IMG/VR virus record: IMGVR_UViG_3300004463_000077
Coordinates: 1 to 38,541 of that record
Length of the DNA: 38,541 nt
Reading direction: 5' to 3' (one strand)
Source of the DNA: a virus
In this document: one piece after another, positions 1 through 38,541 of the stretch
Layout: every line of letters starts with the position of its first letter
Position numbering within the stretch: the first letter of the stretch is position 1
The notes under the pieces: model-generated
The model's database searches: none
What the model saw: the letters and a program-made list of their open reading frames with translations, nothing else
What the model was told of the DNA's origin: nothing
Program-made: the position numbers and the translations under genes

Positions 1-125
1 TCTACGAAAGGTTCTTTCCATTTCTTTTGTACAACATTTCCTTCGGCTAGATAATAAGGGATATGATGGATGACTTTATTTACTTTCCCGCACGGTGGAC
101 CAAGTGGTTCAATCATATTCGTCAT
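1..125 (-). CDS. hypothetical protein, 3' end cut by window edge
   Basis: A leftward frame opens at an ATG at 125-123 and runs open off the left edge, giving 41 residues starting MTNMIEPLGPPCGKVNK. An AGAGGA-type ribosome binding site lies about eight bases upstream. It overlaps the end of the preceding leftward gene (109-246), as all genes in this cassette do. An in-frame ATG at 116 is an alternative start. I do not recognise the family. The coding call rests on the ribosome binding site and tight packing. Confidence 0.5.
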   Translation of the reverse strand, partial: MTNMIEPLGPPCGKVNKVIHHIPYYLAEGNVVQKKWKEPFV

Positions 126-246
126 AATCATCCTCTGGATATGGTCCGTCCCACTCTTCTGTTTCTAAATCTTCTTCGTTGTCTTCATAATATTCATCAA
201 CACATTTATCCAGAAAAGAATCATATGCTGAGTATACACTACTCAT
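109..246 (-). CDS. small acidic hypothetical protein (45 aa)
   Basis: Starts at an ATG at 246-244 and encodes 45 residues, MSSVYSAYDSFLDK followed by a strongly acidic, Tyr-rich tail (EYYEDNEEDLETEEWDGPYPEDDYDEYD). The start overlaps the stop region of the preceding leftward gene (239-376), and its end overlaps the next gene. Acidic miniproteins of this kind are common in phage early regions, where some bind or inhibit host proteins. No such function can be assigned here. Confidence 0.55.
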   Translation of the reverse strand: MSSVYSAYDSFLDKCVDEYYEDNEEDLETEEWDGPYPEDDYDEYD

Positions 247-376
247 AATCAAGTGCCTCTACAACTGCTGCTACCATATCCTCCCCGAATGTCTCGGTTG
301 CATCTTGTCGATCCGCTGCTAGCCAAATGTCTAGTGAGCTTTCTAGTGTTTCGATTACATCGCTTTCGTAATTCAT
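239..376 (-). CDS. small hypothetical protein (45 aa)
   Basis: Starts at an ATG at 376-374 that overlaps the TGA of the preceding gene (ATGA-type junction) and encodes 45 residues (MNYESDVIETLESSLDIWLA...). The product is acidic and probably helical, without membrane segments or Cys pairs. The translationally coupled junctions on both sides support it as real. Family and function are unknown. Confidence 0.55.
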   Translation of the reverse strand: MNYESDVIETLESSLDIWLAADRQDATETFGEDMVAAVVEALDYE

Positions 377-531
377 TCTACATCCCACTCCTCGATACGA
401 TACTTAATCCAATCTTTATTGTTTTGCAACTCTTTTTCAGCTTGAACTACACGAGCTTTATCTAAACTTTCTACAACACCAATTACCCGTGGAGTGCCAA
501 AGTCAGATTCAATTACTAAATAAACCACCAT
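373..531 (-). CDS. small hypothetical protein (52 aa)
   Basis: Starts at an ATG at 531-529 that overlaps the stop codon of the preceding gene (ATGTAATGG junction) and encodes 52 residues, MVVYLVIESDFGTPRVIGVV and then a charged helix (ESLDKARVVQAEKELQNNK). A beta strand pair followed by a helix is likely. The shape resembles small phage proteins of unknown function. The call rests on coupling and coding character, not on a recognised domain. Confidence 0.6.
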   Translation of the reverse strand: MVVYLVIESDFGTPRVIGVVESLDKARVVQAEKELQNNKDWIKYRIEEWDVE

Positions 532-656
532 TACATTTCTCCTTGTGCGTACTCTAAATCAAGCTCTAAGTAAATATATGGGTCAACATCAAAGCATGGG
601 TCAGGGTGGTCGTCCACGTCTGGGACTTCGTACAGAGTGTCGAATATGTCTTTCAT
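531..656 (-). CDS. small acidic hypothetical protein (41 aa)
   Basis: Starts at an ATG at 656-654, preceded by a good GGAGG site within the end of the upstream gene, and encodes 41 residues dominated by Asp, Glu, Pro and Tyr (MKDIFDTLYEVPDVDDHPDP...). Its stop overlaps the next start, consistent with translational coupling. No family recognised. Confidence 0.6.
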   Translation of the reverse strand: MKDIFDTLYEVPDVDDHPDPCFDVDPYIYLELDLEYAQGEM

Positions 657-658
657 AT

Positions 659-874
659 TCAATTACCCTCCAAATAGAGGTATTCTTTCTCTTTGCTTTT
701 ATTTTCTTCTGTCATAGTTGGGTGTGAACGCATAACCCAGCCGTTTTGATCAACGCCTTTTACGATAGACCATTCATCTTCTGAAATAATCTCATAATCA
801 CTGTATCGACCGTTTACAACTTCCATATCATCAGGATAATTTTCAAGCATTTTCTTGAGCTGACCTACGTTCAC
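659..874 (-). CDS. small phage hypothetical protein (71 aa)
   Basis: I place the start at GTG 874-872 because AGGGGAG sits six bases upstream. An in-frame TTG at 892 would add six residues but has no site of its own. The product begins MNVGQLKKMLENYPDDMEVV; a helix followed by an L...L..YPDD.EV turn is a recurrent N-terminal motif of small phage proteins of unknown function. It lies downstream of the clpP-like gene and is probably co-transcribed with it. Function unknown. Confidence 0.65.
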   Translation of the reverse strand: MNVGQLKKMLENYPDDMEVVNGRYSDYEIISEDEWSIVKGVDQNGWVMRSHPTMTEENKSKEKEYLYLEGN

Positions 875-903
875 AATATTCTCCCCTATCAATTTGTTTA
901 AAT

Positions 904-936
904 GTGCCTTTGTAGAACGTATTCTAGGTCAGGCAC
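904..936 (-). other. intercistronic hairpin between clpP-like gene and next small gene
   Basis: In the 78-base gap after the clpP-like stop the transcript can form a hairpin. The outer stem is GTGCC/GGCAC (932-936 with 904-908) and the inner stem AGAA/TTCT (914-917 with 922-925). No run of U follows, so it is a poor intrinsic terminator. It could be a processing or attenuation site. Confidence 0.35.
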
Positions 937-952
937 GGAGGTTTGTCCAGAG

Positions 953-1732
953 TTATTTTAGAATTGCTTCACCAGTTTCAGGGTTGACAGGTGTGGGCTT
1001 CTTTGGTCGGGAAGCTTTCTTTTCAGCAGCTAGACGTTTCTTCTCATATTGCTCAATACCCGAAGCTACAGCAGAAGAAATCATGTCCTCAAGGGTTGGC
1101 ATGTCTTCGAAATCTTCTTCTTCTTCCATTTCTGCAAGTCGCTGGTTTTGAGAACAGTCAGGGCTTCCGCAGTCACAGGGTTGTGTATCTCGGAAAGCTC
1201 GCAGCTTATCCCAACGCTCCTTGATTTCATCCGAGTCCAGAAGAATGTCTACCCCCTTTAGGGCATCGCTGAGTTGTTGGTCATCCAAGAAATTTGAATA
1301 ATGAGACTTCATCCAACGTTCATTCAAGCGCTTGTTAAAAGTTGCTTGATTGTAGATTGAATACTCGGTCCCCATTGCACCATAAGAAAAGGAATGTACG
1401 AGCATCGTACTCATGTCATCAATAATTAGGTCCGTTGCCTCCAGTGCAATTGCGGAGGCCATACTGGCAACCTCCATCCCAAGAATACAAATAATTGGAG
1501 CCTCACACTCTCGCATATGTCGAATGTATTCCATCCCAGTTGCCAAGCTTCCGCCGTTTGAGTTCACGTACAAGAAAATTACATCATGTTGAGTGGCGGT
1601 CCGATATAGTGCAAAGTGCTCAAGGAAATTATCTGGACTCCCAATCTCTCCATGCAAATAAAGGTAGTACTCATTGTTGACATAAGTTTTAGAGATTACC
1701 TGTGAAGGTTTATTCATTAGTTCTTCAAGCAT
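953..1732 (-). CDS. ClpP-like serine protease (phage Clp protease)
   Basis: The 259-residue product has the crotonase/ClpP fold signature: a VNSNGG strand-turn near residues 56-61, the nucleophile motif GMEVASMASAI (Ser near 90), and TMLVHS with the catalytic His near 113. The tail after about residue 180 is longer than bacterial ClpP; it contains a CDCGSPDC cluster, an acidic stretch and a Lys/Pro-rich end. Start: ATG 1732-1730 has AAAGGA six to seven bases upstream and lies one base after the stop of the endonuclease gene. Longer in-frame starts fall inside that gene. Phage ClpP-like proteins are often head-maturation proteases, but a separate S49 protease sits with the capsid genes here. 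This one is with early genes beside phoH, so an early regulatory or host-directed role is more likely (inference). Confidence 0.85.
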   Translation of the reverse strand: MLEELMNKPSQVISKTYVNNEYYLYLHGEIGSPDNFLEHFALYRTATQHDVIFLYVNSNGGSLATGMEYIRHMRECEAPIICILGMEVASMASAIALEATDLIIDDMSTMLVHSFSYGAMGTEYSIYNQATFNKRLNERWMKSHYSNFLDDQQLSDALKGVDILLDSDEIKERWDKLRAFRDTQPCDCGSPDCSQNQRLAEMEEEEDFEDMPTLEDMISSAVASGIEQYEKKRLAAEKKASRPKKPTPVNPETGEAILK

Positions 1733-1733
1733 A

Positions 1734-2780
1734 TTAATGTCCTTTGAGTTTACCATAGTATTTGATTTCAGCAGCTTCTCTTGCAGACTTAGCTCCTTCG
1801 AATGTTTTGTACTCACCTAGCGGATACCTCTTACCCTCGAAATTGATATAAGCTTGCCAAGTACCGTCTTTATTTTCTGAAACTCCAGTTTTACCTGATG
1901 TATTTCCAGTCTGCATCCTTTGGTTATAGCCTTGATTGTAGCGGTTATCCCAAATACAATTTTCTTTAGAATAACCTAAATTAACATCTACACGTTCAAG
2001 AGTCAACCCATTACACGGCCCCATATCTTCATAAAACCTAACGAACCCTATTTCAGCAATCTGGTTCCATTCCTCACAAACATCTATCCCTCGTCCTCCG
2101 TAGTCGTGGTACTTTTTGTTATTTGGATTATAGCACCTAGAAATTGCATTTTTCCAAGCACCGTACTCAGGTGTGCGGGTCATTCCATGAATTCTGCTGG
2201 CGTCCCCTGCAACCTCTTTTGCGTAACATCCGCAACTTGAAGATTTACCCTCAATCAACTGCGTGCCTGCAACCGTGTGTTCATTTCCACAATCACATAT
2301 ACACAACCACCTATACTGTTTGGCCTTATTTTGACCATTTTTCTCAATAGCAACAAGTCTCCCAAAACGTTTACCAGTTAAATCAAGAGGCGTCCCTTGG
2401 TGCATCATACAGCCGCAGGAATTAAGTTTTCCACTTGTAAATTGAGAAACAGTAAGTTTATGATAATTCCCACAGTCACAGATTAAATTCCAAAGAAGAG
2501 CAGAACCTTTCTTCTCACCTGTACAGTCAATAGCAACTAATTTACCTTGTCTCTGGCCGGTGATATCTTTCCTTTTACCTACTGATACGCAGCCACAGCT
2601 TTTGGCTCTACCTTGCTTAATTTTATGCCAAGCAAAATTCTTTACAGTACCACAGACCAAACATTCAGCATCAACTCTGGTTTCTTTATCTCCGCCGGGA
2701 GTAATCCTTGGCTCCGTCTTACGAAGGACTTTCAGATTATTGTAGATTACTCCCTCATCTTTAAATACTTGTTTTACCAC
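1734..2780 (-). CDS. HNH/AP2 homing endonuclease with three Cys-rich DNA-binding repeats
   Basis: A 348-residue probable mobile endonuclease. Residues 1-66, 71-125 and 132-190 are three copies of a zinc-finger-like repeat with the pattern D[IL]TG.R.G.L.AI...W.C.CDCG...SCGC (Cys near 40/43/62/64, 101/103/122/124 and 162/164/183/185; the first copy is degenerate). An HNH domain follows at about 205-282 (YGGRGIDVCEEW, LTLERVD, ENCIW), then an AP2-like DNA-binding domain at about 293-345 (NTSGKTGV...W.AYI). The start is GTG 2780-2778 with AGGAGG upstream, overlapping the end of phoH. It is inserted between phoH-like and clpP-like genes, and its last codons supply the clpP ribosome binding site. 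Homing of genes of this type is known; activity here is inferred. Confidence 0.88.
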   Translation of the reverse strand: MVKQVFKDEGVIYNNLKVLRKTEPRITPGGDKETRVDAECLVCGTVKNFAWHKIKQGRAKSCGCVSVGKRKDITGQRQGKLVAIDCTGEKKGSALLWNLICDCGNYHKLTVSQFTSGKLNSCGCMMHQGTPLDLTGKRFGRLVAIEKNGQNKAKQYRWLCICDCGNEHTVAGTQLIEGKSSSCGCYAKEVAGDASRIHGMTRTPEYGAWKNAISRCYNPNNKKYHDYGGRGIDVCEEWNQIAEIGFVRFYEDMGPCNGLTLERVDVNLGYSKENCIWDNRYNQGYNQRMQTGNTSGKTGVSENKDGTWQAYINFEGKRYPLGEYKTFEGAKSAREAAEIKYYGKLKGH

Positions 2781-2788
2781 AAATCCTC

Positions 2789-3583
2789 CTACTCCTTAAT
2801 ACCGTCTGCTGGGCCTTCTTGTTCAAAGATCTCTACGAACTGCCGTGTAAGGCCTGAGCGCACAATGTCTGCTGGTGTAAACTCTGTAACAGTACAACCT
2901 TCAAGGTTGTGTTTATTAATCAAGTTTGCCAGATAGACAATACCGGAAATACCTTGTACATCCCGCTGGCGGTCATCCCCACAAAATGCGACCTGTGAAC
3001 CAGTTTCAAGCCTTGTTACGATTGAACGCACCTCATCAACTGAAAGGTTTTGTGATTCATCAATCACCAAAAATGTACCTGCTGGAAACGACATACCACG
3101 AATTGCTTCAAGTGGTTGAATTTTAATGGTTTTTCCGAATTCAGCTTGATACTTAGTATCTCCAACACGCTCTTTGATTACATTCAAAATTGGTGCGACG
3201 AACGGAAGCAGTTTCTCTTCAACAGTTCCGGGCCAAAATCCTGTAGTACGTCCCATAGTTACATACGCACGAGCAACAATAATCTGGAAGATTTCACCCT
3301 TAACATATTTATTAGCTGCCACAGCAGCCGCGCACCAAGTCTTCCCAGATCCTGCACTGCCTTTTCCCACGCTTACCGTGTCGAATTGCAAACTATGGAG
3401 ATATTTCTTTTGGTTTTCATTCTTTGCAAGAATAGGTTTTGCTTGATGCTCTCCATCAAATTTAGGTTTTGCCGGTGGCTTGCCTTGACCACTTGCCTCT
3501 TTACTTCGACGAGTTTTAACACGAGGCACTTCTACCTCTTCACCGTCCACCACTGTCAAAAACGCTCGGCCTTTAGCACCCAT
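2789..3583 (-). CDS. phoH: PhoH-like P-loop ATPase
   Basis: A 264-residue protein. After a Lys/Pro-rich N-terminal tail of about 50 residues comes a PhoH-type nucleotide-binding domain: Walker A GSAGSGKT at about 75-82, Walker B FLVIDESQNL at about 171-180, and the FCGDDRQRD sensor-like motif at about 200-208. PhoH-like proteins are widespread phage ATPases, related to the helicase portion of PhoH2; their role in infection is unclear. The start is ATG 3583-3581 with AGAAGGA nine bases upstream. About 100 bases of AT-rich sequence lie upstream, which may hold a promoter, though I see no convincing -35/-10 pair. It is followed immediately by the HNH/AP2 gene. Confidence 0.88.
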   Translation of the reverse strand: MGAKGRAFLTVVDGEEVEVPRVKTRRSKEASGQGKPPAKPKFDGEHQAKPILAKNENQKKYLHSLQFDTVSVGKGSAGSGKTWCAAAVAANKYVKGEIFQIIVARAYVTMGRTTGFWPGTVEEKLLPFVAPILNVIKERVGDTKYQAEFGKTIKIQPLEAIRGMSFPAGTFLVIDESQNLSVDEVRSIVTRLETGSQVAFCGDDRQRDVQGISGIVYLANLINKHNLEGCTVTEFTPADIVRSGLTRQFVEIFEQEGPADGIKE

Positions 3584-3686
3584 ACATTTATTTCCTTCTG
3601 TCTAATTAAATAATTTTCACAACACCTTTCTCACACCCTTACACCACTTCGTTGCCTCTTACCGCTATTACAAGATCGCACACTTA

Positions 3687-3860
3687 TTAGCCTATGTCAA
3701 CTGTTTCCTCAACAATCTCTTGTTCCGTTAGGGACAGTACTTTATAAACCAATTCCTCAGCCGTAATACTACTCTTATCCTCAAGGTCGTCAAAGACTTG
3801 ATTAGCATATTTCATATAGGCTGTATAGATAGCCTTCTTTTGTTGGTCTGTGATAGTCAT
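3687..3860 (-). CDS. small hypothetical protein (57 aa)
   Basis: Starts at an ATG at 3860-3858 that overlaps the TGA of the preceding gene, with AAGGA upstream. The product (MTITDQQKKAIYTAYMKYANQVFDDLEDKSS...) is acidic and probably all-helical. Its opening resembles that of the 52-residue protein at 5005-5163 (MADKITVEQKKAYYNSVKASNY), so the two may share an origin. Function unknown. Confidence 0.65.
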   Translation of the reverse strand: MTITDQQKKAIYTAYMKYANQVFDDLEDKSSITAEELVYKVLSLTEQEIVEETVDIG

Positions 3861-4033
3861 TTCTCATCCTTCCAACCCTTAATAACATTCAAACATTTCT
3901 CGAAAGAAACATCCCCCTCAACTAAACTTGCCACTACATACATGATTTCTTCCATATCTTCTTTATCCTTCCCAGCATAATAGGCCATACCAGATTCAGA
4001 GATGAAAACATTGTCCTCGTTCAGTCCGCTCAT
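3857..4033 (-). CDS. small hypothetical protein (58 aa)
   Basis: Starts at an ATG at 4033-4031 that overlaps the upstream stop (TAATG) and encodes 58 residues (MSGLNEDNVFISESGMAYYAGKDKEDMEEIMYVVASLV...). The last codons contain AAGGA, which serves the next gene. No recognised domain; a short strand and then two helices are likely. Confidence 0.62.
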   Translation of the reverse strand: MSGLNEDNVFISESGMAYYAGKDKEDMEEIMYVVASLVEGDVSFEKCLNVIKGWKDEK

Positions 4034-4362
4034 TAGAAGTCTTCCGCAATTTGACTATAACTAGCAGCACTCTTCAACACTGCCTCCATCACTCGACCTT
4101 GACCTACAAGCCCCTCATGAATCACCACCAGAAAGCCATCTTTGTAGGGGATTTGTAGGCAATTATCTGTACATTTAAGGCGTTTAAGGGGAAGTCCGTC
4201 CTCATTTCCGTACTTTGCATCAAAGACGATTACACCACTCACAGACTTGATATTTCCCTCAAAGAAATAGAGGAATCCACTTTTGCATCTTAGGACAAGC
4301 GATGTATGCTCATCATTGATAATTAGGCTGTCAAGATATTCTTTCTTTAGGTCTTTAAACAC
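4033..4362 (-). CDS. hypothetical protein (109 aa)
   Basis: Starts at GTG 4362-4360, directly after the preceding stop (TAAGTG), with AGGAG about seven bases upstream. The product looks like a small mostly-beta domain (SLVLRCKSGFLYFFEGNIKSVSGVIVFDAKYG) followed by a helical C-terminus. Family not recognised. Both ends are coupled to neighbours. Confidence 0.65.
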   Translation of the reverse strand: MFKDLKKEYLDSLIINDEHTSLVLRCKSGFLYFFEGNIKSVSGVIVFDAKYGNEDGLPLKRLKCTDNCLQIPYKDGFLVVIHEGLVGQGRVMEAVLKSAASYSQIAEDF

Positions 4363-4611
4363 TTATTTCTCCTTATGATCTGGTAGGATATTATCCCTTG
4401 TGTACAAATTATTCTTTTTCAACACTGAAGATAGCACACTATTCTCATCTTGCAAGGTCTTTTTCTCATTCAGCGTCTGCACCACTAAATACTCCAAGGC
4501 TTTTGTGTAAGGCATCTGGAGTATATTAGGCCGCATCAATAGTTCTTGTACAGTGCAGTTGACTCTGTCAGGATCAAGGCTGATTAGAAAGCGTATCTCA
4601 TTCTCTTTCAT
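4363..4611 (-). CDS. hypothetical protein (82 aa)
   Basis: Starts at an ATG at 4611-4609 that overlaps the TGA of the preceding gene (ATGA). The sequence, MKENEIRFLISLDPDRVNCTVQELLMRPNILQM..., suggests a helical protein with a possible coiled-coil stretch around residues 45-70 (LNEKKTLQDENSVLSSVLKKN). No family recognised. Confidence 0.62.
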   Translation of the reverse strand: MKENEIRFLISLDPDRVNCTVQELLMRPNILQMPYTKALEYLVVQTLNEKKTLQDENSVLSSVLKKNNLYTRDNILPDHKEK

Positions 4612-5012
4612 GTAAGGTCCGCCGAGAGAATAGTGGATTTGTTGATAGTTTTTGTAGAAGTTACTCCTTCAAAACTGGCTGTGAACTTGACACCAACTCC
4701 TTCAGAGCCCCCGTAGCTTTGACCATAACCTGATTCTACACTCCCCACTTCCATACTCGCAGCATACTTATCAAACACCACCTTAAGCTCAGCCATAAAA
4801 TTGGTCATCACTTCCTCTTGACTAGATTCCAAAATCTTTTGTGTAGCCCAAGACTTTACACTATCAATTGTATCTTGAATAGCATCAAATTGTGGTTCAA
4901 ATTCAATTACAGTGGTGTCAGCAGTGTAGATAGATTCTACAAGGCTGTCCATACTGACTTGAAAACCATTTGCTTGTGTAATAACAGCTTCGAACAAGGT
5001 TGTATCAGTCAT
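4608..5012 (-). CDS. hypothetical protein (134 aa)
   Basis: Starts at an ATG at 5012-5010, inside the end of the preceding gene (ATGACTGATAC), with a purine-rich AAGGAAGAAG upstream. The first 85 residues are helical and acidic. A Gly/Ser-rich linker (GSVESGYGQSYGGSEGVG, about 93-110) leads to a short beta-type tail (VKFTASFEGVTSTKTINKS). The architecture suggests a flexible two-part protein, but the family is unknown. Confidence 0.65.
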   Translation of the reverse strand: MTDTTLFEAVITQANGFQVSMDSLVESIYTADTTVIEFEPQFDAIQDTIDSVKSWATQKILESSQEEVMTNFMAELKVVFDKYAASMEVGSVESGYGQSYGGSEGVGVKFTASFEGVTSTKTINKSTILSADLT

Positions 5013-5163
5013 CGGTTTCTTCTTCCTTTTCAGTAGTTTCTGGTTGGGTGGTTTCAGGTTTCTCTACACTAAATCCTTCTAGACGTAGGCTTGATTGGTA
5101 GTTTGATGCCTTTACAGAGTTGTAGTAGGCTTTCTTTTGTTCTACGGTAATCTTATCAGCCAT
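5005..5163 (-). CDS. small hypothetical protein (52 aa)
   Basis: Starts at an ATG at 5163-5161 that overlaps the stop of the upstream gene (GGATGATGG). The product is MADKITVEQKKAYYNSVKAS... with a Thr/Glu-rich C-terminus ending EKEEETDD. Its N-terminus resembles the protein at 3687-3860. It is coupled on both sides. Function unknown. Confidence 0.62.
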   Translation of the reverse strand: MADKITVEQKKAYYNSVKASNYQSSLRLEGFSVEKPETTQPETTEKEEETDD

Positions 5164-5330
5164 CATCCATACCACACATTTGTCTGCATCGTATACGGAG
5201 GAACGAGATAAATCTTAGCAAATTCCTCTGCGTTTTGTCTTGTAGAAAACTCTGCAAGCTTCTCTTTCCCGTAGAATACACGGAATGGTTTCTTGGATGG
5301 ATAGGTCATTTGGCAGATACGAAGCTTCAT
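5163..5330 (-). CDS. small hypothetical protein (55 aa)
   Basis: I choose ATG 5330-5328, which overlaps the TGA of the preceding gene (GAATGA) and has GAGGG upstream, over a longer in-frame start at 5369 inside the neighbour. The product, MKLRICQMTYPSKKPFRVFYGKEKLAEFSTRQNAEEFAK..., looks like a small alpha/beta domain with a strand-turn-strand and then a helix. This shape is common in phage host-takeover genes. No function assigned. Confidence 0.6.
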   Translation of the reverse strand: MKLRICQMTYPSKKPFRVFYGKEKLAEFSTRQNAEEFAKIYLVPPYTMQTNVWYG

Positions 5331-5554
5331 TCCACAACCCTCTGCCCAACATAATCTAAAGCATTGCACCGATCAAGACAAGCTTGAGCACCTTCTAAAT
5401 CATAATAGCCCCAATCGTCATATTTGTCTGCATAATTATTACCAACATGAAAACATGGGTTGTCCCACCAAATCCACAGAGCTTTGTACTGCACAACGTA
5501 GCGTATCATGCCTTGGTATTGTTTTTCTACAATTCTTCGTTTAGTTTTAGTCAT
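5327..5554 (-). CDS. hypothetical protein (75 aa)
   Basis: Starts at an ATG at 5554-5552, overlapping the preceding stop. The sequence is aromatic-rich (MTKTKRRIVEKQYQGMIRYVVQYKALWIWWDNPCFHVG...), with a central YYDLEGAQACLDRCNAL helix. The pattern of a basic strand, a Trp-rich strand and a helix resembles the 72-residue protein at 6672-6890. No named family. Confidence 0.62.
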   Translation of the reverse strand: MTKTKRRIVEKQYQGMIRYVVQYKALWIWWDNPCFHVGNNYADKYDDWGYYDLEGAQACLDRCNALDYVGQRVVE

Positions 5555-5862
5555 TCTCTATACTCCTCCAACTCTTCTGTATCCAATGGAAATATCTTAA
5601 GCCAGATGATAACACACAATACAATTGGCCACACAAATAAATTTAGCACAAGAAGCATTGTATAAAGGATTGCTGCAATGAAACCATCTGACATATTCTC
5701 TAAGGCAAACCTATCTTCATAGGAGTTTTCTTCATCTTCCAGCCAGATACGCCTACAGACTGATGGTAGCCCTCCAAATGGGCGGAAGAGGTTTTCTATG
5801 TAGTTTCTTCCCAACAAATAGCTGCAAATGGTACAGATAATCCATGCTAAGAGGATGCTCAT
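5551..5862 (-). CDS. small membrane protein (103 aa, two predicted TM segments)
   Basis: Starts at an ATG at 5862-5860, overlapping the previous stop (TAATGAG). Residues 2-17 (SILLAWIICTICSYLL) and about 62-88 (AAILYTMLLVLNLFVWPIVLCVIIWL) are hydrophobic enough to span the membrane. The region between is charged (WLEDEENSYEDRFALEN) and the C-terminus is acidic. It probably sits in the host inner membrane. It is far from the lysis cassette, so a superinfection or envelope role is possible but unproven. Confidence 0.65.
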   Translation of the reverse strand: MSILLAWIICTICSYLLGRNYIENLFRPFGGLPSVCRRIWLEDEENSYEDRFALENMSDGFIAAILYTMLLVLNLFVWPIVLCVIIWLKIFPLDTEELEEYRE

Positions 5863-6134
5863 TAATTACTCCAAGATTTTGCATACGATAGATATTCATT
5901 TAGTGCCCTATCGCACCAACGTTCAAGCTCATGTCTATGAGCCTTTTCAACATGACACGCAAGAGCACTACTTATACCAAACCCATCACACGTTGACCAA
6001 AGATGTTTCCAATAAGGAAAGAGTCCAAAGACTTTTGATTTAGTATGAATCCTCACTTCAGCATAGCTCCAACCGTGTGAATGGAAAGAAAACCTAAAAT
6101 CTACTCCACTAACTGTTTTATACATAGCTTTCAT
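5862..6134 (-). CDS. hypothetical protein (90 aa)
   Basis: Starts at an ATG at 6134-6132, with GGTGGTGA upstream; an in-frame ATG three codons later is an alternative. The sequence has a beta-rich N-terminal half with His and Trp (FRFSFHSHGWSYAEVRIHTKS) and a helical half (ALACHVEKAHRHELERWCDRAL). It may bind a metal through His and Cys, which is only a suggestion from composition. Family unknown. Confidence 0.62.
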   Translation of the reverse strand: MKAMYKTVSGVDFRFSFHSHGWSYAEVRIHTKSKVFGLFPYWKHLWSTCDGFGISSALACHVEKAHRHELERWCDRALNEYLSYAKSWSN

Positions 6135-6135
6135 A

Positions 6136-6675
6136 TCACCACCATAAATTAGTCCACCGTTTAAATGTTAGTTCCAATCCCTCTTGCACCAACCTCTCAT
6201 GCTCATCACAATCTTTACGATACCTATCATACTCCTCCTCGTTGTCACATTCGATTGTGTACGGTTTAGATATCCTTGGAAGAGATGGTTTGTATTCTAG
6301 CAGCTCCTCATCACTGATTGCACCTACTTTATTCAGAGCCTTAGCAGATTCATAGATTTCTTGTGAAGCATCTTCTTCTACAGGTACGAGCTTCATGTGG
6401 AATTTGTAATCTCTAATATCAGGCTCTTTGTTCTCGAAAGCATACATCATCTTTTTGATGTCATCTAGCCAAGCCTGCACTTCCTCATCTGGAAGTGAGG
6501 CTTCTGGGTCAGAGCAATACGGCATAGGGATGCCAATACATTTGTCTTCCTTGTAGCGTTGTTCCAAGACATCGTGGAAACGTTTGAGTCCGGCGTAGAT
6601 GATTGGGGATAGTGTCATATCGAGACTGAAGGTATCTCGGTAGCTTGCAACCCACTTTCCCTTAGACTTCCTCAA
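6136..6675 (-). CDS. hypothetical protein (179 aa)
   Basis: The start is TTG 6675-6673, overlapping the TGA of the preceding gene, with AGAGGAAA eight bases upstream. The N-terminal half (KGKWVASYRDTFSLDMTLSPIIYAGLKRFHDVLEQR) resembles phage proteins that describe a folded alpha/beta domain of unknown role. The C-terminal half is highly charged and helical (ECDNEEEYDRYRKDCDEHERLVQEG). It is the largest unrecognised gene of the leftward cassette. Confidence 0.65.
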   Translation of the reverse strand: MRKSKGKWVASYRDTFSLDMTLSPIIYAGLKRFHDVLEQRYKEDKCIGIPMPYCSDPEASLPDEEVQAWLDDIKKMMYAFENKEPDIRDYKFHMKLVPVEEDASQEIYESAKALNKVGAISDEELLEYKPSLPRISKPYTIECDNEEEYDRYRKDCDEHERLVQEGLELTFKRWTNLWW

Positions 6676-6890
6676 AATAATTTCCTCTTAGGTTCATACT
6701 CGTGTATTATTGTAGATTCCTCATAAGACTGTATCGAGCTATTATAAAAATCCAACCCTTCTTGTGCAGCCCTCAAGGAATCAAATTTACAATGTAGAGC
6801 TGCTACCCATTGTTTATAAGGCTCATGCCAACGCTCAGTGTAGAAATTTGAGTTATACCCACACAATTCCTCTCTAATTCTATATTTCAT
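6672..6890 (-). CDS. hypothetical protein (72 aa)
   Basis: I choose ATG 6890-6888 (GAGGGGA nine bases upstream). A longer in-frame start at 7013 lies inside the neighbour. The product is MKYRIREELCGYNSNFYTERWHEPYKQWVAALHCKF... with a helix SLRAAQEGLDFYN, similar in layout to the protein at 5327-5554. It is probably a small alpha/beta domain. Function unknown. Confidence 0.62.
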   Translation of the reverse strand: MKYRIREELCGYNSNFYTERWHEPYKQWVAALHCKFDSLRAAQEGLDFYNSSIQSYEESTIIHEYEPKRKLF

Positions 6891-6900
6891 GTGAATCCCC

Positions 6901-7074
6901 TCAATCCTCAGTAAGACAGGCAGGAATACGATAGATAAATTTCTTGTCTTCCTCGCAGAGATTAAGTGCAATATGTCCGGTGCAAATAATACTGCCGTTT
7001 GTATTGTGACCATGTTTACATTTATTGCTTACCAGTCCGCTGCACGGACGTTCTACAAAGTCTTGCTTTTTCAT
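6901..7074 (-). CDS. small Cys-rich hypothetical protein (57 aa), first gene of leftward cassette
   Basis: I choose ATG 7074-7072 because AGGAGAGG lies seven bases upstream; a longer in-frame start at 7134 lacks a site. The sequence has four Cys and two His in RPCSGLVSNKCKHGHNTNGSIICTGHIALNLC, suggesting a small zinc-binding fold. It is the first gene after the divergent promoter region, so it should be the earliest translated leftward product. Confidence 0.6.
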   Translation of the reverse strand: MKKQDFVERPCSGLVSNKCKHGHNTNGSIICTGHIALNLCEEDKKFIYRIPACLTED

Positions 7075-7105
7075 TTCAACCTCTCCTTCTATAAGTGATG
7101 CAATC

Positions 7106-7134
7106 ATTCTCGCACGTCTTGTTGTGGAAAGCAA
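7106..7134 (-). promoter_or_regulatory. candidate leftward sigma70-type promoter
   Basis: On the minus strand TTGCTT (7134-7129) and GAGAAT (7111-7106) are separated by 17 bases. Transcription would start near 7099, leaving a 25-base leader with the AGGAGAGG site before ATG 7074. The position is right for the whole leftward cassette, but the -10 match is only moderate. Confidence 0.35.
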
Positions 7135-7222
7135 GGGGGATTACTAAAAGAATTTAGATTTGGTTAGGTTGATTTGGAATAGGGATTATTTTGGTGTAGG
7201 AGTTGAAAGAGTAAAATAGTTC

Positions 7223-7251
7223 TTTACAGGAATCTAAAAGCATGTTATATT
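7223..7251 (+). promoter_or_regulatory. candidate rightward sigma70-type promoter
   Basis: TTTACA (7223-7228), a 17-base spacer, and TATATT (7246-7251). Both hexamers are close to the host housekeeping consensus. Transcription would run rightward into the structured non-coding region starting near 7330. Confidence 0.5.
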
Positions 7252-7301
7252 GTTATTAGGAGGGATAGATTTTTATTAGTGAATTTATTTTCTTCAAATG
7301 C

Positions 7302-7329
7302 TTGTAATCTGAGTATTTTCGTGTATACT
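7302..7329 (+). promoter_or_regulatory. second candidate rightward promoter
   Basis: TTGTAA (7302-7307), a 16-base spacer, and TATACT (7324-7329). A start near 7336 would place the 5' end right at the structured region; the 7331-7336 arm described below would then be partly outside the transcript. The upstream promoter at 7223-7251 avoids that conflict. Confidence 0.4.
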
Positions 7330-7330
7330 T

Positions 7331-7670
7331 GATCTATCAATAATCTTCTAACGGCAACGACATTAGATTATAGCGTCTACGGCGAATCAGTAGATCGGTT
7401 TATGTTGGGGTGATAACTGCAACGAGCGACATAGACTTAAAGCGAACTAGGGAGCTATTCCATCGCAAACACCAGTCGGAAGAAAGGGGTGTTTATAGCA
7501 GCGCTTAAGAGCGTCTAAAAGCCTTTCAATCAGGGTAATCTTAACAAACCCCTGATCTGGCATAAGCTGACCTACCAGACTTATGTTCTATCTTGTCTCA
7601 ATCGGAATGCCTTCGGGTATGTAGGATTGATGAGGGAGGAAGACCAGAATAGACCGAACCTTTCCTCTTA
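7331..7670 (+). ncRNA. candidate large structured RNA (no ORF)
   Basis: No convincing gene lies between 7075 and 7784. From 7331 to 7670 the sequence is dense in complementary segments. GATCTA 7331-7336 pairs with TAGATC 7391-7396 and encloses ATAATCT/AGATTAT (7340-7346/7365-7371). GTCTA 7375-7379 with TAGAC 7432-7436 crosses that stem. Further stems are AAACACC/GGTGTTT (7467-7473/7488-7494), ATCAGGG/CCCTGAT (7529-7535/7550-7556), TCAATC/GATTGA (7598-7603/7625-7630) around a UUCG-capped ATGCC/GGTAT stem, and GAGGAA/TTCCTC (7636-7641/7662-7667). I recognise no known RNA class. By-eye pairing can overstate structure. Confidence 0.4.
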
Positions 7671-7784
7671 GGCACAATTTTGTGTATGGGGATTGGTTAG
7701 GGGTAATCTATTCTGAATCTTCTGAACTCATCGGAATGATTATATAAATATAGTAAAAATAAGATAAATATTAAAAGATAAGAA

Positions 7785-8012
7785 ATGAAGATGCCAATCT
7801 CTACTCAATACGAAATACAAGAATCAAGATCTGATTTTTACAAAGAGATAAAATGGTTAGCATCAAAGCACGGAGTTAAAGAATCTCAGATTGAGATAGA
7901 TCCTTCACATCCTACAGGAGAAATTTGTATTTTTATTAAAGGTGTTTGGTATGGCTATATTGATGTTGAGTTCTACAAGATGATGGATGGTTTAGAGAGT
8001 ATTTGGGATTAA
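7785..8012 (+). CDS. hypothetical protein (75 aa)
   Basis: Encodes MKMPISTQYEIQESRSDFYKEIKWLASKHGVKESQIEIDPSHPTG... A helix is followed by beta strands with aromatic residues (GEICIFIKGVWYGYIDVEFYK), like a small ferredoxin-like domain. The ribosome binding site is weak (AAAAGATAAGAA before the ATG), and the second ATG two codons later is an alternative. It is first in the rightward direction after the structured RNA. Family unknown. Confidence 0.5.
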   Translation: MKMPISTQYEIQESRSDFYKEIKWLASKHGVKESQIEIDPSHPTGEICIFIKGVWYGYIDVEFYKMMDGLESIWD

Positions 8013-8034
8013 TCATATTTATTTTATAAAACTA

Positions 8035-8064
8035 TTGACTTTCAATATCTATATGTGAAATACT
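8035..8064 (+). promoter_or_regulatory. candidate promoter upstream of small ORF
   Basis: TTGACT (8035-8040), an 18-base spacer, and AATACT (8059-8064). The spacer carries TATATGTG, also found in the promoter at 8290-8319, so the two may be related copies. Transcription would start near 8071, downstream of the GTG at 8055, which favours ATG 8097 as the start of the next gene. Confidence 0.4.
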
Positions 8065-8096
8065 GCACTCTAATAAATAACACAGGACACCTAAAC

Positions 8097-8258
8097 ATGG
8101 GTGAAGAAACTGATCGCCCAGAAGATGGTGTCGATAAAGAAATAAAAATTACATATCTACCTGAAGGACCAATTACCTTTATTTGGGAATACTGCCACGA
8201 ATTAGATAGTGGACATGACACCCAATTCTGGGAAATCCTACCCTATGCTGATAATTAG
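8097..8258 (+). CDS. small acidic hypothetical protein (53 aa)
   Basis: Starts at ATG 8097 with AGGA nine bases upstream. A longer frame from GTG 8055 would begin before the likely transcription start. The product is MGEETDRPEDGVDKEIKITYLPEGPITFIWEYCHELDSG... Acidic, with two beta strands rich in aromatic residues. No known family. It may be an early host-directed peptide. Confidence 0.45.
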   Translation: MGEETDRPEDGVDKEIKITYLPEGPITFIWEYCHELDSGHDTQFWEILPYADN

Positions 8259-8269
8259 TAATTTATTTT

Positions 8270-8290
8270 ACAGTAATTAATAATTACTGT
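8270..8290. promoter_or_regulatory. perfect 9-bp palindrome abutting a promoter (candidate operator)
   Basis: ACAGTAATT and AATTACTGT are exact reverse complements separated by three bases (AAT). The right arm ends on the first base of the -35 element of the promoter at 8290-8319. Dyad symmetry of this size beside a promoter is typical of a dimeric regulator site. A terminator is less likely: the stem is AT-rich and not followed by a run of T. Confidence 0.45.
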
Positions 8291-8319
8291 TGACTTTTAA
8301 GAATATATGTGTTTATAAT
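8290..8319 (+). promoter_or_regulatory. strong candidate sigma70 promoter for endonuclease leader
   Basis: TTGACT (8290-8295), an 18-base spacer, and a perfect TATAAT (8314-8319). It is the best promoter match in the window. The start would be near 8326, giving a leader of about 160 bases before the HNH_3 endonuclease ATG at 8489. Confidence 0.6.
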
Positions 8320-8320
8320 G

Positions 8321-8482
8321 GCTTGTCTAGGAATGATTTAACTGGGCAAGCTAATTTAAAGATTTATCGGCAGCGCAACTGTCGTTAAAAACAAGCGACA
8401 GTAAGACTTCTACAGCAAGTCCCTCTTTGTAGGGTTTGTTGCATTGTCCCTGTTGCGACATTGGGTGACTTGACTATAGAGG
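8321..8482 (+). ncRNA. structured leader RNA that can mask the endonuclease ribosome binding site
   Basis: Helices seen: GCTTGTC/GGCAAGC (8321-8327/8345-8351, one G-U); ACTGTCG/CGACAGT (8378-8384/8396-8402); and a long stem pairing 8409-8421 (TCTACAGCAAGTC) with 8467-8480 (GACTTG, one bulge, CTATAGA with one mismatch), which encloses TGTTGC/GCGACA (8437-8442/8455-8460). The 3' arm of the long stem covers part of the AGAGG ribosome binding site at 8478-8482. Part of the first helix may lie upstream of the transcription start. Translation control of homing endonucleases by site-masking hairpins is known in T4. Confidence 0.45.
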
Positions 8483-8488
8483 TTTTAA

Positions 8489-9025
8489 ATGCAACAAGAA
8501 ATTTGGAAAGATGTTGTTGGCTTTGAAGAACTATTTAAAATTAGTAATTTTGGAAATTTCTATTCTAAAAGAACAGACCGGCAGTTGGTGAAAACCGTAG
8601 GTCGTACTGGTTATTATGAGGTGGCAACCAAGATTGGTGGTAGAAAAGGAAAGAATTACTGTTTTAAGGTGCATAGGCTGGTTGCAGAAGCTTTTCTTGA
8701 AACTCCTTCGGAAGAACTAATTAAGGCTGCTTCTCTAACTAAATACAATAAAGTTCTGGTAAACCATAAAGATTGCAATAAGCTAAATAATTCACCTGAA
8801 AATCTTGAATGGTCAACTTACCTTGATAATTCAAAACATGCAGTTGAAAATGGACTTATCTTTCAGAAATCTGGTTTAGATTGTGGAAGATACTCTTTGA
8901 GTCAAGATCAAGTAGAGTTTGTGAAAAATAACTATGTACCATATTGTAGAGATTTTGGACAAAGGGCTTTATCTATAAAACTTAAAGTAAGTAGATCAGC
9001 TATTAAAATTGCTCTAAACATTTAA
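8489..9025 (+). CDS. NUMOD4/HNH_3 homing endonuclease
   Basis: A 178-residue protein in the usual order for this group: NUMOD4 motif (EIWKDVVGFEELFKISNFG, residues 4-22), an HNH_3 nuclease (VHRLVAEAF 61-69; VNHKDCNKLNNSPENLEW 91-108, with the catalytic-type His and Asn), and a C-terminal helix-turn-helix-like segment (about 135-175, RALSIKLKVSRSAIKIAL) for DNA recognition. The start is ATG 8489 with AGAGG. It is free-standing, next to the putative small terminase, and flanked on both sides by structured RNA, which raises the question of a cryptic intron. Confidence 0.88.
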   Translation: MQQEIWKDVVGFEELFKISNFGNFYSKRTDRQLVKTVGRTGYYEVATKIGGRKGKNYCFKVHRLVAEAFLETPSEELIKAASLTKYNKVLVNHKDCNKLNNSPENLEWSTYLDNSKHAVENGLIFQKSGLDCGRYSLSQDQVEFVKNNYVPYCRDFGQRALSIKLKVSRSAIKIALNI

Positions 9026-9033
9026 AGTTTCAC

Positions 9034-9237
9034 CACACCACGAAGATCAAATCCTAGAAAGGTGTGTTTCTCCCGCTGGTTCATCTCTCCTTCCAGCACT
9101 TAAAGATTAGGGTTTCTCCTCCCCGAAGTCTTTACCCATTAGTAGGTTCCTCTCCTAATCTATTAGTGGGCTTTCTAAATAATCTTGTTGTTCTCTAACG
9201 ATATTGCCAGTTGAGCTGGTCAGGATTATTTAGAAAG
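9034..9237 (+). ncRNA. structured RNA upstream of putative small terminase
   Basis: In the gap between the endonuclease stop and the next ATG I see stems in series: CACACC/GGTGTG (9034-9039/9061-9066), GCTGG/CCAGC (9075-9079/9093-9097), AGATTAGG/CCTAATCT (9104-9111/9154-9161), and a perfect 14-bp stem CTTTCTAAATAATC/GATTATTTAGAAAG (9171-9184/9224-9237) with an inner CCAG/CTGG hairpin. The stems do not cross. No U-run follows the last, so it is not a standard terminator. It could be a leader of the next gene, the 3' part of an intron-like element, or a packaging site. Confidence 0.45.
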
Positions 9238-9266
9238 AATTCAAAAGTTTATATGAAGGTAATATC

Positions 9267-9677
9267 ATGGCTAAGACTCCAAAGAATTCCAACCCATCGC
9301 CCGAAACTAGATTTGACGGCCCACGTTCAAACCGGAACACCTCTGGTAACAGTAAGGTTCGTATCAAGAAGAGTAAGCTACGTGAACTGGCTGACAAGCT
9401 CCTTGAACGGCAAGACATTGCCTTGGCTTTGATTGATAAAAGTTTGAAGAGTGAAGAAGTTAATCCAGATGCTGTGGCGAGTGCAAAGTGGATTATTACT
9501 TCTATCAACTCCGTTGTGAAGAGTGCATCTGCTGAAGAGCTTGGTAGCTTCAATGCTCGCCTCAAAGGTAAGCGTGATGATGAGGAACCTGAACAAACTC
9601 CTGCTGAAATCAGTAAAGAATTGAAACCTCGTCTGAGTTTGGTCTACGTTGATCCAGATGAACAAGATGACGACTAA
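9267..9677 (+). CDS. terS: putative terminase small subunit
   Basis: A 136-residue protein. The N-terminal basic, Gly/Asn-rich tail (NPSPETRFDGPRSNRNTSG) resembles that of DUF5681-type small-terminase-like proteins. It is followed by a helical region (KLRELADKLLERQDIALALIDKSL...AKWIITSINSVVKSA) and an acidic C-terminus ending DPDEQDDD. Small terminase recognises phage DNA and presents it to the large subunit. The assignment rests mainly on position and layout; no diagnostic residue is seen. The start is ATG 9267 with GAAGG upstream. It is unusually far (about 4.8 kb) from terL, with fibre genes and an endonuclease between. Confidence 0.45.
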   Translation: MAKTPKNSNPSPETRFDGPRSNRNTSGNSKVRIKKSKLRELADKLLERQDIALALIDKSLKSEEVNPDAVASAKWIITSINSVVKSASAEELGSFNARLKGKRDDEEPEQTPAEISKELKPRLSLVYVDPDEQDDD

Positions 9678-9700
9678 TTATACTTGTAGTTATAATTAGT
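9673..9700. other. 10-bp AT-rich inverted repeat at end of putative terS
   Basis: ACTAATTATA (9673-9682) and TATAATTAGT (9691-9700) are exact reverse complements with an eight-base loop, and the stop codon at 9675-9677 lies in the left arm. It is too AT-rich and lacks a U-run for a good terminator. It may protect the transcript end or be a protein site. Confidence 0.3.
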
Positions 9701-9733
9701 TATAAAAGAATTTATCTGAGAAGATTGCGAGAA

Positions 9734-9970
9734 AGTGGTCGTCCTTGTTAGCTCAAGCAGATAAAATTATTTACCACGTGAGTGGTTAAATGCACTAGAT
9801 CGCAAGGTCTGGTATCGGACGCCTAGTCCAAACCCGTGGTTCTGGCGGACCACTGCTGTAAATGCTGGTAGGTAAGCTACTAAGCGGAGAGGAAGTCATT
9901 CTGGACTTCACGGCTGAATGCAGGTAAGCGTGGCATCAGTCAATTATTTATAATCTACAGATTAAGTCTG
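9734..9970 (+). ncRNA. candidate structured RNA with two GNRA tetraloops
   Basis: The 338 bases between 9677 and 10016 hold no credible gene. AGTGGTC 9734-9740 pairs with GACCACT 9848-9854, extended inward by three pairs past a bulge. The closed region contains CTTG/CAAG (9744-9757), a bulged ATTTA-CCAC/GTGG-TAAAT hairpin with GTGA loop (9769-9791), an eight-pair hairpin with GCAA loop (9794-9813), and GGAC/GTCC (9817-9829). Downstream are hairpins GAAGTC/GACTTC (about 9892-9909) and TCTACAGA/TCTGTAGA (about 9955-9975). Two GNRA loops on short regular stems inside one long-range helix are characteristic of folded RNA. No known class recognised. Confidence 0.45.
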
Positions 9971-9983
9971 TAGACGTAACAAG

Positions 9984-10013
9984 CATTCCAAACAACAAAT
10001 ATTAAAAGGAATG
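9984..10013 (+). promoter_or_regulatory. hairpin masking the ribosome binding site of gene 10016
   Basis: CATTCC (9984-9989) pairs exactly with GGAATG (10008-10013) across an A-rich 18-base loop. The GGA of the ribosome binding site lies in the 3' arm, three bases before ATG 10016. A comparable arrangement precedes the gene at 10939. Confidence 0.45.
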
Positions 10014-10015
10014 TA

Positions 10016-10843
10016 ATGATAAAAGTAAAGCTTCCCGCAACATTAGATTACTACGATATTTATACACTCACGGGAATTACTCCCGGAAAAAGTATTGTAG
10101 TAACAAGTGAATATACAAAATACCTCTTCCTAGAACGTGCAACAGTTAAACCATCAGCCGCAAGTGAAGATGGCTACCCTTTAGTTCCCGGTGAAACTAC
10201 TGTTATATATGGCAGCGGAACAACACAAATCTGGATCAAAGGTGAAGACGGATATATTGTTGTACAAGAGTTGTCCTTACCAATTGCTACAAACCATTCT
10301 CTCGTAGACCTCCCCCAAGATTTCTACACATCCACTCTTGAAAATTATCGAAGAATCAGGGTTGATGTTGGTCAAACATCTTTCTTCAGAGGAAGACAAT
10401 TTCGTAGCTATAGAGACTTCACACTTGCAGCAGCAGAAGTAAGATACTTTAGGTTTACTTCTCTTTATGACTTTGTATTGTTTGATCAGACTCTTTCTGT
10501 TAGTGGCGGTAGTGTAAGGCTTTCTGTTTGGACTGGAGCAACAGCTTCTGGGACATGGACACCAATTCCTGTCATTGGTAAGAATAGAATGACCTCTATT
10601 CCTCAGCCTCCCTTTGTAAGTGGTGTAACCTTTGAAACTGGCGGCACATTTACAGGTGGTACTGAAGTAGAAGCTATTCGCCTAGTATCTGCAACGGCTA
10701 CTGCACAGCAATCTACAGTTGGGGCTAGTGCAGGAGATGAGCGAGGACTTCCCGCCTCAGTGTTCTATATCAAGGTTGAAGCAACAAATAGCACACCAAC
10801 AGTCTTGTATAGTTTATTTTGGGAAGAAAGACCAACATTTTGA
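10016..10843 (+). CDS. putative virion fibre-type protein (275 aa)
   Basis: Residues 1-87 form a beta-rich domain (LDYYDIYTLTGITPGKSIVV...IWIKGEDGYIVVQ) that also occurs alone in the protein encoded at 10939-11202. The remaining 190 residues are beta-rich, with a jelly-roll-like pattern (VRLSVWTGATASGTWTPIPV). It has no signal peptide or membrane segment. Its place among late genes, next to a repetitive fibre protein, suggests a head or tail decoration. I do not recognise the family. The start is ATG 10016 with AAAAGGA. Confidence 0.6.
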   Translation: MIKVKLPATLDYYDIYTLTGITPGKSIVVTSEYTKYLFLERATVKPSAASEDGYPLVPGETTVIYGSGTTQIWIKGEDGYIVVQELSLPIATNHSLVDLPQDFYTSTLENYRRIRVDVGQTSFFRGRQFRSYRDFTLAAAEVRYFRFTSLYDFVLFDQTLSVSGGSVRLSVWTGATASGTWTPIPVIGKNRMTSIPQPPFVSGVTFETGGTFTGGTEVEAIRLVSATATAQQSTVGASAGDERGLPASVFYIKVEATNSTPTVLYSLFWEERPTF

Positions 10844-10906
10844 CAGATAGGGCTGTTTATCTTAAAAGCCGTAATTTGTCTGCTGCGGCTATAATCCCCT
10901 AAAAAG

Positions 10907-10933
10907 ACACCTAAAATAAAAATAAAAGGGTGT
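10907..10933 (+). promoter_or_regulatory. hairpin masking the ribosome binding site of gene 10939
   Basis: ACACC (10907-10911) pairs with GGTGT (10929-10933) across an A-rich 17-base loop. The AAAAGGG ribosome binding site runs into the 3' arm, just upstream of ATG 10939. The design matches the hairpin at 9984-10013 in front of the related gene. Confidence 0.4.
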
Positions 10934-10938
10934 TAAAT

Positions 10939-11202
10939 ATGAGCGATACAATCGCAGATGTTGTATTAGATAATGTCAGCTATCAAAATGTGAATGCTTT
11001 ATCGGGAATTCCTATAGGGACTAAAGTTCTTCTACAGTTCAAAGGGAGTGGTAACGTTCGTGTTCAGTTGAAGCCTTTTCAACCAGCAAGTTCATCTGCT
11101 GATGGTCTTCAACTCATTTCTTTTGAAATGTATATAATTGATCAAGGGGAATCAATTATCTGGGCAAAGGGCACAGGCCGTCTTTGCGTACAGGTGGCTT
11201 AA
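10939..11202 (+). CDS. small paralogue of the N-terminal domain of the 10016 protein (87 aa)
   Basis: The start is ATG 10939 with AAAAGGG; GTG 10930 is three codons upstream but overlaps the site. The 87-residue product aligns by eye along its length with residues 1-87 of the upstream protein: VVLDNVSYQNVNALSGIPIGTK, ASSSADGLQL and IIWAKGTGRLCVQV match LDYYDIYTLTGITPGK, AASEDGYPL and QIWIKGEDGYIVVQ. It is probably a virion-binding or capping module. It ends one base before the next start. Confidence 0.65.
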   Translation: MSDTIADVVLDNVSYQNVNALSGIPIGTKVLLQFKGSGNVRVQLKPFQPASSSADGLQLISFEMYIIDQGESIIWAKGTGRLCVQVA

Positions 11203-11203
11203 T

Positions 11204-12733
11204 ATGCCAGTACGTCCAGTATTTCCCGGCGAAGGAAGTGGTAGCGTTACAGGTGTTGTTAACTCTGTTAATGGTGAGCAAGGTGATGTGATCATTACAG
11301 CCCAAGATGTTAATGCTCAACCAGTATCTTCTGTGCTCACAGATATTGCGGCTATTACAATGCCTGACAATAGTTTTCTGCATACAGATGGCTCAGGTAA
11401 TTTTACCCCATCTCTGTGTATGCCTGCGGGTGTGGCTTGGCTGTCCTACACAACTGTAGACCAACAGAAAGATCATCTTGCATTATCTGAAGTAGCAAGT
11501 TCTGGCGATTATAATGACCTATCAAACAAGCCTGCGATCTTCTCTGGCTCGTATGCTGACTTGACTGGTAAGCCCGTTCTGTTTAGTGGAAACTACGCCG
11601 ACTTAACCAATAAGCCAACGTCATTTCCTCCAGCAGCACACACTCATACTATAGCAGATGTTACAGGGCTTCAAAGTAATCTTGATTCTAAATTAAATGT
11701 TGGTTCAAGCATTCCTTACAGCAGCCTTACCGGTGCTCCAACTATTCCATCCGCCCAAGTTAGTAGTGATTGGAATTCCACCAGTGGTGTTTCACAGATC
11801 CTAAACAAACCTGTTTTGTTTGATGGAACGTATAGCAGCCTTACTGGTAAACCTACTAGTTTCACCCCATCAGTACACACTCATGCAATCAATGATATCA
11901 CCGGCCTGCAAACTGCTCTTGATGGTAAAGTGTCTACAGGGTCAAGCATTCCTTATAGCGTGCTGACAGGGACTCCTGTTATTCCTGCTGCACAGATTCA
12001 AAGTGACTGGAATCAGACTAATATAGCTTCTCTTGATTTCATTAAGAATAAGCCTACAATTCCCACTGTAAGCTATCCTGTAACATCTGTTAACACCAAG
12101 ACTGGCGCTGTAGTATTAACCAATACAGATGTTGGAGCGGCAGCAACAAGTCACACTCATGCAATCAGCGATGTTACAGGTCTGCAAGCAAGCTTAGACA
12201 GTAAGGCTACAACAACCTCTTTGTCTGGTTATGTTACAAACTCTGCCTTGACAACAAGTCTTAGTGGATATGCGACTACCACAGCTTTGACTAATGGATT
12301 GTCAGCTAAGTTTAATACTCCAGTTGGTAGCACGAATCAATATGTTCGCGGTGACGGAACACTTGCAACATTTCCTGTAATCCCGACTGTCCCAACAAAT
12401 GTCAGCGCTTTCACAAATGACAGTGGCTATCTGACTAATGCTGTGTTGACAGGTTATCGCAAGGTTGAGACTTTCTTAGGCACAAGTGATGCTAGCGGTA
12501 ATATCACAATCACCTTTGCAAATACTTACTCAACGCCACCTGATGTACAACCTCAGATTATTGGCGGAACATTCAACCAGTCTGTAAGGGTTGTATCTGT
12601 ATCCACTACAGGATGTGTTGTACAAGCTGCTCAACGTAACGTTGTAACATTGCTATCTGTTGAGGTATTGCTCGGAGCTACAGTTAACCTTGCTGGTGCT
12701 TCTGTGACAATTCAAGTTACGCCTAGAAGTTGA
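11204..12733 (+). CDS. repetitive fibre protein (tail- or head-fibre-like, 509 aa)
   Basis: I choose ATG 11204, one base after the preceding stop; a longer in-frame start at 11138 lies inside the neighbour. The middle contains repeated fibre modules: four of the type Y.[DS]L[ST].KP (GDYNDLSNKP, SYADLTGKP, NYADLTNKP, TYSSLTGKP), three of HTH.I.D[VI]TGLQ..LD.K, and repeated SSIPYS.LTG.P. Such repeats are typical of trimeric phage fibres. The last 90 residues (ITITFANTYSTPPDVQPQIIGG...) look like an H-type-lectin-like tip domain. It may be an accessory host-binding fibre. Placement between the terminase genes rather than with the tail is unusual. Confidence 0.75.
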   Translation: MPVRPVFPGEGSGSVTGVVNSVNGEQGDVIITAQDVNAQPVSSVLTDIAAITMPDNSFLHTDGSGNFTPSLCMPAGVAWLSYTTVDQQKDHLALSEVASSGDYNDLSNKPAIFSGSYADLTGKPVLFSGNYADLTNKPTSFPPAAHTHTIADVTGLQSNLDSKLNVGSSIPYSSLTGAPTIPSAQVSSDWNSTSGVSQILNKPVLFDGTYSSLTGKPTSFTPSVHTHAINDITGLQTALDGKVSTGSSIPYSVLTGTPVIPAAQIQSDWNQTNIASLDFIKNKPTIPTVSYPVTSVNTKTGAVVLTNTDVGAAATSHTHAISDVTGLQASLDSKATTTSLSGYVTNSALTTSLSGYATTTALTNGLSAKFNTPVGSTNQYVRGDGTLATFPVIPTVPTNVSAFTNDSGYLTNAVLTGYRKVETFLGTSDASGNITITFANTYSTPPDVQPQIIGGTFNQSVRVVSVSTTGCVVQAAQRNVVTLLSVEVLLGATVNLAGASVTIQVTPRS

Positions 12734-12739
12734 TTTATA

Positions 12740-12765
12740 GAAGACTTTTGAAATATAAAGTCTTC
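12740..12765 (+). terminator. hairpin terminator after fibre gene
   Basis: GAAGACTTT (12740-12748) and AAAGTCTTC (12757-12765) form a perfect nine-pair stem with an eight-base loop, seven bases after the fibre stop. A T-rich stretch (about 12774-12792) follows but not immediately, so efficiency is uncertain. A fresh promoter follows within 60 bases. Confidence 0.5.
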
Positions 12766-12799
12766 GCTTAAATTTTCTTATATTTATTTTCTATAAAGC

Positions 12800-12829
12800 T
12801 TGACAAATTGATACTAGAGTTGATACACT
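12800..12829 (+). promoter_or_regulatory. strong candidate promoter for the packaging/head genes
   Basis: A perfect TTGACA (12800-12805), an 18-base spacer, and TACACT (12824-12829) preceded by TGA, an extended -10 feature. It lies just after the terminator at 12740-12765 and 35 bases before ATG 12865, so it probably starts a new transcription unit covering terL and the head genes. Confidence 0.6.
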
Positions 12830-12864
12830 CTCTTTTATGAATTGAACACTAACAGAGAGATTAT

Positions 12865-13248
12865 ATGGCAATTCAACAAATTGTAGTTAGTTCAGCAAAC
12901 CCTGTAGAGTTTATCAAGCGTGTTGTAGAGCTTGCACAACAAGGTGCTGTACTCAAAGATAACACTTGTCCTCGGCTGAAGACACTTCCTTTTATTGCTG
13001 AATTCACTTTTGAAGTGAATGGTAGCGAAGAGTTGAAAGTGAGTCCCGGTGTAAATGCTATCCCAGTACCATTGGGCGAAAAGGTGTACACCAAAGAACA
13101 ACTTGAAGCTATGCCTATCGAGGACATGCGTCCTATCGTTGCTAGTCGGGGTGTGAAAGGCCGAGATAAGTCAAAAATGGTAAAGCAGTATCTTGCTGCT
13201 GTAGAAAGTGGCAAGAATGCTGATGAGTCTTCGGAAGAAGACGAATAA
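12865..13248 (+). CDS. hypothetical protein with SAP/Rho-N-like C-terminal motif (127 aa)
   Basis: Residues 1-70 are a mixed alpha/beta region (MAIQQIVVSSANPVEFIKRVVELAQQGAVLKD...). Residues about 75-113 (VYTKEQLEAMPIEDMRPIVASRGVKGRDKSKMVKQYL) have the two-helix pattern of SAP or Rho-N-type nucleic-acid binding motifs. The C-terminus is acidic (ADESSEEDE). It has its own strong promoter and lies upstream of terL, suggesting a role in packaging or late expression, but this is inference. The ribosome binding site is AGAGAGA. Confidence 0.6.
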   Translation: MAIQQIVVSSANPVEFIKRVVELAQQGAVLKDNTCPRLKTLPFIAEFTFEVNGSEELKVSPGVNAIPVPLGEKVYTKEQLEAMPIEDMRPIVASRGVKGRDKSKMVKQYLAAVESGKNADESSEEDE

Positions 13249-13259
13249 AGAAGTAACAA

Positions 13260-13316
13260 TGAGAGCGAACGGGATTGCAAGCCCTTCTAACTGCCAACTC
13301 AGGTAGATAGTTCTCA
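13260..13316 (+). ncRNA. compact three-way-junction RNA element (tRNA-like outline)
   Basis: In the 98-base gap before the GIY-YIG gene, TGAGAGC (13260-13266) pairs with GTTCTCA (13310-13316, one G-U). This closes two hairpins: GAA-GGG/CCCTTC (13267-13273 with 13282-13287, one bulged C, eight-base loop) and CTGCC/GGTAG (13291-13295 with 13302-13306, six-base loop). Acceptor-length closing stem plus two arms recalls a tRNA without a D arm. At 57 bases, with no standard anticodon stem or T-loop, it is not a normal tRNA. Confidence 0.35.
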
Positions 13317-13346
13317 CCTAATTTAATCTAGTTGGAGATGTAAGAT

Positions 13347-14474
13347 TTGAGAGGCGCTAAACTTCAAGATATTACCGGTCAAAGATTTGGTAAGGTCACT
13401 GTAGTAAAACAAGGCGAAAGAGTTTTCTACCCGTCAGGTAGCTCTAAAATAAACTGGATTTGTGAGTGTGATTGCGGCAATGAAGTCATTACTAATACCG
13501 GTAGCCTACGCAAAGGTAACACTACATCATGTGGTAAGTGTCGTTGGGTAGATCGTATTGGACAAGTATTTGGTAAACTCACAGTAGTTTCTAAAGTGCC
13601 AGATGTTCGTAATGAATTTGGTAAAATAGTTACTACTTGGCATTGTCAATGTGAGTGTGGAAATACGCACAATGTTGGTGGAAATAATCTTGTTGCTGGT
13701 AATGTAAAGTCTTGTGGATGTTTATTTGATGATGTTCAAGAAGCTGACCTGATTAAGAGAAAAGAAAGTTTCTTAATTAATGCAGCACAAATTCATGAAA
13801 ACAAATATGAGTATGATCTTTCTACTTTCGAAAATACTAACAGCACGATTGAAATAACTTGTCCAAAACATGGTGAGTTTTTACAAGCAGTTCGTGATCA
13901 TATCTTCGGTTGTGGTTGTCAAAAATGTGCTGCTGAAAATAGGTCAATTGGGTTACAAGAATTTATCCGAAGAGGAAAAGAGCACTTCGGAGATAAGTAC
14001 GATTACTCTTCTGTTGAGTATATTAATAATTCAACCAAAGTAAAACTTATTTGCCCAGAGCACGGAGATTTCGAACAACTAGCAGCCTCACACATGAACG
14101 GTAGTGGTTGTTTTGAATGTTCTACAAACCTAAGACATTGGAATTACAAAGCTTACTGTGAAAGAAATGAAGAGTTTTCAAATACAATTGGTAAACTTTA
14201 TTTACTTAAACTAACCAATAAAGACGAAACATTTCTTAAAGTTGGCGTATCTGTGGGGTTTCTTAATAGACTTGCAAAATATAGACAAGATGGTTTTGAA
14301 GTTGAAGTTCTTAAAACCTTTGATGATTTAGCAATAAATATTGCAGAAAAAGAATCTGAGCTTTTGAAGTTTATTAAGAGTAACGGTTTAAAATATATTC
14401 CTTTGACAAAGTTTTCAGGAAGAACGGAATGTGCAGTTCTTGAAGCTGAGGACTTAATCAAAGAAAGGATATAA
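13347..14474 (+). CDS. GIY-YIG-type homing endonuclease with four zinc-binding repeats
   Basis: A 375-residue mobile-nuclease-like protein. Residues 5-68 and 69-126 are two Cys repeats (DITGQRFGKVTVV, W.C.C.CGN, SCG.C) of the same type as in the HNH/AP2 protein at 1734-2780. Residues about 135-195 and 202-260 are two DUF723-like units (KY.Y...[FY].N......CP.HG.F.Q...H..G.GC..C). Residues about 280-375 look like a GIY-YIG/T5orf172-type nuclease (KLYLLKL, LKVGVS, R308, GRTEC with Glu 361). The start is TTG 13347 with GGAG nine bases upstream. It ends one base before terL and contains that gene's AAAGGA site, so it lies directly upstream of the packaging motor gene. Confidence 0.8.
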   Translation: MRGAKLQDITGQRFGKVTVVKQGERVFYPSGSSKINWICECDCGNEVITNTGSLRKGNTTSCGKCRWVDRIGQVFGKLTVVSKVPDVRNEFGKIVTTWHCQCECGNTHNVGGNNLVAGNVKSCGCLFDDVQEADLIKRKESFLINAAQIHENKYEYDLSTFENTNSTIEITCPKHGEFLQAVRDHIFGCGCQKCAAENRSIGLQEFIRRGKEHFGDKYDYSSVEYINNSTKVKLICPEHGDFEQLAASHMNGSGCFECSTNLRHWNYKAYCERNEEFSNTIGKLYLLKLTNKDETFLKVGVSVGFLNRLAKYRQDGFEVEVLKTFDDLAINIAEKESELLKFIKSNGLKYIPLTKFSGRTECAVLEAEDLIKERI

Positions 14475-14475
14475 A

Positions 14476-15984
14476 GTGCAAGAAGAACAAGAAACTATTG
14501 GACCTAGCTCCCCTAAACAATCCCTAATGCTGAATCAGTTCGCTGATACGGCTATTCTAGGGGGAGCGATGGGCTCAGGAAAAAGTTACGTAAGTTTGCT
14601 TTACCCTCTTAAGTTTGCTGAAGATCCACATTTTCGTGGAATTATCTTCCGTAAGACCACAGGCGAAATTACTGCTCAGGGGGGTCTATGGGAGAATGCT
14701 TGCGAAATCTACACAAAGATTTATGGCAATGCCGAAGAACTTAGAAAACAAGGTAAAAAAGGTGGTATTAAGATCCACATTAAGGATCTTAAAATTACCT
14801 TCCCAGCCGGTGGCTCACTAAAGTTCTCTTTCCTTGAGGCAAAAAGGGATTTGTTAAAGCATCAAGGCGCCGCCTACACTTTTGTGTTATTTGACGAGGC
14901 GACACATTTTACACGGGAAATGATTGAATATTTGATCAAGCGGATGCGTTCCGCCCGCGCAAAACATAAAAAACAAATGGTATTGACCTGCAACCCCGAT
15001 CCAGATTGGGAATGTCTTGAATGGATCAAACCATACCTCACAGAAGATGGTACACCTGATCAAACCAAAGATGGTAAAATTCGTTATTATGTTGTTGATA
15101 ACGGAGAATATGTTTGGTCAGATTCGAGAGAAAAACTTGAAGAACTTTATGGCGCAGGTACAGACTCCGGTATAAGAAGTTTCACTTTTATTAGTGCAAA
15201 CTGTATGGATAATATTCCTCTTATGACGGCTGACCCAACATACTTGTCTAACTTGAAAGCTCAGCCGCAGGTTGATGTTCAGAGGTATCTCTACGGGAAC
15301 TGGTATGTCAGGCCGACCGGTGCGTCCATGGTCCGCAGGGAGTGGTTCGTTGAAAAAGATCAGGAGCCAGCTTGGACTGATATAGTAAAAACAGTACGCG
15401 CTTTTGACTTCGCTTTTAAATTACGTACAGATTCTTATCCAAATCCTGACTATACTGTATCAGTTAAGATGAGTAAGTTGAAAGATGGTAATTACTTTAT
15501 CCACGATATCAGACGAATAAGGGTTCTTCCGGGCAACTGGATGCAATTCATTCTAGACTCTGCAATGGAAGATGGCAGTAAGGTTGATATTGTTCTCCCT
15601 CTTGACCCTCAAACAAGATATAGCAATACTTTCATCTCTAAAGATTTATCCTCTAAAGGATTCTTTGTGAGACAGTTTGCAGCATCAGGTAAGAAAGCAG
15701 AAAGATTCAAACCTTTCTCTTCTATGGTTATGAATGGTGGAATGCAGATTCTTCGGAATTGCGGGACTGACTACGAGAATGATATAACCAACGATTTGAA
15801 TTTCTTTTATAAAGAATTGGAATCTTATGACGGTGAACGCAGTAGTGGCTCTCGTCACGATGATTTGTGTGATGCCTGTAGCGATGCGTTTGGTGCATGT
15901 GCATCTTCCATCGATATCCCTAATTTCCTTTCTGCGTTATCACAAGTTGACCTTTCAGCCCGTAACCCTATAAACAACCGTTAA
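14476..15984 (+). CDS. terL: terminase large subunit
   Basis: A 502-residue packaging motor. The N-terminal ATPase has Walker A GGAMGSGKS (about 29-37), Walker B FVLFDEATHF (about 136-145) and the coupling motif LTCNPDPDWE (about 170-179). The C-terminal RNase H-like nuclease shows VRAFDFAFK, VDIVLPLDPQ and SRHDDLCDACSDAF with acidic residues in the expected places. It cleaves concatemers and pumps DNA through the portal. The start is GTG 14476 with AAAGGA inside the end of the endonuclease gene. Length is normal for the family. Confidence 0.95.
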   Translation: MQEEQETIGPSSPKQSLMLNQFADTAILGGAMGSGKSYVSLLYPLKFAEDPHFRGIIFRKTTGEITAQGGLWENACEIYTKIYGNAEELRKQGKKGGIKIHIKDLKITFPAGGSLKFSFLEAKRDLLKHQGAAYTFVLFDEATHFTREMIEYLIKRMRSARAKHKKQMVLTCNPDPDWECLEWIKPYLTEDGTPDQTKDGKIRYYVVDNGEYVWSDSREKLEELYGAGTDSGIRSFTFISANCMDNIPLMTADPTYLSNLKAQPQVDVQRYLYGNWYVRPTGASMVRREWFVEKDQEPAWTDIVKTVRAFDFAFKLRTDSYPNPDYTVSVKMSKLKDGNYFIHDIRRIRVLPGNWMQFILDSAMEDGSKVDIVLPLDPQTRYSNTFISKDLSSKGFFVRQFAASGKKAERFKPFSSMVMNGGMQILRNCGTDYENDITNDLNFFYKELESYDGERSSGSRHDDLCDACSDAFGACASSIDIPNFLSALSQVDLSARNPINNR

Positions 15985-15997
15985 TTAAGGAGCCTTC

Positions 15998-17479
15998 ATG
16001 GCTGAAGAACCATTAGCCCTTAGTACGGGTGACGAGGTAATCCCTCGTATAAAATTAGGTGAAACAGGCTTCAATTCGCTGAAGGTTTCCTCGGGAGTTG
16101 TATTCGAGGAGTGCGCTTGGGAACTTAGGTGGCCCCATGCAATCACCACTTTCAAGAAGATGTCGAAAGACGGCACAATTGCCCCGGCTCTTAACTTAGT
16201 AGAGATGATGATTGCAAGGGTTCCGTGGACAGTTAAGATTCCTGAAGGTTACGAAGAACAGCTTAAAGATAAAGCTACATTCCTCCGTCAATGTATGGAT
16301 GACATGGAACATTCTTGGAATTCTTTTATCCGTGAAGTGGTCAGCTTTAATCGGTATGGTTTTGATGTTCAAGAGAAAGTCTATCGCCGACGTTTGAAGG
16401 CTAATGGTTCGAACTATAACGATGGATTGATAGCTCCTAAGAAACTTCCTCAACGAGCACAAGATTCTATTGTAGGTTGGGACTGGGAAAACGAGGGTCG
16501 TGACCTTTCTGGGGTGTGGCAAGCAGTCGTAAAACCGACAGGGTTAGAGCAATTCACCTACACTGGCGTAGACAGTATTTACGGCGATAAAGTTAAGATT
16601 CCTCGTAAGAAGTTTCTCTTGTTCCGAAGCGGCAGCAACAAAGATGATCCAAATGGACAAAGCCCGCTAGTTGGGGCGTGGGAGTCTTGGAAATATAAGA
16701 AGGCTTATGAAGAGTCCGAAGGTATTGGCGTCTCACAGGATATGCAAGGTTTTAAAGTCTTGTATCTTCCACCACGATACATGGACCCCAACGCTTCTGA
16801 TGAAGACAAGGCTGTATTCGACTACTACAAAAAGATGATGCGAAATGCTGCTGTTGCAGAACAGTCAGGGTTCATACTTCCGAACGTCGTAGATGAAAAC
16901 GGTAATAAATTCTTCGACTTCCAGATTGTATCTGTAACAGGTCAAAAGGCTTTTGATACTAACGCAATCATTAATCGTTATGCTCAAGAGATTCTTACTT
17001 GCCTCTTTGCAGACTTCCTATCTCTTGGTAACAATGGCTCTGGTTCATTTTCACTTGCTGAAAGTAAAGTTAGTGTTGTTGAAATGGCTATCGAAACTAA
17101 GTTGATTGAGATTCGTGACCAACTTAACCACGACCTTGTGAAACAAATTTTTGCACTGAATGGTTGGGATACAGCGATTACACCTTATTTTGATTTTGGT
17201 GCTATTGCTAAACAAGACCTCGATGTTCTGTCCAAGTTCATCCAGCGAGTTGCTTCTGTTGGTCTTATGTCACAAGACGCTGACACCATCAACTGGATTG
17301 CTGATCAAGCTGGTATGCCTTGCCCATTCTACGGTACTGAAGATATGGAAGAAGTAAGAGAAAAACTTACAACTTACTCTTCTGGTGCTGGTGAGGGAAT
17401 GGCCACAGCCGGTGAAGGTACATCAACTAGTCCAATGGGGGGAGATGATGCCTCTGTTGGTAACACAGAAAATACATAG
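15998..17479 (+). CDS. portal protein
   Basis: A 493-residue protein between terL and the protease gene. It has the DUF935/SPP1-type portal pattern: FEECAWELRWPHAITTFKKMSKDGTIAPALNLVEMMIARVPW near 34-76, FNRYGFDVQEKVYRRR near 113-128, and a long helical crown (IETKLIEIRDQLNHDLVKQIFALNG). The C-terminus is a Gly/Thr/Ser-rich tail (GEGMATAGEGTSTSPMGG). It forms the ring at the capsid vertex that binds terminase and connector proteins. ATG 15998 has AAGGAG upstream. Confidence 0.9.
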   Translation: MAEEPLALSTGDEVIPRIKLGETGFNSLKVSSGVVFEECAWELRWPHAITTFKKMSKDGTIAPALNLVEMMIARVPWTVKIPEGYEEQLKDKATFLRQCMDDMEHSWNSFIREVVSFNRYGFDVQEKVYRRRLKANGSNYNDGLIAPKKLPQRAQDSIVGWDWENEGRDLSGVWQAVVKPTGLEQFTYTGVDSIYGDKVKIPRKKFLLFRSGSNKDDPNGQSPLVGAWESWKYKKAYEESEGIGVSQDMQGFKVLYLPPRYMDPNASDEDKAVFDYYKKMMRNAAVAEQSGFILPNVVDENGNKFFDFQIVSVTGQKAFDTNAIINRYAQEILTCLFADFLSLGNNGSGSFSLAESKVSVVEMAIETKLIEIRDQLNHDLVKQIFALNGWDTAITPYFDFGAIAKQDLDVLSKFIQRVASVGLMSQDADTINWIADQAGMPCPFYGTEDMEEVREKLTTYSSGAGEGMATAGEGTSTSPMGGDDASVGNTENT

Positions 17480-17490
17480 GGAGTCCATTA

Positions 17491-18831
17491 ATGGCTCATG
17501 AACTTATTAGACTTCGGTCTAAATTGTTCGATACTCCTCTCCTAGTGGACTCTAAAAGTTTTGAATCTATTCTTAACTATGTAGATAAACGTTGTGAAGG
17601 AAATGTTGACGTTACTCCAAAGGCTGACAATGAGTTTTCAATGTATAGCACTTTGCATTACGCCGAATCAAATCTTGGTGTTATCCACATCTCAGGTCCA
17701 TTGACTAATAAGTCAACCGGATGGGAAGCATTTTGCGGTGGCACTTCTTATGAAAGTATCAAGGAAGATTTCGAAGCCTTGCTGGAATCTGGCACCAAGA
17801 CTGTAGCCTTTATGGTTGAGTCTGGTGGCGGTGAAGCTTACGGTATGATGGATACTGGTAATTATCTGCGTAAATTGGCAGATGAAAATGGTGTGAAAAT
17901 CATTTCGTATGTTGATGGCCTCTCTGCTAGTGCTGCCTATGGATTGACGGCAATCTCTGATGAAATTATTTCTAATAAGAATTCAGAGATTGGTTCTATC
18001 GGGGTGTTGATTCGTTTGATGAACGATTCTAAAGCTCTTGAGATGAAAGGTTATGAACGTTCCTTTATCTCCGCAGGAACTGAGAAGATTCCATTTGCTG
18101 AAGACGGATCTTTCCGTAAAGAGTTCTTGGATGACCTCCAATATAAAGTAGATGCTCTCTACACAGATTTCACTGAGTATGTTGCAGAACATCGCAAAAT
18201 GACAGTGGAAGCAGTTAGGAATACTCAAGCAAACACCTTCCTTGCAGAAGATGCAATTGCTTTGGGCCTAGCTGATAAGGTAATGACTCAAGAAGATTTT
18301 TATTCTTACCTGTCGGGCCAAGCCCAAAATAATAAAGAAGGAAGTTCGATGAGTAATCGTATCTTTAAATTTAGTAAAAACAACGACGAGGAAACTCTTG
18401 AAATGACCCAACTTGCTGAATTGCAATCGCAACTCACTGCTGCAAATGAGCAACTGGCAGAGTTCTCCTCTGTGCAACAAGCTCTTGCATCGCTGCAAAC
18501 TAGCTTTACTGACCAAGGTGCCAAATTGACTGAAGCTCTTGAGAAAGTAGCTCAGATGGAATCTGAAAAAGTAGAAGCTAAACTGTCGGCCCGTAAAGAA
18601 AAATTGGCTTCCGTTAAACAAGAAGCTCTGCTGACTTCGTTGTCCATTCTGGATGATGCTGCATTTGAAGCTGTAGTAGCTGGCTTTAAAGCACAAGCTG
18701 AAGTAATTGACCATTCTGCTCTGATGTCGGAAGTTGGTGGTCAGGGTAAAGAAGTAGTGCCAGAAAAACCTCAAGGTGAAAACCTCACCGCTCAACTCCT
18801 GAAAAATCAATTCCAAAAAGGTGCTAAATAA
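17491..18831 (+). CDS. S49 (SppA/ClpP-fold) capsid maturation protease fused to scaffold domain
   Basis: A 446-residue protein. Residues about 60-275 are an S49-type peptidase: GVIHISGPLTN, VESGGGEAYGM (110-119), and the nucleophile region VDGLSASAAYGLTA, with Ser 147 the likely active residue, then GSIGVLI. Residues from about 300 are a Gln/Glu-rich coiled coil (LAELQSQLTAANEQLAEFSSVQQALASLQ...), characteristic of scaffold. The enzyme is expected to cleave scaffold and head proteins during maturation, as lambda gpC does with Nu3. An internal start at 18349 would make the scaffold part alone. ATG 17491 has GGGAG. Confidence 0.9.
   Translation: MAHELIRLRSKLFDTPLLVDSKSFESILNYVDKRCEGNVDVTPKADNEFSMYSTLHYAESNLGVIHISGPLTNKSTGWEAFCGGTSYESIKEDFEALLESGTKTVAFMVESGGGEAYGMMDTGNYLRKLADENGVKIISYVDGLSASAAYGLTAISDEIISNKNSEIGSIGVLIRLMNDSKALEMKGYERSFISAGTEKIPFAEDGSFRKEFLDDLQYKVDALYTDFTEYVAEHRKMTVEAVRNTQANTFLAEDAIALGLADKVMTQEDFYSYLSGQAQNNKEGSSMSNRIFKFSKNNDEETLEMTQLAELQSQLTAANEQLAEFSSVQQALASLQTSFTDQGAKLTEALEKVAQMESEKVEAKLSARKEKLASVKQEALLTSLSILDDAAFEAVVAGFKAQAEVIDHSALMSEVGGQGKEVVPEKPQGENLTAQLLKNQFQKGAK
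18349..18831 (+). CDS. nested scaffold protein (internal in-frame start, 160 aa)
   Basis: Within the protease gene, ATG 18349 is in frame and is preceded by AAGAAGGAAG at good spacing, a stronger site than most in the window. The product, MSNRIFKFSKNNDEETLEMTQLAELQ..., is the coiled-coil scaffold half without the peptidase. This mirrors lambda C/Nu3 and similar phages, where most scaffold is made from the internal start. It shares its stop with the full-length protease, and that stop overlaps the decoration protein start (TAATG). Confidence 0.7.
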   Translation: MSNRIFKFSKNNDEETLEMTQLAELQSQLTAANEQLAEFSSVQQALASLQTSFTDQGAKLTEALEKVAQMESEKVEAKLSARKEKLASVKQEALLTSLSILDDAAFEAVVAGFKAQAEVIDHSALMSEVGGQGKEVVPEKPQGENLTAQLLKNQFQKGAK

Positions 18832-19265
18832 TGCCCATCGTAGTTCGTGGTTTTACCCAACTGTCCGACCTCGTAGTTCACGAACGTGATCCTAGTGTTG
18901 GTTATGCCCGTGAAGTTGTGTTTGTTGACGTAGCTGCTGATACCCCTGTTGTAATGGGTATGGTTGCTTATCGTGCAAAAGCTGCAACTGACACTGCTTA
19001 CACTCTCCTGTCTGCTGCTGCCCAACTGGTTGCTACTAACGAATTCATCGTTCTGTTTGGTGACGAATATTGCGCTAAGCCACAAGGCTTTACTTTGCTG
19101 GCCGCTGAAACTACCGACAACGCTGTTGGTTATGTCCGTGACAACGTAATCCTGAAAGATTACCCAGTACGTCAGGCCACTTCTGGTTTCCTGAACGCCA
19201 CTCAATTCGAAGGTCTGCGTCACTTGCTCAAAGAGCAGGGCGTCATTCTTGAACTTACTGTTTAA
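18831..19265 (+). CDS. head decoration protein
   Basis: A 144-residue beta-rich protein whose ATG overlaps the protease stop. It lies in the fixed order protease/scaffold - decoration - major capsid seen in lambda-type heads (gpC-gpD-gpE). Its VVMGMVAYRAKAATDTAYTLLSA and VLFGDEY segments resemble gpD-like trimeric decoration proteins that stabilise expanded capsids. The family assignment is by position and general resemblance. Confidence 0.75.
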   Translation: MPIVVRGFTQLSDLVVHERDPSVGYAREVVFVDVAADTPVVMGMVAYRAKAATDTAYTLLSAAAQLVATNEFIVLFGDEYCAKPQGFTLLAAETTDNAVGYVRDNVILKDYPVRQATSGFLNATQFEGLRHLLKEQGVILELTV

Positions 19266-19283
19266 TCTGGAGCTTAAATAACT

Positions 19284-20372
19284 ATGCCACTTTCTTACAA
19301 TCCTACGGACTTCAACCGCGTAGTAGACCTGTCCGAAGATATCATGATCGTCCCCAACTCTTGGGGTCTGTTCAACCAATTGGGTATCTTCGATACTGAA
19401 CGTAAAACCCAAAAGACTGTTCTGGTTCCTCGCACCACTTGGAACGAAGGTTTGATTCCAGACCGTAACTGGGATGAACGTAACAACGCTTCCCGTGGTC
19501 CAGCTCGTAGCTATCTGACTGCTTCAATCCCGCATTTTCCTTTGGATGACGCGATTACTCCAAATGATGTTGACGGTGTTGTTGCTTGGGATAACGTTTT
19601 CGCTGGTATCCAAACTGAAACTGTTGCTGGTACTCGTGCCCGCAAAATGCAACAAATGCGTATGAACCACGCTGTGACTCTTGAGGCTGCTCGTGCTCAA
19701 TTGATCACCACTGGCTCCGTATATGCTCCAAGTGGTACTCTGCGTCAATCTTACGGTGCTACCATCAACTGGTACAACGAGTTTGGTGTTACCCGTACCG
19801 AACTGACCATGCCTCTGAACAGCCTCGCTACTGATCCTCTGGAAAGTGTTGAGCCTATCATTGCTGGTGTTCAAGATGGTATCCAATCCGGTCAAGTTGT
19901 TGAAGGTATGATTGCTGTTTGCTCGCCATCGTTCTTCAATGCACTGATCACTCACCCGTTCGTAGTTGATGCTTACAAATACTACGCTCGTGATCGTGGT
20001 GCTGACGTTCTGACTGGTCGTCTGACTGCTAACGCTTTTGGTCTTGATGCTCGTTATCGTACCTTCAGCTATGGTGGTATTCTGTGGATCGAATATCGTG
20101 GTAGCTACACCGACCGTGTAACTGGTGCAACTGTTCCTTACATCCCAGCCGGTGATGCATATGTATTCCCACAAGTAGCCGCTGCTGCACTGTTCAAAAC
20201 CTACTTTGCTCCTGCAAATCGTTTTGCAACTGTTAACCAAACTGCACAAGAAGCTTACTGGTTTGAATACATGAACGAGAAAGACGATTTCATCGAAATC
20301 ATGTCTGAATCGAACTTCATGAACGCTGTACTGCGTCCTCAAGCTCTGGTTCGCGTAAGCATCGCTGCCTAA
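19284..20372 (+). CDS. major capsid protein (gpE-like HK97 fold)
   Basis: A 362-residue protein with features of the lambda gpE family: an N-terminal arm (PTDFNRVVDLSEDIMIVPNSWGLFNQLGIF), a matching E-loop region (KTVLVPRTTWNEGLIPDRNWDERNN), and a conserved C-terminal part (YVFPQVAAAALFKTYFAPANRFATVNQ, EIMSESNFMNAVLRPQALVRV). It forms the icosahedral shell. Codons look optimised compared with neighbours (many C-ending codons), as expected for the most abundant protein. A GAAA-loop hairpin follows directly. Confidence 0.93.
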   Translation: MPLSYNPTDFNRVVDLSEDIMIVPNSWGLFNQLGIFDTERKTQKTVLVPRTTWNEGLIPDRNWDERNNASRGPARSYLTASIPHFPLDDAITPNDVDGVVAWDNVFAGIQTETVAGTRARKMQQMRMNHAVTLEAARAQLITTGSVYAPSGTLRQSYGATINWYNEFGVTRTELTMPLNSLATDPLESVEPIIAGVQDGIQSGQVVEGMIAVCSPSFFNALITHPFVVDAYKYYARDRGADVLTGRLTANAFGLDARYRTFSYGGILWIEYRGSYTDRVTGATVPYIPAGDAYVFPQVAAAALFKTYFAPANRFATVNQTAQEAYWFEYMNEKDDFIEIMSESNFMNAVLRPQALVRVSIAA

Positions 20373-20380
20373 ATCTGAAT

Positions 20381-20402
20381 GGGGCTGAAAAGCCCCTTCT
20401 TT
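20381..20402 (+). terminator. GAAA-loop hairpin after major capsid gene
   Basis: GGGGCT (20381-20386), GAAA loop, AGCCCC (20391-20396), then TTCTTT. It lies nine bases after the capsid stop. The short T-run makes it a partial terminator, suitable for making more capsid than downstream product. A near copy follows the tail tube gene at 24961. Confidence 0.7.
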
Positions 20403-20414
20403 GGAGATATAAAT

Positions 20415-20639
20415 ATGGCTGTTACTCCAACAGTTGGTGCGGGTTATATTGAGGCAGTTAATTCCATTGCTACTCAAGTAAACTCTGGTGCCGGCGTTCC
20501 TGTTGCAACTACTACTGTTAATGGCACTGTTAAGAAGGCTGCAACTCAGGCCGACTTTGCTGGTGCTGATACAGCAGCTCTTATCGTGGAGTTGAATGCC
20601 TTTCTGGCTAAACTCAAAGCTGCTGGTATTGTCGCTTAA
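20415..20639 (+). CDS. small head-fibre-like protein (74 aa)
   Basis: I choose ATG 20415 with GGAG upstream rather than an in-frame start inside the terminator. The product ends in VNGTVKKAATQADFAGADTAALIVELNAFLAKLKAAGIVA, the pattern of phage head-fibre (phi29 gp8.5-type) base domains, in which GTVK(K/Q)A.....A.D...L...LN.LL..L...G is conserved. It is probably a capsid-bound decoration. Its position immediately after the major capsid gene fits. Confidence 0.7.
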   Translation: MAVTPTVGAGYIEAVNSIATQVNSGAGVPVATTTVNGTVKKAATQADFAGADTAALIVELNAFLAKLKAAGIVA

Positions 20640-20645
20640 AATATG

Positions 20646-20672
20646 AGGGTGGTTAATTCTACCCTTGTAACC
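20646..20672 (+). other. two crossing stems in the leader of the HNH/AP2 gene
   Basis: AGGGT (20646-20650) can pair with ACCCT (20661-20665), and GGTTA (20651-20655) with TAACC (20668-20672). The pairs interleave, so they are either alternative hairpins or a tight pseudoknot. They lie between the head-fibre stop and the endonuclease. A weak promoter (TTGTAA, 17 bases, TAAGCT) starts at 20666. Confidence 0.3.
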
Positions 20673-20725
20673 ATAAAGATTTTGTGATAAGCTATTCAGT
20701 CAAATTTATCCCAAAGGAGATTGAA

Positions 20726-21202
20726 ATGCAAATCAAAAGACAGAGGCATGGTAAATACAAGACTAAAACTTACTCTTCATATCGTGCCATGCTTCAAAGG
20801 GTTAGTGATGAAAATCATAAATCTTTTGAGCATAGTGGTGGAAGAGGAATCAGTGTCTGTGAACGTTGGTTAGATCCAGTCAACGGAGTTATGAACTTCT
20901 TTGAGGATATGGGTGAACGACCAGAAGGAACAACGTTAGATCGAATAGATGTTAACGGTGACTATTCCTTGGAAAATTGCAGGTGGACAAATTACTCTGA
21001 ACAAAACTTTAACCAAACTCTCAAGTCCCATAATACATCTGGTAAAACTGGTGTTAGTTGGAATAAGGAAAAAGAGAAATGGGAAGTTTACATTTCAAAG
21101 AATAAAAAGTTAATTAAACTCGGTTATTTTAATTCATTGGAAGATGCAATCAAAGTAAGACAGGAAGCCGAACTAGAATACTATGGTTATATAAAGGAAT
21201 AG
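20726..21202 (+). CDS. HNH/AP2 homing endonuclease
   Basis: The start is ATG 20726 with AAAGGAGA; a longer in-frame start at 20684 lacks a site. The 158-residue protein has an HNH domain (SGGRGISVCERW 37-48, NFFEDMGERPEGTTLDRID 57-75, YSLENCRW 80-87) and a C-terminal AP2-like DNA-binding domain (NTSGKTGVSWNKEKEKWEVYI 103-123 to 155). It matches the HNH+AP2 half of the 1734-2780 protein but lacks the Cys repeats. It sits between the head-fibre-like gene and the head-tail connector, an insertion in an otherwise compact late operon. Confidence 0.88.
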   Translation: MQIKRQRHGKYKTKTYSSYRAMLQRVSDENHKSFEHSGGRGISVCERWLDPVNGVMNFFEDMGERPEGTTLDRIDVNGDYSLENCRWTNYSEQNFNQTLKSHNTSGKTGVSWNKEKEKWEVYISKNKKLIKLGYFNSLEDAIKVRQEAELEYYGYIKE

Positions 21203-21204
21203 TT

Positions 21205-21657
21205 ATGGCATTGACTCCTGTTGAGCAGGTTAATTTATTGATTGGTAATATACCATCGAATCCGTTTTATCCACTATTTTCAAATGAAGAAATACAACAG
21301 TTTTTAGATCTTAACAACCAAAACGTAGTTGCGGCAGCAAGGATGGCTGCAATATCAGCTTCATTTTCAATTGCAGGTTATAGTACAAGGGAGCGTACAG
21401 GTGACATTGAAATCTGGAACAACTATGCAAGTAATTATCTAAAAGCTCTTCAGAACCTAATTGATAATCCTATTGTTAATCTACCTAACGGTATGATGCC
21501 TTGGGCTGGTGGAATCAGCTGGGCGGATGTCTGTGCTAACAACCACAATCCAGATAATGTACGACCAAAACTGACACAAATTAAAACTTGTGATTGTGAT
21601 GATCGATGTGGGTGCGGTTGTGGTGATACTTTTGGTGTTGAATTCATTGTGATTTAA
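21205..21657 (+). CDS. head-tail connector (adaptor) protein
   Basis: A 150-residue helical protein positioned as the first connector gene. The N-terminal part (VEQVNLLIGNIPSNPFYPLFSNEEIQQFLDLNNQNVVAAARMAAISASFSI) has the pattern of gp15/gp6-like adaptors that ring the portal. The C-terminus carries an unusual cluster CDCDDRCGCGCG (residues 129-140, five Cys), perhaps a metal site or disulfide plug. ATG 21205 follows the endonuclease stop by two bases and uses GGA within that gene. Confidence 0.7.
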   Translation: MALTPVEQVNLLIGNIPSNPFYPLFSNEEIQQFLDLNNQNVVAAARMAAISASFSIAGYSTRERTGDIEIWNNYASNYLKALQNLIDNPIVNLPNGMMPWAGGISWADVCANNHNPDNVRPKLTQIKTCDCDDRCGCGCGDTFGVEFIVI

Positions 21658-21666
21658 GGAGAAGAA

Positions 21667-22041
21667 ATGTTAAAACCTAATTTTCTCCTTACACATAAAA
21701 TCCCACTTACAATCTATAGACAAGAATCCGGTTCTTTCGTAGATGGTGATTGGGTTGAGGGGTCAGTTGTTGAAGTTCCTTTGCAAGTGAATATCCAGCC
21801 TCTCAAACCTTATGAAATTATGATGCTCCCTGAAGCTGATAGAACCCGAGTATGGGTTAAATTCTACTCTGCGGATTATGCTCGTACCCTCAAGGAAAGT
21901 TCGAATGGATGGTCAGCCGATGAATTCATTTGGAAAAATGACCGTTACAAGATCATGAAAGTTGATGATTGGACAAACGGAATGGGGATATTGGAACACG
22001 TAAAAATTCAAGCAGCCCGTATAGAACTCACTCCAAATTAA
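21667..22041 (+). CDS. head closure (stopper-like) protein
   Basis: A 124-residue protein with the beta-barrel pattern of SPP1 gp16/HK97 gp7-type head closure proteins: LTHKIPLTIYRQESGSFVDGDWVEGSVVEVPLQVNIQPLKPYEIMMLPEADRTRVWVKFYS and then the ending IWKNDRYKIMKVDDWTNGMGILEHVKIQAAR, where the ...W......H..... pattern is typical. It closes the filled head and docks the tail. ATG 21667 has AAGGAGAAG. Confidence 0.75.
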   Translation: MLKPNFLLTHKIPLTIYRQESGSFVDGDWVEGSVVEVPLQVNIQPLKPYEIMMLPEADRTRVWVKFYSADYARTLKESSNGWSADEFIWKNDRYKIMKVDDWTNGMGILEHVKIQAARIELTPN

Positions 22042-22054
22042 AGGATGTCCCCAT

Positions 22055-22537
22055 ATGTCTTTTAAATTGAAAGTTGATAAATCAGGTTGGAACAAACTTA
22101 AAAAGAATCTTCTGCAAGGATCATCTCTAGAAGTTCAAGTTGGTATTGTTGAACCAACCTACTACGGCCCAGATAACGATAATTTATCTGTAGCTCAGAA
22201 TTGGCAGTTTCAGGAAGAAGGTGTACCTGCACAGAACATACCCACTCGTCCAGCTATTCGTGTTGGCTTTATGGCACCTATTAAGAAAGGATCTTACGAT
22301 AAGATGTTTCTTGAAAGTATGGTGAGGATTGCTGAGGGTAGAAGTACGTTCAAGGAAGAGTACACAAAGATTGGGATGAAAGCTAAAACGGATTTAAAGC
22401 AAGCTGTGGCTGATTGGGATACTCCTCCAAATGCTCCATACACAGTGGCTGAGAAAGGATTCAATAATCCTCTGATTGATAGTGGACTTCTTTACGAGTC
22501 TATTGATTTTAAAGTAGACAAGAAAGGAAGTAGTTGA
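22055..22537 (+). CDS. neck / tail completion protein (HK97 gp10-like)
   Basis: A 160-residue protein. The features VQVGIVEPTYYGPDNDNLSVAQNWQFQEEG, RPAIRVGF and NPLIDSGLLYESIDF match the gp10/minor-tail (DUF646-like) pattern, in which VG......Y...A...EFG and PL.DTG.L..SI are conserved. It acts at the head-tail joint. It follows the closure protein directly and overlaps the next start by one base. Confidence 0.72.
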   Translation: MSFKLKVDKSGWNKLKKNLLQGSSLEVQVGIVEPTYYGPDNDNLSVAQNWQFQEEGVPAQNIPTRPAIRVGFMAPIKKGSYDKMFLESMVRIAEGRSTFKEEYTKIGMKAKTDLKQAVADWDTPPNAPYTVAEKGFNNPLIDSGLLYESIDFKVDKKGSS

Positions 22538-23076
22538 TGCCTGTATACACTGATGTCAGACAAGCTATCCGCAAAGGTGCTCTAGCAGCACTGTCAGAAT
22601 ATCCAACTACTCCTGTGATTTTTAGCCATTCAGGCGGAACAGAACCTGCTGAAAGTTATGTTGTGATTAATATTCTGAATGTTGTCCAGCAGGGGCATCA
22701 CAGCACATCAACTTTATTAAACGATAATGGAACCTTAACCTTTCAAGTTGCATATGAAGTTATGGCTCAATTGAGTTTTATCGGAAGCTTGAGTGGCGAT
22801 GTGTCACAAAGCTTTAATAACAATATCAATAACAATCCCCTAACAAGGTTGGAATTGAGTAGAAACAAACTAGGTTTTATGAGGAAGAGCCAGATTCGTA
22901 GGGCACCTCAAAAACGAGATACAAAATGGGTTGAGTATCATAATCTTGATGTAACGTTTAGCTATGTCGTTATTACTGATCAACTCATTGATGCTGTTGA
23001 AGGCGTAGTCATTGCTGATGAGACTTCAGAGATTCCAGTAATTATAAAAATTCCCGAAAGTATTATTTACCCGTAG
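22537..23076 (+). CDS. tail terminator / neck protein
   Basis: A 179-residue protein starting at ATG 22537, which overlaps the previous stop (TGATG). The pattern PVIFSHSGGTEPAESYVVINILNVVQQGH and FQVAYEVMAQLSFIGSLSGDV...FNNNINNN matches the neck terminator gp12-like family (also called LIC_12616-type) found just before the sheath gene in contractile phages. It caps the tail tube and stops its growth. Confidence 0.75.
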   Translation: MPVYTDVRQAIRKGALAALSEYPTTPVIFSHSGGTEPAESYVVINILNVVQQGHHSTSTLLNDNGTLTFQVAYEVMAQLSFIGSLSGDVSQSFNNNINNNPLTRLELSRNKLGFMRKSQIRRAPQKRDTKWVEYHNLDVTFSYVVITDQLIDAVEGVVIADETSEIPVIIKIPESIIYP

Positions 23077-23109
23077 CAATCGCTACATAATTAAGGATCA
23101 TAATAAAAT

Positions 23110-24402
23110 ATGAGTGATTTAGATGATGTAGTAAGGGTAGTAATTACCGATCAAACTACTGCAATCGCTACGGCTTCCTTTGCAATTCCTTTGGTACTTG
23201 CAACGTTCACCAACTTCTCTGAGCGTGCTCGCACTTATTTGAACATTACTGAGGTAGGTGCAGATTTTCCGACTACTAGTAATGTGTATAAAATGGCTAG
23301 TAAGGCATTTGGGCAAGACTCTGTAATTGGAGCACCCATTCCTTCATTGGTTGTAGGCCGCCGCCAAGTAGATAGTGTTACTGGTACAGTTACTGTTGCT
23401 AACTCCACAGCATATTCTCTGACTATTAACGGTACGACGTACAGCTTTACCTCTGATGCGTCAGCAACTGCTATTGAAATTGTTGCAGGTCTTGATGCCG
23501 CTGTGGGCTCCCCCACTGAAGTTACCTTCACTGATAACCTTGATGGAACCTTTACAGTAGGCCCTGTTACTCCAGGAGATGCTTGGAGTTTGACAAGCTC
23601 AAGCAATGTTAGCCTGACTAATGTTTCTCCAACTGAAACATGGCCTGATGCATTGTTGGCAGTTGATGCTGAGAATGACGTTTGGTATGAATTGCTTGCT
23701 GAAACCCAAGTTGTTGCGGAGCAAGAGGCTCTAGCTGATACTATCCAAGCGATGGACAAGATTTACGGTCTGTCGTCTGCTGATGTAGTAGCCCCAACAA
23801 CTGGTGTTACTGACATTGGTTATAAGCTTAACGCTAAGTCCGCTGGCCGTACCTTTGGTGTGTACTCTGCAAGCGCTGCAACTGAGTTTCCTGAAGCAGC
23901 TTGGTCAGGCAGTCAACTGGCTGTTACTCCCGGCTCTAATGACTGGGACTTTAAGCGGGCTGCCGGTGTTACTCGTAGCATCCTTAGCTCGACACAGATT
24001 GTTAACTTGCGTGCTAAATCGTGGAACTTCTTCCGCCGCAAAGGTGGGGTTGATGTCTTCCAAGACGGTAACATGTTTGATGGTAAGCCAATTGATATTC
24101 AAATCTCGAAGGACTGGCTAAAAGCCCGACTTCAGGAAGGCATCTACTTCCGTATTATCAACAGCCTTAAAATCCCAATGACTGATCCGGGCCTTTTGAT
24201 TGTTGAAAATGAAATTCGTTCTGTACTCTCGTTGGCTGAAAGTAACGGCATGATTGATTCTGGGTGGACAGTGCAAACCCCGCCTGTTTTGTCCATTAGC
24301 CCTACTCTTCGCGCCCAACGTGCTGCCGGTGTATTCGTTATCCGTGCTCGCCTGCAAGGTGCGATTCGCTCTGTAGACATCCAATTCTACCTTTCTGTTT
24401 AA
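23110..24402 (+). CDS. tail sheath protein (DUF3383 type)
   Basis: A 430-residue contractile sheath. The N-terminal MSDLDDVVRVVITDQTTAIATASFAIPLVLA, the middle TFGVYSA and the C-terminal FRIINSLKIPMTDPGLLIVENEIRSVL...SIQFYLSV (sheath handshake strand) fit the DUF3383 sheath family. Residues about 95-173 are a separate inserted beta domain (YSLTINGTTYSFTSDASATAIEIVAGLDA) exposed on the sheath surface. A similar insert is in the baseplate wedge at 31687-33129. Confidence 0.88.
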   Translation: MSDLDDVVRVVITDQTTAIATASFAIPLVLATFTNFSERARTYLNITEVGADFPTTSNVYKMASKAFGQDSVIGAPIPSLVVGRRQVDSVTGTVTVANSTAYSLTINGTTYSFTSDASATAIEIVAGLDAAVGSPTEVTFTDNLDGTFTVGPVTPGDAWSLTSSSNVSLTNVSPTETWPDALLAVDAENDVWYELLAETQVVAEQEALADTIQAMDKIYGLSSADVVAPTTGVTDIGYKLNAKSAGRTFGVYSASAATEFPEAAWSGSQLAVTPGSNDWDFKRAAGVTRSILSSTQIVNLRAKSWNFFRRKGGVDVFQDGNMFDGKPIDIQISKDWLKARLQEGIYFRIINSLKIPMTDPGLLIVENEIRSVLSLAESNGMIDSGWTVQTPPVLSISPTLRAQRAAGVFVIRARLQGAIRSVDIQFYLSV

Positions 24403-24417
24403 TCTGGGAGATTAACA

Positions 24418-24951
24418 ATGGCGTCAAATTTTATTGGCAACTACTCTCCTGACGATTTCACGATTGTTATTTCGAAAGGTGATTTTGTACACACTGTCAG
24501 CGGTTTTGCAGACGGCACTTTCGTCTCAATGAATAGGCTCGTACCCTCGTCCACCCCTTATCAGGGCGTGGGTACTTCTAACTCGTTTGGTCGTGTGAAA
24601 CGTAAAGTAACTGGTATGACTGTTGATGTAACTTTGCATCAATACTCACCGTCAAACACTGTTCTTCAACAACTTCAGATTGCTGATGCACAGACTACAG
24701 ATAACACTTGGGTATTCTCAGTAACCATCAAAGATTTGAGTGGTCAGACTGTAGTATCTTCTAACAGTGCTATCATTGCAGCACCTCCTGCTGTAGAGTT
24801 CAGTTCGGAAACATCCACACGTGATTGGCAAATCTACCTGTTTGGTAGTGACTTGTTTGTCGGTGGTAACATTCCACTGGCTCCTGCTGAAGTTGCTGCT
24901 GTAGAGGCTGCTGGTGGTACTGTTGAAGAACGCTGGCGGTTGAATCCTTAA
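24418..24951 (+). CDS. tail tube protein
   Basis: A 177-residue protein immediately after the sheath, with NYSPDDFTIVISKGDFVHTVSGFADGTFVSMNR at its start and a C-terminal region ETSTRDWQIYLFGSDLFVGGN. It fits the DUF3277-type tube family. It assembles the inner tube of the tail. A GAAA-loop hairpin follows, probably limiting read-through. Two related genes follow downstream, at 24996-25493 and 25493-25990. Confidence 0.85.
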   Translation: MASNFIGNYSPDDFTIVISKGDFVHTVSGFADGTFVSMNRLVPSSTPYQGVGTSNSFGRVKRKVTGMTVDVTLHQYSPSNTVLQQLQIADAQTTDNTWVFSVTIKDLSGQTVVSSNSAIIAAPPAVEFSSETSTRDWQIYLFGSDLFVGGNIPLAPAEVAAVEAAGGTVEERWRLNP

Positions 24952-24960
24952 TGCCTAATA

Positions 24961-24978
24961 GGGGCTGAAAGGCCCCTT
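24961..24978 (+). terminator. GAAA-loop hairpin after tail tube gene
   Basis: GGGGCT (24961-24966), GAAA, GGCCCC (24971-24976; one G-U), then TT. It is nearly the same as the hairpin after the capsid gene (20381-20402). It has a weak U-run, so it may act as a partial terminator or as an mRNA-stabilising hairpin for the tube transcript. Confidence 0.55.
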
Positions 24979-24995
24979 GTACTTAAGGAGTAATA

Positions 24996-25493
24996 ATGGA
25001 CTTAGCAAATTATTCACCAGAAGATGTTAATTGTTTAGCTTTTGGCATACCCCTTAATGGTTTTGCTGATGGGACATTTATCAGTATTAGTAAAGATAAA
25101 GTTGCATACGGATCCACAGAGACAGCAGATGGGCAAGTAGCTAGGCTGTACACCAATAGTCAAACATATACTATCTCCCTCACTTTTCACCGTGGCTCAA
25201 CTTCTAACGATATTCTAACCAAGCTTTGGCAATTAGATGAACTTAGTCAAGTAGGTAAGTTTCCTCTTTTTATTAAAGATTTATCAGGTACAGACCTTTT
25301 CTTTTCAACTAATACTTGGATCGAAGGTGTTCCTAATATGGTTCAGAGTACAAACTTTGACACCCGTACTTGGGTATTGAAATCTTCACAAGCCGTGATT
25401 AACATTGGTAGTAACCAAGATGCTAGTGGTATTCTCCAAGACCTCATTAATCTGGCATCTGGTGCAGCATCTATTGTTGAAGGGGTGCTGTAA
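24996..25493 (+). CDS. tail tube-like protein, paralogue 2
   Basis: A 165-residue protein with the tube pattern: NYSPEDVNCLAFGIPLNGFADGTFISISKDK, TYTISLTFHRGSTSNDILTKLWQL, LFIKDLSGTDLFFSTNTWIEG and DTRTWVLKSSQAVINIGSN. These blocks match in order those of the tube protein. It is probably a tube initiator or baseplate-proximal tube ring rather than the bulk tube. ATG 24996 has AAGGAG; the stop overlaps the next start (TAATGG). Confidence 0.75.
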   Translation: MDLANYSPEDVNCLAFGIPLNGFADGTFISISKDKVAYGSTETADGQVARLYTNSQTYTISLTFHRGSTSNDILTKLWQLDELSQVGKFPLFIKDLSGTDLFFSTNTWIEGVPNMVQSTNFDTRTWVLKSSQAVINIGSNQDASGILQDLINLASGAASIVEGVL

Positions 25494-25990
25494 TGGCTAA
25501 CAGTTTTACAGTTCAAACCTATAATCCCAAGGATGTCATACTTACGATTGGTGGTTATCAACTAACGGGTTGGCAAAGTGTCACGATTTCTCGAACAGTT
25601 AAGGGATTCACTGTAATTAGGGGTATTCGTGGGAAAAACACACGGGTCAAGAATGTAGACACTTCTGCAACTTTGACAATATCCCTTCTACAAACTGCTC
25701 AAGGTAATGATGTACTTTCATATATCCACGAACTGGATCTTGAAGAAGGTACGGCTAGAATTCCCCTAATGCTTAAAGATAGGTCTGGCCGGAGTGTGTT
25801 TTCCTCCAACGAAGCATTCATTACAGGCTACCCTACGGCAACATTCTCCGGGCAGTTTGAATACCGCAATTGGGAATTCTTTGTGCAGAGCACGGACACT
25901 TATACTGTGGGAGGAAATGCCAAGCCAGCAACTGACCTACTTGACAGGGCAATCAGCGAAGCTGGTAATTTCATTGACAGTATTTTCTAA
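25493..25990 (+). CDS. tail tube-like protein, paralogue 3
   Basis: A 165-residue protein with the same blocks: YNPKDVILTIGGYQLTGWQSVTISRT, ATLTISLLQTAQGNDVLSYIHELD, LMLKDRSGRSVFSSNEAFITG and YRNWEFFVQSTDTYTVGGN. Its ATG overlaps the stop of paralogue 2, and both end in a similar amphipathic helix (LLDRAISEAGNFIDSIF versus LQDLINLASGAASIVEGVL). It is probably a second tube-initiator-type ring. Confidence 0.75.
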   Translation: MANSFTVQTYNPKDVILTIGGYQLTGWQSVTISRTVKGFTVIRGIRGKNTRVKNVDTSATLTISLLQTAQGNDVLSYIHELDLEEGTARIPLMLKDRSGRSVFSSNEAFITGYPTATFSGQFEYRNWEFFVQSTDTYTVGGNAKPATDLLDRAISEAGNFIDSIF

Positions 25991-26012
25991 TTTAATTTCT
26001 GAGATAAAATAA

Positions 26013-26336
26013 ATGGCAGCTCCACAATTTCAAGTATTGGAACAAACAACTATTACAGTTGATGATGTAGACTATCTGGTCAGTGCTATGCCAGCAACTA
26101 AAGGTCTGATGTTTATTGAAAAGCATCAGGCAGCTATCGATGAAGGCAAGGCTGATCTGAGTCAGATGAAACAAATCATCTGTAACTACGTATCCAAAGA
26201 TAATATGCAAATTACTGAAAAATCTTTTGATATGATCTTTGCACGTCGTTATGCACACCTCAATAAGCTTTACAAAGAGGTGCTGAATTTTAACTTCGAA
26301 GAACTTTTTCAGGCGCCCGATACAGAAGAAGTTTGA
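26013..26336 (+). CDS. tail assembly chaperone (gpG-like)
   Basis: A 107-residue helical protein directly upstream of the tape measure, the conserved place of tail chaperones. The sequence LEQTTITVDDVDYLVSAMPATKGLMFIEKHQ matches the pattern of T4-group and P2-type chaperones that bind the tape measure. Its stop (TGA 26334-26336) lies in the start of a second open frame (26294-26596) in the -1 frame. This is the usual layout for a programmed frameshift. Confidence 0.75.
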   Translation: MAAPQFQVLEQTTITVDDVDYLVSAMPATKGLMFIEKHQAAIDEGKADLSQMKQIICNYVSKDNMQITEKSFDMIFARRYAHLNKLYKEVLNFNFEELFQAPDTEEV

Positions 26337-26596
26337 CTCCAAATGGGTCAACTGCATCGGGAAAAGCCCCACCAACAAATTTAGAAAAAGAAATTGATTC
26401 AAAATTCTCACAGTCTTGGAGTATTTATAGGATAGCCATGCACGAGAAGGGTGGTCTTGAAATGGCTGCTGAGATGGAGTGGAAATACTCTACAAGACAG
26501 CTTTTGAAGCTACTTGAATTGCTTGACGTGTATGATGCTTTGAATAAGCAAGCTGTTGATAAAGCCAAAGCTGAAAAGAATAATAAATCCAAATGA
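26333..26596 (+). CDS. tail assembly chaperone extension (gpT-like, possible -1 frameshift product)
   Basis: This frame is -1 relative to the gene at 26013-26336 and is open from 26294. It encodes SQSWSIYRIAMHEKGGLEMAAEMEWKYSTRQLLKLLELLDVYDAL, a typical chaperone C-terminal segment. The only start at the overlap is TTG 26333, with no good ribosome binding site; ATG 26438 is another option. A fusion product by slippage is therefore plausible. The best slip candidate is CTTTTTC at 26304-26310, which is not a canonical heptamer. Start and mechanism are uncertain; the coding is not. Confidence 0.65.
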   Translation: MTPNGSTASGKAPPTNLEKEIDSKFSQSWSIYRIAMHEKGGLEMAAEMEWKYSTRQLLKLLELLDVYDALNKQAVDKAKAEKNNKSK

Positions 26597-26610
26597 CGGA
26601 GTAATGAACA

Positions 26611-28476
26611 TTGCAAATCAGTAAATACTTCGCCAGTATGGGTATTGAGGTTGATAAATCCTCAGTCAAGAAAGTTGACAAAGCTCTTGATCATGTTGAA
26701 AATCGACTAAAGAAATTAGGTACTTTTGCAAATAAACCTATCGTCTTAAGTATTGGTAATTTTGATGTAGATCAAAGAAAGCTTAATATTGCATTAGGTA
26801 ATGCTTTGGATATGGCAAGTAACCGACTTGTCTTTGATATTAGCCGATTCAATGTAAATCAATCAGCCCTTAACCGGGATGTGGCAGCAGCAATGCTTAG
26901 GGCATCAGCCACTAATCCACTAAATGTAAACTCTAGGGGCGCCGGTGGATCAAGGATTCGTGAGTCTGCCGCTGCTGGTGCTGTAGCCGGGGGTGTTGGC
27001 GGACTTCGTGGCATGCCTAACTTGTTTGGTCCTGCGCTGGCACTTGGTCTTGGTGGATATGGTTTAGGTGCTTTGAACCAAAGAAACCAACAAGTAGTTT
27101 CCGCACAGTTGCAAACTTCGGCTGTAGTTCAACAAGCCGGTGGTACGGCAGCTCAGGGTGCTGATTCGTTTCAATACTTAAGATCGGAAGCAAACCGAAT
27201 AGGGTTCAATTACCTCGACGCTTCTGGAGACTATAACAAACTCATCTCTGGCCTTACAGGTTCTGGTATTGGCCTAAAAGATAGTCAGAAAGTGTTCTCT
27301 GGATTTGCTGAGCTTGCTCGTGTAAATAAACTTGACAAGACTACACAGAACAGACTTTTCCGTGCGCTGTCTCAAGTGGCCGGTAAAGGTAAGCTCCAAG
27401 CAGAAGAGCTGACAGGTCAAATTGCAGAAGCACTTCCGGGGGGTACTGCACTATTTGCTAGAGCTTACCAAGCTCAACTTAGGGATAAAGGACAAAGCGG
27501 GGATCTTGTAGGCCAAGCCGCAATTGCAAAGCTTCAGGCGGATATGAAGAAGGGTTTGGTAACTAGTGATATTCTTAAGTTCGCAGGCCGTGTTGCCTCT
27601 AAGGATGCTGAAAAAGGTCTTCCTGCTGCCCAAACTGCTTCACAAGCGGAACAACAACGCTATCAGAATGCTGTTACAGACCTTGCTGTGTTAGCCTCTG
27701 GTTCTGGCGTAGAAGAAGGTTTTGCTCGTATCTTTCGTACCCTCAACGCAGGTTTGAGCGAGAGTGGTGGGTTAGTAAGAACTTTGTCTGAGCAGTTCAA
27801 TGAAGCTACTAAATTCGCAGATGATCTTCTCCTTTTCCCACAATCGTTTATTAGAGCGTTAGAAGGAAAGGATAGCCTTGTTGGGGATTTTCTTGGAATA
27901 GATAAGACCGAGCAACTTAGAAAAGATTGGTCTGACATTAAGCAAATCTTTACTGATATCTCTAGTATTAAATTTGATTTTCTGCCAACCCTAGAAGCTA
28001 CGGCAAAAGAGATTGCTGCAATATTTAATGCTATTGCTGAGTTCCAGAAGTTTAAAAGTGGAAACCTCCCTACATCTGAAACTAATAATAGCTCAACAGA
28101 AAAAGCCAATCTCTTTGGTTTGGAGTATGCTTCGCCAGCCGCCATCTTTGGTGATATTTTAAATAATACAGGGTTTAACCTTAATAAGGCTCGTGAACGT
28201 GGTCGTGCTGTCTATGAAGACCCAAGTTCTCCTTATTATCAAGATGCCGCTGGCTATGATGATCAACAAGCCGAAATGGCTAAAGCGGCCGCTGACGATA
28301 AAGCAATGGGTATTGTAAATAACAGCAATCAAATTGATATTGTTGTAAACGTAGATGGTTCTACCTTACAAGGATTGGATGCTGCTGCTCAAGCCCAAGC
28401 TATTGGCGAGGCTGTTGCAAATATGTTTGTACAGTCCTTCGATCAAGTGAATGTTCAGTTCCCAGTAAAACAATAA
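26611..28476 (+). CDS. tape measure protein
   Basis: A 621-residue protein starting at TTG 26611 with GGAG nine bases upstream; ATG 26638 is an alternative. The N-terminal 130 residues are helical. A Gly/Ala-rich hydrophobic segment (AAAGAVAGGVGGLRGMPNLFGPALALGLGGYGLGAL) follows, then a tape_meas_nterm domain (NYLDASGDYNKLISGLTGSGIGLKDSQKVFSGFAEL...GKLQAEELTGQIAEALPGG). The C-terminal end has a beta-type segment (QIDIVVNVDGSTL). It sets tail length and is ejected first. Length suggests a fairly short tail. Confidence 0.9.
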   Translation: MQISKYFASMGIEVDKSSVKKVDKALDHVENRLKKLGTFANKPIVLSIGNFDVDQRKLNIALGNALDMASNRLVFDISRFNVNQSALNRDVAAAMLRASATNPLNVNSRGAGGSRIRESAAAGAVAGGVGGLRGMPNLFGPALALGLGGYGLGALNQRNQQVVSAQLQTSAVVQQAGGTAAQGADSFQYLRSEANRIGFNYLDASGDYNKLISGLTGSGIGLKDSQKVFSGFAELARVNKLDKTTQNRLFRALSQVAGKGKLQAEELTGQIAEALPGGTALFARAYQAQLRDKGQSGDLVGQAAIAKLQADMKKGLVTSDILKFAGRVASKDAEKGLPAAQTASQAEQQRYQNAVTDLAVLASGSGVEEGFARIFRTLNAGLSESGGLVRTLSEQFNEATKFADDLLLFPQSFIRALEGKDSLVGDFLGIDKTEQLRKDWSDIKQIFTDISSIKFDFLPTLEATAKEIAAIFNAIAEFQKFKSGNLPTSETNNSSTEKANLFGLEYASPAAIFGDILNNTGFNLNKARERGRAVYEDPSSPYYQDAAGYDDQQAEMAKAAADDKAMGIVNNSNQIDIVVNVDGSTLQGLDAAAQAQAIGEAVANMFVQSFDQVNVQFPVKQ

Positions 28477-28485
28477 GGAGCGCCT

Positions 28486-29283
28486 ATGTCGCTAGCAATC
28501 GAATGGGGCGACTCCTCTATTCAAGATGGTGGATTCATCTACTGTGACGCTGTAACAGCTTATACACAGAATTATAGTGGTAGTGTAACCAAACATCCCA
28601 TAGATTCTGGCGGGAACGTTACTGATCATTTTATAAAAAATAATCCAACCTTCACCATTGGTGCCGTAATCACTGGCGTTGATATCTCCACTGGTACTTA
28701 TCTTATTCAAGACTTGGATGGGAATGCTCCTTACAACAGTAATGAAGCTCCTACTGCTGTTAGTGTGAACTCTACAGACCAAAGTGTTCTTAAGAAATTC
28801 ATTCCAGATAGCATTGGTCAATTTCTTTCTGACAGTACACCCGAAGTTGTGGTAGATAGTAGACGTACTGATCTTCTTGAGCAAATTAGACAAGCTCTGA
28901 TTGATCTTACTGCTGGTGTTATCTTTAACGAAAAGACTGGCCAGTTTGATCCTAGTATTCAGCTTGTTCGCTTATTTGAATATGATAATACACTACTTCG
29001 CAAAGTAATTAACAATCTTGTAATGACCAAGATTACTTTCAAGGAAGATGCAAACACAGGTTATGGTTTGTATTGTGACATCACCTTTGAACAGGTTACT
29101 TTTGCTTTCTTGAAGAAGACTACGATCCCGAAAGATGTACAAGATTCGCTTAAAAAGAAAGCATCTAGCAAAGCATCTAAAGGTAAACAAGATAGCACAC
29201 CACAGGATGTTGATGGAGCTAACGCAGGCAGCAATGCCCCTAAAGACACAGACCCACTAAGGCAGGCTAGAGATAATGGCTGA
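28486..29283 (+). CDS. Dit-like baseplate protein
   Basis: A 265-residue protein. The pattern DAVTAYTQNYSGSVTKHPIDSGGNVTDHFIKNNPTFTIGAVITG (about residues 22-65) is characteristic of Dit-like proteins of contractile phages, in which Y.....VTKHPIE.G..ItDH....P..f...g is conserved. The C-terminus is Lys/Asp-rich and disordered. It is expected to sit at the tube-baseplate junction. Its end overlaps the next ATG by eight bases. Confidence 0.8.
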   Translation: MSLAIEWGDSSIQDGGFIYCDAVTAYTQNYSGSVTKHPIDSGGNVTDHFIKNNPTFTIGAVITGVDISTGTYLIQDLDGNAPYNSNEAPTAVSVNSTDQSVLKKFIPDSIGQFLSDSTPEVVVDSRRTDLLEQIRQALIDLTAGVIFNEKTGQFDPSIQLVRLFEYDNTLLRKVINNLVMTKITFKEDANTGYGLYCDITFEQVTFAFLKKTTIPKDVQDSLKKKASSKASKGKQDSTPQDVDGANAGSNAPKDTDPLRQARDNG

Positions 29284-29611
29284 CAAATATGTAGCAATGC
29301 CTTTGTTCCCAGATCCATACTACACTTATACAATTGCTTTTCAAGGTAACTCTTATATCCTTGAGTTTATCTATAATGAAAGGGCTCAATTGTATTTTCT
29401 CAATTTGTATGATGCTGAAAACAATCCTATTGTGTTAGGTGAAGCTTTAGTTCCAAACTACCCAATCTTCTTAGACTATGCTTTGTTTCCACTAACTGGC
29501 TTTATTTGGATGGAAGAAAAAGCTGATATTGTTAGCGAACCTTATAAAGTTTATCCAGATTCAATTGATCAGTATTATAATTTGTTTTATTTGTGGTCTG
29601 AGGAGGACTAA
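29276..29611 (+). CDS. baseplate plug protein (Pam3 gp18-like)
   Basis: A 111-residue beta-rich protein, FPDPYYTYTIAFQGNSYILEFIYNERAQLYFLNLYDAENNPIVLGEALVPNYPIF. It matches the small plug protein family found between Dit-like and hub genes in contractile phages, in which y....L.G..Y.l...wN.r...W.l.i.d..g....g..l is conserved. Start and stop overlap both neighbours, consistent with a stoichiometric baseplate complex. Confidence 0.72.
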   Translation: MADKYVAMPLFPDPYYTYTIAFQGNSYILEFIYNERAQLYFLNLYDAENNPIVLGEALVPNYPIFLDYALFPLTGFIWMEEKADIVSEPYKVYPDSIDQYYNLFYLWSEED

Positions 29612-30507
29612 TGGAAGCTATCCAGCGTAACCGCCAGTACAGACTTGTGATTGGTGACTATGAGTCTGGAGAAGCTTTAGAAGTCACTGATCTTCAGGTT
29701 ACGTTTGACATTTCTAAATCCTCGGATAACAAAAAGAAAACAAATAGTGCTGCGATTGAAATTTATAATCTTAGTGATGAGCACATTAAACTTCTTGACA
29801 CCGATTACCCAGCAGCGGTGTTTGAAGCTGGCTACTTAGACACAGGTGGTCCTCAGAGACTTTTCTCAGGTCAAGTTACTCATGTAACAACCCGTAAATC
29901 TGGCACGGATCGTATCACGCAAGTCACTTTAGGCACAGGTTATGTTGAGCTAAACCATCAGGTTTTATCCGAGTTTGTACCAGAAGGGCAATCACCTAAG
30001 GATGCTGCCAACAGGCTAGTTAAGGCCATTGGAGCAGACCGTGGCGTCTTCAATGGGACCAACCTAAATAATCCCCTTATTTACGGATACCCTCTTAGTG
30101 GCACTCCAAAAGAGATGCTTAATGAACTTTGTGAGAAGTACGCCTGTAATTGGCAACTAGATGATGGTGTTGTATATATCCATGATAATGATAGGGGTAA
30201 TAGTGAGAACTTTCAACAAGCCTATGTTATCTCCAAGTATACAGGTTTGATTGAAACTCCGTATCGAGTATCTGGGGATCGTCAAAGGTCTAAGAAGGAT
30301 AAGGTTAAGAAGCCCGGTGTTCAGATGAAGATCTTGCTAAACCCTGACATACGTGCTGGGGATATTATAAGGCTTGAAGATACATTAATCACTGGTTGGT
30401 TTAAAGTTGAGTCTCTAAGGCACACGGGTGGATGGCGTTCGCCAAGCTGGTATACGGAGATACGCGCAACGAGCCTTGAGAAAGTAATCAAGTCAGGAGG
30501 TAACTAA
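29611..30507 (+). CDS. baseplate hub protein (gp27/gpD-like)
   Basis: A 298-residue protein. The N-terminal beta-barrel (YRLVIGDYESGEALEVTDLQVTFDISKSSDNKKKTNSAAIEIYNLSDEHIKLL) and the following barrel (LFSGQVTHVTTRKSGTDRITQVTLGTG), a helical part (GTPKEMLNELCEKYACNWQLDDGVVYI) and a C-terminal barrel (LLNPDIRAGDIIRLEDTLITGWFKVESLRHTGGWRSPSWYTEIRA) follow the hub order of P2 gpD/T4 gp27. It connects tube and spike. Overlaps both neighbours. Confidence 0.85.
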   Translation: MEAIQRNRQYRLVIGDYESGEALEVTDLQVTFDISKSSDNKKKTNSAAIEIYNLSDEHIKLLDTDYPAAVFEAGYLDTGGPQRLFSGQVTHVTTRKSGTDRITQVTLGTGYVELNHQVLSEFVPEGQSPKDAANRLVKAIGADRGVFNGTNLNNPLIYGYPLSGTPKEMLNELCEKYACNWQLDDGVVYIHDNDRGNSENFQQAYVISKYTGLIETPYRVSGDRQRSKKDKVKKPGVQMKILLNPDIRAGDIIRLEDTLITGWFKVESLRHTGGWRSPSWYTEIRATSLEKVIKSGGN

Positions 30508-31292
30508 TGAGTTCTGAAGCAGTAGCGGCAATCCAGTCCTCCATGGTTAGTGCTTTTAGTAGTCAAATGGATAATGTCTTTACAAACATTCCTTGTATTG
30601 TTGTTGCTGTGAGAGATGGTTTGAATGGGCAAATGGTTGATATCCAACCCACCATTAACCAAAAGTTTCAAGATGGTACAGTTAAAGAGTACCCAACACT
30701 TGGTGGCATTCCTGTATCTTTCCAAGTTTCTAAGAAAGCTGGCTTTACTTTCCCTATTGAAGTTGGTGATACGGGAATGGCCATTTTCTCTATGAGAAAT
30801 ATGGATGGTTGGAAATCTGGTAACGGCAGGCCATCTAGTCCAATGAACTTTGCAAAGATGGATAAAAGTGACGCCATCTTTCTTCCGGGGATTCAACCTC
30901 CTGGCGTTGCTGTGAATAATCCAGCAAAGCATGTGCTAACGCATGATACCAGAGATACTGTAATGTTTGGTAATCTTGGTGGTGTTGAAGCTGAAGTTAG
31001 AATTAAAGTAGACGGCAGTATTGAAATTAATACTTCAAATATGCCAGTAACTATTAACTGCTCTAATGCAACTATAAATGCCTCGACAAGCGTAAATATC
31101 AACACCCCGAATTTGGTAGTGGATGCTGATAACACCACTTGGATTGGTAATATTAACTTGCAGGGTAATCTTGTGCAGATTGGTAATTACACAATCACTG
31201 GTATTGCAACCTTCAACGGAATCCCTTTTTCTACACACAAACATATTGGCGTCACGCCCGGTGGTGGTACTTCTGGTACTCCTACAGCATAA
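30507..31292 (+). CDS. central spike (Gp138-like N-terminus, iron-binding tip)
   Basis: A 261-residue protein. The N-terminal OB-fold domain (NVFTNIPCIVVAVRDGLNGQMVDIQPTINQKFQDGTVKEYPTLGGIPVSF...PIEVGDTGMAIFSMRNMDGWKSG) is Gp138/gpV type. A beta-helical stalk follows (INTSNMPVTINCSNATINASTSVNINTPNLVVDADNTTWIGN). The tip has the HxH motif THKHIGVTPGG and a GTSGTP end, which in P2 gpV and phi92 gp138 binds iron at the membrane-piercing apex. It pierces the outer membrane. Confidence 0.88.
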   Translation: MSSEAVAAIQSSMVSAFSSQMDNVFTNIPCIVVAVRDGLNGQMVDIQPTINQKFQDGTVKEYPTLGGIPVSFQVSKKAGFTFPIEVGDTGMAIFSMRNMDGWKSGNGRPSSPMNFAKMDKSDAIFLPGIQPPGVAVNNPAKHVLTHDTRDTVMFGNLGGVEAEVRIKVDGSIEINTSNMPVTINCSNATINASTSVNINTPNLVVDADNTTWIGNINLQGNLVQIGNYTITGIATFNGIPFSTHKHIGVTPGGGTSGTPTA

Positions 31293-31302
31293 GGAGTTAC
31301 TT

Positions 31303-31677
31303 TTGGATTTTCTTCTCGATAGCCAAACCCATGACATAGTTTGGAACAACGGACCCTTAATCAAAGAATATACAACACAGCCGTTCACGCAAACTGTAGG
31401 ACAACGTTTAAAAATACGTTTACTTACGTTTCAAAATGAATGGTTCATTGATACAACTTATGGCGTCCCATTTTGGCAACGCATTCTGGGGATCAAGCAA
31501 ACTTCCAAATCTGCCGTGGACCTAATATTCCAACAAAAGATTTTAGAAGAGCAGGGAGTTAAAGAGATTGTCAGCTTTAACTCCACATTTGTCAATAGGA
31601 AATATTCTCTGACTTTCCAAGTGAAAGTAGTTGATGGGACGATTACAGCTCCAATTTCCGTTAACCCTATAAATTAA
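31303..31677 (+). CDS. baseplate wedge protein, gp25/gpW-like sheath initiator
   Basis: I choose TTG 31303 with AAGGAG six bases upstream; a longer in-frame start at 31123 runs through the spike gene. The 124-residue product (LDSQTHDIVWNNGPLIKEYTTQPFTQTVGQRLKIRLLTFQNEWFIDTTYGVPFWQRILG...) fits gp25-like wedge proteins, in which V.Q.l..rL.tf.GEWflD...G.p....l is conserved. It starts sheath assembly at the baseplate. Confidence 0.82.
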   Translation: MDFLLDSQTHDIVWNNGPLIKEYTTQPFTQTVGQRLKIRLLTFQNEWFIDTTYGVPFWQRILGIKQTSKSAVDLIFQQKILEEQGVKEIVSFNSTFVNRKYSLTFQVKVVDGTITAPISVNPIN

Positions 31678-31686
31678 GGAAATAAA

Positions 31687-33129
31687 ATGGCGGGTATTTC
31701 TGACCAAGGCTTTACTATAAAAAGAATGACAGAAATCCTGTCCGACCTCCGTGCGGAAGCTGTCACTTTGTTTCAAGACCTCGTTGCTCCAGGGGATCAA
31801 GTTGATGTTTCAGACAGTAGCGCACTAGGTCGCCTAATTGCATTAGCCTCCCCAAGTCTTGCTGATCTATGGGAAGCAGCCCAAGCAGATTATGCAGCAT
31901 TTGACCCTAACTCTGCAACTGGTATTGCTCTTGATAACCTTGTAGCTCTTGGTGGTATTTCTAGACAAGAACAAACCTTCTCAACATCTCAAGTGATTCT
32001 ATCCGGTGATAATGGTACTCTAGTCTCTTCTGGTCTAACTATTGGCAGCTCTGTTGATGCTTCCCAATGGACACTGGTTTCTCCTGTTGCATTATCTCCT
32101 TCGCAGTCTACTGGTATCAGTGTAACGCCATTGGTTGTGGCTGACAGCACTTTATACACCATCACTTATTCTTCTGTATCAACCACTAACACAGTGGGCT
32201 ATACAAGCGGAGTAGGGGCTACACAAGCTTCTATTCTCTCGGGTATCAACGCCTTGATCACAAGTAGCCATCCAACTCTTACAAGTGTTGTTGACGGTAA
32301 CACTGTTCGCATCACCCGGGTGGATGAATTTGCTGTAGTTAATTTTACTGTGTCTCCTAACCTTGGAATCACTAAGGTACAAAAGCTTGGTGAAGTTCAA
32401 AGTGTTACAGTTGGTAAAGTGGATGCTGAAGCAAACACATTGACTGTCATCCTCACTCCTCAACTTGGTTGGGACAGTGTAACAAACCCTATTGCTGCAT
32501 CTCCCGGACGTAATCTTGAAACTGATGAAGAACTAAGACTTAGGTTTCGTGAAACTAAGTTTGAACGAGCCTCTAATATCCTTGAAGCTCTCTACTCAGC
32601 CCTGATTAATCTTGAAGGTGTAGAGGAAGTTAGGATCTATGAGAATGATACAGATATTGTAGATGCGTTTGGTGTTCCAGCTCACAGTTTTATGCCTATT
32701 GTTGTTGGTGGCATCTCTTCGGAGATTGCTCAGACAATTTGGGAAAATAAACCAATGGGTATCAGAAGCTATGGAGATACTGTAGTAGTTATCTTTGATA
32801 CTCAAGGCTTTGCTCATAACATTGGATTTGATCGTCCTGATCCTGTCCAGATTTATATCACTATCACCTTGACAACGGATAGTGAGTTCCCTGCAACTGG
32901 CCCCGATGATATCCGTAGTGCTCTTATTGCTTATTTTGAGAACAGTTTAGGTATCGGCGATGATGTTGTTTACAGTCGTTTGTATACACCAATCAACCTT
33001 ACTCCCGGCCATCAGATTGACAGCCTCACTATTGGCACATCGCCAAGTCCTGTAGGGACCAGTAATGTGGTTATTGATTTTGACCAAATTGCCTCTATCA
33101 GCAGCACCAACATCATAATTAATACTTAA
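31687..33129 (+). CDS. baseplate wedge protein (gpJ/Mu gp47-like)
   Basis: A 480-residue protein. The N-terminal region (ILSDLRAEAVTLFQDLVAPGDQVDVSDSSALGRLIALASPSLADLWEAAQADYAAFDPNSATGIALDNLVALGGISR) and the later block NPIAASPGRNLETDEELRLRFRETKFERASNILEALYSALINLEGVEEVRIYEND are diagnostic of Baseplate_J. Residues about 152-233 are an inserted beta domain similar to that in the sheath. It forms the wedge ring that triggers contraction. Confidence 0.88.
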   Translation: MAGISDQGFTIKRMTEILSDLRAEAVTLFQDLVAPGDQVDVSDSSALGRLIALASPSLADLWEAAQADYAAFDPNSATGIALDNLVALGGISRQEQTFSTSQVILSGDNGTLVSSGLTIGSSVDASQWTLVSPVALSPSQSTGISVTPLVVADSTLYTITYSSVSTTNTVGYTSGVGATQASILSGINALITSSHPTLTSVVDGNTVRITRVDEFAVVNFTVSPNLGITKVQKLGEVQSVTVGKVDAEANTLTVILTPQLGWDSVTNPIAASPGRNLETDEELRLRFRETKFERASNILEALYSALINLEGVEEVRIYENDTDIVDAFGVPAHSFMPIVVGGISSEIAQTIWENKPMGIRSYGDTVVVIFDTQGFAHNIGFDRPDPVQIYITITLTTDSEFPATGPDDIRSALIAYFENSLGIGDDVVYSRLYTPINLTPGHQIDSLTIGTSPSPVGTSNVVIDFDQIASISSTNIIINT

Positions 33130-33145
33130 TGGAAGGATTTAAGAT

Positions 33146-33940
33146 ATGGCTTTAAATCCTTTTGTAGTTGAAGACTACATCGAGGTTGCTCGTTCACAGG
33201 TGACGGAACAGTTCAAATCAAAGGACATTTTCGACAAATACCTCCAACTTCTTATCAATGCTCAGATTGAACTTCAACAAGTATTCAAAGACTTGATGCA
33301 ACTTAGAAGTCTTGATTCAGCTACTGGAGCCCAACTTGATGTGATTGGCAGGATTGTTGGTCAAGAGCGAGTATTACTCAACTCTGATCTATACGATCTA
33401 TTTGGTTTCCAAGGTGCATTGAAGGCTGGTAGTTTTGGTGATGTAAACAGTCCCGGTATTGGCAGCCTGTTCTATAACTTTGGTGATCCAATAGGCGGTA
33501 ACACTGTCCTTGATGATGAAACTTATAGATTGTTTATCAAGGCTAAAATCTTCAAGAATACAACAGCATCTACCCCAGAAGAATTCCTTGCAGTGTTGAA
33601 CCTTGTCTTTGGTACAGACACCACTGTGCTAACAGAAGAGGGTGATGCATCTATAACTGTTTTGTTGTCTAGGGCTCTGACTGACTTTGAACGAGCACTT
33701 CTAACGTATATCAGTACAGAGCCTGGATATCCATCAAGACTCATCCCCAAGACCGTAGGTGTTCGTGTCAACTACGGGGAATACATTGATGGTAATTTTT
33801 TTGGGTTTGAAGGCGTGCCTGGGGCTAAAGGGTTTGGTGAATTCACCGGCACATACGGATATGGCCTTGGTTACGGAACTCATTACGGTGATAGTGATTA
33901 TACAACAGTTAGTGGTGGCTATTTTGCGACCCTCTATTAA
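33146..33940 (+). CDS. baseplate/tail fibre connector protein (DUF2612-like)
   Basis: A 264-residue protein. The region DIFDKYLQLLINAQIELQQVFKDLMQLRSLDSATGAQLDVIGRIVGQERV and DDETYRLFIKAKIFKNTTASTPEEFLAVLNLVFGTDTTV is the DUF2612/P2 gpI-like pattern. The C-terminal 60 residues are Gly/Tyr-rich (FGFEGVPGAKGFGEFTGTYGYGLGYGTHYG), perhaps a fibre-docking segment. It lies between the gpJ-like gene and the fibres, interrupted downstream by a leftward endonuclease. Confidence 0.8.
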   Translation: MALNPFVVEDYIEVARSQVTEQFKSKDIFDKYLQLLINAQIELQQVFKDLMQLRSLDSATGAQLDVIGRIVGQERVLLNSDLYDLFGFQGALKAGSFGDVNSPGIGSLFYNFGDPIGGNTVLDDETYRLFIKAKIFKNTTASTPEEFLAVLNLVFGTDTTVLTEEGDASITVLLSRALTDFERALLTYISTEPGYPSRLIPKTVGVRVNYGEYIDGNFFGFEGVPGAKGFGEFTGTYGYGLGYGTHYGDSDYTTVSGGYFATLY

Positions 33941-33961
33941 AAGAAAAACCCCGTATGGGGC
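33941..33961 (-). terminator. intrinsic terminator for leftward endonuclease
   Basis: Read leftward, GCCCC, ATAC, GGGG is followed by TTTTTCTTTT, a good intrinsic terminator one base after the leftward stop at 33962. Read rightward, the same hairpin follows the gene at 33940 but lacks a U-run. It would stop the leftward transcript from entering the baseplate genes. Confidence 0.7.
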
Positions 33962-34576
33962 TTAGTTGGTATAATTTTCGTACCGTTCAATAAGAGCTTT
34001 AGCAACACGTTCATCTGTTTGTTCTGAAGCGAGAATATGAGCTTGTTCAAGTTTGAAAGAAAGCCAAGCTTGATGTGCTTCTTCAGCAGTATCAAAATAT
34101 CCCAAATGTTTGCGTTTCCCCAGCTCAGCAGAACCACACTTTGCGGTATATTTCTGATCTCTCTTATGGAAACAAACACCAATAGGGTATTCACCCCGCG
34201 ATACATTATTCTCTGCAAGGAAAGTGTTAACTCTTGCATCAATGAACACACAAGTTTCAGGACTATACAGTTTATTCCCCTGCAATAAGATATCTTTATC
34301 GAGATGCTTACCCTCCCAATCTTGTTGCTCCATCCAAGCTTTGAAATTGGAGAACAAATGCCACTCAGATGTTACTGAACAGCCAACATAGGTGGGGAAC
34401 ATGGTTTGGTAGTTAGTATAATAACACCTCACTAACATACTTTTCCAAGTTACATAAAATGGACAAGACCAAACGACCTTTCTTGTACCATCTACAATAC
34501 CGTATTCGTATACGTTGTAGTCAGCATCGTTGATACCTACACCGGCAACTAATTTATTCCTCTTTCTCAGTTTCAC
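33962..34576 (-). CDS. HNH-type homing endonuclease, inserted against the late operon
   Basis: A 204-residue protein on the opposite strand to its neighbours. The region VTWKSMLVRCYYTNYQTMFPTYVGCSVTSEWHLFSNFKAWMEQQDWEGKHLDKDILLQGNKLYSPETCVFI (about 42-112) is the HNH-like pattern found in T7-group phage endonucleases (EW..F.NF..W......g..LDKDil..gnk.Ysp..C.f). It is followed by an AP2-like domain (PIGVCFHKRDQKYTAKC...LGYFDTAEEAHQAWL). The start is GTG 34576 with GAGGATAAAG. It carries its own promoter and terminator, a self-contained insertion. Confidence 0.8.
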   Translation of the reverse strand: MKLRKRNKLVAGVGINDADYNVYEYGIVDGTRKVVWSCPFYVTWKSMLVRCYYTNYQTMFPTYVGCSVTSEWHLFSNFKAWMEQQDWEGKHLDKDILLQGNKLYSPETCVFIDARVNTFLAENNVSRGEYPIGVCFHKRDQKYTAKCGSAELGKRKHLGYFDTAEEAHQAWLSFKLEQAHILASEQTDERVAKALIERYENYTN

Positions 34577-34612
34577 TCTTTATCCTCAATAAAGTTTTTG
34601 GGTACAGCGAAA

Positions 34613-34641
34613 ACTATAACACAACCACAAATTTTTGTAAA
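34613..34641 (-). promoter_or_regulatory. promoter of leftward endonuclease
   Basis: Read leftward, TTTACA (34641-34636), a 17-base spacer and TATAGT (34618-34613). Both hexamers are near consensus. A start near 34606 gives a 30-base leader to GTG 34576. The -35 element overlaps the ribosome binding site (AAAGGAAAA) of the rightward tail fibre gene at 34655. Confidence 0.6.
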
Positions 34642-34654
34642 GGAAAATATATAA

Positions 34655-35503
34655 ATGGCTGTTATTCCTAAACCCACAGACATTAACAAAATTTGGGCGT
34701 CCGCTGGCGACGTGATAGCGCCGTCTGACTCGAAAATTTCCACAGGTTGGCAAGTGGAAATACCCCCAAGGCAGATATTCAATTATATTGATAATAAACA
34801 AGACCAAGGTATTGCCCATATAAATCAGATGGGTATTGCTGTTTGGGACAACACTACAGAGTATCAATATAACCTCACTGGTATTAAGTCTTTGTGCATG
34901 GGGAGTGATGGCACAATCTACCGTACTCTGCAAACACATCAGAACCAAGATCCAACTTCTAGTGTAGGCTATTGGGAAGTGGCATTTTCTAGTGCTGGGG
35001 ATTTTTACACTCAAATAGAATCCGATGCCCGTTATCTTCAGAAAACAGCTAATCTTTCTGATTTGACAAACACTGCAACAGCTCGTACTAATTTGAGTGT
35101 ATATTCTCAAGCTCAGACTTATACGAAGACTGAAGTTGATGGTAAAACCACAGTTGCGTCAACCCCTCAGTCCCAAGCTTGGTTAAGTAATACAACACTT
35201 ATGACTCCGCTCCGCTTGGCAGAGGCGTTCATGGGTTCCCATCAATCACTCAGCTTGAATGGTTATCAGGATTTCCCTGGAGGTCTTATTATTCAATGGG
35301 CACGGCCATCAGGGGTTAGTGAAGGATCTACAGTGACATATCCTAAGCCCTTCCCTAATGCATGTTTTGTAGTTATCCCTATTGACGTGGATAATTCTGC
35401 CGGGGAGTCCGAATATGTAAGTGTCAGATCTATAGGCGCCACTAGTTGGGTTGCTAACGTAGCCGCCGCGTCAAACATTGGCTACGTAGCCATTGGCTAC
35501 TAA
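34655..35503 (+). CDS. tail fibre protein (gp53-like C-terminal domain)
   Basis: A 282-residue protein. The N-terminal half (MAVIPKPTDINKIWASAGDVIAPSDSKISTGWQVEIPPRQIFNYIDNKQDQGIAHINQMGIAVWDNTTEYQ) is the common virion-attachment part of phage fibres. The end (GGLIIQWARPSGVSEGSTVTYPKPFPNACFVVIPIDVDN...VAIGY) is a gp53-like C-terminal receptor-binding pattern. No collagen-like repeats. It probably forms or anchors short tail fibres. ATG 34655 has AAAGGAAAA. Confidence 0.82.
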   Translation: MAVIPKPTDINKIWASAGDVIAPSDSKISTGWQVEIPPRQIFNYIDNKQDQGIAHINQMGIAVWDNTTEYQYNLTGIKSLCMGSDGTIYRTLQTHQNQDPTSSVGYWEVAFSSAGDFYTQIESDARYLQKTANLSDLTNTATARTNLSVYSQAQTYTKTEVDGKTTVASTPQSQAWLSNTTLMTPLRLAEAFMGSHQSLSLNGYQDFPGGLIIQWARPSGVSEGSTVTYPKPFPNACFVVIPIDVDNSAGESEYVSVRSIGATSWVANVAAASNIGYVAIGY

Positions 35504-35525
35504 ATAAATCAAACGGAGAAGTAAA

Positions 35526-37664
35526 ATGACACAACAAACATCACCTTATCTGGAGGGGAAATTTGGTTGGGAATACGGGGAGAATGGTTGGAACACAGGA
35601 ATGGATGAAAACATTCTCAAATTTTCTTTCATGTTCGATAAGAATGTTGATGGTGTTGTTGCCACACTGCCCCCTGCCGTAAACGGCCAAGCTTGGTTCT
35701 TAACTACTGACAACCGCCTATATTTTGCTGTAGGAACTACTTTTTATTCATCCCCAACACCGAAATGGTTTGAATTTAATGTAAAATCTACGGGGCAATT
35801 GTATGTATTTAACGGAACATCAGCACTTGAGACAGATAGCTTGTCAGAGCTATCCTCTCAACTCGTCACTGTGCAGAGTACTTTAGGTGCATTAGGGACG
35901 GCCGCGTTTTCGGATGCATCTGACTTCGCAACCCAATCAGACTTAGATGTTGCTGCCTCTCAAGCAAACGGGTATACAGATACATTACGGAGTGATCTTG
36001 CAGCTTCTACTGGAAGCACGTTGTCGGGGTTTATTAGGAATAGTCTTCCAGTTAATAATAACACTGTGTCCAAGATTTTGTCTGGGACAGCGATTAGCGT
36101 ATGGGAAAAAGTCAGTTTAATCACAGATAAGCCTACTCCAAGTGATTCAAGCACTTGGGATTGGACTCCGGCTATTCAAGCAGCACTCAATGAAGCTGGG
36201 GCACTACCAACGGGTGGTACAGTAGTCCTTCCAACAGGGAGCTATAGAATCACCAACGTCAATTCTAATCGGTGGGCGTTGAGTATACCAAGTAACACCC
36301 ATTTGATGGGTCTAGGTTACGGTTCTAAGTTGGTAGTGGATCCGGCACTTTCTATTCCAGTCACAACTTTCCATGCTATCATGGTGGGTACAGACACAAC
36401 ACCATCCTCACATGTAAAAATATCGTCGTTGAGACTTATCTGTAATCAAACGGCAATTGGAGGAGCATGGCCGACCACTACTAAATATGTTCAAGGTATA
36501 GCAAGCAGACTTGATAGTGGTGGTGGCCCACTCCTTTTCACAGAAGATGTGACAGTTGAAGGTTGCTGGATCGAAGATGCTAACATTGCTGTAAGCTGTA
36601 CAAAAGATACGAGTATAGATCACAGCACATCTCCCAGAATTCTTGCTCAACACAGAACCTGGAATGTTAGAAATAATGTTATTAAGGGTACAACTAACAA
36701 AGCTATTGAGTTGGCTGAGTGTAGAAATAGCAATATTGTGAGTAACACTTGCCTCTCTGTGATTGATGGGCCGCAAAGTATACAGTCGTCTCGAAATATT
36801 AGTATTGTTTCTAATATTGTAGAATACCGCGTGACAGGCATTAATATTTCTCACAACTCTAGGGGCACAAAAGTAGTTGGTAATACTGTAATCTGCGTAG
36901 ACTCCACAAATGGAGAATCTGCTTTGTTACTTCGATCTGAGCCTTATGCCGACGCCAGTTTTATGCGAGACATTACAATCACTGGTAATGAGTTTATTGA
37001 CGAAGTGACAAGCCATAATACGGTGTTCGCTTTCCAAAACAGAACAGAAAATATTTCCTCCCAAATGCTTGCTATTACAATAACAGGTAATACATTTAGC
37101 GGGAATGTGAAGTTTTTTGACATCAACTCTTTGAACAAACTAGATGCTCGGGATATTACTTTCACAGGTAATACAATGAGTACACTTTCTACTGTGTCTT
37201 TTGCCACATGTAATGTTCGTCAAATTAAGTTTTCATCTAATACTATAACACTTGCTTGCACATTTAATGCTAATGATTGGAGAATAGTTGGTAACACTTT
37301 TAAAGCTAGCTTAACTTTAGCAGCCGCTAGCTCTGGTAACTTCCTTTTGGGTAATGATACCCCTACTTTCGTTGACAGTGGATCTAACAACGCGGGAATC
37401 CCAAACAACGACTTCAACGCCGCAGCACAACACATCCAATCTGGAAGCTTGACTAGCAACGCAACTAACCCAACTGCTGTAGTTTTCTCCGTGCCATTTA
37501 AAACTGGTACAGTGCCTAACGTAGTCCCTGCTACAACTAGCACGGCAGCAGCTTCCGATGCGTATGTTGCTAACATTACAGCTACAGGCTTTGACCTCTA
37601 TACATTCGTTTCAGGTGCAGCAGCAGCACGAGCAGTCAATTGGATCGCTGTTGGTGTTCGCTAG
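35526..37664 (+). CDS. tailspike protein with right-handed beta-helix
   Basis: A 712-residue protein. The N-terminal 170 residues are an attachment region (TQQTSPYLEGKFGWEYGENGWNTGMDENILKFSFMFDKNVDGVV). From about 205 the pattern WDWTPAIQAALNEAGALPTGGTVVLPTGSYRITN begins a pectate-lyase-like beta-helix with many N.I..N rungs (SNIVSNTCLS, ITITGNEF, ITITGNTFSG, DITFTGNTM). The last 75 residues (VVFSVPFKTGTVPNVVP...GFDLYTFVSG...VNWIAVGVR) look like an H-type-lectin-like tip. Such spikes commonly bind or depolymerise surface polysaccharide. Catalytic residues cannot be assigned by eye. Confidence 0.85.
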   Translation: MTQQTSPYLEGKFGWEYGENGWNTGMDENILKFSFMFDKNVDGVVATLPPAVNGQAWFLTTDNRLYFAVGTTFYSSPTPKWFEFNVKSTGQLYVFNGTSALETDSLSELSSQLVTVQSTLGALGTAAFSDASDFATQSDLDVAASQANGYTDTLRSDLAASTGSTLSGFIRNSLPVNNNTVSKILSGTAISVWEKVSLITDKPTPSDSSTWDWTPAIQAALNEAGALPTGGTVVLPTGSYRITNVNSNRWALSIPSNTHLMGLGYGSKLVVDPALSIPVTTFHAIMVGTDTTPSSHVKISSLRLICNQTAIGGAWPTTTKYVQGIASRLDSGGGPLLFTEDVTVEGCWIEDANIAVSCTKDTSIDHSTSPRILAQHRTWNVRNNVIKGTTNKAIELAECRNSNIVSNTCLSVIDGPQSIQSSRNISIVSNIVEYRVTGINISHNSRGTKVVGNTVICVDSTNGESALLLRSEPYADASFMRDITITGNEFIDEVTSHNTVFAFQNRTENISSQMLAITITGNTFSGNVKFFDINSLNKLDARDITFTGNTMSTLSTVSFATCNVRQIKFSSNTITLACTFNANDWRIVGNTFKASLTLAAASSGNFLLGNDTPTFVDSGSNNAGIPNNDFNAAAQHIQSGSLTSNATNPTAVVFSVPFKTGTVPNVVPATTSTAAASDAYVANITATGFDLYTFVSGAAAARAVNWIAVGVR

Positions 37665-37677
37665 TTTAGGTAATTAA

Positions 37678-38223
37678 ATGAAAATCAACACACAAATTGC
37701 CAAGAAACTTTCAGCCTATGGATTAAGCGCTGCTTTAGTTTTAGCTGGTGCTGGGACTGTCTCCTACTATGAAGGTAAGGAGAATAAGGCTTACTTGGAC
37801 CCTGTAAATATTGTGACTATTTGTTATGGCGAAACCAAGAATGTAAAGCTTGGTGATTACAAGACAGATGACCAGTGCTACGAAAGTCTTGCAGAAGACC
37901 TAGTAGCACACGACAAGATTTTGATGTCTGTAGTTAAAGTTCCTATGACAGATTACCAACATGCTGCATTCTTGTCATTTCTCTATAACGTTGGTCCCGG
38001 TAAGAAAGGGGTGAAAGATGGATTTGTTCACCTTAAGAAGACTGGGGCTCCTTCAACAATGCTACGCAAACTCAATGCTGGTGACTATGAAGGAGCTTGT
38101 AATGAGTTCCTAAATTGGATGCAGAAAGGACAAGGGATGTCCGGCATTGAGAAGCGTAGGCGAGATGAAATGGCTATGTGTAAAGGAGAATATGATGAAG
38201 TTAAAAAAGCCAACACTAATTGA
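37678..38223 (+). CDS. SAR endolysin (GH24 lysozyme)
   Basis: A 181-residue muramidase. The N-terminus carries a weakly hydrophobic Gly/Ala-rich segment (LSAYGLSAALVLAGAGTVSYY, about 11-31), fitting a signal-anchor-release domain. The catalytic triad is Glu 32 - eight residues - Asp 41 - five - Thr 47 (YYEG...YLDPVNIVTICYGET). Cys 49 lies close to the active site, and Cys residues further on may form disulfides on activation. SAR endolysins (P1 Lyz, R21) are secreted inactive and released by membrane depolarisation. ATG 37678 follows GGTAATTA, a weak site. Confidence 0.88.
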   Translation: MKINTQIAKKLSAYGLSAALVLAGAGTVSYYEGKENKAYLDPVNIVTICYGETKNVKLGDYKTDDQCYESLAEDLVAHDKILMSVVKVPMTDYQHAAFLSFLYNVGPGKKGVKDGFVHLKKTGAPSTMLRKLNAGDYEGACNEFLNWMQKGQGMSGIEKRRRDEMAMCKGEYDEVKKANTN

Positions 38224-38443
38224 TGATTGGAAAAAGCAACTGAAGTCATATTCTGCACTTAGCTTGTTTGCTAACGTACTTATCGCACTAGCCTATGGTC
38301 TATCACTTGCATTTGGAATGGGGCTTGTTTATATGAGCCCCTTCTACATTGTTCTGGTGATGGGTGGTGTAGCTAGTTTAGGTTTTCTAGGACGATTCAT
38401 CAAGCAAGTGGAAGATGACGAGGATGAGGATAATGCTCAATAG
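38195..38443 (+). CDS. holin
   Basis: I choose the second of two adjacent ATGs (38195) because AAAGGAG is then six bases away. The 82-residue product has a basic N-terminus (MKLKKPTLIDDWKKQLKSYS), two membrane segments (about 20-43 and 48-66: LSLFANVLIALAYGLSLAFGMG; YIVLVMGGVASLGFL) and an acidic tail. It matches DUF7940-type phage holins. With a SAR endolysin it probably acts as a pinholin or depolarising holin. Its start overlaps the endolysin 3' end. Confidence 0.8.
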   Translation: MKLKKPTLIDDWKKQLKSYSALSLFANVLIALAYGLSLAFGMGLVYMSPFYIVLVMGGVASLGFLGRFIKQVEDDEDEDNAQ

Positions 38444-38541
38444 CTGGATGTTTTATCTCATACTTGGTTTGTCTGCAAGTACACTTGGTTTAGGCTATCT
38501 TTCTCTATCTCTGCACGACGATAAGGTGATAGCTGTGGAAG
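38433..38541 (+). CDS. inner-membrane spanin (Rz-like), truncated by window edge
   Basis: ATG 38433 overlaps the holin end (AATGCTCAATAG). The visible 36 residues, MLNSWMFYLILGLSASTLGL and then GYLSLSLHDDKVIAVE, form an N-terminal membrane anchor and the start of a periplasmic part, the i-spanin pattern. Its position after endolysin and holin fits. The C-terminal coiled coil and any overlapping o-spanin lie outside the window. Confidence 0.65.
   Translation, partial: MLNSWMFYLILGLSASTLGLGYLSLSLHDDKVIAVE

Follow-up and report, generated by a model that had tools for sequence, protein, structure and literature searches.

The window analysed here, a phage contig from IMG/VR with a length of 38541 bases, very probably carries at 7331-7740 a structured phage RNA that is read rightward from a divergent gene junction and is a divergent member of a widespread family outside Rfam. 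From 5' to 3', the RNA comprises the helices P0 and P1, a pseudoknotted core (P3, P4, Px, P5 and P6), the hairpins P7 and P8, the first copy of a direct repeat (R1), the 3' domain P9 with a receptor-like motif, and the second copy of the repeat (R2).

Limits and fold of the RNA in the window

Between the leftward genes, which start at 7134, and the rightward gene, which runs from 7785, is a divergent gap whose plus strand contains no credible gene (7135-7784). The original prediction had noted about 340 bases without a credible gene here, which is borne out, and had placed a structured RNA at 7331-7670, which was right in kind and wrong in its limits. The fold of 7331-7670 is hardly better than that of dinucleotide shuffles (z -1.34), because the end at 7670 cuts helix P9 (7646-7653/7707-7714). 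The shuffle control proposed for that interval thus came out against it, with 6 of 100 shuffles folding equally well, whereas none of 100 did so once the interval was extended to 7745 (z -4.05). On the minus strand, the fold of 7331-7670 does not exceed chance (z +1.47). The ends given for the whole plus-strand RNA, 7331-7740, are approximate; its 3' part is matched by a covariance model of the family 3' domain (model R1).

Two promoters had been predicted upstream of the RNA, and a consensus scan of the plus strand does find two sigma-70-like sites: TTTACA-17-TATATT with a TG before the -10 box at 7223-7251 (10/12), and the nearer TTGTAA-16-TATACT at 7302-7329 (9/12). Most family members inspected have a TTGACN-like promoter at the position of the nearer site. 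The 5' hairpin region P0 (7331-7396, plus strand) has an outer helix GAUCUA/UAGAUC (7331-7336/7391-7396) and an inner helix AUAAUCU/AGAUUAU (7340-7346/7365-7371), and is followed by the linker UCGG; in the freshwater relatives, a 5' hairpin is likewise followed by (A)UCGG. The outer helix, present as the sequence match reported earlier, is uncertain as a closing helix because its first strand (7331-7336) immediately follows the nearer promoter's -10 box and would be transcribed only from the upstream promoter.

P1 follows at 7397-7437 on the plus strand, between the linkers UCGG and UAAA, and joins GGUUUAUGUUG (7397-7407) to CGACAUAGACU (7427-7437) in 11 pairs, a length reached by 4 of 5000 shuffles. 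In six relatives, the same place is taken by a helix of 6-8 pairs with a different sequence, and its position between the two linkers is also kept. The earlier proposal of a crossing helix GTCTA/TAGAC (7375-7379/7432-7436) is correct as a match of letters, but as a helix it is not supported, since its 3' strand lies within P1 and would compete with this conserved helix. A genuine chain of crossing helices lies slightly further 3', where P3, P4 and P5 span 7442-7527.

In this core, all on the plus strand, P3 pairs GCGA (7442-7445) with UCGC (7463-7466), assigned from the sequence at the position of the family P3. The pseudoknot P4 joins GCUAU in the P3 loop (7454-7458) to AUAGC (7495-7499), Px pairs AAACACC (7467-7473) with GGUGUUU (7488-7494), and P5 joins GAAAGG in the Px loop (7482-7487) to CCUUUC (7522-7527), crossing both Px and P4. 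The P6 hairpin CGCU-UAAG-AGCG (7502-7513) takes the place of the family P6. The minimum-energy fold then gives the hairpins P7 (AUCAGGG/CCCUGAU, 7529-7556) and P8 (CAUAAG/CUUAUG, 7561-7585).

The remaining plus-strand features form the 3' part of the RNA. R1, identified by the repeat rule of the family, reads CUCA-AUCGGAAUG (7597-7609) and is contained in a UUCG-capped hairpin (7597-7634), whose presence confirms an earlier observation (UGCCUUCGGGUA at 7608-7619). P9 (7646-7714) pairs AGAAUAGA (7646-7653) with UCUAUUCU (7707-7714), encloses inner helices, and lies within the model R1 match. It holds a motif composed of UCUUAGGC (7666-7673), a hairpin and GUAUGG (7684-7689), which occupies conserved or invariant columns of the family 3' alignment and which we take to resemble the 11-nt tetraloop receptor. 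R2, CUC-AUCGGAAUG (7727-7738), also falls within the model R1 match.

Protein coding was considered and rejected for the family. A conserved GGAGANAUG resembles a start site, but the frames behind it vary among members and meet early stops, and no reading frame is conserved family-wide.

Three further noncoding stretches were observed downstream in the window. The stretch at 9026-9268 forms conserved serial hairpins with pyrimidine loops of the CUCUCC type (fold z -5.43), has homologues in six relatives (L008, L006, L005, L002, L007 and L011), and is possibly a second noncoding RNA. A strongly folded noncoding stretch at 9690-9985 (z -3.96) shares short conserved pieces with L005, L008, L002 and L004, in several of which the counterparts lie near tRNA-Met genes. 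A folded leader at 8320-8488 (z -4.08) stands directly upstream of a NUMOD4/HNH gene (8489-9025), and its 3' part recurs in L006 at 7890-8013, upstream of a different ORF.

Distribution and covariation of the family

Direct blastn of the window against phages gave short unrelated matches only. Loci sharing its tail-fibre gene or terminase were collected as relatives, and the family was reached through freshwater relatives. L004, L005 and L088 have a conserved RNA in the equivalent divergent gap. From the 5' part of L088 the trail passed to Otagovirus phages, and Psxphi15 led on to 179 phage records, most of them from Pseudomonas phages, with PAK_P1 and PaP1 among them. Many further members came from pattern scans of viral contigs; in a prokaryote-wide scan with the motif pattern, the matches listed were apparently unrelated. 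Altogether the family ranges over Otagovirus, Pakpunavirus, Flaumdravirus and freshwater phages, with an RNA length of roughly 300-400 nt. Two copies per genome were found in Psxphi15, KIL1, M5.1, PPSC2, PAK_P1, XD2, Amme-3 and several contigs. In many complete Pseudomonas phages there are two copies, and each of them follows a sigma-70-like promoter where divergent genes meet; for instance, one copy lies beside RNA ligase and the other beside ClpP or PhoH ahead of the tRNA cluster.

Covariation was assessed in two alignments of 35 distinct members each, with the window excluded, and is strong in both domains, as the original prediction of an RNA had called for. In the 3' domain, 97.9% of cells are paired, with 121 compensatory cells against 36 in shuffles, and pairing drops to 31-46% when the structure is slid along the alignment. 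In the 5' domain, 94.1% of cells are paired over 29 pairs, 24 of which are compensatory, with 210 compensatory cells compared with 66 in shuffles. These pairs include the crossing helices P3/P4, P4/P5 and Px/P5, and compensatory pairs account for 5 of 5 in P4, 3 of 3 in Px and 6 of 6 in P5. There is thus strong evidence that the family RNA contains a chain of pseudoknots, in the helix order P3, P4, P3', Px, P5, Px', P4', P6, P5'.

When compared with Rfam by cmscan, including GOLLD and ROOL, neither the window RNA nor the members in other phages gave a match at gathering score; up to E 10 the window produced only weak and implausible matches, and up to E 3 the relative L005 produced none. No published description was found in Rfam 15 or in open-access papers, and the family is apparently undescribed.

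The original prediction had also offered a degenerate group I catalytic core, a reading that extends to other known ribozymes and that we regard as extremely improbable. It could draw on the crossing helices and on the NUMOD4/HNH homing-type gene 0.8 kb downstream. However, the suggested search with cmscan, including RF00028, gave no group I match in the window up to E 10, the helix order is wrong, the strand proposed for P7 belongs to P1, and no interrupted gene was recognised. The absence is informative, since with the same library genuine group I introns were detected in two relatives, where they lie downstream of the RNA locus (L007 12702-12928 and L088 10390-10608).

The window as a divergent family member

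Model R1, trained on 35 other phage loci with the window excluded, matches the window at 7617-7739 with 45.1 bits and a rough E-value of 4.4e-9, and has no other credible match in the 38.5 kb. This independent match, together with the family covariation, supports the option of an unknown phage RNA left by the original prediction. The model also matches L002, L010, L108 and L383/L389, and by blastn the 3' part of the window matches L088 with E 2e-10. Both hallmarks of the 3' part are present: the P9 signature UCUURGGC-hairpin-GUAUGG, and the repeat ATCGGAATG at 7601 and 7730, with a spacing of 129, flanking the 3' domain after CUC(A).

Model R2, built for the 5' domain, has no significant match in the window (best E 0.38), and the family 5' motifs GAGANAUGUC and CACUCACC were not matched there. 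The window counts, as do L002 and L389, as a divergent subtype. The helix order (P1, P3 crossed by P4, Px crossed by P5, and P6) was matched by eye, running from the 5' hairpin through UCGG, P1, the linker UUAAA, P3 with P4 in its loop, and Px with P5 to P6 and P5'. Only 2 of 400 mono-shuffles admit the whole helix set, so the match of the core is good, although as evidence it is post hoc.

The RNA is not universal in the phage group of the window, since no model match was obtained in its close relatives L006, L007, L011, L083 and L371-L374. In two of these, the noncoding stretches examined (L083 1840-2500 and L006 5440-5760) are quite different DNA, and the stretch of L083 holds repeats of the type 'CCTATAC..GGATAAAATG'.

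The direct repeat flanking the 3' domain

The 3' domain is flanked on both sides by a sequence X, preceded each time by CUC(A); X is identical at its two positions in an RNA and differs between RNAs. The two copies, R1 and R2, share 7-12 identical nt within each RNA, and their sequence differs even between the two RNA copies of one genome. For instance, X is ATTAGGAT in L004, ATCTGCATG in PAK_P1, ATTCTGGATAG in copy A and AGTGTCATGAGA in copy B of M5.1, AGTTGAAA in L002, AGTTAGAA in L389 and ATCGGAATG in the window. Among 44 RNAs with 19 distinct 8-mers, an RNA's own R1 and R2 agree at 7.95 of 8 positions compared with 3.77 between RNAs, the within-RNA figure being inflated by the repeat match of at least 7 nt that was required in the set of 40; none of 10000 permutations reached the observed agreement. 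Two complete members fall below this 7-nt filter, L229 with one mismatch and L108 without the repeat. Close relatives show parallel changes in both copies (L096/L116, L111/L127/L157, L107/L126 and L002/L389). By eye, the family member at L378 2379-2760 has a 16-nt direct repeat, CCAGCCTAATTGAATT, without the usual CUCA.

To our knowledge, two short sequences forced to match each other without a partner have no precedent in known RNA families. Since X is arbitrary yet must match, we tentatively infer recognition by base pairing. A switch between R1 and R2 would need a complementary third segment, and this candidate was rejected: no consistent one was found in the leader, and a search that covered 250 nt upstream and 1.5 kb downstream gave none, with controls equal, so that nothing within reach exceeds chance. 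The genomes of M5.1, PPSC2 and Psxphi15 contain no exact antisense copy of their longest X, and complements of the window X with up to 2 mismatches occur at chance level.

Possible roles of the repeat

The reading that we prefer, although only tentatively, is that R1 RNA pairs with the template DNA of R2 to form an R-loop, by analogy with the ColE1 primer RNA. It is preferred because it alone explains an X that is free but matching. The template strand of the RNA's own gene would be the only strand surely complementary to both copies. In such a scheme, the nascent RNA would pair through its R1 loop with the template at R2 just behind the polymerase, and the pairing would hold the transcript there as an R-loop; by construction, R2 RNA with the template DNA of R1 would be an alternative geometry. 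Such an R-loop could serve as a primer for phage replication, in the manner of ColE1 RNA II, or mark the head of the operon. That a self-homology R-loop indeed starts replication, with two origins in the Pseudomonas phages, or anchors the transcript is a somewhat more speculative proposal.

Pairing with the RNA's own template is favoured by the lack of a complementary third site in cis and of an exact antisense in the phage genomes tested, and by the different X of two paralogues in one genome. The cumulative GC skew reaches minima close to or at the RNA copies of Psxphi15, PAK_P1 and M5.1, and near 7000 in the window, as it would at origins; gene orientation flips at these minima, so the skew alone proves nothing about origins. 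For PaP1, a putative origin was placed elsewhere by its authors by means of GC skew (PMC3652863). Two further points speak against the R-loop: the RNA-DNA hybrid would be short, and in some members R2 adjoins a ribosome-binding site, which would suit a leader RNA.

A cis-acting leader of the rightward operon is indeed possible, if short of probable. The RNA would then control elongation or translation of the first genes, either by antitermination like the HK022 put RNA or by translational control at R2, with one protein binding at both R1 and R2. All annotated copies are preceded by a promoter-like site and followed by the first rightward gene. Several members (L111, L120 and L113) have a ribosome-binding site and start codon directly after R2, and where a genome has two copies they stand at the head of two operons, like put sites. 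However, a binding site for a protein should be conserved in sequence, whereas X is free between RNAs and differs between a genome's copies, which fits base pairing better than one protein. In addition, L157, L162 and L172 have a new TTGACA-type promoter-like site right behind R2, so that in these three the RNA is probably a transcript complete in itself and not only a leader.

The RNA could also act in trans, a role that we consider rather unlikely. The R1 loop and the R2 tail would be two identical antisense seeds against a host transcript, or the RNA would be a decoy for a host factor. Short seed-like segments behind a conserved CUCA would suit this role, and a variable sequence would be expected if targets differ. 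A fixed target should nevertheless hold the sequence, whereas the P. syringae phages L096 and L116, with related hosts, change both copies together; the missing exact complement likewise counts against targets within the tested phage genomes.

It is very unlikely that the repeats act at the DNA level, as the target-site duplication of a small mobile element or as cores of site-specific recombination, with the 3' domain as the mobile unit. Identical, otherwise arbitrary short direct repeats around a compact hairpin domain of ~100 bp do have this appearance. On the other hand, no member lacks the 3' domain, which covaries strongly as RNA, the repeats keep changing jointly long after any insertion, and no empty site was seen.

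Comparison with known systems

GOLLD, ROOL and OLE are RNA classes of several hundred nt that are highly folded, contain no ORF and often lie beside phage tRNA genes. The present family shares their size, heavy folding and lack of an ORF but has no Rfam match, and we know of no rule R1=R2 in these classes. The put elements are simple hairpins of ~65 nt. Like HK022 put, the family RNA lies directly behind early-type promoters in two copies per genome, but it differs in its length of ~300-400 nt, its pseudoknotted core and its repeat rule. With group I introns (RF00028) it has in common the crossing helices and the homing-type endonuclease genes nearby; a split gene was not recognised.

In ColE1 RNA II, the sequence of an upstream RNA segment occurs again where the hybrid later forms, which lets the RNA pair with the template DNA. 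The likeness to this system lies in the promoter and the long structured transcript, while R1=R2 is only formally the same feature; the family belongs to phages rather than plasmids, its repeat is not G-rich, and no antisense RNA I was recognised. RNA II forms a persistent hybrid at the origin and is cleaved by RNase H (PMC4555960). Among noncoding RNAs of Pseudomonas phages, sRNA1 and sRNA2 of PAK_P3 are expressed late in infection from intergenic or tRNA regions (PMC4933390); at ~100 nt they are much shorter than the family RNA, and no link between them and this leader family was found.

Significance for phage biology

Roughly 180 sequenced phages carry the RNA. Among them are PAK_P1, PaP1, JG004 and phiPsa374, phages of P. 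aeruginosa and P. syringae that are in wide use, and in the phages inspected the RNA is unannotated or split into spurious small ORFs. If R1 does pair with the template of R2, evolution would here show two copies of a sequence drifting together without an antisense partner. With the family RNA as a defined target, it can be asked how replication is initiated in these phages or how their first operons are regulated.
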